Made by a program: the position numbers and the translations under genes. A stretch of DNA of 64,000 nucleotides from Cellulomonas sp. ES6 (GTDB taxonomy: Bacteria; Actinomycetota; Actinomycetes; Actinomycetales; Cellulomonadaceae), in assembly GCF_030053835.1 (NCBI RefSeq), contig NZ_CP125655.1, positions 2,294,001 to 2,358,000 of the forward strand, written 5' to 3'. Shown here in pieces: positions 1 through 64,000 of the stretch (positions are counted from its first letter, which is position 1; each line of letters begins with the position of its first letter). The notes beneath the pieces were generated by a model. It saw only the letters and a list, made by a program, of their open reading frames with translations, was not told the origin of the DNA and made no database searches.

Positions 1-717
1 CTGCCCGCGCCGCAACCGGTCCAGCAGCGCCCACAGCACCGGCAGCAGCAGCGCGACCAGCAGCAGCAGGCTCGTCAGCGTGATGCCCGCGAACCCGCGC
101 CACACCGCGCCGGCCCGCTCCGTCACCACGTCGTACCGGCTGTACGTCTCGAACAGCAGCACCGTGCCGTCGGGCGTCCACACCGGGCGGTAGACCTCCA
201 GCAGCTGGTCCTCGTCGCGCTCGTACCGGTTCTCCGGCTCGTCGAGGTCGCTGATCTCCGCCTGGGTCGCCGGGTCGCGCAGCACCGCCTGCTCCTCGTC
301 GCCCAGCGGGAACCGCTGCCCGACCAGCCGGGGCTCGTCCGAGTACACGATGCGGCCGTCGGCGTCCCAGAGCTTCACGCGCACGACGGCCGTGCCGAGC
401 ACGCGCTCCCGGACCACCGCGTCGAGCGACGCGAGCGCCTCCGGGTCGCCCGCCGTGAGCCCGTCCTCGAGGGCCGGCTGCACGACCGCGTCCGCGAGCA
501 GGTCCGTGCTGCGTGCGGCGTCGTTGACGGACTCCTGCTCCGCGATCCGGCGGCTCGCGGCGAGCCCCAGCACCGCGACCAGCGCGAGCACCAGCACCGC
601 CGCCGCGCCGACCTGCGTGAACACGCGCCACGGGGTCAGCGGGCGCTGGGCCGCCGCCGCGGTGCGGCCCCTGCTGAGGACGACGCGGCCGTCGTCCGGA
701 CCCGGCGCGGTGGGCAC
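1..717 (-). CDS. Sensor histidine kinase, N-terminal part (runs off the left edge)
   Basis: Only the first 239 residues are present; the frame is open to base 1. A short cytoplasmic leader is followed by a membrane helix at about residues 37-56, an extracytoplasmic segment at about 60-200 and a second helix at about 206-225 ending LLDRL. The extracytoplasmic segment contains LWDADGRIVYSDEPRLVGQ, typical of the sensor domains of actinobacterial NarL/LiaS-type kinases. The HAMP, dimerisation and ATPase domains would lie outside the window, so kinase identity is inferred from topology and the sensor motif. The start is a GTG with AGGGTGG six bases upstream; another in-frame GTG lies at 726. It follows the secreted Asp/His-rich protein on the same strand after 85 bases and may share its transcript. 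Confidence 0.7.
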   Translation of the reverse strand, partial: MPTAPGPDDGRVVLSRGRTAAAAQRPLTPWRVFTQVGAAAVLVLALVAVLGLAASRRIAEQESVNDAARSTDLLADAVVQPALEDGLTAGDPEALASLDAVVRERVLGTAVVRVKLWDADGRIVYSDEPRLVGQRFPLGDEEQAVLRDPATQAEISDLDEPENRYERDEDQLLEVYRPVWTPDGTVLLFETYSRYDVVTERAGAVWRGFAGITLTSLLLLVALLLPVLWALLDRLRRGQ

Positions 718-802
718 AGGCGCCACCCTACGGTCGGGCCCGGACGGCGGGGAGGGTGCCGGGGCGGGTGAAGCCGCGGCGGCACGGGAGCGCACGGCCG
801 GG

Positions 803-1366
803 TCAGTCGTCGGAGCCGTGGCCGCCGGAGCCGTGGTCGTCGGCGCCCCGGTCGTCCGAGCCGTGGCCGCCGTCGTCGTCACCCCCGCGGTCGTCCGAGC
901 CGTGACCGCCGTCGTCGTCGCCGGCGTCGTCGGTCCCGCCGCCGTGGTGGCCGGAGTCGTCGGGCACGGCGGGGGCCGCGGGCGCGGCAGGGGCCGCCGG
1001 GGCGGCGCCGTTCTCCCGGCGGTCGTCGCCGGCTTCGGTGCGGTCGTCCCGGTCGACGCGACCGCCGTGGTCGTCCCCGGGCTCGGTGCGGTCGTCCCGG
1101 TCGACGCGACCGCCGTGGTCGTCCGGCACCGCGGAGGGCGAGGCCGAGGGCGCGGTGGGCGAGGCGGACGGCTCGGCGTCCCGGTCGTCTCCCGGCTCCG
1201 TGCGGTCGTCGCGGTCGGTGCGGCCGCCGTGGTCGTCGAGGACGGGCGCCTGCGTCGGCACCGTCACCGGCACCTCGCGGCTCAGGCTGGGGTTGGCGGC
1301 GAGCCCGATGACCGCCGGGGCGATCGCGACGGCCGCGGCGGTGGTGAAGACGAGCGTGCGCTTCAT
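803..1366 (-). CDS. Secreted or membrane-tethered Asp/His/Gly-rich repeat protein
   Basis: 187 residues. The ATG is preceded by AGGAGCTCGTC, a clear ribosome binding site. An N-terminal hydrophobic segment (about residues 5-24) looks like an uncleaved signal anchor or a Sec signal. The rest is low complexity: three near-identical copies of DDHGGRxDRDDRTEPGDD, a short Ala-Pro run, then a tail of GGHGSDDRGxDD units rich in Asp, His and Gly. Such tails could bind divalent metal ions, but no known domain is recognisable and no function is assigned. The gene ends 85 bases before the partial sensor kinase on the same strand, so it could be co-transcribed with it or supply a periplasmic signal to it. 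The DNA repeats near 1048-1110 mean recombination or slippage may vary its length between strains. Confidence 0.7.
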   Translation of the reverse strand: MKRTLVFTTAAAVAIAPAVIGLAANPSLSREVPVTVPTQAPVLDDHGGRTDRDDRTEPGDDRDAEPSASPTAPSASPSAVPDDHGGRVDRDDRTEPGDDHGGRVDRDDRTEAGDDRRENGAAPAAPAAPAAPAVPDDSGHHGGGTDDAGDDDGGHGSDDRGGDDDGGHGSDDRGADDHGSGGHGSDD

Positions 1367-1446
1367 GACGAGCTCCTGACGGGGGTGCGGATCTGACCCG
1401 TCCTTTGTCCCGCGCCGCCGGTCGGCACCACCATCGGACGTTGGTA

Positions 1447-2301
1447 CTAGTACCCCGCCGGGGACGCCGCCTGCGCGCCGAGCACGGCCAGCAGCCGCAG
1501 CTTGTCGTGGCTCTCCGACCCGGGCGCCGCCGTGTACACCAGCAGCGCGTGGGAGCCGGCCGGGTCGACGAGCGTCTGGCACGTGAGGTCCAGCGCGCCG
1601 ACCTGGGGGTGGACGAAGTGCTTGACCTCCTGGGGCCGCAGGCCCACCTCGTGGCGGTCCCACACCTCCCGGAACTCGGCGCTCCGCTCGAGCAGCAGCG
1701 AGGCGAGCTCGGCCGCCCGCGACCGGGGCCCGCGGCGACCCACCACCTCCCGGAGGCCGGACGCGTACAGCCGGGACATGGAGTCGTGGTCCTCCGGCGC
1801 GTACAGCCGCCGGCACTCCGGGTCGGTGAACCAGCGGTAGCCGAGGCTGCGCGCCGGGCCCGTGCGGCGCGTGGCGTCCCCCGTCAGCGCCACGGCGAGC
1901 GGGGTCTGCCGCAGCGTCTCCCCGAGCTCGGTCACCACCTCCGCGGGCGTGTCGCCCAGCCGGTCGAGGATCCGCAGCATGCCGGGGCTCACGTGGTCAC
2001 CGGAGGCGCCGCCGGCGGGCGGGTGCTGCCCGGCCAGGCGGAACAGGTGGTCACGCTCCGCGACCGTGAGGTGCAGGCCCTGCGCGATGGACGCGAGCAT
2101 CTGCTCCGACGGGGCCGGGCCGTTCCCCCGCTCGAGGCGCGCGTAGTAGTCGGGCGACATGTGGCACAGCACCGCGACCTCCTCCCGGCGCAGGCCGCGC
2201 GTGCGCCGGCGCTCGCCGCGGGGCAGGCCGACGTCCTCGGGCTGGAGCGCCTCGCGGCGGCGGCGCAGGAGCTCCGCGAGCGCGGGCCGGTCGATGGGCA
2301 T
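1447..2301 (-). CDS. XRE-family regulator with MmyB-like ligand-binding domain
   Basis: 284 residues, the usual length for the family. Residues about 10-75 form a Cro/C1-type helix-turn-helix (TRGLRREEVAVLCHMSPDYY then ARLERGNGPAPSEQ), the signature of the actinobacterial MmyB group. Residues about 110-280 match the PAS-like MmyB ligand-binding domain (PLAVALTGDATR, RSLGYRWFTDPECRRLYAPE). These proteins usually repress a divergent gene and are thought to sense a small hydrophobic ligand. Here the divergent neighbour is a short-chain dehydrogenase starting at 2425, and the shared 123-base intergenic region has an inverted repeat at 2337-2351 that is a candidate operator. The start ATG is at the position expected from the conserved RRRREAL N-terminus. 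The ligand cannot be deduced from sequence. Confidence 0.9.
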   Translation of the reverse strand: MPIDRPALAELLRRRREALQPEDVGLPRGERRRTRGLRREEVAVLCHMSPDYYARLERGNGPAPSEQMLASIAQGLHLTVAERDHLFRLAGQHPPAGGASGDHVSPGMLRILDRLGDTPAEVVTELGETLRQTPLAVALTGDATRRTGPARSLGYRWFTDPECRRLYAPEDHDSMSRLYASGLREVVGRRGPRSRAAELASLLLERSAEFREVWDRHEVGLRPQEVKHFVHPQVGALDLTCQTLVDPAGSHALLVYTAAPGSESHDKLRLLAVLGAQAASPAGY

Positions 2302-2336
2302 GCGACGTTCCTACCGCGCCGGCGCCCGCGCATCCA

Positions 2337-2351
2337 CTGACTGCCGGTCAG
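2337..2351. promoter_or_regulatory. Inverted repeat, candidate operator of the XRE/SDR pair
   Basis: CTGAC-TGCCG-GTCAG, a perfect 5-bp inverted repeat with a 5-bp spacer, in the intergenic region between the divergent XRE regulator (start 2301) and the SDR gene (start 2425). Position and symmetry suit binding by a dimeric helix-turn-helix protein. Binding is inferred. Confidence 0.4.
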
Positions 2352-2424
2352 CGGCTCGGCGGGCCCTGGTCCGCAGGCGCGGCCGCCCGCAGGCTCGGAG
2401 GACCACCAGCCCCGAGGAGTCCCG

Positions 2425-3381
2425 ATGCCCCGCACCACCGCCACCCGCACCGCCCCCGCGCTCGCCGTCCCCGACCTGACCGGGCGGCGCGCCGTCGTCA
2501 CCGGCGGCAGCGACGGCATCGGCCTGCGGATCGCCACCCGCCTCGCCGCCGCGGGCGCCGAGGTCGTGCTCCCCGTCCGCGACGCGGCCAAGGGCGAGCG
2601 TGCCGCCGCCGCGATCCGCGAGCAGGTCCCGTCCGCCGCGCTCGTGCTGCGCGAGCTCGACCTGTCGTCGCTCGCGTCGGTGGCCGCGTTCGGCGCCGGC
2701 CTGCGGGAGGAGGGCCGTGGGGTCCACCTGCTCGTCAACAACGCCGGTGTCATGAGCCCGCCGGAGCGCCGCACCACCGCCGACGGGTTCGAGCTGCAGC
2801 TCGGCACCAACCACCTCGGCCACGTCGCGCTGGTCGGCCACCTCCTGCCCCTGCTGCGGGACGGGCACGCGCGGGTGACGTCGCAGGTCAGCATCGCCGC
2901 GGACCGCAACGCGATCCACTGGGAGGACCTCAACTGGGAGCGCGGGTACCACCCCATGCGCGCGTACTCGCAGTCGAAGATCGCGTTCGGGCTGTTCGCG
3001 CTGGAGCTCGACCGCCGCAGCCGGGCGGAGGGCTGGGGGATCACGAGCAACCTCTCCCACCCGGGCGTCGCCCCGACCAGCCTGCTGGCCGCCCGGCCCG
3101 AGCTGGGGCGCGCGGGTGACACGCGCGACGTCCGCATGATCCGCTGGCTGTCCGCGCGCGGCCTGGTCGGGACCCCGGAGTCCGCGGCGCTGCCCGCGGT
3201 GTACGCGGCCACGTCCCCCGACGCCCGGGGCGGCCGGCTGTACGGGCCGGGCGGCCTCCTGCACCTCAGCGGGGCGCCGGCCGAGCAGGCGGTGTACTCC
3301 CGGCTGCGCAGCGAGGACGAGGCCGCCCGCGTCTGGCGTGTGTCGCAGGAGCTGACCGGGGTGGCCCTGGCCGCCGCCTGA
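2425..3381 (+). CDS. Short-chain dehydrogenase/reductase (SDR), retinol-dehydrogenase-like
   Basis: 318 residues, NAD(P)-dependent oxidoreductase of unknown substrate. The Rossmann cofactor motif TGGSDGIG is at residues 26-33, NNAG at 105-108, and the catalytic Tyr-x3-Lys is Y181-K185 (YSQSK). The likely catalytic serine is in the VTSQVS segment (S153 or S156). The roughly 25-residue Ser-to-Tyr spacing containing HWEDLNWE is typical of the retinol dehydrogenase/WWOX-like branch rather than FabG. The start has GAGGAG upstream. It is divergent from the MmyB-type regulator, an arrangement common in actinobacteria where the regulator controls the oxidoreductase. The C-terminal region ([11 protein letters not shown]) is the normal substrate lid. 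Function beyond redox chemistry is not assignable. Confidence 0.9.
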
Positions 3382-3477
3382 GCGGGCCCGCGCGCCGCAC
3401 CCCCTACCGGTCCGGCCCCGACCTGGTTACGGTCTCAGGGTCCGTGCGGCACCGCGCGGTCCCCCACCAGGAGAGCG

Positions 3478-3525
3478 ATGACGCGACACGGCTCCGACCC
3501 CGACCGGGCGGAGGACCACCGGTGA
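3478..3525 (+). CDS. 15-codon upstream ORF coupled to the LuxR regulator
   Basis: An ATG with a strong AGGAGAGCG ribosome binding site opens a 15-codon frame (MTRHGSDPDRAEDHR) whose TGA stop overlaps the GTG start of the LuxR-type regulator in a GTGA arrangement. It is too short for a functional domain. Placement suggests a leader peptide that sets translation of the downstream gene by coupling. The downstream gene also has its own GGAGGA site inside the leader, so coupling may be partial. There is no evidence that the peptide itself acts. Confidence 0.45.
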   Translation: MTRHGSDPDRAEDHR

Positions 3526-6107
3526 CCGCTCGCTCCCCGGAGCCGGCCGGCGTGCACGGCGCGCCCGGGCTCCCGTCCTGGCTGGTGCCGCGGCCACGGC
3601 TCGTGGAGCGGCTCGACGCGCCCGTCCCGCTCACGGTGCTGCGGGCGCCCGGGGGCGGCGGCAAGACGACGCTGGTCACCGAGTGGGCGCGCACCCGCGG
3701 CGCCTCGGCCCGCGGCGTCTGGGTGGACGCCGGCGCCCGGCAGTCCGGCTCGCGGGCGCTGTGGGCGGCCGTCGTGCAGGCGGTGGCCGACGCGGGCGTG
3801 CCCGACGGCCACCCGTTCGCCGGGGGCAGGGCGACGCTGCCCGGTGGCGACCTCACGGGGCACCTCGTCCGCGGGTTCCGGCTGCTCGGCCCGTTCGTGC
3901 TGGTGGTCGACGGCGCGGACGCCCTGGACGAGCGGGGCGCCGCCGCGCTCGTGCACCTGGTGGCCGCGGTGCCGACCACGCGGGTGATCGCGACCGTGCG
4001 GTCCGCAGGCCCGCTGGAGTCGCCGCAGGCGCGGGCCCGGGTGGACGTCCAGGTGCTGGGCCCGCGGGACCTCGCGCTCGACCTCGCCGAGACCGCGGCG
4101 CTGCTGGGCGTCGAGCCGGTGCCCGCCCGGACCGCCCTGCGCGCCACCGACGGCTCCCCGCTCGCGACGCGGCTGCTGGCGCTGACCGGGGCCGCCCCGG
4201 CCGGCGCCGTGCCCGCCCTCGAGGGCGTGGCCGACCGGGTGGTGCAGGGCCTCGACCCGGCGACGGCGGCGTTCGTCACCGCGACCGCGACCGCCGACCT
4301 GCTCTCCCCCGACCTGGCCGCCACGCTCGCGGGCGTCACCGCCGAGGACGCGCTGCGCGCGCTCGAGGAGGTCGAGGCGCTCGGGCTCGGCACCTGGGCC
4401 GACGTCTCCCGGTTCGCGTACACGCCCGTCGTGCGCAGCGGGGTCCGGGCGGGGATGCGCCGCGACGAGCCCGAGCGGTTCCGCCGGCTGCGGCGCACCG
4501 TCGCCGCGTGGAGCGACGAGCACGGCCACGGGGTCGAGGCGCTGCGGGCGGCCGTCGACGCGGACGACCTGGACCTCGCCACCGGCATCGCTCGGCGGGC
4601 GTGGCGCGAGCTGCTGCTGGAGCGCACGGGCAGCATCCGCTCGGCCCTGCACGGCGTCCCGCTGCGCCGGCTGCGCCGTCACCCCGTGCTGCTGTTCCTG
4701 CTCGGCCTGGGGTACAACGCCGACCCGGACACGCGGCTGCGCGCCGTCGCGGTGCTCGGGTACGCCGCCACGGCCTCGCGGGTCCGGTCCTCCCACGTCG
4801 CGCCGCACGACCGGCTGCTGCTCCGGCTCATCGAGATGGTGGCGCTGCGGCTCACGGGCCGCGGGTCGGCGGCCGCGCGCGCCGCCGCCGACGTGGTGCG
4901 GCGGGCGGACGAGCTCGTGCCCGAGCACCGCGAGCAGCTGGCCGACGTGCTGCCCGTGCTCTACTCGCAGGCCGGCACCACGCTGCTGTACGACGGCCGG
5001 TGGCAGGCCGCCGTCGAGGCGTTCGAGCGCGGGCTCGCGGCGGCCGTGCGCCCCGCGGCCCAGCTGCCCAGCCTGGCGCTGCTGGCCGGCACGCTGGCGG
5101 TGGACGGCGCGATGGACCGCGTCGAGCCGCTGACCCGGCGCGTGCGGTCCGGCACGTGGCCCCCGGGGCTGGTCGACGGCTACTCCGGCGCGCTCTACCA
5201 GGTCGCGGAGGCCGTCGCCGCCCTGGAGGAGTCCGACGCGGCGCGCGCCCAGCAGCACCTCGACGTGCTGGCGCCGCACCTCGCGACCATCGAGCACTGG
5301 CCCCTCATCGCCCAGGTCCAGTCGATGGCGGACCTGCTGCGCGACGGCCCCGAGACGGCCCTGGCGCGCTTCGACGCCGCCGTCCGCACCCACGGCAGCC
5401 GGCAACCCGCCCACCGCGCGAGCGCCGCGGGGCTCGAGGCGACCCGCGCCGCCCTGCTCGTCGCGGCAGGGCGCCCGCTCGCCGCGCTGGAGGCCCTGCC
5501 GCGCACCCCGTCCGACCCGGCGCGGCTGGTGGCGCTCGCCCGCGCCCGGCTGCACGCGGGACGCCCGGAGGAGGCGCTGCAGGCCCTCTCGGCGAAGGAG
5601 ACCGCCGGCCCGGGCGGCGTGCGGATCGACCTCGACGCCGCGCTGCTCGCCGCGCTCGCCCTGGCCGCGTCGGGGCGGGCGGACGAGGCCGGCACCGACC
5701 TGGCACGCGCCGCCGCCCTCGTCGCCGTGCACCACGTCCGGCTGCCGTTCGCCCTGCTGTCCGCCCACGACCGCGGCACGCTCCGGCACCTGGCCGAGCG
5801 CCACGACCAGCAGGGCCTCGTCGACGTGCTGCGCGACGCCGCCGACACGACCGTGGCCGCGCCCAGCCCCGCGCCGGCCCTCACCGCGCGCGAGGCCGTC
5901 GTCCTGCACGCGCTCACCCGCACCGGATCGGCCACCGAGATCGCCGAGGCGCTGGTGGTCAGCCCGAACACCGTGAAGTCGCAGCTCCGGTCGCTCTACC
6001 GCAAGCTCGGCGTCACCTCCCGCCCGGAGGCCCTCGACACGGCCCGCCGCCTCGGCCTGCTGGCCGCCCAGGACGCCGTCGGCACCCAGGACGCCCCGAC
6101 AGGCTGA
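3522..6107 (+). CDS. Large ATP-binding LuxR-family regulator (MalT/LAL type)
   Basis: 861 residues from the GTG that follows GGAGGA by six bases; an earlier GTG at 3444 is in frame but has no ribosome binding site. A STAND-type P-loop is at about residues 44-50 (GGGGKTTL), with a hydrophobic Walker B-like strand ending VVDGAD. The long middle is helical and Ala/Leu-rich, consistent with a TPR-like sensor arm. Residues about 787-850 are a LuxR helix-turn-helix (LTAREAVVLHALTRTGSATE then IAEALVVSPNTVKSQLRSLY). The domain order matches the MalT family, which uses ATP and an inducer to oligomerise at promoters. Inducer and targets are unknown. A leader ORF overlaps its start, and it ends at a convergent terminator shared with the surface protein gene. 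Confidence 0.88.
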   Translation: MTARSPEPAGVHGAPGLPSWLVPRPRLVERLDAPVPLTVLRAPGGGGKTTLVTEWARTRGASARGVWVDAGARQSGSRALWAAVVQAVADAGVPDGHPFAGGRATLPGGDLTGHLVRGFRLLGPFVLVVDGADALDERGAAALVHLVAAVPTTRVIATVRSAGPLESPQARARVDVQVLGPRDLALDLAETAALLGVEPVPARTALRATDGSPLATRLLALTGAAPAGAVPALEGVADRVVQGLDPATAAFVTATATADLLSPDLAATLAGVTAEDALRALEEVEALGLGTWADVSRFAYTPVVRSGVRAGMRRDEPERFRRLRRTVAAWSDEHGHGVEALRAAVDADDLDLATGIARRAWRELLLERTGSIRSALHGVPLRRLRRHPVLLFLLGLGYNADPDTRLRAVAVLGYAATASRVRSSHVAPHDRLLLRLIEMVALRLTGRGSAAARAAADVVRRADELVPEHREQLADVLPVLYSQAGTTLLYDGRWQAAVEAFERGLAAAVRPAAQLPSLALLAGTLAVDGAMDRVEPLTRRVRSGTWPPGLVDGYSGALYQVAEAVAALEESDAARAQQHLDVLAPHLATIEHWPLIAQVQSMADLLRDGPETALARFDAAVRTHGSRQPAHRASAAGLEATRAALLVAAGRPLAALEALPRTPSDPARLVALARARLHAGRPEEALQALSAKETAGPGGVRIDLDAALLAALALAASGRADEAGTDLARAAALVAVHHVRLPFALLSAHDRGTLRHLAERHDQQGLVDVLRDAADTTVAAPSPAPALTAREAVVLHALTRTGSATEIAEALVVSPNTVKSQLRSLYRKLGVTSRPEALDTARRLGLLAAQDAVGTQDAPTG

Positions 6108-6155
6108 CGCACCCGTACGCAGTCCGGGCCGCGCACGCCCCCCACCTCCACCCGG

Positions 6156-6216
6156 GCGAATGGATCCGAACCGCCGGACACGCCCGGCGCGCCCGTGCGA
6201 ACGGATCCGAACGGCC
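6156..6216. repeat. Two 20-bp direct repeats 41 bp apart
   Basis: GCGAATGGATCCGAACCGCC at 6156-6175 and GCGAACGGATCCGAACGGCC at 6197-6216 differ at two positions and are spaced 41 bp start to start (close to four helical turns). They lie in the convergent gap after the LuxR regulator and before the shared terminator, not upstream of a visible gene. They could be protein-binding sites or remnants of a duplication. Confidence 0.6.
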
Positions 6217-6249
6217 CCGCCGTCCTGAGCCGACGGCGCTCCCGGCGCG

Positions 6250-6290
6250 ACGAGGCCCCGGCACGCCCTCACGGCGCGCCGGGGCCTCGT
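6250..6290. terminator. Bidirectional hairpin terminator between convergent genes
   Basis: A 13-bp perfect stem (ACGAGGCCCCGGC at 6250-6262 with its complement at 6278-6290) around a 15-base loop, between the ends of the LuxR regulator and the surface protein. There is no clear T-tract, as is usual in very GC-rich actinobacteria. Confidence 0.75.
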
Positions 6291-6327
6291 GCCCTCCCGG
6301 GTGCAGGGGGACGCACCCGGGGCGGGA

Positions 6328-9300
6328 TCAGCGGGTGGTGTGCTCCGCCCGCCGGCGCCAGCCGACCAGCGCGGCACCACCGGCGAGGAGCAGCAGCGCC
6401 ACCCCCGCACCGACGGCGGCCTCCGTGCCGGTGACGGCCAGCGGCTGCGACGCCGGCGGCGCCGGGTCACCGGCGGCCGCGGCGACGTAGGTGATGCGCA
6501 CCTGCGCCTGCGTGACGTTCCCCTCGACGTCCGTGACCTCGTAGCCCACGGCCGTCGGGTCGCCGGTGAAGCCGGCCTCCGGCGTGAACGTGACGGCCCC
6601 GGTCTCGGGGTCGACCGTCCAGGTGCCCTCGCCGGGCACGACGAGCCGCGTCACGCGGGCGCCGTCCGGGTCGAGCAGGCGCACCGTCGTCGGGTCGAGG
6701 CTGCCGCGGTCGTTGCCGAGCACGTCGACCGTCACGGCGGTGCCCGCCGGGTTGTCCTCGTCCGCGTCGTCCGCGGCCTGCGGCAGGAACGTCACGGCCA
6801 CCCGGGCGGTCGCCACGTCGCCGGCCACGGTCGCGACCTCGTACGTGATCGGCGTCGGGTTGCCGTCGAACCCGGGCTCGGCCGTGAAGGTGATGCGCCC
6901 CGTGGTGCGGTCGACCGTCCAGCGCCCCTCACCGGGGACGTCCAGGCGGGTCACGCGGCTGCCGTCCGGCCCGACGACCCGCACGCTGGCCGGGTCGAGG
7001 TCGCCGGAGTCGTTGCCGACCACGTCGACCGTCACCGGCTTGCCGAGCTCGTTGCCCGTGCGGGTGTCGTCCGCGGCGGCCGGCCGGTAGGTGACGGTGA
7101 CGCCCGCGGTGACGGTGTCGCCCGTCGGGTCGGTCACCCGGTACCGCACCGGCGTGGGGTCGCCGAGGAACCCGCGCTCCGGCGTGAAGGTGACGGCGCC
7201 GGTGGTGCCGTCGACCGTCCACGTGCCCTGGCCCGGGACGACGAGCTCCGTCACCGGGTCGCCGTCCGCGCCGACCAGCCGGACGGACGCCGGGTCGAGG
7301 TCGCCCGCGTCGTTGCCGAGCACGTCGACGCGGACCGGCTCGCCCAGCGTGTTGCCGCGGGAGACGTCGTCCGCCGCGTCCGGCACGTAGCCGACGGTGA
7401 CCGTCGCCGCGACGGTGTCGCCGGTGGTGTCCGTGACCTCGTACGTGACGGGGGCCGGGTCCACGAGGAACCCGTCCTCGGGGGCGAACGTCACCGCACC
7501 GGTCGCGGCGTCGACGGTCCAGATGCCCTCGCCCGGCACCTCGAGGCGCTGGACGCGGTCGCCGGACGGGCCGACGAGCCGCACGCTCGCGGGGTCCAGG
7601 TCGCCGGTGTCGTTGCCGAGCACGTCCACCGTGACGACGTCGCCGATGGCGTTCCCGAGGTCGGAGTCGTCCGCCGCGGCGGGCACGTACCCGACCACGA
7701 CGGTCGCGGTGGCCGTGAGGCCGTCCTGGTCGGCGACCCGGTAGACGACCGGCGTCGGGTCGACGAGGAACCCGTCCTCGGGCTCGAACGCCACCGCGCC
7801 GGTGGCCGGGTCGACCGTCCAGACGCCCTCGCCCGGCACCTCGAGCGACGTGACCCACGAGCCCGACGGGCCGCGCAGGACGACGCTCGACGGGTCGAGG
7901 TCGGAGGTCACGCCCGCGTCGTTGCCGAGCACGCCGACGACCACGCGCTCGCCGATGGTGTTGCCGGTGTCGGAGTCGTCGACCGCCGTGGGGGGCGCGA
8001 CGAGGACGACGTCCGACGTGGCGGAGTTGTCCGACCCGTCGCCGCGGTCCTCGACGGACGCGACGTTGGTCAGCACCTCACCCGGGTCGCCGGCCGCGGT
8101 CTGCGCGTAGACGACGGTCAGGGTCTCGCCGACGTCGAGGCCGCGGGCGCCGTCGGCCGGCTCGCCGAGCAGGGCGAACGGCCGGGAGCACTCCAGGGCC
8201 GCCGGGACCGGGTCGCCGGCCGCCGCGTCGCAGGTGACGGGGCCGCGCTCGAGCGCGCCGTTCGTGCCGCCGCTGGTGGACACGGACACCACGGTCGCGG
8301 CACCGGTGCCCGGGAGGACGTCGCGCAGGGTGACGACGTCGCCGCGGGTCATCGCCGCGGGGCCCTGGTTGGTCACCGTGACGGTCCACGTCAGGTCGTC
8401 GCCGGCCTGCGCGGACGCGGAGGTGACGGGGTCGCCGCCCTCGACCGCGACGGTCTTCGTGACCGCGAGGTCGTAGTCGCACGCGACCCAGTCGAGCGTG
8501 ATCGAGCCGTTCGCGCCCGCGCCCGTCCCCGTCGCCCGGCCCACGGCCGTCGCGGAGACGTCGGTCGCGGTCGCGGCGACGAAGCTCGACCCGCCACCGC
8601 CGCCGCCACCGGCGACGGTGTCGACCTGCGCGCCCGTGCCGTCGGCGTCGGAGTTCTGGATGGTCGTCGAGGCGCCGCCGCCACCGCCGGCGAGGCCGCC
8701 ACCGCCACCGCCACCGGCGTCGTAGTTCGGGTCGAACGCCCCGGCGCCACCGGTGCGACCCGCACCCGGCAGGCCGTCGAGCGTCGGGTCGGTGCTGTGC
8801 ACGCCGCCCGCCCCGGGGGTCGCGCCGCCCCCGGCGCCGCCGCCGACGCCGATGCGGTCGCCGCCCGCCGCCAGGCCCTCGTAGCCGTCCGTCCCGGCGG
8901 ACCCGGCCCCGACCTCGCCCGGCCCCGCGGGCAGGCCGGCGTCACCGCCGAAGCCGTCCGTCGACTGCGAGTGGCCGCCACCGGAGCCGCCGCCACCGCC
9001 GGCCAGCACCGCGAGCTCGCCACCGAGGAGCAGCTCGCTGAAGCCGCCGCCCCCGGCACCGCCGTGCTGGCCGCCGACCGCACCGCCCGCGCCGCCGCCG
9101 TTCGCGCCGCCGGCGCCGCCCGCGTTGCCCGAGTTCTGGGCGCCGCCGCCGCCGACTCCCCCGGAGAACGCCGTGCCGGGCACCACGGCGAACGTCGCCG
9201 CGATCCGCGCGGCGCCACCGTTGGCCCCGACGCCGTTCGCGCCCGCGGCCGACCGGCCGCCCGCACCGCCGACGACGGTGACGTCCACCGAGCAGACGCC

Positions 9301-9513
9301 GTCCGGGACGACGCCCGACACGGTGCCGACGCCGAACACGCTGGTGGTGGCCTCCGGGGCGGGGTCGGCCAGGGCGGCCGGCGCGAGCGCGACCGGCGCG
9401 ACGCCACCCGCGAGCACCGCCAGCGACGTCAGGCCGGCCAGGGCGGCGCGGCGGCCCGGACCGGGCCGTCGTCGCGCCGTCGCCCGGTGACCGGGCAGGG
9501 TTCCGTGCTGCAC
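6328..9513 (-). CDS. Cell-wall-anchored fibril-like surface protein with LAVTG sorting motif
   Basis: 1061 residues from a GTG preceded by GGAGGAGAA. An Arg-rich N-terminus and hydrophobic stretch (about 20-50, ending ALADPAP) form a signal peptide. A very Gly-rich module follows (about 60-340), then a DUF11-like domain beginning YDLAVTKTVAVEGG. Next come five tandem repeats of about 100 residues (about 505-1009), each opening with ADDxxxGNxxG and containing VLGND, WTVD and GAVTF motifs, like CshA-type fibril/Ig-like repeats. The C-terminus has LAVTG at 1025-1029, a membrane helix and an Arg-rich tail, a sortase signal of the LAxTG form used by class E sortases. A class E sortase lies at 26138-27013. 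Likely an exported adhesin or surface structural protein; the ligand is unknown. Expression from the 225-base gap before nhaA is probable. Confidence 0.85.
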   Translation of the reverse strand: MQHGTLPGHRATARRRPGPGRRAALAGLTSLAVLAGGVAPVALAPAALADPAPEATTSVFGVGTVSGVVPDGVCSVDVTVVGGAGGRSAAGANGVGANGGAARIAATFAVVPGTAFSGGVGGGGAQNSGNAGGAGGANGGGAGGAVGGQHGGAGGGGFSELLLGGELAVLAGGGGGSGGGHSQSTDGFGGDAGLPAGPGEVGAGSAGTDGYEGLAAGGDRIGVGGGAGGGATPGAGGVHSTDPTLDGLPGAGRTGGAGAFDPNYDAGGGGGGGLAGGGGGASTTIQNSDADGTGAQVDTVAGGGGGGGSSFVAATATDVSATAVGRATGTGAGANGSITLDWVACDYDLAVTKTVAVEGGDPVTSASAQAGDDLTWTVTVTNQGPAAMTRGDVVTLRDVLPGTGAATVVSVSTSGGTNGALERGPVTCDAAAGDPVPAALECSRPFALLGEPADGARGLDVGETLTVVYAQTAAGDPGEVLTNVASVEDRGDGSDNSATSDVVLVAPPTAVDDSDTGNTIGERVVVGVLGNDAGVTSDLDPSSVVLRGPSGSWVTSLEVPGEGVWTVDPATGAVAFEPEDGFLVDPTPVVYRVADQDGLTATATVVVGYVPAAADDSDLGNAIGDVVTVDVLGNDTGDLDPASVRLVGPSGDRVQRLEVPGEGIWTVDAATGAVTFAPEDGFLVDPAPVTYEVTDTTGDTVAATVTVGYVPDAADDVSRGNTLGEPVRVDVLGNDAGDLDPASVRLVGADGDPVTELVVPGQGTWTVDGTTGAVTFTPERGFLGDPTPVRYRVTDPTGDTVTAGVTVTYRPAAADDTRTGNELGKPVTVDVVGNDSGDLDPASVRVVGPDGSRVTRLDVPGEGRWTVDRTTGRITFTAEPGFDGNPTPITYEVATVAGDVATARVAVTFLPQAADDADEDNPAGTAVTVDVLGNDRGSLDPTTVRLLDPDGARVTRLVVPGEGTWTVDPETGAVTFTPEAGFTGDPTAVGYEVTDVEGNVTQAQVRITYVAAAAGDPAPPASQPLAVTGTEAAVGAGVALLLLAGGAALVGWRRRAEHTTR

Positions 9514-9738
9514 TTCTCCTCCAGGCTGCTTCGACACGGCCACGGCGCTGCGGCAGCCTGTGACCGGGCGGAGAGCACGCTGAGCCCCCCGCTCCCGCGG
9601 AAGCCTGTGGGACGAAGGTCCCGGTCGGCGGGCGGGGCCGGGGACTTCACACCGCACTTCACCCCGGGCCGGCCGGGCCCGGGCACCGCGGCGGGGGTCT
9701 TGCCCGAGCGGGCCCCGGGCGACCATGCTCCGAGGCAC

Positions 9739-11715
9739 ATGTCCAGCGCCCCGCCCGGTCAGCCGCAGGACCCCGCGGGCGCACGGGAGACGGGGGTCCC
9801 CATGTCGTTGCCGCTCGTGATCGACCGTTCGCCGGACCCGGAGGCGCCCCCGAGCACGCCGGCCCCGCCGTCGATCGCCGCGTGGGTGCGGTCCGTGGGG
9901 TCCGGCCGGCTCGGCGCGGTGGTGCTGCTGCTCGGCACGGCGCTGGCGATCGTCTGGGCGAACGCGTCGCACGCGACGTACGAGGCGTTCTGGGACACCC
10001 ACCTCACCGTGGGGGTCGCGGACCTCAACCTGGACTTCACGCTGCACGCGCTGGTGAACGACGCGCTGATGGCGTTGTTCTTCTTCACCGTCGGGCTGGA
10101 GGTGCGGCGGGAGTTCGCGATCGAGGAGCTGACGAGCTGGTCGCGGGCCGTCGTGCCGGTGGTCGCGGCGCTGTGCGGGCTGGCCCTGCCGGCCCTGCTG
10201 TTCGTCCTGGTCACCCGCGGCACGGGCTTCGAGCACGCGTGGGGGGTCGTGATCTCCACGGACACGGCGTTCCTGGTCGGCGGGCTCGCGCTGCTGGGGC
10301 CGCGGTCGGCCGCCCGGCTGCGGGTGTTCCTGCTGGCCCTCGCCGTGGTGGACGACATCGCGGCGCTGACGATCATCGCTCTCGTCTACACGGAGGACTT
10401 CCGCCCGATGCCGCTGCTCGTCGCGGCGGTGGGGCTGGTGGGCATCTGGTTCACGCGGTACGTGCCGAGCGGGCGGGGGCCGATCTACGCCACCCTCGCG
10501 ATCGTCGTCTGGTTCGCGTTCCTCGCCTCCGGCGTGCACCCGACGCTCGCGGGCGTCGCCGTCGCGCTGCTCGTGCCGGTGTACCGCCCGAGCCGCCGGG
10601 ACGTCGACCACGCGCTCGAGCTCGCCCGCACGTTCCGGCAGTCGCCCAGCACGCAGTACGCGCGCGCCGCCGCGAACAGCCTCCGCGAGTCGATCTCCGT
10701 CAACGAGCGGCTGCAGTCGGCGTACACGCCGTACGTCTCGTTCGTGATCCTGCCGCTGTTCGCGCTGGCGAACGCGGGCGTCGTCGTGAACGGGGACGTC
10801 CTGGCCGCCGCGGTCCGCTCGCCCGTGACCTGGGGCGTGGTGATCGCGCTCGTGCTGGGCAAGCCGCTGGGCGTCTGGGGCTCGACCGCCGCGATGCGTC
10901 GCCTGCACCTGGGCGAGCTGGGCCCGGGGCTGACCTCGGGGCGGCTCGCCGGCGGGGCGGCGCTCTGCGGCATCGGGTTCACGCTCTCGCTGTTCATCGT
11001 CGACCTCGCCATCGACGACCCCGCCGTCGCCAACGAGGCTCGCGTCGGCGTCCTGCTCGCGTCCGCCCTGGCCGCGGGCCTGGCCGCCGTGATCTTCCGG
11101 GCCGCGGAGCGCGGCGGGACGGGCGAGGACACCCGGAACGTCCTGCAGCGTCCGGTCGACCCGGAGCGCGACCACATCTACGGGCCCGTCGACGCGCCGA
11201 TGACCCTCGTCGAGTACGGCGACTTCCAGTGCGGGTTCTGCCTCAAGACCGCGGGCACCATCCAGGAGGTCGTCGCGGAGCTGGGCGGGCGGCTCCGCTA
11301 CGTGTGGCGCCACGCCCCGCTGCTCAGCTACCACCCCAACGCGGTCGCGGCGGCCGAGGCCTCGGAGGCGGCCGCGCTGCAGGGCAAGTTCTTCGAGTTC
11401 GAGCGGGCGCTGTTCACCGACCAGGAGCACCAGCGCCCGGCGGACATCCTGCGCCGCGCCGCCGACCTGGGGCTGGACGTCCAGCGGTTCGAGCGCGACC
11501 TCACCTCCCCGGAGGTCGCCGCGCGCGTGCGCGACGACATGCTCGACGCGGAGGCGATGGACATCACGGCCGTCCCGACGCTGTTCGTCAACGGTCGCCG
11601 GCACACCGCGCCGCACGACGCCCGGTCGCTCATCGCGGCGCTGACCGCGGCGGAGGCCGACGCGGCGGCGACCCGGGCGCCGGCCGACGCCGGAGGGGCG
11701 CCGGAGCGCGCCTGA
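9739..11715 (+). CDS. nhaA: Na+/H+ antiporter NhaA fused to a C-terminal DsbA-like thioredoxin domain
   Basis: 658 residues. About residues 45-440 are an NhaA antiporter: NDALMALFFFTVGLEVRRE, the conserved Asp pair in VVDDIAAL, and GFTLSLFIVDLA near the end, about eleven to twelve membrane helices. About 465-640 form a thioredoxin/DsbA-like domain with C498-G-F-C501 in YGDFQCGFC and a cis-proline loop AVPTLFVNG. NhaA exports Na+ in exchange for protons; the fused domain would be a thiol oxidoreductase or disulfide-interacting module. Such NhaA-thioredoxin fusions are known in actinobacteria, and the side of the membrane for the added domain is not obvious from sequence. The ATG at 9739 is weakly preceded by CGAGG; the in-frame ATG at 9802 is an alternative start. 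The gene is divergent from the surface protein. Confidence 0.9.
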   Translation: MSSAPPGQPQDPAGARETGVPMSLPLVIDRSPDPEAPPSTPAPPSIAAWVRSVGSGRLGAVVLLLGTALAIVWANASHATYEAFWDTHLTVGVADLNLDFTLHALVNDALMALFFFTVGLEVRREFAIEELTSWSRAVVPVVAALCGLALPALLFVLVTRGTGFEHAWGVVISTDTAFLVGGLALLGPRSAARLRVFLLALAVVDDIAALTIIALVYTEDFRPMPLLVAAVGLVGIWFTRYVPSGRGPIYATLAIVVWFAFLASGVHPTLAGVAVALLVPVYRPSRRDVDHALELARTFRQSPSTQYARAAANSLRESISVNERLQSAYTPYVSFVILPLFALANAGVVVNGDVLAAAVRSPVTWGVVIALVLGKPLGVWGSTAAMRRLHLGELGPGLTSGRLAGGAALCGIGFTLSLFIVDLAIDDPAVANEARVGVLLASALAAGLAAVIFRAAERGGTGEDTRNVLQRPVDPERDHIYGPVDAPMTLVEYGDFQCGFCLKTAGTIQEVVAELGGRLRYVWRHAPLLSYHPNAVAAAEASEAAALQGKFFEFERALFTDQEHQRPADILRRAADLGLDVQRFERDLTSPEVAARVRDDMLDAEAMDITAVPTLFVNGRRHTAPHDARSLIAALTAAEADAAATRAPADAGGAPERA

Positions 11716-11802
11716 CGCCCGCGGCCCGGCGGTGCGCGCCACCGGCGCACCGGACCGTCGTGCGGCCCTCCCCCGCCACGGCGGGCCGCGGGGGCCGTCA
11801 CC

Positions 11803-12417
11803 TCACGCCGGGTCGGCGCCCCACCCCGACACGAGGCGCGCGATGATCGCGTCGAGGGCCGCGCGCGGCTCGGTCGCGTCGGTGGCCAGGTCAGGGATCT
11901 GCAGGACGTAGCGGGCCAGCGCCCGCAGGGCCGGGTCGTCGGGGGCGGCACCGGCCTCGGCCGCGAGCGCCGCGGTCAGGGCCTCCTCGCACGCCTCCCA
12001 CTGCCGGCGCGCGTAGGTGCGCAGCTGCGGGGTGCGGAGGATCAGCCCGAGGACCTGCTGCTCCTCGGGCGAGGGGTCGGGCACGAACACCCCGCGGCCG
12101 CGGAAGAACCGCCCGAGCGCCTCGAGTGCCGCGCGGGCGCTGCCGGTGCCCCGCACCGCGGCCGCGAGCGACGACGCGCGCTCGTCCTCGCCGGCGATGT
12201 CGTCGAAGACGAGCGCCTCCTTGCCGTCCGGGAAGTGGTTGAACAGCGTCGTGACGGCGGTGTCGGCCTCCTCGGCGATCTGCGCGACCGTCACGTCGTC
12301 GTAGCCCCGCTCGACGAACAGGCGCCGGGCGGCGGCCACGAGCGCCTGCCGCGTCTCCGCCTTCTTGCGCTCGCGGCGTCCGGCGGCGGCGGGCAGGCCG
12401 GTGCGGGGGTCCGTCAT
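11803..12417 (-). CDS. TetR-family repressor of the divergent MFS transporter
   Basis: 204 residues. The N-terminal helix-turn-helix is classic TetR: TRQALVAAARRLFVERGYDD, VTVAQIAEEADTAVTTLFNH then FPDGKEALV. The C-terminal ligand-binding half is divergent and helical, so the inducer cannot be predicted. The gene is divergent from an EmrB/QacA-type MFS pump starting at 12555, and the 137-base gap contains three copies of TAGTSACTM spaced exactly 17 bp apart, very likely its operator. The ATG at 12417 is chosen because the upstream GTG at 12432 adds only five non-conserved residues; the ribosome binding site is weak (GGGG). Expected role: repress the pump and itself until a toxic ligand binds. 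Confidence 0.88.
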   Translation of the reverse strand: MTDPRTGLPAAAGRRERKKAETRQALVAAARRLFVERGYDDVTVAQIAEEADTAVTTLFNHFPDGKEALVFDDIAGEDERASSLAAAVRGTGSARAALEALGRFFRGRGVFVPDPSPEEQQVLGLILRTPQLRTYARRQWEACEEALTAALAAEAGAAPDDPALRALARYVLQIPDLATDATEPRAALDAIIARLVSGWGADPA

Positions 12418-12439
12418 GGCCCCATCGTACACGTGATGC

Positions 12440-12482
12440 TAGTCACTAGTTGTTGGTAGTGACTCCAAACGTGTAGTGACTA
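12440..12482. promoter_or_regulatory. Triple operator in the TetR/MFS intergenic region
   Basis: Three 9-mers with centres at 12444, 12461 and 12478, exactly 17 bp apart: TAGTCACTA, TAGTGACTC and TAGTGACTA. The outer sites sit inside longer perfect palindromes (CTAGT-C-ACTAG at 12439-12449; GTGTAGT-G-ACTACAC at 12471-12485), and AGTCACTA/TAGTGACT also pair as arms at 12441-12448 and 12457-12464. The tract covers the region where promoters of both divergent genes must lie; TACACT at 12481-12486 could be a -10 for the transporter. Confidence 0.75.
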
Positions 12483-12554
12483 CACTCAACCTTGGCCGCA
12501 CGACGCGCCGACGCACTCCGCGCCGCGGTGCCGGCCCCGGGACAGGAGAACGTC

Positions 12555-14060
12555 ATGGCGGAGAGCACACCGGCCACCCAGGTGGCCACCACCGGGGGCG
12601 GGAGCCCTGCCGGTGCCGACGGAACGGCGACGCCCCTGTCGCGCCCGCGGCTGTGGGCCGTCCTCGGGCTGGTCCTGCTGGCCGACGCGCTGGACATGAT
12701 CGACTCGACGGTGACGAACATCGCCGCCCCGTCGATCGTGGCCGACATCGGCGGCGGCGACGGCCTCATCAAGTGGCTCGGCGCGTCCTACGCGCTGGCC
12801 CTCGGCGTGCTGCTGGTGATCGGCGGGCGCCTCGGGGACAAGTACGGCCAGCGCCGGCTGTTCCTCCTCGGCATGACGGGCTTCGTGCTCGCCTCCGGCG
12901 CCGCCGGCCTCGCCACCGGCCCCGGCGTCATGGTCGCGGCCCGCCTCCTGCAGGGGGCGTTCGGCGCGCTGCTCATCCCGCAGGGCATGGCGATCATGAC
13001 GCGCGCCTTCCCGCGCGACATGATGCGCACCGCGTTCGGCCTGTTCGGCCCGCTGCTCGGCATCGCCGCGATCGGCGGCCCCGTCCTCGCCGGGTTCCTC
13101 ATCGACGCCGACGTCGCCGGCACCGGGTGGCGCGCGGTCTTCCTCATCAACATCGTGCTCGGCGTGGTCGGGGTCCCGCTCTCGGTGCGGCTGCTGCCCC
13201 GCGACGGCGACACCTCCGCGGAGCGCGCGGCGGTCAGCATCGACGGCCAGGGCTCGGCGTACCTCGCGCTGTCGATGTTCGGCCTGCTCTACGGGCTGAT
13301 CGAGGGCTCGCAGACCGACTGGGCGCCGGTGTCGCTGGCCGCCCTGGCGGTCGGCGTGATCGCGTTCGTGCTGTTCGTGCGGCGCCAGCGCACGGCCGCC
13401 GACCCGCTGCTGCGCCCCTCGCTGTTCGCCAACCGCGGGTTCACCGCCGGCCTGATCATGGGCCTGGCGTTCTTCGCGGCGACCAGCGGGCTCATGTACG
13501 TCCTGTCGCTGTTCCTCCAGGGCGGGCTGCACCAGAGCCCGGGCCGGGCGGCGCTGTCCCTCATGCCGCTGACCGTCGGCATCATGGTCGCCGCCTTCGC
13601 GTGCATGGGCCTCATGGCGCGGCTCGGGCGCACGCTCGTGTTCGCCGGGCTGACCATCACGCTGGTCGGTCTCGGCTGGTTCCTGCTGCTCGTGCTGGCG
13701 CAGGGGCTGTCGATCGGCACCTGGGCCATGGTCGCGCCGGTTTTCGTCATGGGCGTCGGGCTGGGCACCTGCTTCGGCACCATCTACGACATCGCGCTCG
13801 GCGACGTCTCCGCCGAGGAGGCCGGCAGCGCCAGCGGGTCCCTGACCGCCGTGCAGCAGCTCGCGAACGGCATCGGGTCCGCGCTCATCACCACCGTGTA
13901 CCTGCACGCGCTCGGCGGCGGGTCCGGCGGGGACGCGTCCGGCGGCACCGTGCACGCCGTGACCGTCGCGCTGCTCATCGCGCTGGTCATCACCGCGGTC
14001 TGCCTGCCCGTCGCCCGGCTGCTGCCCCGGCGCGCGCAGGCGGAGCCCGACCACGGCTGA
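12555..14060 (+). CDS. MFS drug/H+ antiporter, DHA2 (EmrB/QacA) family
   Basis: 501 residues with about fourteen hydrophobic helices, the DHA2 count. The ATG is preceded by AGGAGAA. Motif D1-like LADALDMIDSTVTNIAAPSI in the first helix and motif A GGRLGDKYGQRR between helices 2 and 3 are clear, as is the motif C region GPLLGIAAIGGPVLAGFL in helix 5. The protein should export a hydrophobic or cationic compound using the proton gradient. The substrate is unknown. It is divergent from a TetR repressor with a triple operator in between, which predicts induction by its substrate. The C-terminus ends in a short charged tail. No downstream partner is apparent. Confidence 0.92.
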   Translation: MAESTPATQVATTGGGSPAGADGTATPLSRPRLWAVLGLVLLADALDMIDSTVTNIAAPSIVADIGGGDGLIKWLGASYALALGVLLVIGGRLGDKYGQRRLFLLGMTGFVLASGAAGLATGPGVMVAARLLQGAFGALLIPQGMAIMTRAFPRDMMRTAFGLFGPLLGIAAIGGPVLAGFLIDADVAGTGWRAVFLINIVLGVVGVPLSVRLLPRDGDTSAERAAVSIDGQGSAYLALSMFGLLYGLIEGSQTDWAPVSLAALAVGVIAFVLFVRRQRTAADPLLRPSLFANRGFTAGLIMGLAFFAATSGLMYVLSLFLQGGLHQSPGRAALSLMPLTVGIMVAAFACMGLMARLGRTLVFAGLTITLVGLGWFLLLVLAQGLSIGTWAMVAPVFVMGVGLGTCFGTIYDIALGDVSAEEAGSASGSLTAVQQLANGIGSALITTVYLHALGGGSGGDASGGTVHAVTVALLIALVITAVCLPVARLLPRRAQAEPDHG

Positions 14061-14289
14061 CCGGCACCACCCCGGAGGAGTCCGCGTGTCCACACGTCGC
14101 GCGCGACCGTCGGCCCGATCGCACGGCGGCGAGCACCCGGCGCGCGATCAGCACGCCCACACCGAACCACGCCGACGACACGACGAGCTCCCGGACCACG
14201 AGCAGCGGGACGCCGCCTCGACGGTCGCGGTGAACGGCAGGAGTCCCCTGCACCATCCCCGCGGTCGGGGCACGACCGTGACGGCCGCG

Positions 14290-14898
14290 TCAGCGCGCGG
14301 CGCGCCGGTAGCGGATGTGCGTCGCGAGCGGCGAGGGCAGCACCTCGACGGGCTCGAACCCGAAGGACCCCACCCCGTCGAACAGCCGCTCGCCGTCCCC
14401 GAGCAGGACGGGGACCACGTCGAGGACCAGCTCGTCGACCACGTCCGCCGCGAGCGCCTGGCGGACCGTCGACGCCCCTCCGGCGATGTCGACACCGCGG
14501 CCGTCGGCGGCGGCCAGCGCCTGGGCGTACGCGGCGTCGAACCCCTCGGTCACGAAGTGGAACGTCGTGCCGCCCGCCATCGCGATCGACTCGCGAGGAT
14601 GGTGCGTGAGGACGAAGACCGGCGCGTGGTACGGCGGCTCCTCGCCCCACCACCCGTCCCAGCGCTCGTCCCACTCCCCCCGGACCGGCCCGAACATGTT
14701 CCGACCCATCACGTAGGCGCCGCGGGGACGCATCAGCCACGTCTCGGCGGCACGGTCGGCGTCGGTCGCCCGCGGGTCCCCCAGGTGCCAGGTGTGCAGC
14801 TCCTGCCCACGCACGCCGAGCCCGTCGGTGAGGCTCTGGTGGGGGCCCGCGACGTAGCCGTCGAGCGAGATGGACAAGTGGCACGTGGTGTCGGTCAT
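14290..14898 (-). CDS. RibD C-terminal domain / dihydrofolate reductase-like protein
   Basis: 202 residues from an ATG preceded by GGAGGAGACGACC. The sequence fits the single-domain RibD_C/bacterial DfrA-like family: SISLDGYVAGPHQSLTDGLG near the N-terminus, VMGRNMFGP, VFVLTHHPRE, the nucleotide-binding stretch DIAGGASTVRQAL, and DELVLDVVPVLLGDGERLFDG. Family members bind NADPH and reduce pteridine- or pyrimidine-like substrates, but most stand-alone copies have no proven substrate. It sits between the MFS transporter (convergent) and a small lipoprotein (divergent), with no riboflavin genes nearby, so a role in riboflavin synthesis is unlikely. The 14061-14289 gap to the MFS gene contains no supported gene. 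Confidence 0.88.
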   Translation of the reverse strand: MTDTTCHLSISLDGYVAGPHQSLTDGLGVRGQELHTWHLGDPRATDADRAAETWLMRPRGAYVMGRNMFGPVRGEWDERWDGWWGEEPPYHAPVFVLTHHPRESIAMAGGTTFHFVTEGFDAAYAQALAAADGRGVDIAGGASTVRQALAADVVDELVLDVVPVLLGDGERLFDGVGSFGFEPVEVLPSPLATHIRYRRAAR

Positions 14899-14994
14899 GG
14901 TCGTCTCCTCCGTCCGCTCTCCCCCGCTCACGATGGCACAGCGCCGCACCCCGCGGCGGGCGGCCGGCCCGTCGGACGCTCCCAGGGGTGAGTG

Positions 14995-15570
14995 ATGACG
15001 CACGTACTCGCAGCCGCAGCCGCCGAGCCGAGCACCCACGACACCTCGCGGACCTCCGCGGGGAGCTGGGTCCGGCGCGGTGTCGCCGCCGTCGCCGTGC
15101 TGGCGTGGGCCGTCGGCGGGTGTACGCCGGCCGCGCAGGAGCCTCGACTCGACGGCGGATCGGCCTCTCCCTCTCCGAGCGGGTCGCCGGTCGAGAGTCC
15201 GGAGCTCCTCGCGGCGCTCGGGTCGGGCGAGGTCGGGCACGACGCCTACCTGGCGGGCTTCCAGCGGTTCGCCGCGTGCCTCAGCGGGGAGGGCTACGAG
15301 GTCGTCGTGCACGACGACAGCGGGCCGGTCGTCGACTACTCCATCCCGGAGGCCGCCGTCGTCTCGGGTGTCGACGAGGAGTGCTACGCCCGGGAGTTCG
15401 GCCCTCTGGATGTGGCGTGGCAGATCGCGCAGAGCGACACGTCCGAGTGGGCACGCGTCGCGCGCGGATGCCTGGAGGACCGAGGCATCGAGGCGGCCGG
15501 CACGGTGTCCGAGATGGAGCAGCAGCTGACGGACGCCGGCGTCAGCGTCGACGAGTGCGTCGTCGGCTGA
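14995..15570 (+). CDS. Putative lipoprotein of unknown function
   Basis: 191 residues. After a polar N-terminal extension comes a basic-hydrophobic signal (RRGVAAVAVLAWAVGGC) ending in a lipobox AVGGC at about residue 43, followed by a Ser/Pro-rich linker. The mature domain (about 70-190) has four further cysteines (FAACL, EECYA, GCLED, DECVV) that could form two disulfides outside the membrane. A hydrophobic-acidic alpha/beta composition is visible, but no family is recognised. The ATG at 14995 has AGGGGTGA upstream; a GTG at 14992 is an equal alternative. The signal begins unusually late, so the true start may be an internal codon closer to RRGVAAV. It is divergent from the RibD-like gene. 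Confidence 0.7.
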   Translation: MTHVLAAAAAEPSTHDTSRTSAGSWVRRGVAAVAVLAWAVGGCTPAAQEPRLDGGSASPSPSGSPVESPELLAALGSGEVGHDAYLAGFQRFAACLSGEGYEVVVHDDSGPVVDYSIPEAAVVSGVDEECYAREFGPLDVAWQIAQSDTSEWARVARGCLEDRGIEAAGTVSEMEQQLTDAGVSVDECVVG

Positions 15571-15610
15571 CCGCGGTCGGACGTCCTCGACGTGTCGACG
15601 GTGCCGTCAG

Positions 15611-15799
15611 TCAGGCCGATGTCACGAGGAGCGAGAGGCCGCCGAGAAGCGCGATCACGAAGTAGCCGAGAGCGAAGAACCCCGCCCTGCGGGAGATCGA
15701 CTTCCCGTCGCGCATCAGCGGCGGGAAGAATCGGGCGCCGAGCATCGCGAACAGCACAACGAATGCGCTGACGCAGGGGACGAGCGCACGAGCACGCAC
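15611..15799 (-). CDS. Small two-helix membrane protein, hypothetical
   Basis: 62 residues from a GTG that follows AGGAGGGG by about five bases, a strong site that decides the start over the longer frame. Two hydrophobic helices (about 6-26 and 38-60) flank a short basic loop MRDGKSISRR, giving a simple hairpin topology. No known family is recognised. It is convergent with the lipoprotein gene, 40 bases away. The 251 bases between its start and tRNA-Leu hold no gene that can be supported, although short hydrophobic frames exist there on the - strand. Confidence 0.6.
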   Translation of the reverse strand: MRARALVPCVSAFVVLFAMLGARFFPPLMRDGKSISRRAGFFALGYFVIALLGGLSLLVTSA

Positions 15800-16050
15800 G
15801 GATCCCCCTCCTGTCCACCGACGGCGCACGTGACGGCGGCCGACGCAGCGGCGCCCGCACCGACAGAGACTGCGGCAGCTCCCAGCACGGCGCCAGCGGG
15901 AAGCCCGACCGCACGACGCACGCGTGCCCCGAGCACCCGGACTCGCGACTCCAGCACACCAGCGTGCTCACGAAACCGCAGGTCAGAAACCAGAAGCAGA
16001 GAACCCCCGGCCGGATCACTCCGACCAGGGGTCACCTGAACAACTCTGCG

Positions 16051-16133
16051 TGCGCGAGGGGGGATTTGAACCCCCACGCCCTTTCGGACACTGGCACCTG
16101 AAGCCAGCGCGTCTGCCGTTCCGCCACTCGCGC
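16051..16133 (-). tRNA. tRNA-Leu (anticodon CAG)
   Basis: 83 bases folding as a class II tRNA: acceptor GCGCGAG with CTCGCGC, D-arm, anticodon stem CTGGC/GCCAG around TTCAGGT (anticodon CAG), a long variable arm (GTGTCCGAAAGGGC) and the T-arm GGGGGTTCAAATCCCCC. The discriminator is A and CCA is not encoded. It reads CUG, the dominant Leu codon in such GC-rich genomes. It lies just outside the fhaA end of the kinase/cell-wall cluster. Confidence 0.95.
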
Positions 16134-16141
16134 GCCGCAGA

Positions 16142-16150
16142 AGATTAGCA
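16142..16150 (-). promoter_or_regulatory. Extended -10 promoter element for tRNA-Leu
   Basis: On the - strand TGCTAATCT, an extended -10 (TGn followed by TAATCT), ends nine bases before the tRNA 5' end. A TTGTCC further upstream is spaced too far (20 bp) to be a canonical -35. Confidence 0.5.
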
Positions 16151-16400
16151 CGACTCGCGGGTCGCCCGGACAACCCCGAGGGCGCCCCCGGGGAGCGCCC
16201 GGCACCGCCCGCCCCGCGCCCCCGCCCGAGCCCCGCACACGGCACCCGCCGGCGCCCACCACGACCCTTTCACCAGGTCCGCGCCGCCCCGCCGTCCCCA
16301 GGCAGGGTCCGGGGATCGGTCCCACGGCTACCATTCAGGCAGAATGTCGGGCGCCGTCCGGTGACCGGCGGCACACGCGTGCGGTGAGGAGGTGGTGGGC

Positions 16401-17114
16401 GTGGGCATCCTCGACCGTTTCGAGCACGGGGTGGAGCGCGTCGTGAACACCGCGTTCGCCAAGGCCTTCCGCAGCGAGGTGAAGCCCGTCGAGCTGGCGA
16501 GCGCGCTGCGCCGCGAGGTCGACGACCGGGCCGCCGTGGTGGGCCGCGACCGGACGGTGGTGCCGAACGAGTTCACCATCGAGCTGTCGCCGGGCGACTA
16601 CGACCAGGTCGAGGCGTGGGGCGCGGAGGCCCTGGCGGACGAGCTGGCGGCGAACGTCACGGAGCACGCGACGGGTCAGCGGTACGCGTTCGTCGGGCCG
16701 GTGACGGTGGCGTTCCACGAGTACGAGGACCTGGAGACGGGCCGGTTCCGCGTGAAGTCGGCGACGGTGCGCGGTGCGGCCGCCCCGGCGACGACCGCCG
16801 CGCCGAGCCCCCGGCACCCGCTCATCGACATCGACGGCCAGCGGTACCTGCTGACGGGGCCGGTGACGGTGATCGGCCGCGGCTCCGAGGCGGACATCGT
16901 GGTGGACGACCCGGGGGTCTCCCGCCGGCACCTCGAGATCCGGGTGTCGCCGCAGGGCGTCGTCGCCTCGGACCTCGGGTCGACCAACGGCCTGTTCGTC
17001 GAGGGCCACCAGGTCCCGGCCGCGACACTCCTGGACGGGAACACGCTGACGATCGGCCGGACCCGCATCATGTTCTGGACGGGTGACGGCGACGGACAGG
17101 ACCTGGACGAGTGA
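16401..17114 (+). CDS. fhaA: FhaA: DUF3662 and FHA domain protein
   Basis: 237 residues. The first 130 or so residues are the DUF3662 domain (GILDRFEHGVERVVNTAFAK, RDRTVVPNEFTIELSP), and residues about 150-230 an FHA domain with the phosphothreonine-binding motifs IGRGSEADIVV, SRRHLEI and DLGSTNGLFVEG. FhaA recognises phosphorylated partners of PknA/PknB; in mycobacteria it binds the phosphorylated MviN pseudokinase domain and restrains peptidoglycan synthesis. The start at 16401 (GTG) is eight bases after AGGAGG at 16387-16392; the GTG at 16392 overlaps that site and is unlikely. It is the first gene of the run to pknB. TACCAT at 16329-16334 may be its -10. A pseudokinase partner candidate lies at 59770-62442. 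The 267-base gap to tRNA-Leu contains no other gene. Confidence 0.93.
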   Translation: MGILDRFEHGVERVVNTAFAKAFRSEVKPVELASALRREVDDRAAVVGRDRTVVPNEFTIELSPGDYDQVEAWGAEALADELAANVTEHATGQRYAFVGPVTVAFHEYEDLETGRFRVKSATVRGAAAPATTAAPSPRHPLIDIDGQRYLLTGPVTVIGRGSEADIVVDDPGVSRRHLEIRVSPQGVVASDLGSTNGLFVEGHQVPAATLLDGNTLTIGRTRIMFWTGDGDGQDLDE

Positions 17115-17135
17115 GCGGCTCCACGATCGGCACGC

Positions 17136-17648
17136 ATGAGTGAGCTGACGGTCACCCTGCTGCGGCTGGGCTACCTCGTCCTCCTGTGGGCGTTCGTGCT
17201 GTCCGCCATCGGGGTGCTGCGCCGCGACCTGTACGGCACGCGGATCGTCAACCGCCGCCGCCCGGGCCGCCCGGCCGCCGCCACGCCGGGCGCCACCCCC
17301 GCGGCCCCGGCCCCCGCGGCGCCGCCCGCCCCGGACCGCGGCCGCGGTCGGCGTGCCGGTCCGACGCGGCTCGTCGTGACCGAGGGTCCGCTGCGCGGGA
17401 CGACGCTGCCGCTCGGTGCGTCCGCGGTGCTGATCGGCCGCGCCCCGTCCTGCACGCTCGTGCTCGACGACGACTACTCCTCCTCCCGGCACGCCCGCGT
17501 CTTCCCCGAGGGCGACCAGTGGCTCGTGGAGGACATGGGGTCCACCAACGGCACGTTCCTCGACGACCAGCGGGTCTCGGGAGCCGTGCCGTTCCGCCCC
17601 GGCGCGCAGCTGCGCATCGGCCAGAGCGTCCTCGAGCTGCAGGGGTAG
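17136..17648 (+). CDS. fhaB: FhaB (FipA): membrane-anchored FHA domain protein
   Basis: 170 residues. An N-terminal membrane helix (about 8-28, LRLGYLVLLWAFVLSAIGVL) is followed by RRDLYGTR, a Pro/Ala-rich linker and an FHA domain at about 85-168 with LIGRAPSCTLVLDD, SSRHARVFPEG and DMGSTNGTFLDD. FhaB/FipA binds phosphothreonine and in mycobacteria links FtsZ and FtsQ at the division site. It starts 21 bases after fhaA and ends 6 bases before pstP, so it is part of the same operon. Length and order match the actinobacterial family exactly. Confidence 0.93.
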   Translation: MSELTVTLLRLGYLVLLWAFVLSAIGVLRRDLYGTRIVNRRRPGRPAAATPGATPAAPAPAAPPAPDRGRGRRAGPTRLVVTEGPLRGTTLPLGASAVLIGRAPSCTLVLDDDYSSSRHARVFPEGDQWLVEDMGSTNGTFLDDQRVSGAVPFRPGAQLRIGQSVLELQG

Positions 17649-17654
17649 CGGGTC

Positions 17655-18977
17655 GTGACCATCGCGCTGCGCTACGCCGCCCGGTCCGACGTGGGGCTGG
17701 TCCGGTCGAACAACCAGGACTCCGCCTACGCGGGGCCGCACCTGCTGGTCGTCGCGGACGGCATGGGCGGGCACGCGGGCGGCGACGTGGCCTCGTCGGT
17801 GGCGATCGCGGCGCTGGCGCCCCTGGACGGGGAGTCCCACGGCCCCGACGACGCGCTGGACGAGCTGGAGCGCGCGCTGGAGGAGGCCCGCGAGGAGATC
17901 ATCAGCCGCTCGGAGGCCAACCCGGAGCTCGCGGGGATGGGCACGACGGTCACGGCCATCCTGCGGGCCGGCAACAAGCTCGCGATGGTGCACCTCGGCG
18001 ACTCGCGCGGCTACCTGCTGCGCGACGGGGTGCTGACGCAGGTCACGACCGACCACACGTTCGTCCAGCACCTGGTCAACACCGGCAAGATCACGCCGGA
18101 GGAGGCCGAGCACCACCCGCAGCGGTCGGTCGTCATGCGGGTGCTCGGGGACTTCGACGTCGACATCGCGCCGGACCTGTCCGTGCGGGAGGCGCGGGCG
18201 GGCGACCGCTGGCTGCTGTGCTCCGACGGGCTGTCGGGCTTCGTCAGCGGGGACACGATCGCCCAGACGCTGCACGACATCGCGGACGTCGACACCTGCG
18301 CCGAGCGGCTCGTGCAGCTCGCGCTGCGGGCCGGCGGCGGCGACAACGTCACCGTCGTGGTCGCGGACGTGCTGGAGCTCGACCAGGTCCGCGACGGCGC
18401 GGGCCCCCGGACGAACGCCGTGGTGGTCGGCTCGGCCGCGGTGACCCGCAACCGCCCGACGTCCGCGCAGGACGGGCCGGCCGCCCGCGCCGCGGAGCTG
18501 TCCCGGCAGGCGGCGGCGAGCACCCCCGGCGGCGGCGTCCCGGCGGTCGAGGACGACGAGGACGACCAGGACGAGCGCCGCGCCCGCCGCCGGCGCCGCA
18601 TCCGCGGGACCGTCGTGACCCTGCTCGCGGTGCTGCTGCTCGCCGCCGGCGCCACCGGGTTCTACCGCTGGACGCAGACGCAGTACTACGTCGGCGTCGA
18701 CGGCGAGGTCGTGGCGATCTACCGCGGCATCCCGCAGTCCATCGGGCCGCTGACGTTGTCCGACGTGGTGGAGCGGACCGAGCTGGCGGTCGACGACCTC
18801 CCCGGCTTCGTGCGCGACCGCGTGGAGCAGACCATCCACACCGCCTCGCTCGCGGACGCCCGCACCCGCGTGGACGCCCTCGCGGAGGACGCTGCCGCCG
18901 AGCAGCCGGACCCGGAGCCGACGCGCACCCCGCGCCCGACGTCGTCCGCCCGCCCGACCGGCACGGCGGCCCCCTGA
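17655..18977 (+). CDS. pstP: PstP: membrane PP2C-type Ser/Thr phosphatase
   Basis: 440 residues. A cytoplasmic PPM/PP2C catalytic domain occupies about 1-240 with metal-binding motifs RSNNQDS, VADGMGGHAGGD, LGDSRGYLLRDG, CSDGLSGFV and GGDNVTVVVAD. An acidic-basic linker leads to a single membrane helix (about 318-338) and an extracytoplasmic C-terminal region containing YVGVDGEVVAIYRGIPQSIG. PstP removes phosphates put on by PknA/PknB and on FHA-binding partners. The GTG start follows fhaB by six bases, and its TGA overlaps the rodA ATG (TGATG). The final tail is Pro/Thr-rich. Confidence 0.95.
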   Translation: MTIALRYAARSDVGLVRSNNQDSAYAGPHLLVVADGMGGHAGGDVASSVAIAALAPLDGESHGPDDALDELERALEEAREEIISRSEANPELAGMGTTVTAILRAGNKLAMVHLGDSRGYLLRDGVLTQVTTDHTFVQHLVNTGKITPEEAEHHPQRSVVMRVLGDFDVDIAPDLSVREARAGDRWLLCSDGLSGFVSGDTIAQTLHDIADVDTCAERLVQLALRAGGGDNVTVVVADVLELDQVRDGAGPRTNAVVVGSAAVTRNRPTSAQDGPAARAAELSRQAAASTPGGGVPAVEDDEDDQDERRARRRRRIRGTVVTLLAVLLLAAGATGFYRWTQTQYYVGVDGEVVAIYRGIPQSIGPLTLSDVVERTELAVDDLPGFVRDRVEQTIHTASLADARTRVDALAEDAAAEQPDPEPTRTPRPTSSARPTGTAAP

Positions 18978-20464
18978 TGGCGACCGTGGAGGCGCACCGC
19001 GTGCGCGCCGGTCGCGGGACGGAGCTCGGGCTGATCGCGGTGGCCCTGGTCATCGCGGTCTCCGCGTACGCCCTGGTCGGCCTGGGCGCGACGGACGAGC
19101 TGCCCGCCGACGTGCTCGGGTACGGAGCGGGCATGGCCGGCCTGGCGCTGCTCGTGCACGTGGTGCTGCGCTGGCGCGCCCCCTACGCGGACCCCGTGAT
19201 CCTGCCGGTCGTCATCGCGCTGAACGGCATCGGCCTGGCGATGATCTACCGGATCGACCTCGCGCGGGAGGCGCGCGGCGGCACGGAGATGTTCGCCGGC
19301 AAGCAGCTCGCGTGGTCGGCGATCTCCGTGGTGCTGGCGTGCGTGCTGCTCGTCGTGCTGCGCGACCACCGGACGCTGCGCCGGTACACGTACACGGCGA
19401 TGGTGGCGGCGCTCGTGCTGCTGGTGCTGCCGCTGGTCCCCGGGCTCGGGGTCGAGATCAACGGCGCGCGCATCTGGATCCGGGCGCTCGGGTTCTCGCT
19501 GCAGCCCGCCGAGCTCGCGAAGATCGCCCTGGCCGTGTTCTTCGCCGGCTACCTCGTCACCCACCGCGACACCCTGGCGCTCGCCGGGCCGAAGGTGCTC
19601 GGCCTGCAGCTGCCCCGGCTGCGGGACCTGGGCCCGATCGCCGTGGTGTGGGCCGCGTCGATCGCCCTGCTGGTGTTCCAGCGGGACCTCGGGACGTCGC
19701 TGCTGCTGTTCGGCCTGTTCGTGGCGATGCTCTACGTCGCCACCGAGCGGCTGTCCTGGATCATCATCGGCCTGCTCATGTTCGGCGGCGGTGTGGCGCT
19801 GGCCGCGTCCTCGTTCGGGCACGTGGCGGCGCGGTTCCACATCTGGCTGCACGCGCTCGACCAGGACGTCTTCGACCGCGCGCCCGGCGGCTCCGGGCAG
19901 CTCGTGCGCGGGCTGTTCGGCCTGGCCAGCGGCGGGCTGTTCGGCACCGGCTGGGGGCAGGGCCGCCCGGACCTCGTGCCGTTCGCCGAGTCGGACTTCA
20001 TCGTCGCGTCGCTCGGCGAGGAGCTGGGCCTCACCGGGCTCATGGCGATCCTCGTGATGTACCTGGTGCTGAGCCAGCGCGGCCTGCGCACGGCCATCGG
20101 GGTCCGCGACGGGTTCGGCAAGCTGCTCGCCGCCGGCCTCGCGTTCGTCATCGCGTTCCAGTGCTTCGTGGTGGTCGGCGGCATCACGCGGATCATCCCG
20201 CTGACCGGCCTGACCACGCCGTTCCTCGCGTACGGAGGGTCGTCGCTGCTCGCGAACTGGCTGATCGCCGCGCTGCTGCTGCGCATCTCCGACGACGCGC
20301 GACGCCCCGCGCCCGAGGTGTCCGGCCCGCTGCTGTCGACCCCCGCCGGCGGCATCCCGCTGGACGACGAGGCCGTGGCCCCCGTGCGGGTGGCGGGCGC
20401 CAGCCCCACCGACGACCAGCCCACCGAGCGGCTGCGCCGGACGAGCGGGGGTGGTGACGCGTGA
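18977..20464 (+). CDS. rodA: RodA/FtsW-family peptidoglycan polymerase (SEDS)
   Basis: 495 residues, about ten to twelve membrane helices. SEDS signatures include NGIGLAMIYRIDL, GARIWIRALGFSLQPAELAK (the conserved Gln-Pro-Ala-Glu segment), VFQRDLGTSLLLFG, GTGWGQGRPDLVPFAESDFI and PLTGLTTPFLAYGGSS. It polymerises lipid II glycan strands and pairs with the class B PBP encoded next (PbpA). It overlaps pstP by one base and pbpA by four (GTGA), indicating tight translational coupling. A cytoplasmic, acidic C-terminal tail ending TERLRRTSGG is a plausible phosphorylation target of the downstream kinases. Confidence 0.95.
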   Translation: MATVEAHRVRAGRGTELGLIAVALVIAVSAYALVGLGATDELPADVLGYGAGMAGLALLVHVVLRWRAPYADPVILPVVIALNGIGLAMIYRIDLAREARGGTEMFAGKQLAWSAISVVLACVLLVVLRDHRTLRRYTYTAMVAALVLLVLPLVPGLGVEINGARIWIRALGFSLQPAELAKIALAVFFAGYLVTHRDTLALAGPKVLGLQLPRLRDLGPIAVVWAASIALLVFQRDLGTSLLLFGLFVAMLYVATERLSWIIIGLLMFGGGVALAASSFGHVAARFHIWLHALDQDVFDRAPGGSGQLVRGLFGLASGGLFGTGWGQGRPDLVPFAESDFIVASLGEELGLTGLMAILVMYLVLSQRGLRTAIGVRDGFGKLLAAGLAFVIAFQCFVVVGGITRIIPLTGLTTPFLAYGGSSLLANWLIAALLLRISDDARRPAPEVSGPLLSTPAGGIPLDDEAVAPVRVAGASPTDDQPTERLRRTSGGGDA

Positions 20465-21918
20465 ACGCCCCGCTGCGCCGCCTCGCCACGGTGGTCCTCG
20501 TGATGTTCCTCGCGCTGCTCGCCGGCACGTCCTGGGTGCAGTTCGGCCAGGCGTCGGCGCTGAACAACGACCCCCGCAACGTCCGCACGCTGTACCGGGA
20601 GTACGGCCGGCCCCGCGGGCCGATCATCGTGGCCGGGCAGACCATCGCGGAGTCGAAGCCCGTCGACGACCCGTTCGGCTACCAGCGCTCGTACCTGCAG
20701 CCCGAGCTCTACTCGACGGTGACCGGCTTCTACTCGGTGGTCAACGGCGGCACGCAGCTCGAGCGTGCCATGAACGACGTGCTGACCGGGCAGGCCGACT
20801 CCCTGTTCTGGACCCGCGTGCAGGACCTCGTGACCGGCCGCCAGCCGCAGGGCTCGTCCATCGAGCTGACGCTGGACCCCGCCGCGCAGCAGGCGGCGTT
20901 CGACGCGCTCGGCGGCCAGCAGGGCGCGGTCGTCGCGGTCGAGCCGTCGACCGGCCGGATCCTCGCGATGGTCTCGACCCCCGGGTTCGACCCGAACGCC
21001 CTGGCCACGCACGACACGACGGCCGCGAACGCCGCGTACCAGCAGCTCGCCGCCGCCGAGGGCGACCCGCTGCTCAACACGACGATCCGCGAGAACTACC
21101 CGCCCGGGTCGACGTTCAAGCTCATCACCGCCGCCGCCGCGCTGGAGTCGGGCGACTACTCCCCCGAGTCGGTGCTCGCCGCACCCGACGAGCTGACGCT
21201 GCCCGGGACGCGGACCCAGCTCCCGAACTTCGGCGGGTCGTCCTGCGGCGCGAACGAGCAGACGACGCTCGCGAACGCCCTGCGGATCTCGTGCAACACC
21301 GCGTTCGCGCAGCTCGGGGCCGACCTCGGCGACGACGCGCTGCGCGAGCAGGCGGACCGCTTCGGGTTCGACTCGGACGGCCTCACGGTGCCCATGCCGG
21401 TGTCGGCGTCGACGTTCCCGGCGGACCCGGACGCGGCGCAGACCGCGCTGTCGGCGATCGGCCAGGAGTCGGTGCGCTCGACGCCGCTGCAGATGGCGAT
21501 GGTCTCCGCGGCCATCGCGAACGGCGGCACGCTCATGACGCCGTACCTGGTGCAGACCGTCCGCACGGCCGACCTCGACGTCGTCAGCGAGACCGAGCCG
21601 TCCGAGCTGTCCGACGCCGTCTCCGGCGCCACCGCGAGCGCGCTCACCGACATGATGGTCGGCGTCGTGGACTCCGGCTCCGGCACCGCCGCGCAGATCC
21701 CCGGCGTGCGGGTGGCCGGCAAGACCGGCACGGCGCAGACCGGCCGCGAGGGCGAGGCGCCGCACGCCTGGTTCACCGGCTTCGCGCCCGCGGACGACCC
21801 GCAGGTCGCGGTCGCCGTCATCGTCGAGCACGGCGGCGACGCCGGCTCCGAGGCGACCGGCGGCCGCGTGGCCGCGCCGATCGCGCGCGCCGTCATGCAG
21901 GCGGTGATCGGGCAGTGA
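20461..21918 (+). CDS. pbpA: PbpA: class B penicillin-binding protein transpeptidase
   Basis: 485 residues. An N-terminal helix (about 10-30) anchors the protein; residues about 35-140 form the pedestal with REYGRPRGPIIV. The transpeptidase domain has S217-T-F-K220 (catalytic serine), S277-C-N279 and K421-T-G-T424 in GKTGTAQTG. It crosslinks peptidoglycan in partnership with RodA. The GTG overlaps the rodA stop, and its own TGA overlaps the GTG of pknA. Length and motif spacing match actinobacterial PbpA. Confidence 0.95.
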   Translation: MNAPLRRLATVVLVMFLALLAGTSWVQFGQASALNNDPRNVRTLYREYGRPRGPIIVAGQTIAESKPVDDPFGYQRSYLQPELYSTVTGFYSVVNGGTQLERAMNDVLTGQADSLFWTRVQDLVTGRQPQGSSIELTLDPAAQQAAFDALGGQQGAVVAVEPSTGRILAMVSTPGFDPNALATHDTTAANAAYQQLAAAEGDPLLNTTIRENYPPGSTFKLITAAAALESGDYSPESVLAAPDELTLPGTRTQLPNFGGSSCGANEQTTLANALRISCNTAFAQLGADLGDDALREQADRFGFDSDGLTVPMPVSASTFPADPDAAQTALSAIGQESVRSTPLQMAMVSAAIANGGTLMTPYLVQTVRTADLDVVSETEPSELSDAVSGATASALTDMMVGVVDSGSGTAAQIPGVRVAGKTGTAQTGREGEAPHAWFTGFAPADDPQVAVAVIVEHGGDAGSEATGGRVAAPIARAVMQAVIGQ

Positions 21919-23315
21919 GGCCCGCACCCGGCGTCGTCCTGGGCGGCCGCTACCGGCTGACCCGGCAGATCGCCGTCGGCGGCATGGGCGAGGTGTGGGC
22001 CGCGCACGACGAGTCCCTGCAGCGCGACGTCGCCATCAAGGTGCTGCGCGAGGAGTTCGCGGGCGACACCGGGTTCCTCGAGCGGTTCCGCACCGAGGCC
22101 CGCAACGCCGGGAGCCTGTCGCACGAGGGCATCGCCGCGCTGTTCGACTACGGGGAGCAGGACGGCTCCGCGTTCCTCGCGATGGAGCTCATCATCGGCG
22201 AGCCGATGAGCGACCTGCTGGAGCGCGAGCCCGTGCTGCCGCCGCGCCGGCTGCTGCCGATCCTGGCGCAGACCGCCCGCGCCCTGCACGCCGCCCACGA
22301 GGCCGGGGTCGTGCACCGCGACGTCAAGCCCGGCAACATCCTGCTGACGCCCACCGGCAAGGTGAAGATCACCGACTTCGGCGTCTCGCTGTCGCACAAC
22401 CAGGTGCCGATGACGGCGACCGGCATGGTCATGGGCACGGCGCAGTACCTGTCCCCCGAGCAGGCCGTCGGCGGCCCCGCGACCGCGGCCTCGGACATGT
22501 ACGCGCTCGGCATCGTGGCCTACGAGGCGCTCGTCGGGCACCGGCCGTTCACCGGCCCGACCGCTGTCGACATCGCGGTCGCCCACGTCAACACGCCCGT
22601 CCCGCCGCTGCCCGCGACGGTGGACCGGCAGATCGCGGCGCTCGTCATGCGGCTGCTCTCGAAGGACCCGTCGCAGCGTCCCGCGAGCGCCGAGGAGCTC
22701 GCGCGGATGTTCGACGCGCTCGTCCCGCACACGCCGGCCGGCGGCAGCCCGCCCGTGTCGATCGTGCCCGGCCGGTCGCGGTCGGCCGCGGCCGCGACGT
22801 CCGGCGCCTCCGGTCCGGCCCGCGACGCGGCCGCGCGACCCGCTGCCGCCGACACCCGGCGCGGGCGGGCCACCGGCTCCCGGCCGACCGCCGAGGGCGC
22901 GACCCGGGTCCGGGGCTCCGTGAACCCGACGGTCGCCGCGACCCCCGCGCCGCCGCCGGCGTTCGACCCCCGCACCGGTCGGCCGGTCGACCGCCCCACC
23001 TACCAGGTGGGCGGCGCGGCCCGGCCCGGCGGCGCGCACGCCCAGCCCACCACCCGCGCGCACGTGCGCGTCACCGAGCGGCCCGCGTGGCGGCGGCTGC
23101 AGGTGCGGTGGCCCCTGCTCGTGCTGGCCGTGCTGGTCGTGGCGCTGCTCGGCGCCGCGCTGGCCGACAGCCTGACGGGCGGAGACACCGGGTCGACCGG
23201 CCGCCAGGACGCCCCCGGGTACGCCCAGGCGGCAGCCGAGGGTGGGATGATCTCCGAGCACGTGCCCGGCGCAACCGCACCGGGCGCGCGAACGACGACA
23301 GCGAAGGACGCCTAG
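21915..23315 (+). CDS. pknA: PknA: membrane Ser/Thr protein kinase
   Basis: 466 residues. The kinase domain (about 8-270) has the Gly-rich loop IAVGGMGEVW, the lysine VAIKVL, HRDVKPGN and DFG (ITDFGVSL), and the substrate-binding MGTAQYLSPEQ. A long Ala/Pro/Arg-rich juxtamembrane region leads to one membrane helix at about 397-418 and a short extracytoplasmic tail with no PASTA repeats, the normal PknA architecture. The GTG start overlaps the pbpA stop (GTGA); its TAG overlaps the pknB GTG. PknA and PknB phosphorylate cell-division and wall proteins including FhaA/FhaB partners. Confidence 0.94.
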   Translation: MRPAPGVVLGGRYRLTRQIAVGGMGEVWAAHDESLQRDVAIKVLREEFAGDTGFLERFRTEARNAGSLSHEGIAALFDYGEQDGSAFLAMELIIGEPMSDLLEREPVLPPRRLLPILAQTARALHAAHEAGVVHRDVKPGNILLTPTGKVKITDFGVSLSHNQVPMTATGMVMGTAQYLSPEQAVGGPATAASDMYALGIVAYEALVGHRPFTGPTAVDIAVAHVNTPVPPLPATVDRQIAALVMRLLSKDPSQRPASAEELARMFDALVPHTPAGGSPPVSIVPGRSRSAAAATSGASGPARDAAARPAAADTRRGRATGSRPTAEGATRVRGSVNPTVAATPAPPPAFDPRTGRPVDRPTYQVGGAARPGGAHAQPTTRAHVRVTERPAWRRLQVRWPLLVLAVLVVALLGAALADSLTGGDTGSTGRQDAPGYAQAAAEGGMISEHVPGATAPGARTTTAKDA

Positions 23316-25285
23316 TGGTGGACGACGGATCCCGGATCCTCGCCGGACGGTACGAGGTCGGCGAGCTCATCGGCCGCGGCGGCATGGCCGAGGTGCACAT
23401 CGGGCACGACGCGCGGCTCGGTCGCACCGTCGCGATCAAGATCCTGCGCTCCGACCTCGCGCGCGACCCGTCCTTCCAGGCACGGTTCCGCCGGGAGGCG
23501 CAGGCCGCGGCCGGGCTCAACCACCCGTCGATCGTCGCGGTGTACGACACCGGCGAGGACGTCTACACCGAGCCCACCGGCGCCGTCGCGCACGTGCCGT
23601 TCATCGTCATGGAGTACGTCGAGGGGCACACCGTCCGCGACATCCTCCGCGACGGCCAGGCCGTGCCGATCGAGGAGGCCATCGAGATCACCGCCGGCGT
23701 GCTGTCGGCGCTCGAGTACTCCCACCACGCCGGCATCGTGCACCGGGACATCAAGCCCGCGAACGTCATGCTGACGCCCACGGGTGCGGTCAAGGTGATG
23801 GACTTCGGCATCGCCCGGGCCGTCGCCGACTCCGCGGCCACCATGACCCAGACGCAGGCCGTCATCGGCACGGCGCAGTACCTGTCCCCCGAGCAGGCCC
23901 GCGGCGAGACCGTCGACGCCCGCTCCGACCTGTACTCCGCCGGCTGCCTGCTGTTCGAGCTGCTGACCGGCCGACCGCCGTTCGTCGGCGACTCCCCGGT
24001 GGCCGTCGCCTACCAGCACGTGCGGGAGATCGCCCCGGCGCCGTCGTCCGTCGCGTCCGACGTGCCCGAGGTGCTGGACCGGATCTGCGCGAAGGCGCTC
24101 GCGAAGGAGCGGGACGCCCGCTACTCCTCCGCGGCCGAGTTCCGCGCCGACCTCGAGGCCGCCGCCCGCGGGGGCGTCGTGACCGCTCCCCCGGTCGTCC
24201 CGGCCGCCCTCGGCGCCGGCGCCGCGACCCAGGTGCTCGGCGCCGACGCCGCCACGACCCAGCTCATGCCCGGCGACGCGCCCGCGTGGGCGCCGACGAG
24301 CCCGGGGACGGCCGTGCTGCCGCCCGCGGACCCGGAGGACGAGGAGCCGGAGAAGAAGTCGAAGCGCTGGCTGTGGATCACGCTCAGCGTGATCGCCGCG
24401 CTCGCCGTCGCCGGCCTGGTGTACCTGCTCATGCAGGACCGCACGCCGCCGGTCGAGCCGGTCACGGTCCCCACCGTCGCCGGCATGTCCGAGGACGACG
24501 CGGTCGCCGCGATCCAGGACGCCGGGCTCAACCCGGTGCGGACCGCCGAGGCGAGCACCGAGGTCGAGGCGGGCACCGTCATCAGCAGCGACCCCGCGGG
24601 CGGCGAGGAGGTCGAGGAGGGTTCCGACGTCACGTACGTCGTCTCCACCGGCCCGAGCTCCGTCGAGGTCCCGGACGTCGCCGGCCTCACCCAGGAGCAG
24701 GCGCGGCAGCAGATCGAGGAGCGTGGCCTCGTCGTCGGCAGCGTGGAGGAGGAGAACAGCCCCGACCAGGCCGGCGACCGCGCCCTGCGCACCGACCCCG
24801 CCAAGGGCCAGTCGGTCGCGGAGGGCTCCACCGTCGCGCTGTTCATCGCCTCCGGCAACGTCGAGCTGCCCGACCTGCGCGGCCAGAAGCAGGAGGACGC
24901 CGTCGCGGCGCTGAACGGCCTGAAGCTCGGGTCGAACATCCAGCAGCAGGAGACGGCCGACGCCGAGCCGGGCACCGTCATCGCGCAGGACCGGTCCGGC
25001 ATCATCCCGCAGCAGACCGTCATCACGCTGACCGTGGCGGCGGCGCCCACCACGGTCCAGATCCCGTCCGACGTCGTCGGCAAGTCCGAGGAGGACGCCA
25101 CCGCGCAGCTCCGCGGGCTCGGGCTCGAGGTGCAGTCGCAGGAGGCCAGCGGGCAGTTCCAGAACGCGGAGCCCGGCGAGGTCGTCTCGACGTCCCCGTC
25201 GCCCGGGAGCACCGTGCAGATCGGGTCCACCGTGACGCTCAACGTCTACGCGGGGCCGTCCGGCGACAGCACCGACGCACCCTGA
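23315..25285 (+). CDS. pknB: PknB: PASTA-repeat Ser/Thr protein kinase
   Basis: 656 residues from a GTG overlapping the pknA stop (TAGTG), with AAGGA upstream; the adjacent GTG at 23318 is equivalent. The kinase domain (about 9-275) shows IGRGGMAEVHIG, VAIKIL, HRDIKPAN, MDFGIARA and GTAQYLSPEQARGE. A cytoplasmic linker precedes a membrane helix at about 352-372 (WLWITLSVIAALAVAGLVYL). Four PASTA repeats follow (about 385-650), beginning VTVPTVAGMSEDD, VEVPDVAGLTQEQ, VELPDLRGQKQED and VQIPSDVVGKSEED. PASTA domains bind muropeptides and lipid II and place the kinase at growth sites. It ends the operon at a strong hairpin. Confidence 0.95.
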   Translation: MVDDGSRILAGRYEVGELIGRGGMAEVHIGHDARLGRTVAIKILRSDLARDPSFQARFRREAQAAAGLNHPSIVAVYDTGEDVYTEPTGAVAHVPFIVMEYVEGHTVRDILRDGQAVPIEEAIEITAGVLSALEYSHHAGIVHRDIKPANVMLTPTGAVKVMDFGIARAVADSAATMTQTQAVIGTAQYLSPEQARGETVDARSDLYSAGCLLFELLTGRPPFVGDSPVAVAYQHVREIAPAPSSVASDVPEVLDRICAKALAKERDARYSSAAEFRADLEAAARGGVVTAPPVVPAALGAGAATQVLGADAATTQLMPGDAPAWAPTSPGTAVLPPADPEDEEPEKKSKRWLWITLSVIAALAVAGLVYLLMQDRTPPVEPVTVPTVAGMSEDDAVAAIQDAGLNPVRTAEASTEVEAGTVISSDPAGGEEVEEGSDVTYVVSTGPSSVEVPDVAGLTQEQARQQIEERGLVVGSVEEENSPDQAGDRALRTDPAKGQSVAEGSTVALFIASGNVELPDLRGQKQEDAVAALNGLKLGSNIQQQETADAEPGTVIAQDRSGIIPQQTVITLTVAAAPTTVQIPSDVVGKSEEDATAQLRGLGLEVQSQEASGQFQNAEPGEVVSTSPSPGSTVQIGSTVTLNVYAGPSGDSTDAP

Positions 25286-25301
25286 GACGCCGCTCGTCCC
25301 T

Positions 25302-25339
25302 GACGGAGGCCGGTACCCGCGCGGGTGCCGGCCTCCGTC
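25302..25339. terminator. Bidirectional terminator between pknB and trpG
   Basis: A 19-bp near-perfect stem (GACGGAGGCCGGTACCCGC and its complement, one T-G pair) with almost no loop lies between the convergent ends of pknB and the amidotransferase gene. Confidence 0.85.
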
Positions 25340-25352
25340 GTCCCCGCCGGCG

Positions 25353-25976
25353 CTACGGCCGGACGAGCGGGTGCAGGTCCGCCGAGCGGGCGACCGCGTC
25401 GTCCGCCCCGGTCAGCGTCAGCCAGTTGGCGAGCAGCCGGTGGCCGCCCTCGGTCAGCACGGACTCCGGGTGGAACTGCACGCCGTGCAGCGGCAGCTCG
25501 CGGTGCTGCAGGCCCATGATGATGCCGTTCGCCCGGGCGGTGACCACGAGCTCGTCGGACGCGGTCCCGTCGACGACGGCCAGCGAGTGGTAGCGGGTCG
25601 CGGTGAACGGCGTCGGCAGGCCCTCGAACACGCCCTGCCCGTCGTGCGCGACCTGGCTGGTCTTGCCGTGCATCAGCTCGGGCGCGTGCGTGACCGTGCC
25701 GCCGAAGACCTCCCCGAGCGCCTGGTGACCGAGGCAGACGCCCAGCATCGGGGTGCCCGACGCCGCGCAGTCGCGGATGACCTGCATCGAGGCGCCGGCC
25801 TCGGACGGCGTGCCGGGCCCGGGCGAGACGAGCACGCCGTCGAACCCGGTGCGCTCCTCGAGGGGCGGCACGGCGTCGTTCCGCACGACCACCGTCTCGG
25901 CCCCGAGCTGGTCGAGGTAGCCGACGATCGTGTAGACGAACGAGTCGTAGTTGTCGACGACGAGGATCCGGCTCAT
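25353..25976 (-). CDS. trpG: Anthranilate/aminodeoxychorismate synthase glutamine amidotransferase
   Basis: 207 residues. A class I glutamine amidotransferase: ILVVDNYDSFVYTIVGYL at the N-terminus, the oxyanion segment SPGPGTPSEAG, the catalytic cysteine in GVCLGHQALGE and the His-Glu of HGVQFHPESVLTEGG. It supplies ammonia to chorismate-using synthases (TrpE or PabB), so it could be TrpG or PabA; sequence alone does not separate them, and no partner is in the window. The ATG has GGGGGAGTGA upstream and lies three bases after the preceding small membrane gene. Presence of this gene beside pknB is the standard actinobacterial order. Confidence 0.92.
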   Translation of the reverse strand: MSRILVVDNYDSFVYTIVGYLDQLGAETVVVRNDAVPPLEERTGFDGVLVSPGPGTPSEAGASMQVIRDCAASGTPMLGVCLGHQALGEVFGGTVTHAPELMHGKTSQVAHDGQGVFEGLPTPFTATRYHSLAVVDGTASDELVVTARANGIIMGLQHRELPLHGVQFHPESVLTEGGHRLLANWLTLTGADDAVARSADLHPLVRP

Positions 25977-25979
25977 CGG

Positions 25980-26138
25980 TCACTCCCCCACGGTGGTGTC
26001 GTTGAACGGCATGTACGGGGCGAGCCACGGGAACACCCAGACGAAGCACGCCGCCAGCACGCCGGCCGCGAGGACCAGCAGCACCAGCGCACGCACCACC
26101 GCCGGTCCGGGCAGGTGCCGCCACAGCCAGCCGTACAT
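25980..26138 (-). CDS. Small membrane protein between sortase E and trpG
   Basis: 52 residues. The ATG at 26138 has GGAGGGCACCTG upstream and overlaps the sortase stop (TGATG); the stop is three bases before trpG, so it is an operon member. The sequence MYGWLWRHLPGPAVVRALVL begins a single membrane helix (about 15-40) and ends in a short polar tail with PWLAPYMPFNDTTVGE, likely extracytoplasmic. The WLAPYMPFND ending recalls conserved small proteins next to sortase E genes in actinobacteria. No function is known; an accessory role with the sortase is a guess. Confidence 0.75.
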   Translation of the reverse strand: MYGWLWRHLPGPAVVRALVLLVLAAGVLAACFVWVFPWLAPYMPFNDTTVGE

Positions 26139-27013
26139 CAGGTGCCCTCCACGAGCTCGGCGGGCACACCCTCGTCGAGGGGTGCCCAGTAGTCCATCAC
26201 ACCGTGCACGATGTAGCGCTCGCGCGCGGAGAACATGGGGTGGCAGGTCGTCAGGGTGATGTACCGCTCGGTCGGGGCGACGCCCGGCTGGTTCGGGACG
26301 GGCTCGATGACCTGCGTCTCGTGCGGCAGCACGATCTGCGAGTCGGTGACCCGGTAGACGTACCAGGCCTCCTCGGTCCACACGACGATCGGGTCGCCCG
26401 CCTGCAGCTCCTCGATCCGGTTGAACGGCTTGCCGTACGTGGTGCGGTGCGCCGCGAGCGCGAAGTTGCCGACGCCGCCCGGCATCGCGGTGCCGTCGTA
26501 GTGCCCGACGCCGAGCGGGTTCAGCACGTTCTCGCGGTCGGTGCCCTGCGTGATGGTGCGGGTCGGCTCGCCGTCCCACCGCGGCACGCGCATGGACGCG
26601 AACGTCGTGAGGTACGGCGGCTGCTCCATGACCGGAGGGTCGTCGTACCGCGGCGTGACGATCGCCGGGCCGTCGTCGAGGTCGGCGAGCGGCTCGTCCC
26701 AGCCCTGCTCGGCCACCACGGCCGCCTGCTCCCGGTCGGCGACCACGTCGGTCCACCACAGCTGCCACGCGAGGAACGCGAGCAGCAGCACGCCGGCGGT
26801 GATGAGCAGCTCGCCGAGCACGCCCACGGCGCCGAGCACGACGCCGGCGCCCCGGCGGGGCGGTCCCGCGGTCCCCGCCGACCCGCGGGACGCCCGGCGG
26901 CGCGTCCCCGGCCCGGGCGTCGTCCGCGTCGTGCCCGGGGCGCCGCCCTCACCGGGCCGGTCGGGTTCGCCGCGCTCGCCGAGGGGCGGCCACGTGGCCT
27001 CCGTCCCGCTCAT
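26138..27013 (-). CDS. srtE: Class E sortase
   Basis: 291 residues. A long Pro/Gly/Arg-rich cytoplasmic N-terminus is followed by a membrane helix (about 62-85, LGELLITAGVLLLAFLAWQL) and the extracytoplasmic sortase domain. The catalytic set is H189 in ALAAHRTTYG, C257 in ITLTTCHP and an Arg in SARERYIVHG (R264 or R266). TLTTCHP is characteristic of class E enzymes, which recognise LAxTG-type signals. The surface protein at 6328-9513 carries LAVTG and is a candidate substrate. It overlaps the upstream DUF881 gene (ATGA) and the downstream small membrane gene, so the four genes DUF881-sortase-small protein-trpG form one transcription unit. Confidence 0.93.
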   Translation of the reverse strand: MSGTEATWPPLGERGEPDRPGEGGAPGTTRTTPGPGTRRRASRGSAGTAGPPRRGAGVVLGAVGVLGELLITAGVLLLAFLAWQLWWTDVVADREQAAVVAEQGWDEPLADLDDGPAIVTPRYDDPPVMEQPPYLTTFASMRVPRWDGEPTRTITQGTDRENVLNPLGVGHYDGTAMPGGVGNFALAAHRTTYGKPFNRIEELQAGDPIVVWTEEAWYVYRVTDSQIVLPHETQVIEPVPNQPGVAPTERYITLTTCHPMFSARERYIVHGVMDYWAPLDEGVPAELVEGT

Positions 27014-27954
27014 CCCCCGGTGTCCTCCCGCCGGCTCTGCGCGCCGGTCGCGGTGCTGCTGCCCGCGACGAGCCCGGGCAGCACCTCCGTGCCCGGCGGC
27101 ACGCTGGCGTACCTCATGTCGACGGACCCATCGTAGGCGGGCACCTGGACGCCGCCGTCCGGCTCGGTCACGGCCCAGCCGAGTCCCACGGCGTCCACCC
27201 ACGTCCGGTACGCGCGCACGGCCGGGTCGGCGTCGAGCGCGGCGAGCAGCTCCTCCGGGTCGCCGACCGCGGTGACGACGTACGGCGGCGAGTACCGGCG
27301 GCCCTGGAGCGAGAGCACGTTGCCGATGCACTGGAACGCGCTGGTCGAGATCACGCGCTGGTCCATGAGCGCCATCGCCTCGGCGCCGCCCGCCCAGAGC
27401 GCGTTGATGACGGCCTGCAGGTCCTGCTGGTGGACCACCAGGTCGTCCGGCCCGGTGCCGGCGGGGCGCGGACCGTCCGCCGGCGCGTCGTCCAGGCTCA
27501 CCGTGATGCCGGTCCCGGTGACCGCGACCTTGCCGGAGGCGACGTCGAACGCCGCGCCGGCCGACTGCCACTCGAGGCCCACGGTGTCGGTCTGCTCCTG
27601 CGTGAGCGCGTCGACCTGGGCGCGCAGCGCCGCGACCTCGTCGGCGAGCCGCTCCCGTCGGGCGTCCTCGTTGGCCTGCAGCCCCTGGAGGTCCTGCGGC
27701 TGGCGGGTGTCCGTGCCGGCCGAGAGCCGGGCGTTGGCCGTGAAGAGGGCGCCGGCGAGCGCCATGACCAGCGCGACGGACGCGGTGCCCCGCAGCGCCC
27801 GCCCGCGCCGCTGCCGGGTGAGGCGGTGCTGGGCGCGCTCGCGCGCGGCGTGCAGGCGCGCGGAGACCTCGTCGTCGCGGGCACCGGAGGGCGACGCCGC
27901 GGCGTCCGCGGCGTGGGCGCCGTGGGCCCGGCGCTCGGGGTGCTCGTCAGGCAC
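27010..27954 (-). CDS. DUF881 family membrane protein
   Basis: 314 residues from a GTG preceded by GGGAGAA. An N-terminal cytoplasmic basic region is followed by a membrane helix (about 52-72, GTASVALVMALAGALFTANA), a coiled-coil stretch (NEDARRERLADEVAALRAQV) and the DUF881 domain with VTGTGITVSLDDAP, LQAVINALWAGGAEAMALMD and ISTSAFQCIGNVL. DUF881 proteins are conserved beside crgA in actinobacteria and resemble the YlxW/YlxX division-associated proteins; no enzymatic activity is established. The stop overlaps the sortase ATG. Divergent from crgA with a 120-base gap that must hold both promoters. Confidence 0.9.
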   Translation of the reverse strand: MPDEHPERRAHGAHAADAAASPSGARDDEVSARLHAARERAQHRLTRQRRGRALRGTASVALVMALAGALFTANARLSAGTDTRQPQDLQGLQANEDARRERLADEVAALRAQVDALTQEQTDTVGLEWQSAGAAFDVASGKVAVTGTGITVSLDDAPADGPRPAGTGPDDLVVHQQDLQAVINALWAGGAEAMALMDQRVISTSAFQCIGNVLSLQGRRYSPPYVVTAVGDPEELLAALDADPAVRAYRTWVDAVGLGWAVTEPDGGVQVPAYDGSVDMRYASVPPGTEVLPGLVAGSSTATGAQSRREDTGG

Positions 27955-28074
27955 GCTTCTCCCCCTCGGTGTCGCCACTACGCTAGGCCACGACGGCGCC
28001 CCGCAGGTGTGCGTCCACAGCGGGTCGTGCGCGGATCGGGCGCACGTCCGACGGTCGAGGTCAGGAGCATCCCC

Positions 28075-28323
28075 GTGCCCAAGTCGAGGACGCGGCAGAA
28101 GTCGCACTACACCGCGCCGCCCGAGAAGTCCGCAGGACCCGGCGTCAACCCGCCGTGGTTCGTGCCGGTGCTGGGCGGGCTGCTGCTGCTCGGCCTGCTC
28201 TGGATCGTCGTCACGTACCTCACGGGGTTCGACTACCCGGTCCCCGGCATCCGGTCGTGGAACCTGGCGATCGGCTTCGCGTTCGCGCTCGGCGGCCTCG
28301 GGATGGCCACCCGCTGGAAGTAG
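28075..28323 (+). CDS. crgA: CrgA cell division protein
   Basis: 82 residues from a GTG with AGGAG upstream; the size matches the family. A basic N-terminus (PKSRTRQKSHYTAPPEKSAG) is followed by two membrane helices (about 27-47 and 62-80) with the signature PPWFVPV and the intervening LTGFDYPVPGIRSWN. CrgA sits at the septum and bridges FtsZ, FtsQ, FtsI and PBPs, coordinating division and wall synthesis in actinobacteria. It is convergent with the rhomboid gene, and the 214-base gap holds a cluster of palindromes and a DnaA-box-like element. Confidence 0.95.
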   Translation: MPKSRTRQKSHYTAPPEKSAGPGVNPPWFVPVLGGLLLLGLLWIVVTYLTGFDYPVPGIRSWNLAIGFAFALGGLGMATRWK

Positions 28324-28481
28324 CGGCGGTCCCGCCCGGCGCAGGCTCGGACGACGACGTCCGGAGCCTCGCCGGTGGTGTGCCGGCCGGTCGTGCGCGG
28401 CGTCGACCACAGCGCCGTCCCCAGCCGCGGACCCGTTGTCCCCAGGCACGCGACCGCGATGTCCCCAGGGGTGCACAACCC

Positions 28482-28517
28482 TGTGGATAACTACACGGGT
28501 GTAGTTCCACAGCTGTG
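28482..28517. other. DnaA-box-like site and palindromes between crgA and the rhomboid gene
   Basis: TGTGGATAA at 28482-28490 is the complement of TTATCCACA, a perfect DnaA box. It touches an 18-base palindrome AACTACAC-GG-GTGTAGTT at 28489-28506, and CACAGCTGTG, another palindrome, lies at 28508-28517. The gap is convergent, so promoters are not expected here. The palindromes could also act as a short terminator. Confidence 0.5.
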
Positions 28518-28537
28518 AGCAACGCTGGGGACGGGCG

Positions 28538-29389
28538 TCAGACCGCCCCGTAGCTCACCAGGACGGCCGCTGCCAGCAGCACCGCCACCCCCGCGCACGC
28601 GCCGACCGCCACCGGCAGCCGGCGCTCGCGCGGCGCGTACGCGAACGCCGTCCCGAGCGCGGCACCCACCACGAGACCGCCGAGGTGCGCCTGCCAGGCC
28701 ACGCCCGGGAGCACGAAGCCGAGCACCGCGTTGATCACCAGGACGCCGACGATGCCGCCCGCGCTGCGTCCCGTGCGACGCAGCACCACGAGGACCGCGC
28801 CGAACAGGCCGAACACCGCCCCCGACGCCCCCACGAGCCACGTGAACCAGCTCAGCGAGTCCGGCGACGCGAGCAGCAGGAACATGACCGACCCGCCGAC
28901 GGCGCTCAGCAGGTACAGCGCGAGGAACCGCCACCGCCCGAGCATCGCCTCGAGGAACGGCCCGACGGACCACAGCGCCACCATGTTGAACACGATGTGC
29001 AGGATCTGGTTCTGGGAGTGCAGGAACGCCGCCGTGAGGAACCGCCACGGCTCCGTCTCCCCCAGCACCGGCGCGAACGCCAGGCGCTGCGTCCAGCCCG
29101 GCACGGTCAGCTGGAGGACGTACGACAGGACGCACAGCGCGATGAGCGTGTACGTCACCACGGGGGTGCGGCCGGTGACGGCTCCCCCGAAGGCGGTGCG
29201 TGCGGGACGGGTCTGACGCGCCGCGTCCCGCACGCAGTCGACGCACTGGATGCCCACCGCAGCCGGTCGCTGGCACTCCGGGCACGTCGGCCTGCCGCAC
29301 CGCTGGCACCGCACGTAGGCGATGCGGTCGGGGTGCCGCGGGCAGACCGGCGGGGGAGCGGGAGCGGGGACCGGCTGCGGCTGGGTCAT
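28538..29389 (-). CDS. Rhomboid-family intramembrane serine protease with N-terminal zinc finger
   Basis: 283 residues. A B-box-like zinc finger at about 15-52 has CPRHPD, CQRCGRPTCPEC and CVDC. Six or more membrane helices follow with the rhomboid catalytic serine in GASGAVFG and the catalytic histidine in AWQAHLGGLVVG; an HIVFNM motif sits in helix 2. It should cleave membrane helices of unknown substrates. It is 7 bases downstream of the cyclophilin gene, probably in one operon. The conserved zinc-finger-rhomboid layout is usual for actinobacteria at this locus. Confidence 0.93.
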   Translation of the reverse strand: MTQPQPVPAPAPPPVCPRHPDRIAYVRCQRCGRPTCPECQRPAAVGIQCVDCVRDAARQTRPARTAFGGAVTGRTPVVTYTLIALCVLSYVLQLTVPGWTQRLAFAPVLGETEPWRFLTAAFLHSQNQILHIVFNMVALWSVGPFLEAMLGRWRFLALYLLSAVGGSVMFLLLASPDSLSWFTWLVGASGAVFGLFGAVLVVLRRTGRSAGGIVGVLVINAVLGFVLPGVAWQAHLGGLVVGAALGTAFAYAPRERRLPVAVGACAGVAVLLAAAVLVSYGAV

Positions 29390-29396
29390 CGGGGCG

Positions 29397-29939
29397 TCAG
29401 GGCTCGATGGTCACCGACTGGATCACGACGTCCTCGACCGGCCGGTCGCCCGGGCGGGTGCGGGTGGTCGCGATCGCGTCGACGACGGCGCGGGACTCGT
29501 CGTCCGCCACCTTGCCGAAGATCGTGTGCTTGCCGTTGAGGTGCGGCGTCGCGGTCACGGTGATGAAGAACTGCGAGCCGTTCGTGCCGCCGACCTGGCC
29601 GGTGACCGGGTCGCGGCGCAGGCCCGCGTTCGCCATGGCCAGCAGGTACGGCTCGGAGAACCGCAGCTCGGGGTGGATCTCGTCGTCGAACGTGTACCCC
29701 GGGCCGCCGGTGCCGCGCCCGAGCGGGTCGCCGCCCTGGATCATGAAGCCGTCGATGACACGGTGGAAGACGACGCCGTCGTACAGCGGCGTGCCGGTGC
29801 GGGGCTCGCCGGTCGCGGGGTCGGTCCACTCCTTCTCACCGGTGGCGAGGCCGCGGAAGTTCTCCACGGTCCGCGGGGCGTGGTTCGGGAAGAGCTCCAG
29901 GCGGATGTCGCCACGGTTCGTGTGCAGGGTCGCGTGCAT
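29397..29939 (-). CDS. ppiA: Cyclophilin-type peptidyl-prolyl cis-trans isomerase
   Basis: 180 residues, a single cytoplasmic cyclophilin domain with no signal peptide. Key active-site segments are present: VVFHRVIDGFMIQGGDP, GTGGPGYTFDDE, MANAG and NGSQFFIT, followed by HLNGKHTIFGKV. It catalyses proline isomerisation during protein folding. The ATG at 29939 has AGGATGA at good spacing; the ATG at 29948 adds three residues without better support. The upstream 148 bases to the divergent DUF5324-like gene hold the promoters. Confidence 0.95.
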   Translation of the reverse strand: MHATLHTNRGDIRLELFPNHAPRTVENFRGLATGEKEWTDPATGEPRTGTPLYDGVVFHRVIDGFMIQGGDPLGRGTGGPGYTFDDEIHPELRFSEPYLLAMANAGLRRDPVTGQVGGTNGSQFFITVTATPHLNGKHTIFGKVADDESRAVVDAIATTRTRPGDRPVEDVVIQSVTIEP

Positions 29940-30087
29940 GCCCGTCATCCTGTCACGCCGGGCCGTGGGGCGACCCCGTGAGGGTCCCGTGTTCACGGGC
30001 GACGAACACAGCCCTGCCACCTGCGCGAAGAGCCCGACGGTGGCAGAGTGGGACGTCAACGGACCACCCCTGAGGGAGAGTGTGGAC

Positions 30088-30999
30088 ATGGCCTTCCTGA
30101 CTCGACGGAGCAAGCTCGAGACCGTCACCGACCACCTGACCTCCGAGCGCCTCAAGGACCAGGCCGCCGACGTGGGCGCAGCCCTCGCGGACGCCGGGAG
30201 CAAGGCCGCCGACGGCGCCGGCAAGCTGGCCGCCACCGCGAAGGTGCAGGCAGCCGAGGCAGCGGTCGCCGCGAAGGGCGCCGCCGGGCACGCCGTCGAG
30301 TGGACGCAGCCGCGCGTCGAGGCCGCGATCGAGTGGCTGATCCCGCGGATCGACCACCTGTACAAGGAGAGCGTCAAGGCCGCGGCCCCGCGCGTCGAGA
30401 AGGCCGCGGTGAAGGCCGGCCCGGTCATCGACACCGCGCACGACAAGCTCGTCGACGAGCTGCTGCCCAAGCTCGTCGCGGCCGTGAACGAGGCCGCCGA
30501 GCGCGCCGGTTCCGCGGTCGAGCACGTCGCCGACAAGGGCGCGGACGCCTCCAAGGCCCGTGCCGCCGCCGCGGCCGCGGCCGTCGCCGCCGCGGCGAAG
30601 CAGTCCCAGAAGAAGAAGCACACGGGCGCCAAGCGGTTCTTCCTGGTCGCGGCCCTGGCCGGTGCGGGCGCCGCGGCGTTCGCCTGGACCCGCTCGCGGA
30701 CGACCACGGACCCGTGGGCCGAGCCGTGGGAGCCGGAGGCCCCGGCGGCCGACCAGCTCCGCGCCCGTGCCGGTGACGCCGCCGAGGCCGTCGGCGAGGC
30801 GGCCGGCGAGGCCGTCGCCCGGGGCCGCGAGGCGACCAAGAAGGCCGCCGAGAAGGTCGCCGAGGTCCGCGACGACGTCGAGGAGCGCGTCGCCGACGCG
30901 ACCGAGAAGGTCAGCGAGGCGACCAAGAAGGCGACGCAGCGCCGTGCAGCGCCGAAGAAGCCCGACGCCGCGGCGGAGGCCGAGAAGCCGGAGGCCTGA
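30088..30999 (+). CDS. Ala/Lys-rich coiled-coil membrane protein (DUF5324-like)
   Basis: 303 residues from an ATG with GGGAG upstream. The N-terminal half is long amphipathic Ala/Lys/Asp-rich helix (KLETVTDHLTSERLKDQAAD then many KAAEG-like heptads), with WTQPRVEAAIEWLIPRIDHL. After KKKHTGAKR comes a membrane helix (about 190-210, FFLVAALAGAGAAAFAWTRS) with DPWAEPWEPEAP behind it and then a second Ala/Lys/Glu-rich coiled coil. This composition resembles the apolipoprotein-like/DUF5324 proteins found near crgA in actinobacteria. No activity is known; a role in envelope or DNA-membrane organisation cannot be told apart. It ends at a perfect hairpin. Confidence 0.8.
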   Translation: MAFLTRRSKLETVTDHLTSERLKDQAADVGAALADAGSKAADGAGKLAATAKVQAAEAAVAAKGAAGHAVEWTQPRVEAAIEWLIPRIDHLYKESVKAAAPRVEKAAVKAGPVIDTAHDKLVDELLPKLVAAVNEAAERAGSAVEHVADKGADASKARAAAAAAAVAAAAKQSQKKKHTGAKRFFLVAALAGAGAAAFAWTRSRTTTDPWAEPWEPEAPAADQLRARAGDAAEAVGEAAGEAVARGREATKKAAEKVAEVRDDVEERVADATEKVSEATKKATQRRAAPKKPDAAAEAEKPEA

Positions 31000-31030
31000 G
31001 CCTCCCGGCGCGCGCCGCAGCACGACCCGG

Positions 31031-31061
31031 ACGGCCCGGCACCGCGCAGGTGCCGGGCCGT
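31031..31061 (+). terminator. Hairpin terminator after the coiled-coil gene
   Basis: A perfect 13-bp stem (ACGGCCCGGCACC at 31031-31043 with its complement at 31049-31061) around the loop GCGCA, 31 bases after the stop. No T-tract. Confidence 0.8.
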
Positions 31062-31095
31062 CGCGCGTCCGGGACCGGGGGACTCAGGTCCTGCT

Positions 31096-31113
31096 GATAC
31101 CCCCTGGGGTATC
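31096..31113. promoter_or_regulatory. CsoR/CstR-type operator upstream of the reductase fusion
   Basis: GATACCCC-CT-GGGGTATC, a perfect 8-bp inverted repeat with a 2-bp spacer, 40 bases before the start codon. A C-tract/G-tract palindrome flanked by A/T is the known operator form of the CsoR/RcnR/CstR family of metal and persulfide sensors. No such regulator is encoded in the window. Confidence 0.75.
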
Positions 31114-31153
31114 GGTACGGTCGGAGTCGCACACCGGGCAGAAGGAGTGGGTC

Positions 31154-33652
31154 ATGAAGATCGTCGTCGTCGGGGGCGTCGCCGCGGGCGCCTCGGTGGC
31201 CGCGCGGGCACGCCGCCTCGACGAGCACGCCGAGATCGTCGTGCTCGAGCGCGGGCGCCACGTGTCGTTCGCGAACTGCGGGCTGCCGTACCACGTCGGC
31301 GAGGTCATCGCGGAGCGCGAGCGGCTGCTGCTGCAGACCCCGGCGTCCCTCCGGGAGAGCCTCGACATCGACGTCCGCGTCGCCCAGGAGGTCCTCGCCA
31401 TCGACCCCGCGGCCCGGCGTGTGCGCGTACTGGACCGCGACACCGGCCGCGAGTACACCGAGGACTACGACGCCCTCGCGCTGTGCCCCGGGGCCGATCC
31501 GGTCCGGCCGGCGCTGCCCGGGGCCGACCTCCCCGAGGTGATGGTGCTGCGCCGGGTCGGCGACATGGACCGCATCAAGGCGCGGGTCGACGAGGCGCTG
31601 GCGGCGCACGGTCGCGGCGAGCGCGGGCCCGTCCGCGCCGTCGTCGTCGGCGCCGGGTACATCGGGCTCGAGACCGCCGAGAACCTGCACCACCGAGGCG
31701 TCCGCGTCGCGGTGGTCGAGACGGCGGACCAGATCCTCCCGCCGGTCGACCGGGAGATCGCCGTCCCCGTCGAGCAGCACCTGCGCAGCCGCGGCGTCGA
31801 GCTGCACCTGTCGACCGCGGCCGCGGCGTTCGTCGCGCGGCCCGACGGCGGTGTCGACGTGGAGCTCACATCCGCGCGCACCCTGCGCGCCGACCTCGTC
31901 GTGCTCGCGGTGGGCGTGCGGCCGGCGGCGGGCCTCGCCCGGGACGCAGGGCTGGAGATCGGCGAGCGCGGCGGCGTCGTGGTGGACGAGCAGATGCGGA
32001 CCAGCGACCCGCACATCTGGGCCGCGGGCGACGTGGTCGAGACCCCGCACACCGTGCTGCCGGGACGCTGGCTCCAGCCGCTCGCCGGGCCCGCCAACCG
32101 GCAGGGCCGCGTGGCGGCCGAGAGCATCTGCGGCCGCGACACCCGCTACCGGTCGACGCAGGGCACGTCCGTGGTGAAGGTCTTCGACATGGTGGCGGGC
32201 GGCACCGGCGCGACGGAGCGCCAGCTGCGGGAGCTCGGCGTCCCCTACCGCGCCGTGCACGTGCACCCGTCCGGTCACGCCGGCTACTACCCCGGCACCG
32301 CGATGATGCACCTCAAGGTGCTGTTCGACCCGGCCACCGGACGGCTGCTGGGAGGCCAGGCCTCGGGATTCGACGGCGTCGACAAGCGGCTGGACGTCCT
32401 CGCGGTCGCGCTCCGCGCCGGGCTGACCGTCGAGGACCTGGAGGAGGCCGAGCTGGCGTACGCCCCGCCGTTCGGGTCGGCCAAGGACCCGGTGAACATG
32501 GCCGCGTTCGTGGCGGCCAACACACGCCGGGGTGACCTCGACCTCTGGTACGCCCAGGACTACCCGCAGGCCGTGGACGGCGCGCGGCTCGTGGACGTGC
32601 GCACCGCCGAGGAGTTCGCCCTCTGGCACCTGCCGGGCGCCGAGAACGTCCCGCTCGCGACTCTGCGGGACGCGAGCGCCGGCTGGGACCGGTCGGTGCC
32701 GGTGCGGCTGTACTGCGCGGTCGGCTTCCGGTCGTACCTCGCGCACCGGGTGCTGGTGCAGCGCGGCTTCGACGACGTCCGGACGCTGTCCGGCGGGTCG
32801 ACGACGTTCCGGGCGTGGCACCACGTCCCGAGCGGGCCCGCACCGCAGGAGCCGGAGATCCCGTACGCCGCTCCGCCGGCGTCACGCACGGTGCCCGAGC
32901 CCGAGGCGGCGAGGGAGACGACCGGCCGGCTCGTGGAGCTCGACTGCACCGGGCTCGCGTGCCCTGGGCCGATCATGCGCCTCGCGGAGACGGTGCGGGA
33001 CCTGGCCCCCGGGGACGACGTCGAGATCCGTGTCTCCGACCCGGGGTTCGCGCTGGACGGTCCGGCGTGGGCGGCCGCGCAGGGGCACGAGCTGCTGAGC
33101 ATGGAGCCCGAGGGTCCCGGGTTCCGCGCACGGTTCCGGGCGGGGGCGGCGGTCACACCGGTCGCACCGGTGGCAGCGCCGCCGGACGGGGTGTCGTTCG
33201 TGGTGTTCAGCGGTGATCTCGACAAGGTGCTCGCCGCGTTCATCATCGCGAACGGCGCTCTCGCCATGGGCAAGCCGGTGTCGATGTTCTTCACGTTCTG
33301 GGGCCTCAACGCCCTGCGGCGGGCAGACGCGCCGACGCGTCCCAAGGGCGTCACCGACCGGATGCTCGCCGCGATGATGCCCTCCGGACCGGACTCCCTG
33401 ACCCTGTCGCAGATGCACCTGGGCGGGGCCGGCACGGCCATGATCAAGAAGGTGATGCGCGACCACGCCGTGCCCTCCCTGCCCCAGCTCCTGGAGTCCG
33501 CGGTGAGCGGGGGCGCCGAGCTGACGGCGTGCACGATGAGCATGGACCTCATGGGCATCGCCGCGAGCGACCTCGTGGACGGCGTGCGGTTCGGCGGGGT
33601 GGCCTCGTTCCTGGGGGCGGCGGATCGGTCCGGCACGACCCTGTTCATCTGA
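31154..33652 (+). CDS. CoA-disulfide/persulfide reductase fused to rhodanese, TusA and DsrE-like domains
   Basis: 832 residues from an ATG with GAAGGAGTGG upstream. Four modules are seen. Residues 1-450 are a CoA-disulfide reductase-type flavoprotein with the FAD fold (VVVGGVAAGASVAARAR), redox cysteine C42 in SFANCGLPYH and an NAD(P) fold (VVVGAGYIGLETAENL). Residues about 470-565 are a rhodanese with C521 in LYCAVGFRS. Residues about 593-665 are TusA-like with C603 in ACPGPIMRL. Residues about 680-832 are DsrE/DsrF-like (VVFSGDLDKVLAAFIIANGA). CoADR-rhodanese enzymes reduce CoA persulfides and polysulfides; TusA and DsrE proteins carry persulfide sulfur. The order suggests sulfur relay within one chain. 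A CsoR/CstR-like palindrome precedes it, consistent with sulfide/persulfide induction. Coordinated function of all four domains is inferred. Confidence 0.92.
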   Translation: MKIVVVGGVAAGASVAARARRLDEHAEIVVLERGRHVSFANCGLPYHVGEVIAERERLLLQTPASLRESLDIDVRVAQEVLAIDPAARRVRVLDRDTGREYTEDYDALALCPGADPVRPALPGADLPEVMVLRRVGDMDRIKARVDEALAAHGRGERGPVRAVVVGAGYIGLETAENLHHRGVRVAVVETADQILPPVDREIAVPVEQHLRSRGVELHLSTAAAAFVARPDGGVDVELTSARTLRADLVVLAVGVRPAAGLARDAGLEIGERGGVVVDEQMRTSDPHIWAAGDVVETPHTVLPGRWLQPLAGPANRQGRVAAESICGRDTRYRSTQGTSVVKVFDMVAGGTGATERQLRELGVPYRAVHVHPSGHAGYYPGTAMMHLKVLFDPATGRLLGGQASGFDGVDKRLDVLAVALRAGLTVEDLEEAELAYAPPFGSAKDPVNMAAFVAANTRRGDLDLWYAQDYPQAVDGARLVDVRTAEEFALWHLPGAENVPLATLRDASAGWDRSVPVRLYCAVGFRSYLAHRVLVQRGFDDVRTLSGGSTTFRAWHHVPSGPAPQEPEIPYAAPPASRTVPEPEAARETTGRLVELDCTGLACPGPIMRLAETVRDLAPGDDVEIRVSDPGFALDGPAWAAAQGHELLSMEPEGPGFRARFRAGAAVTPVAPVAAPPDGVSFVVFSGDLDKVLAAFIIANGALAMGKPVSMFFTFWGLNALRRADAPTRPKGVTDRMLAAMMPSGPDSLTLSQMHLGGAGTAMIKKVMRDHAVPSLPQLLESAVSGGAELTACTMSMDLMGIAASDLVDGVRFGGVASFLGAADRSGTTLFI

Positions 33653-33692
33653 TCCGGCGGAGGTCCGCCCGGCCGCGTGGCCCCGGCCGACG

Positions 33693-34232
33693 TCAGCCGG
33701 CGTCCGTCGCCGGCACCCGCTCCTGCGGGTCCCCGGGCGGCAGGACGACGCCGGCCGGCCGCTCCGCCGCCGCGTCCCGCGCCGCGCGCCGGCGCTCGAT
33801 CGGGGCGTGCGCCCAGGCCCGCGCACCGCCCGCGACGACCCCGCCGAGCAGCGCGTAGACGACGGCGGTCGCCGGCGCGGTGGCGAGGGTGAGGAGGCCG
33901 CCGGTCACGGCCCCGGCGACCGCGAACCAGGCAGCCGCCCGCGGTGCGGTCGTCCCCGCCGGCACCTGCCGCGCCACGACGACGCCGACCGGGAACCCGA
34001 CGACGAGCGTCACCAGCGCGTGCACGAGCCACACGAACGCCATGAGGCCGGCGGCGCCGTCGTCGTGCGACCCCACGGCCACAGCCACGGTGGCGAGGAC
34101 CGCGAGCGCGGCGACGACGGCCTGGCACCGCAGCTGGACGTCCCACGCGTCCCGCGCCGCACGGCCTGTGCGCCCGGAGCCCGGCGGGCCGGGGTAGGTG
34201 GCGCCCGGGACGGTCGGGTGGGGATCGGTCAT
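33693..34232 (-). CDS. Hypothetical four-helix membrane protein
   Basis: 179 residues. A short Pro-rich cytoplasmic lead (MTDPHPTVPGATYPGPPGSG) is followed by hydrophobic helices near residues 40-58, 68-92, 102-122 and 126-146, then a basic-acidic tail (ERRRAARDAAAERP). No family is recognised. The ATG has no strong ribosome binding site, so the exact start is uncertain. It is convergent with the reductase fusion (40 bases) and lies next to tRNA-Ala on the same strand. Confidence 0.7.
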   Translation of the reverse strand: MTDPHPTVPGATYPGPPGSGRTGRAARDAWDVQLRCQAVVAALAVLATVAVAVGSHDDGAAGLMAFVWLVHALVTLVVGFPVGVVVARQVPAGTTAPRAAAWFAVAGAVTGGLLTLATAPATAVVYALLGGVVAGGARAWAHAPIERRRAARDAAAERPAGVVLPPGDPQERVPATDAG

Positions 34233-34327
34233 GGCGGCCACCGTAGCCCGCGCGCGTGCGGCGTCGGGGTGCATCGACCTGCCAGGGGGGAGCCGCGCGT
34301 GGGACGTCCCGCGGGACCGCGACCGGG

Positions 34328-34403
34328 TGGTGGAGCCAAGGGGACTCGAACCCCTAACCCCCTGCTTGCAAAGCAGGTGCGCTACCAATTGCGCCATGGC
34401 CCC
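34328..34403 (-). tRNA. tRNA-Ala (anticodon TGC)
   Basis: 76 bases including an encoded 3' CCA (34328-34330). Acceptor GGGGCCA/TGGCTCC, D-arm with GCGCAATTGGTAGCGC, anticodon stem around CTTTGCAAG (anticodon TGC) and T-arm AGGGGTTCGAGTCCCCT. It and tRNA-Ile flank the DLW-39 gene near gyrA, a common actinobacterial order. Confidence 0.95.
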
Positions 34404-34452
34404 GTGAGCGACCGGCGTGCGGCCGCACCGGGAGGTGCTGCGTGGGCGAGCC

Positions 34453-34572
34453 CTACTCGACCGGGTCGGTGACCTCGGCCCACAGGTCCCGGTCGTCGCG
34501 CTCGGCGGCGTACCGCGTCCAGGCGACGTATCCCGCGACGGCCACGGCCGTCAGGAGAAGGAGCTTCTTCAC
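34453..34572 (-). CDS. DLW-39 family small membrane protein
   Basis: 39 residues, exactly the length of the DLW-39 family. The sequence starts MKKLLLLTAVAVAGYVAWTR (a single membrane helix) and has the defining DLW in ERDDRDLWAEVTDPVE at the C-terminus. The GTG start has GGGGGGAA upstream. It lies between tRNA-Ala and tRNA-Ile on the same strand, its usual place beside gyrA in actinobacteria. Function unknown. Confidence 0.9.
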   Translation of the reverse strand: MKKLLLLTAVAVAGYVAWTRYAAERDDRDLWAEVTDPVE

Positions 34573-34595
34573 GGGTTCCCCCCAGGGCTCGGGAG

Positions 34596-34669
34596 TGGGC
34601 CTAAGAGGACTTGAACCTCTGACCTCTTCCTTATCAGGGAAGCGCTCTAACCGTCTGAGCTATAGGCCC
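34596..34669 (-). tRNA. tRNA-Ile (anticodon GAT)
   Basis: 74 bases, CCA not encoded. Acceptor GGGCCTA/TAGGCCC, D-arm GCTCAGACGGTTAGAGC, anticodon stem CTTCC/GGAAG around CTGATAA (anticodon GAT) and T-arm AGAGGTTCAAGTCCTCT. It is followed on the same strand by the DLW-39 gene and tRNA-Ala. Confidence 0.95.
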
Positions 34670-34693
34670 GTGGCACGGCTGGCGTGCCGGACG

Positions 34694-34723
34694 AGACTAC
34701 CCCAGCAGGGGCTGCCCGCCCAA
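34694..34723 (-). promoter_or_regulatory. Promoter of the tRNA-Ile/DLW-39/tRNA-Ala unit
   Basis: On the - strand TTGGGC (34723-34718) and TAGTCT (34699-34694) with an 18-bp spacer resemble -35 and -10 elements, ending 25 bases before tRNA-Ile. Confidence 0.5.
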
Positions 34724-34731
34724 ACCGCGGG

Positions 34732-35429
34732 TCACTCGTCCGTCATCGTGACGTGCACGCCACCGACCAGCGCGGCGGTGATGTTGTACAGGAACGCCCC
34801 GATGGTGGACAGCGCGGTGATGAGGAAGACGTCGACGACCGCGACGAGCGTCGCCACCGAGATGACCCGGTCGAACTCGACGTACTGCATGAGGTCGAAG
34901 TCGGAGTCCGCGAGGATCTCGACGATCAGGCCGTTGAGCTTGGCGAACACCTCGAGCCCGTCGAGCGTCAGCCACACCACCGCGGCCGCGACGACGATCA
35001 TGATGCCGATCGCGACGGACATGAGGAACGACAGCTTCATGACCGACCACGGGTCCACCCGGGAGATCGCGAGCCGGACGCGCCGCGGACCGGAGCCGCT
35101 CAGCGACGGGCGCGGGGCGGCCGCGGCGTCGGCGTCACGCGCGGGGCGCGCCGCCGGCTTCGTGGCGGTCGCGGTGCCGGAGGCCGTGCCGCCGGCGGGG
35201 GAGGCGGACGGCGCCGCCGGCCCGGAGGGCGCACCGGCGGGCTTGCCCGACGTCGCGGGCTTGCCGCTCGCGGGCCTGGCCGGGGCGGACGCCGAGCCGC
35301 GGGGCGCGGTGGGCGTGGCCTGCGTGGACCCGGCGCCGCGCGGCGAGGTCTCGGTGGCCGTGCGGCCGCCCGACGGCTTCTCGGACGCGTCCCCGGCCTT
35401 GCGCGGCGGGATCGACGGAGGCGTGTCGC

Positions 35430-35433
<4 letters not shown>
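34732..35433 (-). CDS. DUF3566 membrane protein downstream of gyrA
   Basis: 233 residues. A long Pro/Ala/Ser-rich, probably disordered N-terminal half (1-115) precedes the DUF3566 domain (about 118-233), which starts [20 protein letters not shown] and has two membrane helices ([20 protein letters not shown] and a second near [12 protein letters not shown]) with an extracytoplasmic [12 protein letters not shown] loop. It overlaps the gyrA stop by four bases, so it is translationally coupled. DUF3566 proteins occur after gyrA throughout actinobacteria; no function is established. Confidence 0.92.
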
Positions 35434-38042
<2,609 letters not shown>

Positions 38043-38107
38043 AGGTCAGGGTCCTTCGGTGGGACGGGGCCCGGCACGCACGCAGCCGGCCGGGCGGGTC
38101 GGGCAGG

Positions 38108-40165
38108 TCAGATGTCGAGGAACCGCACGTCGCGCGCGTTGCGCTGGATGAACGAGCGGCGGGACTCGACGTCCTCGCCCATGAGCACGGAGAAGATCTC
38201 GTCCGCCGCGGCCGCCTCGTCGAGGGTGACCTGCAGCAGGGTGCGGTGCTCGGGGGACATGGTGGTCTCCCAGAGCTCCGAGTAGTCCATCTCGCCCAGA
38301 CCCTTGTAGCGCTGGATCCCGTTGTCCTTGGGGATCCGCTTGCCGTTCGCCTGGCCGTCGGCGAGCACGGCGTCCCGCTCCCGGTCGGAGTACACGTAGT
38401 CGTGCGGGGCGTTCGACCACTTGATGCGGAACAGCGGCGGCTGCGCCATGTACACGTGGCCCTTGAGGATCAGCTCGGGCATGTACCGGTACAGCAGCGT
38501 CAGCAGCAGCGTGCGGATGTGCTGGCCGTCGACGTCGGCGTCGGCCATGAGCACGATCTTGTGGTACCGCAGCTTCGACAGGTCGAAGTCCTCGCCGATG
38601 CCCGTGCCGAACGCCGTGATGAGCGCCTGGACCTCGGCGTTGCCGAGCGCCCGGTCGAGGCGGGCCCGCTCGACGTTGAGGATCTTGCCGCGCAGCGGGA
38701 GGATCGCCTGGGTCTGCGGGTTGCGCCCGCGGACCGCCGAGCCGCCGGCGGAGTCGCCCTCGACGATGAAGATCTCGCACTCGGCCGGGTTGTTGGACTG
38801 GCAGTCCTTGAGCTTGCCGGGCATCGAGTTCGACTCGAGCAGGCCCTTGCGGCGGGTGGCCTCGCGCGCCTTGCGGGCGGCGATGCGTGCCTGGCTGGCC
38901 TGGATGGCCTTGCGGATGACGTCCCGCGCCTCGGTCGGGTGCGAGTCCAGCCAGTCGCCGAGCTGCTCGTTGACGACGCGCTGCACGAACGTCTTGGCCT
39001 CGGTGTTGCCGAGCTTGGTCTTGGTCTGGCCCTCGAACTGCGGCTCGCCGAGCTTGACCGAGATGACCGCCGTGAGGCCCTCGCGGATGTCGTCGCCCGT
39101 GAGGTTGTCGTCCTTGTCCTTGAGGATGCCCTTGTCGCGCGCGTAGCGGTTGACCAGCGAGGTCATCGCCGCGCGGAAGCCCTCCTCGTGCGTGCCGCCC
39201 TCGGTGGTCGAGATCGTGTTGGCGTACGTGTGCACCGACTCGGAGTACGCGCTCGTCCACTGCAGCGCGATCTCGACCGAGATCTTGCGCTCGGTGTCCT
39301 CGGCCTCGAAGTCGATGACCTCGGGGTGCACCAGGTCGACCTTCTTCGCGGAGTTCAGGTGCTTGACGTAGTCGACCAGGCCGCCGTCGTACTTGTAGAC
39401 CACCGTGCGGGCGGCGGCCGGGGCCGCGTCGTCGCTCCCCGCGACCTCGTCCTCGGTGTCGGCGTGCTGCGGGCGCTCGTCCGTGAGCGTGATCCGCAGG
39501 CCCTTGTTGAGGAACGCCATCTGCTGGAACCGCGAGCGCAGCGTCTCGAAGTCGTAGTCGACGGTCTCGAAGATGCCGGGGTCGGCCCAGAACGTCTGCG
39601 ACGTGCCGGTCTCCTGCGTGGGCTCGCCGCGGCGGAGCTCGCCGGCCGGCTTGCCGCCGTCCTCGAAGTCCTGCTCCCACGTGTAGCCGTCGCGCTTGAC
39701 GACGGTCTGGACCCGCGTGGACAGGGCGTTGACGACGGAGATGCCGACGCCGTGCAGACCGCCGGAGACCGCGTAGCCGCCGCCGCCGAACTTGCCGCCC
39801 GCGTGCAGGATGGTCATGACGACCTCGACCGTCGGGCGGCCCTCGGTCGGGTGGATCGCGACGGGGATGCCACGGCCGTTGTCGACCACGCGCACGCCGC
39901 CGTCGGCGAGCAGCGTGACCTCGATGTGGTCGCAGTAGCCGGCGAGCGCCTCGTCGACCGAGTTGTCGACGACCTCGTAGACGAGGTGGTGCAGGCCGCG
40001 CTCACCGGTGGAGCCGATGTACATGCCGGGACGCTTGCGGACGGCCTCGAGGCCCTCGAGCACCGTGATCGCGGAGGCGTCGTAGGCGGGAGTCCCGTCC
40101 ACCGCCCTCGCCGGTGCGTTCGGGTCGTCGACGGCAGGTCCGGTGGAGGGGCTCTGGTCAGCCAC
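38108..40165 (-). CDS. gyrB: DNA gyrase subunit B
   Basis: 685 residues from a GTG with GAGGAG some eleven bases upstream. GHKL ATPase motifs include [29 protein letters not shown] and [15 protein letters not shown]; the TOPRIM domain has EGDSAGGSA and [14 protein letters not shown]. An insertion rich in Asp/Ala (near residues 230-245) lengthens a surface loop. It provides the ATPase half of gyrase. A candidate -10, TACACT at 40301-40296 on the - strand, lies 131 bases upstream. It precedes gyrA in a gyrBA operon, the usual order. Confidence 0.98.
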
Positions 40166-40373
40166 GGGCGGTGGTGCTCCTCAGTTCTCACACGCGGCGG
40201 AGGCGCCCCTCTGCCCGGCGGGAGAGCGGATCACTCCACGACGACGGAGATCGTGCGTCCTGGACCGGCGCAGACGCGCCAGGATGTCACTCCACAGTGT
40301 ACCCGGCCCCGCGCCGGAACCCCCGTCGAACCGCGGGCCTGTGGATGCGTTCCCGCGGGCCCGTCCCGCGGGG

Positions 40374-41006
40374 TCAGCCCCAGGTGTCCCGCGCGCCGCG
40401 CCCGCGCACCGAGCGCCTGCCGCGGCCGAAGCCCGGACCGGCCGGTCCCAGCACCCTGACCTCCTGGACCACGCCCTCGCCGACGTCCTCCGACAGCCGC
40501 CGGACCAGCTGCGGCGCGAGCAGCTTGAGCTGCTGGGCCCACGCCGAGGAGTCCGTCCGCACCACCAGCACCCCCTCGGTGAACGTCTCCGGCGTGCAGT
40601 GGTCGGCGATCTGGTCGCCCACGACGTCCCGCCAGCGGCCGATCACCCCGCCGACGGACACCTCCTGCACCCAGCCGCGGTCGCGGAACAGCGAGGCCAT
40701 CGTGCTGGACACCGTCTGCGGGTCGCGGGGGTGCAGGCCGGGGCCCCCGCGCTCGGCCGGCGACAGGGGCGAGCGGCCGCGCGCCTGCTCGCCGGGGCGG
40801 TACCCCTTCGAGCGGGCGACCGCACGGAACCGCGCGAGGGAGGTGCGGGCCATCTGGGCGGGCGGTGTGACGTCGAGCTGCTCGCACACGGGGACGGCGG
40901 GGTCGAGCACGGGGGAGCCGGTCGAGGCGTCGGGTGCGTCACCGGCGGCCGGCCCTCCGGCCGGGTCCTCGGGGGCGGTCCCGCCCGGGACGTCAGGCGA
41001 CGACAC
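40374..41006 (-). CDS. DUF721 (DciA-like) protein
   Basis: 210 residues. The N-terminus is Pro/Ala/Gly-rich; the DUF721 core lies at about 100-190 (VGGVIGRWRDVVGDQIADHC, GVLVVRTDSSAWAQQLKLLA). DUF721 proteins include DciA, the loader/companion of DnaB helicase in bacteria lacking DnaC, so a role in helicase loading at the origin is likely. The GTG start has GGAGG upstream and lies inside the end of recF (14-base overlap). The tail is Arg/Gly-rich (GRGRRSVRGRGARD). Placement between recF and gyrB is standard. Confidence 0.9.
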   Translation of the reverse strand: MSSPDVPGGTAPEDPAGGPAAGDAPDASTGSPVLDPAVPVCEQLDVTPPAQMARTSLARFRAVARSKGYRPGEQARGRSPLSPAERGGPGLHPRDPQTVSSTMASLFRDRGWVQEVSVGGVIGRWRDVVGDQIADHCTPETFTEGVLVVRTDSSAWAQQLKLLAPQLVRRLSEDVGEGVVQEVRVLGPAGPGFGRGRRSVRGRGARDTWG

Positions 41007-42246
41007 GGGCGACCTCCGACGCCAGCACGTCGAACCGCGCGCCCGCCAGGCGGTCCGGGACGTCGCCCGGCACCGCCGCCGTGACGAACACCTGCCGCGC
41101 CCCGGCGACCATCTCCGCCAGGCGCGCCCGCCTCCGGGCGTCGAGCTCGGCGAACACGTCGTCGAGCATGAGCACCGGCTCGCCGTCCGGCCCGCTGTCC
41201 GCGACCCAGAGCGCCGCCGGGTCGTCGTCCGTCCCCGCGCGCGGGCCGTGCGTGAGCAGGTCGTACGACGCGAGCCGCAGCGCCAGGGCGAACGACCAGG
41301 ACTCGCCGTGGCTGGCGTAGCCCTTCGCCGGGAGGTCGCCCAGCACGAGCGTCAGGTCGTCGCGGTGCGGGCCGACCAGGCAGACGCCGCGCTCCAGCTC
41401 CTTCGGGCGGACGCGCGCCAGGGCCTCGAGCATCTGCGCCTCGACCTCGGCGTGACCCGCGCCGGCGTGCGGCCCGGCGCCGGGTGCCCGGGGAGCGGGG
41501 TCGGCGTCCTCCCCGGCCCCGAGGGTCGACGCGAGCGACGACCGGTAGTCCACGCGGGCCGCCCCCTGGCCCTCGCTCACGCGCTCGTACGCGTCGCCCA
41601 CGTACGGGTCGAGGGCAGTCACCACCGCCTGCCGGGCCACGACCACCCGGGCCCCGAGCTCCGCCAGCTTCGCGTCCCAGACGTCCAGCGTGCTCAGGTC
41701 GAGGTTCGCGCGGGAGCCGCGGTAGCCGGCCGCCGACTTCAGCAGCGCGGTGCGCTGCCGCACCACGCGGTCGTACTCGGAGAACACACCCGCGAGCCGC
41801 GGCGTGACCTGCACCGCCAGCTCGTCCACGAAGCGCCGGCGGCCGTCCGGGTCCCCCTTGACCAGCGCGAGGTCCTCCGGCGCGAACAGCACCGACCGCA
41901 GCGCGCCGACCACGTCGCGGGCCCGCGACGGCGCGCCGTTGAGCTTCACGCGGTTGGACCGGCCCGACCCGAGCTGGATGTCGATCACCAGCGCCCGCTC
42001 GGACCCGTCGTCCTGCGCGCGGACGATGCGCGAGCGCACCACGGCCGCCGGCGCGCCCGCCCGCACGAGCGGGGCGTCGGTCGGCACGCGGTGGCTCGAG
42101 AACGTCGAGACGTACCCGATCGCCTCGACGAGGTTCGTCTTGCCCTGCCCGTTCGGCCCGACGAGCGCGGTGATCCCCGGCTCGAAGGTCAGGTCGACCT
42201 GGTGGTACGACCGGAAGTCCGTCAGGGACAGGTGCGAGACGTACAT
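40993..42246 (-). CDS. recF: RecF DNA repair and replication protein
   Basis: 417 residues. Walker A at about 30-37 (GPNGQGKTN) follows LSLTDFRSYHQVDLTFEPG; the ABC-type signature and Walker B appear as YASHGESWSFALALRLA and LMLDDVFAELD. RecF helps load RecA on gapped DNA through RecOR. The ATG at 42246 is the family start; ribosome binding is weak, but gnd ends only ten bases upstream, so coupling is likely. An Asp/Pro/Ala-rich insertion (about residues 240-268) is typical of actinobacterial RecF. Confidence 0.96.
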   Translation of the reverse strand: MYVSHLSLTDFRSYHQVDLTFEPGITALVGPNGQGKTNLVEAIGYVSTFSSHRVPTDAPLVRAGAPAAVVRSRIVRAQDDGSERALVIDIQLGSGRSNRVKLNGAPSRARDVVGALRSVLFAPEDLALVKGDPDGRRRFVDELAVQVTPRLAGVFSEYDRVVRQRTALLKSAAGYRGSRANLDLSTLDVWDAKLAELGARVVVARQAVVTALDPYVGDAYERVSEGQGAARVDYRSSLASTLGAGEDADPAPRAPGAGPHAGAGHAEVEAQMLEALARVRPKELERGVCLVGPHRDDLTLVLGDLPAKGYASHGESWSFALALRLASYDLLTHGPRAGTDDDPAALWVADSGPDGEPVLMLDDVFAELDARRRARLAEMVAGARQVFVTAAVPGDVPDRLAGARFDVLASEVARVVA

Positions 42247-42256
42247 CGACGCGGCG

Positions 42257-43189
42257 TCAGCCCTCCGAGCGCACGCCCGACGGGGCGTCGCCGGAGATCG
42301 GGGCGCCCGCGGCACGGACGGCGTGCCCGCCGAACTGCTGGCGCAGCGCGGCGACGGCCTTCATGGCCGGCGACTCCTCCTGGCGGGACTGGAACCGGGC
42401 GAACAGCGCGGCCGTGATGACCGGGAGCGGGACCGCGGCCTCGATCGCCTCGTCGACCGTCCACCGGCCCTCGCCCGAGTCCGCGACCCAGTCGTCGATC
42501 GCCTCGAAGTCCTGGTCCTCCTCGAGCGCCTTGACCAGCAGCTCCAGCAGCCAGGACCGCACGACGGTGCCGCGCTGCCAGGCCTTCATGGTGCCGGCCA
42601 CGTCCGTGACGATGTCCTTGGCCGCCAGCAGCTCGTAGCCCTCGGCGTACGCCTGCATGAGGCCGTACTCGATGCCGTTGTGCACCATCTTCGCGTAGTG
42701 CCCGGCACCCACCGCGCCCGCGTGCACGAAGCCCTCCTCGCGGGGGCCCTCGGGGCGCAGCGCGTCGAACACCGGCATCACGCGCGCGACCTGCTCGGCG
42801 TCACCGCCGACCATGAGGCCGTAGCCGTTGGCGAGCCCCCACACGCCGCCCGAGACGCCGACGTCGACGAAGTGGATCCCCCGCTCGCCGAGCTGCGCGG
42901 CGTGCCCCTTGTCGTCGCCGAAGTACGAGTTGCCGCCGTCGATGACGAGGTCGCCGGCGCCGAGCAGGCCCGCGAGCTCCTCGATCACGCCGTGCGTGAC
43001 CTCACCGGCCGGGACCATGACCCAGACGACGCGGTCGCCCTCGGGCAGGGCGGCGACCAGGTCGGCCAGCGACGCGACGTCGGAGACCTCCGGGTTCCGG
43101 TCGTACCCCGTGACCTCGATCCCTGCGCGCCGCATCCGGTCGCGCATGTTCGCGCCCATCCTGCCCAGACCCACCAGGCCGATCCGCAT
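42257..43189 (-). CDS. gnd: 6-phosphogluconate dehydrogenase (decarboxylating), short type
   Basis: 310 residues, the length of the short GntZ/YqeC-type enzyme often found between dnaN and recF in actinobacteria. The N-terminal Rossmann fold has GLVGLGRMGANM, then WVMVPAG, VIDGGNSYFGDD, and the substrate/catalytic segment AGHYAKMVHNGIEYG. It converts 6-phosphogluconate to ribulose 5-phosphate and CO2, giving NAD(P)H. The cofactor preference cannot be read with certainty. The ATG has GTGGAG upstream. Its metabolic role is unconnected to replication; placement is conserved but unexplained. Confidence 0.94.
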   Translation of the reverse strand: MRIGLVGLGRMGANMRDRMRRAGIEVTGYDRNPEVSDVASLADLVAALPEGDRVVWVMVPAGEVTHGVIEELAGLLGAGDLVIDGGNSYFGDDKGHAAQLGERGIHFVDVGVSGGVWGLANGYGLMVGGDAEQVARVMPVFDALRPEGPREEGFVHAGAVGAGHYAKMVHNGIEYGLMQAYAEGYELLAAKDIVTDVAGTMKAWQRGTVVRSWLLELLVKALEEDQDFEAIDDWVADSGEGRWTVDEAIEAAVPLPVITAALFARFQSRQEESPAMKAVAALRQQFGGHAVRAAGAPISGDAPSGVRSEG

Positions 43190-43348
43190 CGCTCCACCTC
43201 TCGTCGCCCGCACGTCCCCCGCCCCTGCGGGCAGGTCCAGGACGTGGTGTTCGTCCGCCATTGTCCTGCGGCGTCCCGGTGTTGACGACCGATGCCGGGT
43301 GCCTCGCCGGTCACACCGGCCTGCGATCGGCCTGCGGCCGGCCCGGCG

Positions 43349-44479
43349 TCAGGAGGCGAAGCGGATGGGGACCAGCAGGTAGCGGTAGTCCTTGAGGTCC
43401 TCGCCCTCGAGCGACTCCTGGCCCGTGAACTCCACCGGCTTGTTGGGGTGCGTGAACGACAGCCGCACGAACGACGTGGTGAGCGCGCCGAGCCCGTCGA
43501 GCAGGAACTGCGGGTTGAACGCCACGGCGATGTCCTCGCCGACGAGCGTCGCCTCGAGCGCCTCGGACGCCTGCGCGTCGTCGCCCTGGCCGGCATCGAG
43601 GACGACCTGGCCCTCGGTGAACGTCAGGCGGATCGGCGTGTTGCGCTCGGCCACGAGGGCGACGCGCTTCGCCGCGTCCGCCAGCAGCTGGGTGTTGACC
43701 ACGGCGTGGATGGGCGACTCGTCCGGGAACAGCCGGCGCACGGCCGGGTAGTCGCCGTCGACGAGCAGCGACGTCGTGTGGCGGCCGCCGGCCTCGAACC
43801 CGATGAGGTCGACGCCCTGGCCGGTGGCGAGGCCGACGGTCACCGAGCCGGAGGCGCCGAGCGACTTCGCGGCGTCGGACAGCGTGCGGGCGCGGACGAG
43901 GGCGACCTCCGAGGCGTCCGGGAAGGCGGGCTTCCACGTCATCTCACGCAGCGCCAGGCGGTAGCGGTCGGTCGCCAGGAGCGTGACCTTCTCGCCCTCG
44001 ATCTCCACGCGCACGCCGGTGAGCAGGGGGAGGGTGTCGTCACGGCTGGCCGCGACGGTCACCTGGGCGACCGCGCGGGTGAGCTCGTCGCCGTCCACCG
44101 TGCCGCTGAGCGGGGGCATGGCGGGCAGCTGCGGGTAGTCCTCGACGGGCATCGTCAGCAGGGTGAAGCGGCTGGCGCCGCAGGTGACGGAGACCTTCGT
44201 GCCGTCGAGCGACACGTCCACCGGCTTGGCGGGCAGGGCGCGGGAGATCTCGGCGAGCAGGCGCCCCGACACCAGGACGGTGCCCGGCTCGCTGACGTCG
44301 GCAGGGATCTCGGAGCGCGCGGACACCTCGTAGTCGAAGCTCGCGAGACGGAGCGTGCCGTCGGTGTCCGCCTCGATGCGGACGCCGGCCAGGACGGGGA
44401 CCGGGGGACGGGTGGGCAGGCTGCGGGCGATCCACGTGACGGCTTCTGCGAGGACGTCGCGTTCGACGCGGAACTTCAT
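43349..44479 (-). CDS. dnaN: DNA polymerase III beta sliding clamp
   Basis: 376 residues with the three repeated clamp domains; MKFRVERDVLAEAVTWIARS begins the family consensus, and the C-terminus ends YRYLLVPIRFAS. The dimeric ring tethers polymerase III to DNA. The ATG at 44479 fits the family; the longer upstream frame lacks homology. It lies downstream of dnaA across the oriC region and 159 bases before gnd, where a small hairpin (GCCGGT-CAC-ACCGGC at 43306-43320) may terminate. Confidence 0.97.
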   Translation of the reverse strand: MKFRVERDVLAEAVTWIARSLPTRPPVPVLAGVRIEADTDGTLRLASFDYEVSARSEIPADVSEPGTVLVSGRLLAEISRALPAKPVDVSLDGTKVSVTCGASRFTLLTMPVEDYPQLPAMPPLSGTVDGDELTRAVAQVTVAASRDDTLPLLTGVRVEIEGEKVTLLATDRYRLALREMTWKPAFPDASEVALVRARTLSDAAKSLGASGSVTVGLATGQGVDLIGFEAGGRHTTSLLVDGDYPAVRRLFPDESPIHAVVNTQLLADAAKRVALVAERNTPIRLTFTEGQVVLDAGQGDDAQASEALEATLVGEDIAVAFNPQFLLDGLGALTTSFVRLSFTHPNKPVEFTGQESLEGEDLKDYRYLLVPIRFAS

Positions 44480-45234
44480 GCCCCACCCTCTCGGTCGGGG
44501 GATCGGAGGATCCCTGCTGGTGCTGCTCGGTGCTCGGCGACCCCCGCGGGGCGCGTCGAGGGCGCTCAGGGGTCCCCCGAACACTACGCGAGTGACCAGG
44601 CCTCCGGTACCGACGAACGGGGGCTGTGGATGAGCGTCGCGGGCCTCTGGCGTTCGTCAGGACGGCACCGGAGGGCGGTCGTGGCGTGCGCGGTCGGGTG
44701 CCGGCCGACGGCGGGCTCGTCCGGGAGCCTCCTGACGACGGATCCGGCCGCCCCGACGTCGTCCCCAGGGTGGGACGCAGGAGCCCGTGAGCGGTCCGGG
44801 GCCGGTGCAGGGGCGGACGGTCCGCGGAGCGCCCGGCAGAGCACTGACGGGTTGTGGATCTTCTCCTTGGGTAACGGTCGTCGTCGTCTTCGCTTCTGTG
44901 GAACCTGGGGACCGACGACGTCGTCCCAGGTCAGACGCCCGATCGGCATGTGCACGAACGCTGTGGACCCGCTGGGGACGACGCAGCCGGACGGGGACGG
45001 AGCCCGCGGCGTCCTTCTGCGTCCCCAGAACCCGTAGGACGCGTCCACACGAACTGAGGGGGTCATCCACCGGTATCCACAGACTCGTCCACAGGTGTGA
45101 GTAATCGTCCCACCGCTCCTTCGTGCTCTGGTTGAGGCTGAGACACGGGACCTCCGGCCCGGGACGCGCAGGACCCCCGCGCGGGCGTCCGGGCGGGGGT
45201 CCTGGTGAGGGTCGTGGGGAACGGCGGCGACGGC
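44480..45234. other. oriC: Chromosomal replication origin region (oriC) between dnaA and dnaN
   Basis: 755 bases without a gene. It holds TCCACA-type DnaA boxes in both orientations: TGTGGATGA (44625-44633), TGTGGATCT (44853-44861), TGTGGAACC (44897-44905), TGTGGACCC (44962-44970), GCGTCCACA (45041-45049), GTATCCACA (45073-45081) and TCGTCCACA (45085-45093). A relatively AT-rich stretch lies near 44850-44905. The dnaA terminator occupies 45170-45203. The arrangement (dnaA and dnaN flanking, box cluster closer to dnaA) is the standard actinobacterial origin. Exact unwinding site not determinable by eye. Confidence 0.9.
45170..45203 (-). terminator. Hairpin terminator of dnaA
   Basis: An 11-bp perfect stem (AGGACCCCCGC at 45170-45180 with its complement at 45193-45203), 12-base loop, 32 bases after the dnaA stop, facing into oriC. 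Confidence 0.75.
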
Positions 45235-46704
45235 TCAGCCGCGGCTCTCCTGCTTGATGCGGTTGGTGAGCTCGGTGACCTGGTTGAAGATCGAGCGGCG
45301 CTCCGCCATGAGCTCCCGGATCTTCCGGTTCGCGTGCATGACGGTCGTGTGGTCGCGGCCGCCGAACGCCTGGCCGATCTTCGGCAGCGACAGGTCCGTG
45401 AGCTCCCGGCACAGGTACATGGCGATCTGCCGGGCCGTGACCAGCACCCGGGAGCGCGACGAGCCGCACAGGTCCTCGATCGTCAGGCCGAAGTACGCCG
45501 CGGTCTGGCCGATGACCGCCGTCGCCGTGATGTCGGCCTGGTCCTCGTCGGTGATGAGGTCCTTCAGCACGATCTCCGCCAGCGAGAGGTCCACCTGCTG
45601 CCGGTTGAGGTTCGCGAACGCCGTCACCCGGATGAGGGCGCCCTCGAGCTCGCGGATGTTCGTGGAGATCTTCGACGCGATGTACTCCAGCACGTCGTCG
45701 GGCGCCTGCAGCTTGTCGTTCGCGGACTTCTTGCGCAGGATCGCGATCCGCGTCTCGAGGTCCGGCGGCTGCACGTCCGTGATGAGGCCCCACTCGAACC
45801 GCGACCGCATGCGGTCCTCGAAGCCGTTGAGCTGCTTCGGCGGCAGGTCGGAGGTGATCACGACCTGCTTGTTCGCGTTGTGCAGGGTGTTGAAGGTGTG
45901 GAAGAACTCCTCCATCGTCTGTTCCTTGCCCTGCAGGAACTGGATGTCGTCGATGAGCAGGACGTCCACCTCGCGGTAGCGGCGCTGGAACGCGCCGGCC
46001 TTGCCCTCGCCGATGGAGTTGATGAAGTCGTTCGTGAACTCCTCGGAGTTCACGTAGCGCACGCGGACCGACGGGTACAGGTTGCGCGCGTAGTGGCCGA
46101 TCGCGTGCAGCAGGTGCGTCTTGCCGAGCCCGGAGTCGCCGTAGATGAACAGCGGGTTGTACGCCTTCGCGGGTGCCTCGGCGACGGCCACCGCCGCGGC
46201 GTGCGCGAAGCGGTTGGACGAGCCGATGACGAAGGTCTCGAACAGGTACTTCGGGTTGAGCCGCGCCGGCTCGACGCTCGGGGTGGGGCCGGCGGGCTCG
46301 CGACGGAACGGCTCGGGGCGGGCCGGCTCCGGCACGCTGACCTCGGTAGCCGTGGCCGGGCCGGGGCCGGGGTCGCCGTCCTGGTCCGCCGGCCGTGCCG
46401 GGGGCGGGCCGGCGGTGAGCGCCTCGCCGCCGCCGTCGAGCGACGGGTCGACCGTGATGGCGAAACGGGCCTCGCGGCCGAGCGCCGCGGCCAGCGCCTC
46501 CGTGACCTCCTGGCGGACGCGCGTCTCCAGGTAGTCCTTGGTGAGGTCGTTGCCGACCGCCAGCAGCATCGTGCCGTCGAGCAGGCCGAGCGGCTTCGCC
46601 AGCCGCACGAACGCGAGCTGACGGGGGGTGATGTCGGGGCTCACCTCGAGCTGCGCCATGGCGGCCGACCAGACCTGGCCCAGCTGATCGTCCTGTCCTG
46701 ACAC
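45235..46704 (-). CDS. dnaA: Chromosomal replication initiator protein DnaA
   Basis: 489 residues from a GTG preceded by GAGG at good spacing. Domain I lies at about 8-85, a Pro/Gly-rich domain II linker at about 90-145, the AAA+ domain at about 150-370 with Walker [10 protein letters not shown] (189-197) and Walker [14 protein letters not shown], and the C-terminal DNA-binding domain with [15 protein letters not shown]. It binds DnaA boxes and opens oriC. The box-rich region 46705-46890 upstream suggests autoregulation. Confidence 0.98.
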
Positions 46705-47173
46705 CTGTACCTCGTCGCTGCCGTCGTGAGTCGCGTGGTCGAGTGTCGCACGCCCCGTCCGTGCGTCCACAGACTTGTCCACACCTGTGGGTCACGCGGG
46801 TTCACGCCGGATCCCGGCCGTCGCGGCGGCTGGAGGCCCCCTCAGGTGCGGCGTTGTCCACAGGACCGGACGACTCTGTCCACGGGGTGGGGACCGGTCG
46901 CTGCGGGACGCATCGAGCGTCGATGCTAGTGGCCGTCGCAGCCCGGCGGGAGGGGGTGGGCCCGACGGGGTGGGCGCCGCGGCCCGCACCCGGCTCCGTC
47001 GCGGTTTGACCCCCGTGCGCGGGCGTCGTAACGTTGACCAGCCTTCCTGATGGCTCCTGCTGGCGTGCCCCGACGTCGGCCGCGTCGACGACGTGGGTAC
47101 CGGAGCAGTCGAGCACGGGCACACAGACCTGGCCGGACGTCCGGCCGATGCACCGAAGTACTTGGAGACCATC
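46705..47173. promoter_or_regulatory. dnaA-rpmH intergenic region with DnaA boxes
   Basis: 469 bases without a gene between divergent dnaA and rpmH. DnaA boxes: GCGTCCACA (46763-46771), TTGTCCACA (46775-46783), TTGTCCACA (46854-46862), plus near matches TGTGGGTCA (46786-46794) and CTGTCCACG (46876-46884). TTGTCCACA is the consensus for high-GC actinobacteria. These sites probably regulate dnaA and form part of the bipartite origin. TAGCAT at 46928-46923 on the - strand is a possible dnaA -10. Confidence 0.8.
47006..47034 (+). promoter_or_regulatory. rpmH promoter
   Basis: TTGACC (47006-47011) and TAACGT (47029-47034) with a 17-bp spacer, a good vegetative promoter, leaving a leader of about 130 bases before rpmH. 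Confidence 0.7.
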
Positions 47174-47311
47174 GTGAGCAAGCGGACCTTCCAGCCGAAC
47201 AACCGGCGTCGCGCCAAGACCCACGGCTTCCGTCTGCGCATGCGGACCCGTGCCGGCCGCGCGATCCTCGCCGCCCGCCGGCGCAAGGGTCGCGCCGAGC
47301 TGTCGGCCTGA
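47174..47311 (+). CDS. rpmH: 50S ribosomal protein L34
   Basis: 45 residues from a GTG with GGAGA upstream. The sequence ([20 protein letters not shown] then [20 protein letters not shown]) is the highly conserved, very basic L34. It is part of the large ribosomal subunit. First gene of the rpmH-rnpA-yidD-yidC-jag unit and divergent from dnaA, as in almost all bacteria. A long leader precedes it and may carry regulation, though no known element is recognised. Confidence 0.98.
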
Positions 47312-47327
47312 CACCACCGCCGACGCG

Positions 47328-47696
47328 GTGCTGCCCGCCGCGCACCGGATGCGACGGTCCGCCGACTTCGCGCGGGCCGTCCGCAACGGAGCACGTGCCG
47401 GGCGGAACACGCTCGTGGTGCACCTCGTGACGCGAACCGACCCCGGACCTGGTCCGGCGGTCGGTTTCGTCGTGTCCAAGGGGGTGGGCAACGCCGTGAC
47501 CCGGAACCGGGTCAAGCGGCGCCTCCGTGCGCTCACCGCGGAGCGGCTCGACGGGCTGCCCGCCGACGTCGACGTCGTGGTCCGGGCGCTCGCGCCCGCC
47601 GCCGCGGCCGACTACGCGTCGCTCGGGCACGACCTCGACGGTGCCGTGCGCAGCGCGTCGCGGCGGCTGACCGGGCGTGCGGGGGACCGGCGATGA
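47328..47696 (+). CDS. rnpA: Ribonuclease P protein component
   Basis: 122 residues from GTG ([20 protein letters not shown]), the conserved start of actinobacterial RnpA; a longer upstream frame inside rpmH is rejected. The RNR motif region is clear: [20 protein letters not shown]. It binds the RNase P RNA and assists tRNA 5' processing. It begins 16 bases after rpmH with no strong ribosome binding site, so coupling is probable, and overlaps yidD by four bases (ATGA). Confidence 0.95.
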
Positions 47697-48040
47697 CCTC
47701 GTCAGCCCCGCCCGTGCCCGGGTCCGCCCGTCCCGCGTCCCGTGCGCTCGCCCGCGCGGCGCGAGCCGTGGTGCGCGCTCCGCGGCGCCTGCTCGTGCTG
47801 CTGATCCGCGTCTACCAGCGGTTCCTGTCGCCGCTCACCCCGCCGACCTGCCGGTTCTACCCGTCGTGCTCCGCGTACGCCGTGATCGCCCTCGAGCGGC
47901 ACGGCGTCCTCAAGGGCACGCGGCTGGCGGTCTGGCGGATCCTGCGCTGCAACCCGTGGAACCCGGGCGGCGTCGACGACGTTCCACCGGCGGGGTCGCA
48001 CCGTCGACACCCGCACGGCGCGGTCGCCTCCGCGCACTGA
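47693..48040 (+). CDS. yidD: YidD membrane protein insertion efficiency factor
   Basis: 115 residues. An amphipathic N-terminus ([20 protein letters not shown]) precedes the family signature with three cysteines, [20 protein letters not shown] and [16 protein letters not shown]. YidD helps YidC-dependent insertion, acting at the inner face of the membrane. It overlaps rnpA and lies 19 bases before yidC. The N-terminal extension (about 30 residues) and His-rich tail are variable in the family. Confidence 0.95.
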
Positions 48041-48059
48041 TCACCTGGAGAGTTCCCCG

Positions 48060-49301
48060 ATGAGCTGGTTCGACGGCCTGCTGTACCCGATCATGGTCGT
48101 GGTCGCCTGGATCATGGTCCAGTTCCACTCGTTCTTCGACTGGATCGGGCTCGACCCGGCGGGCGGGACGGCGTGGGCGCTGTCGATCGTCGGCCTCGTG
48201 ATCGTCATGCGGATCATCCTGATCCCGCTGTTCTTCAAGCAGATCAAGGCGTCCCGCGGCATGCAGATGCTCGCGCCGGACATGAAGAAGATCCAGGCGA
48301 AGTACAAGGGCAAGACCGACCCGGCGTCCCGTGAGGCCATGAGCCGCGAGACGATGGAGCTGTACCGCAAGCACGGCACCAACCCGTTCTCGTCCTGCCT
48401 GCCGATCCTGGCCCAGTCGCCGATCTTCTTCGCGCTGTTCCGCGTGCTGAACTCGCTGCCGCAGCTCGCCGCCGGGGACTACCCGCGCGCCAACCTCGGC
48501 CCGCTGAACCAGCAGCTGGCGGCCCAGGCCGAGAGCGCGACGATCCTCGGCGCTCCGCTGTCGGCGACCTTCATGAACGCGACGCAGTTCGGCGACGCGG
48601 CCACGAACGTGCGGATCGTCACCATCCTGCTGGTGGTCGCGATGTCGCTGACCACGTTCACCACGCAGCGCCAGCTCACGATGAAGAACATGCCGCCGGC
48701 CGCCCTCGAGGGCCCGATGGCGCAGCAGCAGAAGCTGCTCATGTACGTCTTCCCGCTGATCTTCGCCTTCTCGGGCGTGAACTTCCCGATCGGTGTGCTG
48801 ATCTACTGGACCACCACGAACCTGTGGTCGATGGGCCAGCAGTTCTACACGATCCGTCGCATGCCGGCGCCGGGCTCGCAGGCCGAGGCGGCCCTCAAGG
48901 CGCGCCAGGCCAAGCGGGCGGCCGCCAAGGGCGTGTCGATCGAGGAGGACGGCGACGTCCTCACGATCGAGGAGCGCCCCGTCAGCGGTCAGCGCCAGCA
49001 GCCCGTGCGCAAGGACCGCGCGAAGAAGCGGCCCGCGGCCGGAGGCACCGCGCCTCGCCCGACGGTGACGCCGTCGGCCGGTGCGGGCACCACGTCCGGT
49101 GGCAGCCCGGCGCGGCCGGCCGGTGCGAAGGCCTCGGGTGCGGGCACGGCCGGCGGCGCCGGCACCGCGCCTGCGGCGAAGAAGAAGCGCACGGGCTCCG
49201 GCGGGTCCGGTAGCAAGGGCGGCACGGCCGCGGGTGGCAAGGGCTCGCCGTCGACCGGCGCGTCCGGGTCCGCCCGCCCCGACGGCTCGACCGACGACTG
49301 A
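48060..49301 (+). CDS. yidC: YidC/Oxa1 membrane protein insertase
   Basis: 413 residues. The Oxa1-like core (about 1-280) has helices near 8-28, 40-60, 110-130 and two at 200-265, with GGTAWALSIVGLVIVMRIIL, the KQIKASRGMQ region, NPFSSCLPILAQSPIFFAL and FPIGVLIYWTTTNLWSMGQQ. The large periplasmic domain of Gram-negative YidC is absent, as expected. The C-terminus is a long Lys/Ala/Gly-rich tail probably binding ribosomes. It inserts membrane proteins with or without SecYEG. Sits between yidD and jag. Confidence 0.97.
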   Translation: MSWFDGLLYPIMVVVAWIMVQFHSFFDWIGLDPAGGTAWALSIVGLVIVMRIILIPLFFKQIKASRGMQMLAPDMKKIQAKYKGKTDPASREAMSRETMELYRKHGTNPFSSCLPILAQSPIFFALFRVLNSLPQLAAGDYPRANLGPLNQQLAAQAESATILGAPLSATFMNATQFGDAATNVRIVTILLVVAMSLTTFTTQRQLTMKNMPPAALEGPMAQQQKLLMYVFPLIFAFSGVNFPIGVLIYWTTTNLWSMGQQFYTIRRMPAPGSQAEAALKARQAKRAAAKGVSIEEDGDVLTIEERPVSGQRQQPVRKDRAKKRPAAGGTAPRPTVTPSAGAGTTSGGSPARPAGAKASGAGTAGGAGTAPAAKKKRTGSGGSGSKGGTAAGGKGSPSTGASGSARPDGSTDD

Positions 49302-49346
49302 GACCTCGCGCCCCCGGCGCGCCCCTGTCCCCAGCAAGGAGCTGAC

Positions 49347-49859
49347 ATGACGACACCCACCGACGCCCCCGACGAGGCCGGCGCGGGCTCGCGCCTCGAG
49401 GAGGAGGGCGAGATCGCCGCCGACTACCTCGAGGAGCTGCTGGACATCGCCGACCTCGACGGCGACATCGACATCGACGTCGACCACGGCCGTGCGGCGG
49501 TGGAGATCGTGGCCGAGGAGGGCGGCGAGCGCGCACTGCGCCGCCTCGTGGGCCAGGACGGCGAGGTGCTGGACGCGCTGCAGGAGCTGACGCGGCTCGC
49601 GGTGCAGGCGAAGACCGGCGACCGGAGCCGGCTCATGCTCGACATCGCCGGCTACCGTGCAGCGCGCAAGGCCGAGCTCGTCACCGTCGCCGAGCGGGCC
49701 ATCGCGGAGGTGCGGGAGAGCGGCGCCCCGGTGTCGCTCGAGCCGATGAACCCGTTCGAGCGCAAGGTCGTGCACGACGCGGTCGCCGCCGCGGGCCTCA
49801 CGTCCGACTCGGAGGGCGTCGAGCCGGCGCGGTACGTGGTGGTCAAGCCCGCGGAGTGA
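49347..49859 (+). CDS. jag: KhpB/Jag RNA-binding protein (KH-R3H)
   Basis: 170 residues. An acidic N-terminus (EEEGEIAADYLEELLDIADL) precedes a KH domain (about 40-100, VGQDGEVLDALQELTRLAVQ) and an R3H domain (about 105-165, VSLEPMNPFERKVVHDAVAA). KhpB/Jag binds RNA and affects envelope growth. It ends the yidC operon at a hairpin. In most actinobacteria rsmG follows immediately; here rsmG lies 2.87 kb away beyond a gene-poor stretch. Confidence 0.95.
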   Translation: MTTPTDAPDEAGAGSRLEEEGEIAADYLEELLDIADLDGDIDIDVDHGRAAVEIVAEEGGERALRRLVGQDGEVLDALQELTRLAVQAKTGDRSRLMLDIAGYRAARKAELVTVAERAIAEVRESGAPVSLEPMNPFERKVVHDAVAAAGLTSDSEGVEPARYVVVKPAE

Positions 49860-49908
49860 GCGCGATCGGACCCGGCGCGGCAGCGGTCGGAGTTCGTCAG
49901 GAAGCGAT

Positions 49909-49940
49909 GAGAGGCCGGTCCCGTTCGGGATCGGCCTCTC
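49909..49940 (+). terminator. Hairpin terminator after jag
   Basis: GAGAGGCCGGTCCC (49909-49922) pairs with GGGATCGGCCTCTC (49927-49940) around GTTC; one G-T pair in 14. It ends the rpmH-jag unit. Confidence 0.85.
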
Positions 49941-50508
49941 GTGCGTCCTCGCGGCACGCTCTCAGAGGCTCTGGACGAAGCGCTGATTCGGGACTTCGAG
50001 TGGCGGCATGTGTGTGCGCGGCGGGTTTCGGTCATGTCCAGCGGTCCGGCTCCTGAGCCCGGTCGGGGCGCGTGGTCGGGTGCGGGGGCGCCGTCCGGCG
50101 CGTGCGCGTCGCTCCGAGGCGGGCACTGAGGCGCCGGCGGGATCGGTGGGGGCGGGCGGCCGGTGGAACGCAGACCTGTTGCGCTGTTCGCGCGGGTCGT
50201 CGGTCGAGGCAGCTGTGCGGGAGCTGCGGAGCCGGTCAGGGTGCCTGTGTGGAGATCGACTGCTGGCATCGAGGTCGACGGGCGGAGACCGCTGGCGCTG
50301 GCACACATGCCGGTGCGACTCCGTCTTGTCATCGCCGACCTCGCGTGCTCGGGGGAGGCCGCGGGTGATTCGCCGCTCGGCAGGGATGCGTCCCGCCGGG
50401 GAGACGTCGACCGCTCGGTGGGCTGCACCTGCGGTCCTCTCCTGCTTGCCACGGTGGCGGGCTTGTGACGGAGGGCGAGCTTGACGCCTCTCTCGCAGAG
50501 TGGCCCGC

Positions 50509-50524
50509 TGTTCCACGTGAAACC
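50509..50524. other. parS: parS site 1
   Basis: TGTTCCACGTGAAACC; one end base off the ParB consensus TGTTNCACGTGAAACA. First of six in the jag-rsmG gap. Confidence 0.85.
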
Positions 50525-50695
50525 GGCGTGCGTGCCTCACGGAGCGCCGTCCGCGGAACGGCTCAGGCTCCCGAACCGCAGTGGGTGCCCGGGCGGGCGT
50601 CGCCACGAGGCATCGATTGAGAGCGTGTCGGGTGCCCGGCCGGATAGCCATGTCGCGGATCGGTGCCCTCTGGGTCGCCACTGCGGGGTCGTGGT

Positions 50696-50711
50696 CGTTC
50701 CACGCGAAACA
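50696..50711. other. parS: parS site 2 (degenerate)
   Basis: CGTTCCACGCGAAACA; two changes from consensus, including the central CACGTG core (CACGCG). Likely weaker. Confidence 0.6.
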
Positions 50712-50766
50712 CGAGCTCTGCGACGGCTCGCTCACGCCGACGCCGACGTGGCGCCTCTGACCGCGC

Positions 50767-50782
50767 CGTTCCACGTGAAACT
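50767..50782. other. parS: parS site 3
   Basis: CGTTCCACGTGAAACT; core and both arms match, only the end bases differ from consensus. Confidence 0.8.
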
Positions 50783-51102
50783 GGACCCGAGCGAACGTGG
50801 CGGAGTGTGATGCCGCGATGGCGTGAAGTCGCTCGGACGGCAGGAGCGGAAGGTCCTTGCGAGACGCACGCGACGGGGCGCCAACCACGAAGCGATGACG
50901 GCGGCGGCGTGGGGGCCGAGACATCAGGGGGCGGAGCCACGCGAACGGGCGAGGGCTCGTGAGGCGCGAGGGCGCACAACCTCGAGCGTCCACCGCGGTG
51001 CCGGCCTGCCGCCCAGCGACGGCGGACGTACTGAGGACGGAGTCGACGTCTGCGCCGGAGGACCCCCGCGACCAGGGCGCACCCGACGACCAGGAGATGC
51101 CC

Positions 51103-51282
51103 CACGAACCGGTGGGGCAGGTCGAGGCCGTGGTGTCGGATGAGCCGGTGGTGCTGGGAGAAGGGGTGGTACGTCACGAGCCGGTGGTGCGGCACGAGCC
51201 GGTGGTGCTGAGCGAGGCGGTGGTGCGGCCTGAACCGGTGGTGGCGGACCACGTAGTGGTGCCGCACGGGCCCGAGCGGCCG
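51103..51282 (+). repeat. 18-bp tandem repeat block A (degenerate, ten units)
   Basis: Ten consecutive 18-base units starting at 51103; best copies read CACGAGCCGGTGGTGCKG. In the + frame beginning at 51103 they encode degenerate hexapeptides such as HEPVVR and HEPVVL with Glu kept by both GAA and GAG. The units share their CACGARCYGGTGG core with block B. Confidence 0.85.
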
Positions 51283-51401
51283 CACGGTTGGGCCCTGAGC
51301 GAGGCGCGAGAGCAGAGCCGCACCTGCCCGGCTGCGGGGGAAGAGAGCGTGCACCGGGCGAGGAATGAACCGGAGTTCGGATGCCGCGCGGGCCGGACCT
51401 G

Positions 51402-51653
51402 CCACATGGCCCGGGGACACCCCACGGACCGGGGACACCCCACGGACCGGTGGCGCCCCACGAACTGGTGGCGCCCCACGAACTGGTGGCGCCCCACGAA
51501 CTGGTGGCGCCCCACGAACTGGTGGCGCCCCACGAACTGGTGGCGCCCCACGAACTGGTGGCGCCCCACGAACTGGTGGCGCCCCACGAACTGGTGGCGC
51601 CCCACGAACTGGAGGTGCCCCACGAACTGGAGGTGCCCCACGAATCGGAGGCG
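51402..51653 (+). repeat. 18-bp tandem repeat block B (fourteen units, eight identical)
   Basis: Fourteen contiguous 18-base units; eight in a row (51456-51599) are identical, CCCCACGAACTGGTGGCG. Flanking units diverge on both sides (CGGACC on the left, GGAGGTG on the right), the pattern of a minisatellite homogenised in its middle. All six frames are open through it. The array is out of register with block A by two bases modulo three. Confidence 0.95.
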
Positions 51654-51896
51654 TCCCCATGTCGGAGAGGCGCCATGCGGTAGAGGCCGAACCGGGTGCG
51701 CGCCCATGCCGCCGGCCCGGACCGCGTTCCGCGGAGGTGGGGGAGGGGGCCTGCCCATCGAGAGGAGACAGATCGTGGTCTGCGCGCACGCCGCGAAGGT
51801 CGGTTGGCCGGTGCCTCGTGCGAGCGGGGTGCCGCTGCGGCGGGACGCGACGCCGAATCCAGCGTGTGGCCGGGCCCGCGACCGAGCGTCGGGGAC

Positions 51897-51912
51897 TGTT
51901 CCACGTGAAACA
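51897..51912. other. parS: parS site 4
   Basis: TGTTCCACGTGAAACA, an exact match to TGTTNCACGTGAAACA; the best copy in the cluster. Confidence 0.93.
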
Positions 51913-52002
51913 GCGCGCAGCATCCGGCCTCGCCACCGTCGCCGCCGAGCGGGTCCCTGACCGGACGTCGGTGTGATCGCGCAGCTGTCGTGCTGGCTCC
52001 CA

Positions 52003-52018
52003 CGTTCCACGTGAAACC
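52003..52018. other. parS: parS site 5
   Basis: CGTTCCACGTGAAACC; end bases differ from consensus, core intact. Confidence 0.8.
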
Positions 52019-52218
52019 ACCGCTGTAGGCCGGTCATGGAGCGTGCTCGGACGACGCACGAAGGGCGCGGGTTGTCGGTGCGGGGTCTCACTCGCATGCA
52101 CGCGCACCCCTCCCGGTGGCGACCGGCCTCAGACGTGCCCGGCAGTCGACGCGACGAGCGCCGCCCCGCGGCCAGGACTCGGCCGCCGGGAGGTTCGGCG
52201 ACCGGGAGACCGGGAGGA

Positions 52219-52347
52219 CCGGCGACGGGAGGACCCGTGACCGGGAGGACCCGTGACCGGGAGGAGCCGTGACCGGGAGAGTCCGCGACCGGGAGAACCC
52301 ACGGTCGAGAGGACCGGCCAAGGGGAGAAACCCGCGGCTATGAGAAC
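52219..52347 (+). repeat. 16-bp tandem repeat block C
   Basis: About eight units of 16 bases (the last is 17); the cleanest, CCGTGACCGGGAGGAC, is at 52235-52250, repeated with one change at 52251-52266, and units decay to the right. A partial continuation lies to the left (from about 52185). Unrelated in sequence to the 18-bp blocks. Confidence 0.85.
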
Positions 52348-52603
52348 CCGTGGCCGAAGCCGCCAGCAGCCGCGTCACCGCGCGGCCGCGGCGACCCCGA
52401 TCAGGCGTTGGCCGCCGTGCGTGAGCGGTGACGGACGGGCAGGGTGATCCCGGATGACGGCTGACACCGCCCGGCCTGGACCTCGACCCCCCGAAGATCG
52501 CCGGGGCCGCAGCCTCCGACGGGGCAGGACTCGTGCCGATGGTCGCGAGGGTCGCGCGGCACACGAGGCACGCAGGGCGCCCGAACGAGGCGCGTCTCGG
52601 CTT

Positions 52604-52619
52604 GGTTCCACGTGGAACA
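52604..52619. other. parS: parS site 6
   Basis: GGTTCCACGTGGAACA; a perfect inner palindrome GTTCCACGTGGAAC, with two changes from the consensus. Confidence 0.75.
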
Positions 52620-52730
52620 TCGCCACGCGCGGCCGGTCGACCCCGCGCGGCGCGGTACGGTAGAACGTCCCTGCGCGCCGAGTCATCAGCACCCGCGCAA
52701 CCCACCGCGAGACCGTCCCTGGGGAGTCCT

Positions 52731-53531
52731 GTGCGGCCTGAGTCGGCACCTGCGCCCGACGAGCGAACCGAGCGCGCCGACGCGTCGGTGAGCCGGACGG
52801 CCGAGCCGGACGAGCAGCGCGACCCTCTCGCCGGCGATCCCCGTCTGCCTGTGCTGTTCGGCGGCGGCTGGCCGGCCGTCGAGCGGTTCCACTCGATGCT
52901 CCAGGACGACGGCGTCCTGCGCGGGCTGGTCGGGCCTCGGGAGGTCTCGCGCCTCTGGGAGCGTCACCTGGTCAACTCGGCGGCGGTCGTCGCCTTCCTC
53001 CCGGAGCGCGGCCGCATCGTGGACGTGGGCAGCGGAGCCGGCCTGCCGGGCGTGGTGGTCGCGGCGATGCGACCGGGCGCCGAGGTGGTCCTGCTCGAGC
53101 CCATGGAGCGCCGGGTCGACTGGCTGACGGAGGTCGTCGAGCGGCTCGGCCTCGGCAACGTCCAGGTGCTGCGGGGACGGGCGGAGGACGTCGGCGCGCT
53201 CGAGGCGGACGCCGTCACCGCCCGCGCGGTGGCGGCGCTGGAGAGGCTCTACGGGTGGACCCTGCCGCTCCTGCGGGTGGGCGGGCGCCTCGTCGCGCTC
53301 AAGGGCAGCCGGGCGCAGGCCGAGGTGGACGCCGCGGCGGAGATCGGACGCAGGCTCGGGGGAGGAGTGCCCGAGGTCCTGGTCGCCCCGACGCTGCCGG
53401 GCCTGGACCCGACGACAGTGGTCGTCGTCGAGAAGGCGGGTCCGGGCGAGCCCGCTGCCGGCCGTGTTTCACGTGGAACAGAGAGCAAGTCGCGGCAGTC
53501 GCGCCGCGCGGCGAAGGGACAGCGCCGGTGA
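52731..53531 (+). CDS. rsmG: 16S rRNA (guanine-N7)-methyltransferase RsmG
   Basis: 266 residues from a GTG with GGGGAG four bases upstream; the longer frame from 52533 has no homology. The core has LPVLFGGGWPAVERFHSML, RLWERHLVNSAAVV and the SAM-binding VDVGSGAGLPGVVVAAMRP, then VLLEPMERRVDWLTEVV. It methylates G527 of 16S rRNA. A parS site (53465-53480) lies inside its last codons. The stop overlaps the parA GTG (GTGA). The C-terminal Arg/Ser/Lys tail is non-conserved. Confidence 0.95.
   Translation: MRPESAPAPDERTERADASVSRTAEPDEQRDPLAGDPRLPVLFGGGWPAVERFHSMLQDDGVLRGLVGPREVSRLWERHLVNSAAVVAFLPERGRIVDVGSGAGLPGVVVAAMRPGAEVVLLEPMERRVDWLTEVVERLGLGNVQVLRGRAEDVGALEADAVTARAVAALERLYGWTLPLLRVGGRLVALKGSRAQAEVDAAAEIGRRLGGGVPEVLVAPTLPGLDPTTVVVVEKAGPGEPAAGRVSRGTESKSRQSRRAAKGQRR
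53465..53480. other. parS: parS site 7, inside rsmG
   Basis: TGTTTCACGTGGAACA; one change from consensus, within the non-conserved C-terminal codons of rsmG and 48 bases before the parA stop-start overlap. Confidence 0.85.
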
Positions 53532-54514
53532 CGACCGAACCCGGACCGTGGCGGGACGACGCGGAGGAGCGGCGCCGAGCGGCGCTGATCGAGAGCCTCC
53601 CGCCGGCTGACGAGGACACCCCGCTGATGGCCGAGCTCCGACAGGACGCCCGCCGCCGCATCGAGCTCCGCGGCCGGGTGTTCAGCAAGCCGGACCGGAC
53701 GCGCGTCATCACCATCGCCAACCAGAAGGGTGGCGTCGGCAAGACCACGACCACGGTCAACCTTGCCGCGGCCCTCGCCCAGGGCGGCCTCCACGTGCTG
53801 GTCATCGACAACGACCCGCAGGGGAACGCGTCGACGGCGCTCGGCGTCGACCACCACGCCGGCGTGACCTCGGTGTACGACGTGCTCGTCGACGGGGCGC
53901 CCCTCGAGACCGCGGTCCACCCCAGCCCCGACGTGTCCCGCCTGTGGTGCGTACCGGCGACGATCGACCTGTCGGGTGCCGAGATCGAGCTCGTCTCCAT
54001 GGTGGCCCGTGAGACCCGGCTGCGCTCGGCGCTGTCGACCTACCTGCAGCAGCGCGAGGAGCGGGGCGAACCGCGCATCGACTACGTGCTCGTCGACTGC
54101 CCGCCGAGCCTCGGCCTGCTCACGGTGAACGCCTTCGTCGTGGCGGACGAGGTGCTGATCCCCATCCAGTGCGAGTACTACGCGCTGGAGGGCCTGAGCC
54201 AGCTCCTGAAGTCCATCGAGCTGATCCAGGCGCACCTGAACCCGGGACTCCACGTCTCGACCATCCTGCTCACCATGTACGACAGCCGGACGAACCTCGC
54301 CCAGCAGGTGGCGCAGGAGGTCCGTGAGCACTTCCCGCAGCAGACGCTGCGGACCACCGTCCCGCGATCGGTGCGCGTCTCCGAGGCGCCCTCCTACGGG
54401 CAGACGGTCCTGACATACGATCCGGGCTCGAGCGGTGCGCTCGCCTACCTGGAGGCAGCACGAGAGCTCGCCGAGCGCGGGAGCACCGCGGCCGGGACGA
54501 AGGAGGACGCGTGA
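53528..54514 (+). CDS. parA: ParA chromosome-partitioning ATPase
   Basis: 328 residues. A disordered N-terminus of about 55 residues precedes the deviant Walker [10 protein letters not shown] (67-75), with [29 protein letters not shown] (Walker B) and the nucleoid-binding region. ParA dimers on the nucleoid pull ParB-parS complexes apart. The GTG start overlaps rsmG and the stop overlaps parB. Next to the parS cluster, as expected for an origin-proximal par locus. Confidence 0.97.
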
Positions 54515-55677
54515 GCGAGAAGCGACGGGGGCTCGGGCGCGGTCTGGGTGCCCTGATCCCGACCGGCCAGGAGACGCGCAGCACGGACGGCGGGAGCAGG
54601 CCGGTCGACGTGTTCTTCCCCGACCGGTCCGGCGAGCGGCCCGTTCACGAGGGTGACAACGCTCTGACCAGCGACGATACGACCTCCGACGCGGCCGCAG
54701 CCTCGGGTGCGCCGGCTCAGGCGGACCCGCGGACGGGGGCCGAGCAGGGGTCGAGTGCATCCTCGGACGGGGCGGACGTCGCCGCCGCCGCGGGCGGTCC
54801 GGACCCGGCGGCCCCCGCGCCGCAGGACGCATCCGACGACACCGACGGGCTGCTCCCGGTCCCGGGCGCGACCTTCGCGGAGCTGCCCGTCGGCGCCATC
54901 AGCCCCAACCCGAAGCAGCCCCGCACGGTCTTCGACGAGGACGCCCTCGAGGAGCTCGTCGGGTCCATCCGGGAGATCGGCGTGCTGCAGCCGGTCGTCG
55001 TGCGCCCTGTCGGCGACGGCTACGAGCTCATCATGGGGGAGCGGCGCTGGCGCGCGACGCAGGCGGCCGGACTCGACACCATCCCGGCGATCGTGCGCCG
55101 GACGGACGACGAGGACCTGCTGCGCGACGCGCTGCTCGAGAACCTGCACCGCTCGCAGCTCAACCCGCTCGAGGAGGCCGCGGCCTACCAGCAGCTCCTG
55201 GACGACTTCGGGTGCACGCACGACGAGCTGGCGCAGCGCATCCACCGGTCGCGCCCGCAGATCTCCAACACCCTGCGCCTCCTGCGGCTGCCCCCGCTGG
55301 TCCAGCGGCGCGTGGCCGCGGGCGTGCTGTCCGCCGGCCACGCGCGGGCGCTGCTCGGGCTGGGGGACGGCGCGGCCATCGAGCGCCTCGCGCAGCGCAT
55401 CGTCGCCGAGGGGTTGTCCGTCCGTGCCGTCGAGGAGATCGTCGCGCTGGGCGGCGACGGCGCGGGCCGCCGTCAGCGGCAGCAGCCGCGTGCGGGCATC
55501 CGGAACGAGGCCCTCGACGACCTGGCCGGACGGCTCTCCGACCGCTTCGAGACGCGCGTCAAGGTGGACCTCGGGAAGCGGCGCGGTCGGCTCACGGTCG
55601 AGTTCGCGTCGGTGCAGGACCTGAACCGCATCCTCGCGAGCCTGGCACCCGACGACCCGGGCATCTTCCGCGGTTGA
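54511..55677 (+). CDS. parB: ParB chromosome-partitioning CTPase/DNA-binding protein
   Basis: 388 residues. It opens with the ParA-interacting [16 protein letters not shown]; an acidic/Ala-rich linker (about 30-120) follows. The CTP-binding domain has [12 protein letters not shown] and [20 protein letters not shown]; the helix-turn-helix has [20 protein letters not shown], and the C-terminus (about 330-388) is the dimerisation domain. It loads at parS and slides along DNA as a clamp. Overlaps parA by four bases. Ends at a terminator. Confidence 0.97.
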
Positions 55678-55683
55678 GTCGCG

Positions 55684-55708
55684 CCGTGCGGGCCCGGAGC
55701 CCGCACGG
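55684..55708. terminator. Bidirectional terminator between parB and ddl
   Basis: A 10-bp perfect stem (CCGTGCGGGC at 55684-55693, complement 55699-55708) with loop CCGGA, between convergent parB and ddl. Confidence 0.8.
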
Positions 55709-55713
55709 ACGGC

Positions 55714-56679
55714 TCAGGCGTCGTCCTGGAGCCCCGCCTCGACGAGCCGGCGGTACAGCGTCGGCAGGTGGTGCCCGCCGGCCTCGGCGGCCTGCGGGAA
55801 GAGGGACGTCTCCGTCATGCCGGGCGCGACGTTCACCTCGAGGAACCAGGGCTGGCCGTCGGCGTCGACGATGAGGTCCGTCCGGGACAGGTGACGAAGC
55901 CCGAGGGCCTGGTGCGCCGCCACGGCGACGTCCGCGGCCCGGCGGGCGTGCTCCTCGCTGAGGCGCGCCGGCGCGAAGTACTCGGTCCGCCCGGGGTTGT
56001 ACCGCGCGTCGTAGTCGTAGGGCCCGTCCGTGACGACCTCGACGGCCGGCAGCGCGACGGGCTCGCCGTCCAGCTCGACGACGCTCACCGCGACCTCGGT
56101 GCCCTCCACGGCCCGCTCGATCAGCGCCGTGTCGCCGTACGCGAAGCACGCGACCATGGCGCGGGGCAGGTCGTCGGCGGAGCGGACCAGCGTGACGCCC
56201 AGCGCGGAGCCCCCGCGGGAGGGCTTGACCACGAGCGGCAGCCCCAGCCGGGCGACGACCGCGTCCATGACGCGCCCGGCACCGAGCTCCCGGAACAGGC
56301 TCTGCGGGAGCGTCACGAACTGCGGCGTCGCGATGCCGGCACGGGTGACCGACGTCTTGGCGATCGGCTTGCTCCAGGCCACCCGGCTCGCGCGCGGCCC
56401 GGTCCCGAGGCTCCGGACGCCCAGCAGCTCCAGGACGTCCCGCACCGAACCGTCCTCGCCGCCGGCGCCGTGCAGCAGCGGCCACACGAGGTCGGGCCGC
56501 GTCTCGGTCAGGGCGGGGACCAGGTCGGCGTCCACGTCGTGCACCCACACCTCGACCCCGGCGGACCTCAGCGCCTCCGCGACGCGCCGTCCGGAGCGCA
56601 GCGAGACGTCGCGCTCGTGGGAGAGGCCGCCGGCCAGGACGACGACGCGCGGGGTGGTGGGGGCGGCTGCGTGCGGCAC
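55714..56679 (-). CDS. ddl: D-alanine-D-alanine ligase
   Basis: 321 residues from a GTG with GGAGGA ten bases upstream. ATP-grasp family: N-terminal VVVLAGGLSHERDVSLRSGR, PLLHGAGGEDGSVRDVLELL, the ATP-binding KPSRGGSALGVTLV and catalytic FLEVNVAPGMTETSLFPQ. It joins two D-Ala for the peptidoglycan precursor. Convergent with parB. It is compact for a Ddl (usually about 300-370 residues). Whether this is the only Ddl of the genome cannot be judged here. Confidence 0.93.
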   Translation of the reverse strand: MPHAAAPTTPRVVVLAGGLSHERDVSLRSGRRVAEALRSAGVEVWVHDVDADLVPALTETRPDLVWPLLHGAGGEDGSVRDVLELLGVRSLGTGPRASRVAWSKPIAKTSVTRAGIATPQFVTLPQSLFRELGAGRVMDAVVARLGLPLVVKPSRGGSALGVTLVRSADDLPRAMVACFAYGDTALIERAVEGTEVAVSVVELDGEPVALPAVEVVTDGPYDYDARYNPGRTEYFAPARLSEEHARRAADVAVAAHQALGLRHLSRTDLIVDADGQPWFLEVNVAPGMTETSLFPQAAEAGGHHLPTLYRRLVEAGLQDDA

Positions 56680-56837
56680 GGGGTCGGGTCCTCCGGGACG
56701 GGGTGGCCGCTGCGACGGCCTGGAGCGGGTGGGGGACGGGCGGGGATCCGGTTGCCCACCCGCACCGACCGTACCGGCAACGGTGGGTCGCGATGCCGGC
56801 CTGGCGGCGGGAGAGCAACCGGGGTCGGGCCCCTGGG

Positions 56838-58178
56838 TCAGGCCAGGTCGGGGCCCGGGGACTGCACGTCGTCGCCGCGGGGCCCGCCGCCCGTGCCGAA
56901 CAGCGACACGAGCTCGCTCTCCGCCGACACGACGCCTGCGAGCCGCCGCACGCCCTCGCGGATGCGCTCCGGCGTGGGGAAGCAGAACGACAGCCGGACG
57001 TGGTCGGTGCCCTGCCCGTCGGCGTAGAACGCGGTGCCGGGCACGTACGCCACGCGGGCGGTGACGGCGCGCGGCAGCATCGCCTTCGCGTCGAGCCCGT
57101 CGGGGAGCCGCACCCAGGTGTAGAAGCCGCCGTCGGGGACCGTCCAGGTCGCGTCGGGCAGGTGCTCGGCCAGCGCGCCGATCATCGCGTCCCGGCGCTC
57201 GCGGTACAGCTCCCGGAACGCCTTGACCTGGCCCTTCCAGTCGCAGGTGGCCAGGTAGCCGCTGATCGCGAGCTGCGAGGCGTTCGACGGGCACAGGATC
57301 GCCGACTCGGAGGCGAGGACGAGCTTCTCGCGGACAGCGTGGGGGGCGACCGCCCAGCCCACCCGGTAGCCCGGCGCGAACGTCTTGGAGAACGAGCCGA
57401 GGTAGATCACCCCGTCCTCGCTGCTGGCGCGCATGGCGGGCAGCGGCTCGCCCTCGAACCCGAGCAGGCCGTACGGGTTGTCCTCGATGACGAGCACCCC
57501 GTACCGGTCGGCGATCTCGAGGATCCGGGGGCGGCGCTCGGTGGAGAGCGTCACGCCCGCGGGGTTGTGGAAGTTCGGGATCGTGTAGAGGAACTTGACG
57601 CGCCGCCCCTGCCGGGAGAGCTCGGCGAGGGTCGTCTCCAGCGCCTCCGGGACGATGCCGTGCGCGTCGAGCGGGACGTGGACGACGTCGGCCTCGTAGG
57701 CGCGGAACACCCCCAGAGCGCCGACGTAGGAGGGCGCCTCCGCGACGACGACGTCGCCGGGGTCGATGAACAGCCGCGTCACGAGGTCGAGCGCCTGCTG
57801 CGACCCGGTCGTGACGACGACGTCGTCCGGGTGCGCCTCAATGCCCTCGAGCCGCATGACCTCGAGGATCTGCTCGCGCAGCGTCTCGTCACCCTGGCCG
57901 GACCCGTACTGCAGGGCGGTCGTGCCGCGCGTGGCGACGACGCGCTGCGCGAGCTCGCCGATGACGTCCAGCGGGAGGACGTCCAGGCAGGGCATGCCAC
58001 CGGCGAGCGACACCACCTCGGGACGGTTCGCGACCGCGAACAGCGCGCGGATCTCCGAGGCGCGCATGCCGTGCGTCCGCTCGGCGTAGGAGCCGAGCCA
58101 GCGGTCGAGCCGCGTGCCGGCGGCCGGGGTCGGGTGGGGGCCCGACGCCGTGCCGTCGGGCCGCTCAAGAGCGGTCAT
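56838..58178 (-). CDS. PLP-dependent class I aminotransferase (2-aminoadipate/valine-type)
   Basis: 446 residues. Fold-type I aminotransferase of the PLP-binding MocR-related/AAT-like group: SLAGGMPCLDVLPLDVIGEL, QYGSGQGDETLREQILEVMR, VVTTGSQQALDLVTRLFIDP, IPNFHNPAGVTLSTERR, VIEDNPYGLLGFEGEPLP and the PLP-lysine motif GSFSKTFAPGYRVGWAVAP. Amino donor and acceptor are not known; 2-aminoadipate or branched-chain substrates are typical. No helix-turn-helix, so not a MocR regulator. The ATG has no clear ribosome binding site, suggesting a leaderless or near-leaderless transcript. Confidence 0.9.
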   Translation of the reverse strand: MTALERPDGTASGPHPTPAAGTRLDRWLGSYAERTHGMRASEIRALFAVANRPEVVSLAGGMPCLDVLPLDVIGELAQRVVATRGTTALQYGSGQGDETLREQILEVMRLEGIEAHPDDVVVTTGSQQALDLVTRLFIDPGDVVVAEAPSYVGALGVFRAYEADVVHVPLDAHGIVPEALETTLAELSRQGRRVKFLYTIPNFHNPAGVTLSTERRPRILEIADRYGVLVIEDNPYGLLGFEGEPLPAMRASSEDGVIYLGSFSKTFAPGYRVGWAVAPHAVREKLVLASESAILCPSNASQLAISGYLATCDWKGQVKAFRELYRERRDAMIGALAEHLPDATWTVPDGGFYTWVRLPDGLDAKAMLPRAVTARVAYVPGTAFYADGQGTDHVRLSFCFPTPERIREGVRRLAGVVSAESELVSLFGTGGGPRGDDVQSPGPDLA

Positions 58179-58275
58179 CGTCCGAGTGTGCCACGCCACT
58201 CGGGCCGCCCGGTGGCCCGTCCACAGCGGGCGCGCCGCGCACGCGCAGAACCTCCCCACCCGGAGGGGCCGGTCG

Positions 58276-58617
58276 TCACCCGGCGGCGACGTCCTCCAGC
58301 GCGGCGTCCAGCTCGGCGGCGTAGGCGCGCTTCTCGCGCGCGCCGACCAGCGTGCGGACCAGCTCACCCTGGTGGAAGACGTACAGGGTCGGGATCGACA
58401 CCACGCCGTAGCGGGCGGCGAGGTCCTGCTCCGCCTCGGTGTCGACCGAGACGAACCGCAGCCGGCCCTCGTAGGTGCGCGCGAGCTCCTCCAGCACCGG
58501 CGTCACCATGCGGCAGGGCACGCACCAGTCCGCCCAGAAGTCGACGACGACCGGCAGCGGCGACCGCAGCACCTCCTGGTCGAAGGTGCCCGCGGTCACC
58601 GCGAGCGGGGCGGCCAC
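58276..58617 (-). CDS. trxA: Thioredoxin with WCVPC active site
   Basis: 113 residues from a GTG five bases after the trxB stop. Thioredoxin fold: TFDQEVLRSPLPVVVDFWAD, the active site WCVPC (usual WCGPC), and the cis-proline loop VSIPTLYVFHQG. It is reduced by the adjacent thioredoxin reductase. The Val in place of Gly between the cysteines is unusual for a housekeeping thioredoxin and may change its redox potential or partners. The pair is co-transcribed in the order trxB-trxA. Confidence 0.92.
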   Translation of the reverse strand: MAAPLAVTAGTFDQEVLRSPLPVVVDFWADWCVPCRMVTPVLEELARTYEGRLRFVSVDTEAEQDLAARYGVVSIPTLYVFHQGELVRTLVGAREKRAYAAELDAALEDVAAG

Positions 58618-58622
58618 GCCCG

Positions 58623-59684
58623 TCAGTGCCCCGCGGCTGCCGCGCCCGCGGCGGTGTCGGCGCCCTGGGCGGCGAGGGCCTCGCCGGCGTCGACGTCGGC
58701 GTGCTCGACGGCGGCGGGGATGTCGGTGGGGGAGGCGGGGTCGACGTCGCCGAGGGCGGCGAGGTAGTGCTGGGCGTCCAGGGCGGCGGCGCACCCGGAC
58801 CCGGCGGCGGTGATGGCCTGCCGGTAGGTGTGGTCGACCGCGTCACCGGCGGCGAACACCCCGGGCAGGTTGGTCCGGGTGGAGCGGCCCTCGACGACGA
58901 TGTACCCGTTCTCGTCCAGGTCGACCTGCCCGGCGAGCAGCTCGGTGCGCGGGACGTGCCCGATCGCGACGAACACCCCGGTCGCGCCGTGCTCGCGGGT
59001 CTGCCCGGTGACGGTGTCGCGCAGCGTCACGCCGGTGACCTTGTCCTGGCCGTGGATGGCCACGACCTCGGAGTTCCACGCGAAGGAGATCTTGGGGTCG
59101 TTCGTGGCGCGGTCGGCCATGATCTTGGAGGCCCGCAGCTGGTCGCGGCGGTGCACGATCGTCACCGACTTGCCGAACCGGGTCAGGAACGTGGCCTCCT
59201 CGACCGCGGAGTCCCCGCCACCGACCACGATGATGTCCTGGTCGCGGAAGAAGAACCCGTCGCAGGTCGCGCACCACGACACCCCGCGCCCGGACAGCCG
59301 CTTCTCGTCGTCCAGACCGAGCTCGCGGTAGGCCGACCCGGTCGCCAGGATCACCGCGCGGGCACGCACGGTCTCCCCGCCGCCGGTCACGACCGTCTTG
59401 ACCGGCCCGGCCAGGTCGAGCTCGACCGCGTCGTCCCACAGCACCTCGGCGCCGAACCGCTCGGCCTGCTTCTGCAGGTTGTCCATGAGGTCGGGGCCCA
59501 GGATCCCGTCGGGGAACCCGGGGAAGTTCTCCACGTCGGTGGTGTTCATCAGCGCGCCGCCGGCGGTCACCGACCCCGCCACCACGTAGGGGGCCAGGCC
59601 CGCGCGCGCCGCGTAGATCGCGGCGGTGTACCCGGCAGGGCCGGAACCGACGATGACGATGTCGCGGACGGGGGTCTCGGTCAC
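58623..59684 (-). CDS. trxB: Thioredoxin reductase (NADPH)
   Basis: 353 residues. FAD-binding [18 protein letters not shown], substrate site [15 protein letters not shown], redox CATC in [12 protein letters not shown], the NADPH fold [15 protein letters not shown] with [10 protein letters not shown] and the FAD-closing [21 protein letters not shown]. It reduces TrxA with NADPH. The last 45 residues are an Ala/Asp-rich tail beyond the conserved core. The ATG start is in the standard position; trxA follows after five bases. Confidence 0.96.
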
Positions 59685-59769
59685 GGTGCTTCCTCGGGTC
59701 GGGGGACGAGCTGATGCCGGGAGAACAGATCGGCGGACCGGTCTGTTCCTGGCCCGGGCGGGCCTGCGG

Positions 59770-62442
59770 TCAGGAGACGGAGAGGGTCGAGATCTCGATC
59801 TTGTTCGCGCCGTCCGGTGCCTGCGCCAGCGCGGTGAACCACAGCACGACGCTCTGCGTCTCGGTCGGCTGGGCGAGGGTGAGGACGGTCTGCGGGGAGA
59901 GCGGGCCGGCCGCGAGGACGTCGCCCGCCGTCGGGTTGGCGCCGTCGGTGGACCGGACCTCGACGTTGCCGCCGGACCCGTTGACGTCGAGCGTGATCGC
60001 GCTGACCGTGGCGGGCTGCTGCAGCGTGATGACCAGGCCCACGGCGTCCTTGAAGCCCGCGAAGTCCGGGCGGTTGTAGGTGTGGGTGTACCAGGCCGTG
60101 GCCGGGTCCCCGTCGGTGAGCCGCCCCACGAGCTCCTCGTGCTCGCCGTCGTCGTCCGACGGGTCGATGGTGGTGACGGTGGCGATGACCGGCGGGTCCG
60201 TGGCGGGCGCCTCCTCGTCGTCGCCGGCGCCGTCGTCGTCGGCCGCGTCGTCCTGCGCGGGCGGTGCGGTGACCGTCGGGGTGGCGACCGGGACGGCGCC
60301 GGCGGAGTCGTCCCCGCCGCCGTCCCAGGGGCGCAGCACGTTGCCGATGGCGATCACGACGCCGACGACCACGCCGATGGCGACCAGCCCGAGCACCCAG
60401 CGCGTCGGGTCGAACCGCCGCTGGCCCGGTCCGCGGGCGGGCTCGTCGGCGGCGAACGGCAGGTCCCAGTCCGGGTGGCCTGCTCCCGGGCCGCCGGGGG
60501 CGTCCGCGGCGTCGAGGGGCTCCGGCTCGGGGGCACGGGCCGCGGGGGTGTCGGGCGCCGGCTGCGGGTCGGGGGTCACCGTCGCGAACGCCGAGGTGGC
60601 CCGGCGGACCGGGGTGGCGGGGGTGGCGGGGGTTGCCGCCCCGGAGGTGCCGCCGGCGTCGGCCTTGCTCGCGGTGCCGGCAGCAGGTGCCGCCGACGCC
60701 GGTCGCGGCGAGGCGGCCGCCGCGGCTGCCGCGAGCCCGGCGACGGCCGCGTCCCCCGCGGCGGGGCGGTCGTCGCGCTGGTCGCCCTGCTCGCGGCCGG
60801 CCTCGCGGTCCCCGGCAGCCGTCGCGGAGCCGGTGCGCTCCGGGGGGGTGCTCGTGGGACGGGTCGCGGTGGACGCCGCGTCGCGGTCGGCGGACGCGGT
60901 GCCGCGACCGGCGGGCGGGATGGCCGGCGGCATCTCCGGCCCGGACGCCGGCGCGGGCTCGGCCGCCGACCCGGAGCGGGCCGGCGGGACGGACGGCGGG
61001 TTCGTCCCGCCGGCGTCCGACGGGACCTCGGAGGTGGGCCCGGACGCGCGCGAGCCGACGGGGACGGCGGGCGGCGGCGTCCCGGGGCGCCGGGTGCCCG
61101 GCCCCTGGGCCGCACCGAACGCGGAACGAACGGACTGGCGCGCCACGCCGGCGCCCGCCGACGCGGCCGCACCGGCCGACGCGCCGGCACCGGCCGCGCC
61201 CGCGCCGGCTCCGGCCGCACCAGCCCCGGCTCCGGCTCCGGCTCCGGCCGCGCCCGCGCCCACGGCGTCGCCGGTCCCGGTCGCGGCTGCGCCCGCACCG
61301 GCTGCGGCGGCAGCGCCGGCCCCGCCCGCAGCCGCGACCCCACCGGCGCCGGCCCCGGCCGTCCGGCCCGCCCCGGTCGACGCCGCGGGCGCCCCCTCGG
61401 CCGGGTTGTCGCCATCCGCGGTCGGGCTGGTGCGCTGCTGGTCGTCGCTCATCGGGCTGCTTCCCGTCGGAGGTGCGGTGGTCGTGCCGGTGGGCGTGCC
61501 ACCGTCCGGGCGCGGTGGTGCGGGGGAGTCGGTCAGGGAGGGCCAGCGCGCGGAGTCCGCGGCGCGGAACACCTCGTCGGCGCGCACGGCACGCCACGGC
61601 TCGAGCTCGCGGACGAGCTCGCCGGGGCTGTGCGGCCCGTCGTCGTGCGGCCCGAGCGTCACGACGCAGAGCGTGTCGAGGTCCGCGGGCACACCGGGCA
61701 CCAGGTCGGCGGGCGCCGCGGGGGAGCCGTCGTGGTCGGGCGCGGCCGGCAGGTCGTGGTCGACGGGGACGGAGGGCGCGTCGGCCTCCCCGGCGGCCCA
61801 CTCGTCGAACGTGGGCACGGCCGCCGTGGTGGTGGCGGCGGGCCACCGGCCGGTGAGGGCGGCGTAGAGCACCCGGACCAGCCCGACGGTGTCGGTGCGG
61901 CTCATGGCGTGCGCGCCGCCGCCCGCCGCGTCGAGCAGCTCGCCGTCGACCGCCAGCCCCTCGACCACGACGCGGCTGCCGGAGGTGAGCACCACGGACT
62001 CGGGGCGCAGCGCGAGGTGGTGGACGCCCCTCCGGCGCGCGACCTCGAGGGCGGCGGCCGCCTCGCCGACGACCGCGCGCGCCTGGTCGGGGGCGAGGGG
62101 GGCGCGGGCGGCGAGCGCCGCGAGGCTGCGTCCGTCGACCGCCTCCGTGACGACGTAGCCCGTGCCGTCGGCGGTCCCGACGTCGAGGATGCGCGCCAGG
62201 CGCGGGTCGACGACGAGGGCGGCCCGCCGCGCGGCGTCGAGCACGGCGGCCGCGCGCGGCCCGGTCACGAGGGTCACGGTGACCCGCCGGGCGAGGATCT
62301 GGTCGGTGGCGGTCCAGCGCTCGGCGCCGGGCAGGTTCCCGTGGCGGGGCTCGTCCAGCCGGTACCGCCCGGCGACGGTGCTCCCGAACCGGCCCACGGG
62401 GTCGCCGGGACGTCCGGGGTCCCCGGGTCGGGACTGCGCCAC
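59770..62442 (-). CDS. Pseudokinase membrane protein associated with MurJ
   Basis: 890 residues from a GTG with GGAGGACCAG upstream. Residues about 20-270 have a protein-kinase fold ([26 protein letters not shown]) but lack the catalytic HRD and DFG residues, so it is a pseudokinase. A very long Ala/Gly/Pro-rich linker (about 330-690) follows, then a membrane helix ([20 protein letters not shown]) and an extracytoplasmic C-terminal beta domain ([18 protein letters not shown]), resembling discoidin/carbohydrate-binding folds. In mycobacteria the same kinase-like domain is fused to MviN/MurJ and phosphorylated by PknB to recruit FhaA; here it is a separate gene just before murJ. The extreme Ala/Pro linker is low complexity. 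Confidence 0.88.
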
Positions 62443-62624
62443 CTGGTCCTCCGTCCGGTCGTCGGGTCGGCGGGTCCGCCGCCGGTCGTCCGTGCCGTCA
62501 CCGGCGCGGGCTCCCCGTCATGCTAGACGGGCCGCCCGTGCGGCGGCGGATCCGCGGGGGTCCCTGGGGACGGCGTCGTCCCCAGGCGGTCGGGTGGGCG
62601 GCGGGGACGGGCGGACGGGCCGGG

Positions 62625-64000
62625 TCAGCGCCCGCGGCGCACCACGCGGAGCACCGGCCGCAGCAGCACCCCCAGCTCGCCGACCCGCAGCAGCGCGAGC
62701 GTGCCGACGTACACCGCGGTGATCAGCACCGCGCCGGCGACGCACGCGACCACGGCGTCCCGGAGGGACTGCACCGGGCCGAGCGCGGCCAGCAGCCCGA
62801 GCCCCGCCGCGGCCGCGAGCACCGCGCCCGCACCGGCCTTGAGGTGCAGCACCAGGACGCGCCGGCCGTCGAGCCCGCCGAGCCGTCGCCGGACCGAGAC
62901 GAGCGCGGCGGCGGCGCCCACCAGGTACGACAGCGCCATGGACGCGCACGCCGCGGCGACCCAGTACCGGTCGGGGAGCAGCGCCCGCCCCAGCTCGGTG
63001 CCCCCGACGACGACGACGGCCATGACGACCTGGACGGGGATCATCCCGCGCGCGTCCTCGTAGGCGTAGTACACGCGCTGGCACAGCGACCAGATCCCGA
63101 ACGGGACGAGCCCGAGCAGCAGCACGACCACGACGACGGCGAGCGAGTGGACAGCGGTGTCGGTCTGCGTGGGGAACATCGCGCGGACGAGGGGGACCGC
63201 CAGCACGGTGATCCCGGTCGTCGCGAGCACCGTGAACACGCCCACGGTGCGCAGGCCGAGCGACAGGTCCGCGCGGACCCCCGCGGCGTCGCCGGCGGCC
63301 GCCCGCCCGGACAGCCGCGTGAACAGCGCGGTCGCGAGCGTCACCGTGACGAGGGAGTGCGGCAGCATGAACAGCAGGAACGCCCGGTCGTACACCGCGT
63401 TGCCGGCCAGGCCCTCCCCGGTCACCGACGAGGCGACGACGCTGATGCGCCAGACGCCGACCTGGCCGATGAGCAGGCCGAGGAACGTCCAGCTCGCGAC
63501 GCGACCGGCCGAGCCGAGCCCGGAGCCGCGCAGGCCCCAGCGCGGCCGGTAGCGGAACCCGCTGCGGTACAGCGGCACGAGCAGCACGAGCGCCTGCGCC
63601 ACGATGCCGACGGTCGCCGCCCCGCCCAGCACCGCGGTCTGGGCTCCCGTCCACTCCCGGACGGGCGTGTGCTCGTCGACCGGGCCGTACGTGCGGACCA
63701 GCAGGAGCAGGCCGGCGATGAACACGACGTTGTTCACCACGGGCGCCCACATGTAGGGCCCGAACGAGCCGCGCGCGTTGAGCACCTGGCCCAGCAGCGA
63801 GTACAGCCCGTAGAAGAAGACCTGCGGGATGCACCAGAACGCCATCGTCGTGGCGACGGCCGTGACGCGCGGGTCGGGGAACTCGGAGTACAGCAGCACC
63901 CACAGCGGGGCGGCGGCGGTGAGCACGATCGTGAGCCCGCCGAGACCGACGATGCCGACGGTCAGCAGCCGGTCGACGTAGTGGTGCCCGTCCGGCCGGC
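62625..64000 (-). CDS. murJ: MurJ lipid II flippase (partial, runs off the right edge)
   Basis: The C-terminal 458 residues are visible; the frame continues to base 63998. It is a MOP-superfamily MATE-like protein with many membrane helices: WCIPQVFFYGLYSLLGQVLN, RGSFGPYMWAPVVNNVVFIA, VYDRAFLLFMLPHSLVTVTL and AYEDARGMIPVQVVMAVVVV. MurJ flips lipid II from the cytoplasm to the outer face of the membrane for RodA/PbpA and other polymerases. It ends 182 bases before the pseudokinase gene on the same strand, probably one operon. The N-terminal helices lie beyond the window. Confidence 0.93.
   Translation of the reverse strand, partial: RPDGHHYVDRLLTVGIVGLGGLTIVLTAAAPLWVLLYSEFPDPRVTAVATTMAFWCIPQVFFYGLYSLLGQVLNARGSFGPYMWAPVVNNVVFIAGLLLLVRTYGPVDEHTPVREWTGAQTAVLGGAATVGIVAQALVLLVPLYRSGFRYRPRWGLRGSGLGSAGRVASWTFLGLLIGQVGVWRISVVASSVTGEGLAGNAVYDRAFLLFMLPHSLVTVTLATALFTRLSGRAAAGDAAGVRADLSLGLRTVGVFTVLATTGITVLAVPLVRAMFPTQTDTAVHSLAVVVVVLLLGLVPFGIWSLCQRVYYAYEDARGMIPVQVVMAVVVVGGTELGRALLPDRYWVAAACASMALSYLVGAAAALVSVRRRLGGLDGRRVLVLHLKAGAGAVLAAAAGLGLLAALGPVQSLRDAVVACVAGAVLITAVYVGTLALLRVGELGVLLRPVLRVVRRGR

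Follow-up and report, generated by a model that had tools for sequence, protein, structure and literature searches.

The window analysed here, a 64-kb (64,000-nucleotide) stretch of the Cellulomonas chromosome (a single contig of 4.12 Mb), carries in order dnaN, dnaA, rpmH-rnpA-yidD-yidC-jag, a gap, rsmG, parA and parB, where three of the genes are those that we take to be rpmH, rnpA and yidD from the ORFs and the customary gene order. The closest named matches of the window ParA are those of Cellulomonas sp. IC4_254 and C. hominis (88% identity), and rsmG and parA overlap by 4 bases. dnaN and dnaA lie at 43.3–46.8 kb of the window. Two perfect DnaA-box matches are found at 46775 and 46854, and with up to one mismatch there are 10 matches in the window, compared with 4.4 expected by chance. 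Seven parS-like sites are spread over the gap and the end of rsmG (Table 1). The first is 3.7 kb from the dnaA start and all seven are 3.7–6.7 kb from the perfect DnaA boxes, which places the parS zone in the ori domain. The complete cognate parA and parB adjoin the zone on the same chromosome, parA starting 48 bp beyond the end of the last site.

Table 1. Features at and around the parS zone (positions in the window)
Feature	Position	Strand	Evidence or remark
jag/khpB, upstream border of the zone	49347..49859	+	Pfam R3H 71.3 bits, above cut-off; NCBIfam Jag_EloR below cut-off
Gene-free parS zone, jag to rsmG	49860..52730	.	Codon-model scan; Pfam on ORFs
Long strong hairpin directly behind jag, without T run	49909..49940	+	Sequence and fold
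parS site 1	50509..50524	+	Core exact; 16-mer with one mismatch
parS site 2	50696..50711	+	Core (50697) with one mismatch, GTTCCACGCGAAAC; 16-mer with two mismatches
parS site 3	50767..50782	+	Core exact; 16-mer with two mismatches
Degenerate 18-bp tandem repeat, ~8 copies	51104..51249	.	
18-bp tandem repeat, 12.5 copies, 96% matches	51420..51644	.	Gaps here in the alignment with the conspecific locus L086
parS site 4	51897..51912	+	Full 16-mer exact
parS site 5	52003..52018	+	Core exact; 16-mer with two mismatches
16-bp tandem repeat array, 48-bp higher-order period	52208..52356	.	
parS site 6	52604..52619	+	Core exact; 16-mer with two mismatches; ~110 bp upstream of the predicted rsmG start
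rsmG, predicted GTG start	52731..53531	+	NCBIfam TIGR00138 above cut-off
parS site 7	53465..53480	-	Full 16-mer exact; in the last codons of rsmG
parA, GTG at 53528	53528..54514	+	Pfam AAA_31 192 bits; NCBIfam ParA models below their cut-offs
parB, with N-terminal, HTH and C-terminal dimerisation domains	54511..55677	+	Pfam; TIGR00180 above cut-off; solved Spo0J/ParB chains matched

A first-pass annotation of this DNA had listed the seven sites as direct matches to the 16-mer TGTTNCACGTGAAACA. All seven are present where it had placed them, but only those at 51897 (+) and 53465 (-) match the 16-mer exactly, the other five being mismatched. The near-palindromic 14-bp core GTTYCACGTGRAAC is exact at six of the seven sites and has one mismatch at the seventh. 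Shuffled windows gave a mean of 0.01 matches to the 16-mer (≤2 mismatches), against 11 strand-wise matches observed. When the motif scan was run over the rest of the 4.12-Mb genome, the only core with ≤1 mismatch was one exact site at C1:2469136, 122 kb away. Six of the seven exact cores in the genome are thus located inside 3 kb, and an equal site density elsewhere is ruled out. It is extremely improbable that these motifs are binding sites of the nucleoid occlusion protein Noc and not parS. ParB and Noc are related, and the NCBIfam Noc model scores 209.8 bits on the window ParB, but this is below its cut-off of 315 bits. In the accessible text of PMC7383237, A1 and C6 of the half-site mark Noc sites, and G1 and A6 mark parS. 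G1 is present in both halves at 7 of 7 window sites and A6 in both halves at 6 of 7, site 2 having one G6. The window ParB also seems to carry R and G, as expected of a parS-type protein, at the counterparts of residues 173 and 201, a numbering deduced from the conserved residues named in the same accessible text.

The stretch between the jag stop (49859) and the predicted start of rsmG (52731) was scanned for coding signal in overlapping 240-bp segments. In the zone (44 segments) the median best-frame codon score is -0.20, versus 0.49 in genes (45 segments); 43 of the 44 zone segments score ≤0.05, and the lowest gene segment scores 0.11. The sole zone segment above this gene minimum (0.15, starting at 51420) is on the 18-bp repeat array. 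Moreover, the longest non-coding-like runs of the whole window, two stretches of 1380 bp, are both inside the zone. We also considered the zone as protein-coding and rejected it, given that five long ORFs in it have no Pfam matches above cut-off and that the codon signal is absent; the repeat array gives weak, sub-cut-off matches to Pfam Cementoin and LED_rpt. The codon scores and the position of site 7 agree with the earlier description of six sites in a gene-poor region and a seventh inside rsmG. No Rfam RNA was found in the zone, the threshold being reached only by three tRNAs elsewhere in the window. Scans for T-tailed terminators and sigma-70 signals over 49300–53700 found nothing, which is a weak test in such GC-rich DNA. 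The hairpin behind jag is possibly a terminator or an insulator.

To see the locus across Cellulomonas, we searched rsmG in 81 genomes of the genus and found a match in 79, including the genome of the window (G000) and one genome, excluded here, whose rsmG is split over two contigs (G099). The 77 other loci taken, in stretches of 3.5–14.7 kb, make 78 with the window. Exact parS is present in 80 of the 81 genomes. In G097, the one genome without it, five sites sharing a single variant lie in this zone; a changed ParB specificity as the cause is not supported, as the aligned residues 118–315 of its ParB hold one genus-unique residue only (315). In 77 of the 78 loci there is no parS (≤1 mismatch) in parA, parB or the retrieved DNA behind them; the exception is L120, in which the script found no parA and scored four sites downstream. 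Upstream of the jag stop, no parS is present in any of the 63 loci having jag, the other 15 stretches ending before jag, and sites occur on both sides of rsmG in 59 of the 78 loci. Among 15 NCBI-named Cellulomonas loci, which overlap the 78-locus set (L005 and L093, for example), 13 fit this confinement between jag and parA, and two (L007 and L021) have parS in or behind parAB.

Across most of the genus, the jag-rsmG gap is enlarged and contains parS. Where both borders are present (62 loci), the zone, not counting rsmG, measures 1.0–7.1 kb (median 3.1 kb) and holds 3–13 sites (median 7), and only 9 of 1742 scanned segments across these zones are coding-like. A longer zone has more sites (Spearman 0.71, 62 loci, not corrected for kinship). 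Of the non-coding-like sequence of these loci, tandem repeats make up 7.0% inside the zones and 2.0% outside them, and arrays of at least three copies are found in 42 of the 62 zones. Most genus sites with ≤1 mismatch are exact (492 of 525, L098 left out). A stretch filled with tandem repeats and with open ORFs that have no recognised domain could also be the remnant of a decayed gene or mobile element in which parS occurs by accident. This is very improbable, because an enlarged non-coding zone occupies the equivalent position throughout most of the genus, its coding signal is absent, and its spacers are poorly alignable between species.

It is also evident that the sites differ in how firmly they keep their places. 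The window's subclade comprises 15 loci in which rsmG directly adjoins or overlaps parA; a parS in the rsmG tail is present in all 15 and absent in all 63 other genus loci. The distance from this site to the rsmG stop is 65 bp in 14 of the 15 loci and 50 bp in the remaining one. A second site precedes rsmG, at 199–222 bp before the start of the RsmG domain in 11 of the 15 loci and at 274–425 bp in the other four, and the distances of the remaining subclade sites vary between loci. The conspecific locus L086 shares all seven window sites, with one extra copy beside site 4 and a perfect core at site 2. In L087, whose rsmG protein is 86% identical, the spacers align at only ~50%; in the comparison of the window with L087 the gap is 2954 versus 2968 bp, with seven sites (≤1 mismatch) in each. 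The window sites at 50697, 52004, 52605 and 53466 share alignment columns with sites in L087 and the other three do not; because the aligner may pair diverged sites by motif, only the two anchored sites are secure in this comparison. In three alignable pairs, which are few, parS differs at 5 of 224 bases versus 1383 of 9526 in the rest of the jag-parA interval (rsmG included), so that the sites are conserved above their background. These results suggest that positional turnover is limited to sites other than the two anchored ones. The ParB loading zone predicted in the first-pass annotation thus gains support from the comparison, and from the non-coding content, the correlation of length with site number and the site conservation we infer that it is probably a dedicated one.

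Exact sites in whole genomes were counted in 21 near-complete Cellulomonas genomes (one contig each, two in G089). Twenty of them together have 174 exact sites, of which 149 fall in the zone and 25 are remote, and only G097 lacks exact sites. All 25 remote sites are within ~330 kb of the zone when coordinates are read as those of circular chromosomes. Together with one locus from G008 they give 26 remote loci, of which five are in a penicillin-binding-protein-like gene, seven in a second gene, and the remainder in groups of five, two and two plus five singletons. The lone GAA codon of the remote sites (a statement that leaves out L176 and L178) is partly built in, since the loci were chosen for a pattern demanding GAA/AAA in frame. 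The recurrence of remote sites in the same gene across several species is the less biased observation. The remote sites may be conserved secondary parS sites.

Outside the genus, our first search of relatives found the exact site in 57 of 58 genomes, the one without it (G042) belonging to the same order. A comparison of 80 named loci across genera shows that an enlarged site-rich gap separates rsmG from parA in Georgenia, Occultella, Ruania and Promicromonospora, and Promicromonospora has additional sites in parA and at parB. In Brevibacterium, Dermabacteraceae and Brachybacterium, such a gap is found downstream of parB. The slot around parAB that the array uses thus differs by family. The five Georgenia, Occultella and Ruania loci resemble the window in having 9–12 sites (≤1 mismatch) in 2.5–3.0 kb beside parA, but their arrays are between rsmG and parA, whereas that of the Cellulomonas window is between jag and rsmG. 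Similarly, 14 of 15 Brevibacterium, Dermabacteraceae and Brachybacterium loci have 8–15 clustered sites (≤1 mismatch) near parAB, with two only in L059; unlike in the window, these arrays are downstream of parB, and Brevibacterium has one additional site at parA/parB. The seven Streptomyces loci also have parS near parAB, each with a single site in the rsmG-parA gap and one to three more behind parB. However, they have no enlarged gap (jag-rsmG 80–182 bp, rsmG-parA 301–521 bp), and their sites are scattered, one being inside parA in 6 of the 7 loci.

The seven sites might chiefly regulate rsmG-parA-parB (autoregulation) rather than form a centromere. Site 6 is close to the predicted rsmG start, in a place kept in 11 of the 15 subclade loci, and site 7 is in rsmG. 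Nevertheless, seven sites over 3 kb go far beyond the size of an operator, and in Brevibacterium, Brachybacterium and Dermabacteraceae most sites are downstream of parB and so cannot be the parAB promoter. Autoregulation as the chief role is therefore improbable, and sites 6 and 7 may have a regulatory role besides that in a centromere.

Among known systems, C. glutamicum is described in the available text of PMC7083940 as an actinobacterial ParABS with an ori-proximal parS cluster, as in the window. The same text reports ten B. subtilis-like parS in this single cluster, nine of them intergenic. These ten sites extend over 35 kb and are 73 kb from oriC, whereas the seven of the window fit into 3 kb, all but one in the gene-free gap, and are 3.7–6.7 kb from the perfect DnaA-box matches beside dnaA. 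In P. aeruginosa, parS1-4 also form an ori-proximal cluster, but of four sites among genes. According to the accessible portions of the papers, a single parS is sufficient in C. glutamicum (PMC7083940), and P. aeruginosa needs only one of its four oriC-proximal sites (PMC4368675; PMC7022226); as one site is enough in these two species, a need for seven is not established.

Brachybacterium sites differ in quality as well: 18 of the 35 genomes having sites carry one-mismatch parS only and no perfect site. Observed versus expected counts of CACGTG in the loci of four Brachybacterium genomes and in L098 show no clear depletion, and CACGTG avoidance (for example through restriction) as the cause of the imperfect sites is not supported by those counts.

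The parS cores, the adjacent cognate parAB, the confinement of the sites, the lack of coding signal and the conservation of sites relative to spacers all support one reading. On this sequence evidence, the zone is most probably (about 88%) the oriC-proximal centromere of the chromosomal ParABS system, a parS array in a stretch kept almost gene-free. In the ParABS scheme, as given in the accessible parts of PMC7053999, PMC10387095, PMC7022226 and PMC7083940, ParB-CTP clamps load at parS, slide and bridge, ParA moves the complex, and SMC is recruited. By this scheme, ParB-CTP would load at the sites of the zone, its clamps would slide over the gene-free DNA and condense it into a partition complex, and ParA would move this complex, which would in turn load SMC. 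Selection seems to act on site number, on the open space and on the two anchored sites, but not on where the other sites lie. If the places of the other sites are unselected, spacers would diverge fast and gather tandem repeats, with local gain and loss of sites. The open DNA would presumably serve sliding.

The gene-free space could instead be a by-product: dense ParB coverage would disturb transcription, genes that come to lie among parS sites would disappear, and the resulting space would be tolerated and not kept. Functionless bacterial DNA is expected to shrink through deletion, yet all 62 two-border zones still measure 1.0–7.1 kb; moreover, rsmG is flanked by parS in 59 of the 78 loci, which indicates that genes are not wholly excluded. 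Neither observation is decisive. Genes beside the intergenic parS3 and parS4 of P. aeruginosa are repressed by ParB, as stated in the available text of PMC7022226. In addition, simulations fitted to ChIP-seq data (accessible part of PMC10387095) have roadblocks and transcription hindering ParB sliding little, so that open space is perhaps unneeded and the argument that genes are excluded for the sake of sliding is weakened. A by-product origin of the space therefore keeps a substantial share of the probability, with a chance well short of even.

A wider proposal is tentative, and its chance as a whole falls a little below even: several actinobacterial families would have a regional centromere, made of dedicated gene-free DNA with satellite-like evolution and placed in slots differing by family. 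It includes selection on parS number, open length and a few anchored sites, and gain and loss of sites through local duplication. Site strength would also be selected, with Brachybacterium largely avoiding perfect palindromes and having one weakened half-site in most sites.

Clusters of parS near oriC are already known, and the compact, almost gene-free zone is an architectural variant of them. The literature on parS/ParB in Cellulomonas, in Brachybacterium or with intergenic tandem repeats does not describe the zone in its titles and abstract openings, a survey that left subscription papers mostly uncovered. The Cellulomonas zone bears on why parS sites cluster. About 80 Cellulomonas genomes share a homologous zone of variable length and site number, with anchored and moving sites, and such variation makes the question testable by comparison and by zone swapping. 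Should selection act on the open space as such, that space would be the genomic counterpart of ParB sliding, DNA reserved for the partition complex. On the Brachybacterium pattern, the affinity of parS would be under selection.

Perfect parS sites, those whose 14-bp core carries no mismatch, are largely avoided in Brachybacterium. Across 38 genomes of the genus (G103-G106 and 34 others), 401 sites were found in total at one mismatch or fewer, against 19 matches to a reversed control pattern in the same set, and only 41 of the 401 are perfect. Three of the 38 genomes have no site found at this threshold, and 18 of the 35 genomes that carry any site lack a perfect one; in B. equifaecis, 9 of 12 sites are perfect. 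In four Brachybacterium genomes, exactly one mismatch is present in 43/43 sites, the mismatches concentrate at position 6, and one half-site is still perfect in 11 of 13 two-mismatch sites.

One Cellulomonas genome (G097, represented by locus L098) has no canonical parS. Its variant sites, five of them in the parS zone beside parAB (see table) and one additional remote site of sequence GTTCCACGGGAAAC, bear a Noc-type base at position 6 of one half-site. No change matching the variant was seen in the DNA-binding part of the G097 ParB.

Positions of parS sites and of other elements of the parS zone
Feature	Locus	Position	Description
18-bp tandem array	window	51420-51644	unit CCCCACGAACTGGTGGCG, 12.5 copies
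Strong hairpin	window	49909-49940	no T run; immediately 3' of jag
Variant parS, n=5	L098	4056, 5117, 5165, 5663, 6631	same orientation; each GTTTCACGGGAAAC
Brachybacterium parS	L056, L068, L069, L079		downstream of parB

Within the parS zone, the alignment of the window with the conspecific locus L086 is gapped at the tandem array, which suggests a change in copy number of its 18-bp unit.

Remote parS sites are hosted repeatedly by the same genes across several Cellulomonas species (L085:5137; L163-L187). Seven open frames (L085, L163, L165, L166, L170, L185 and L186), whose GC3 is 0.95-0.99, each have their lone GAA codon in the parS site.
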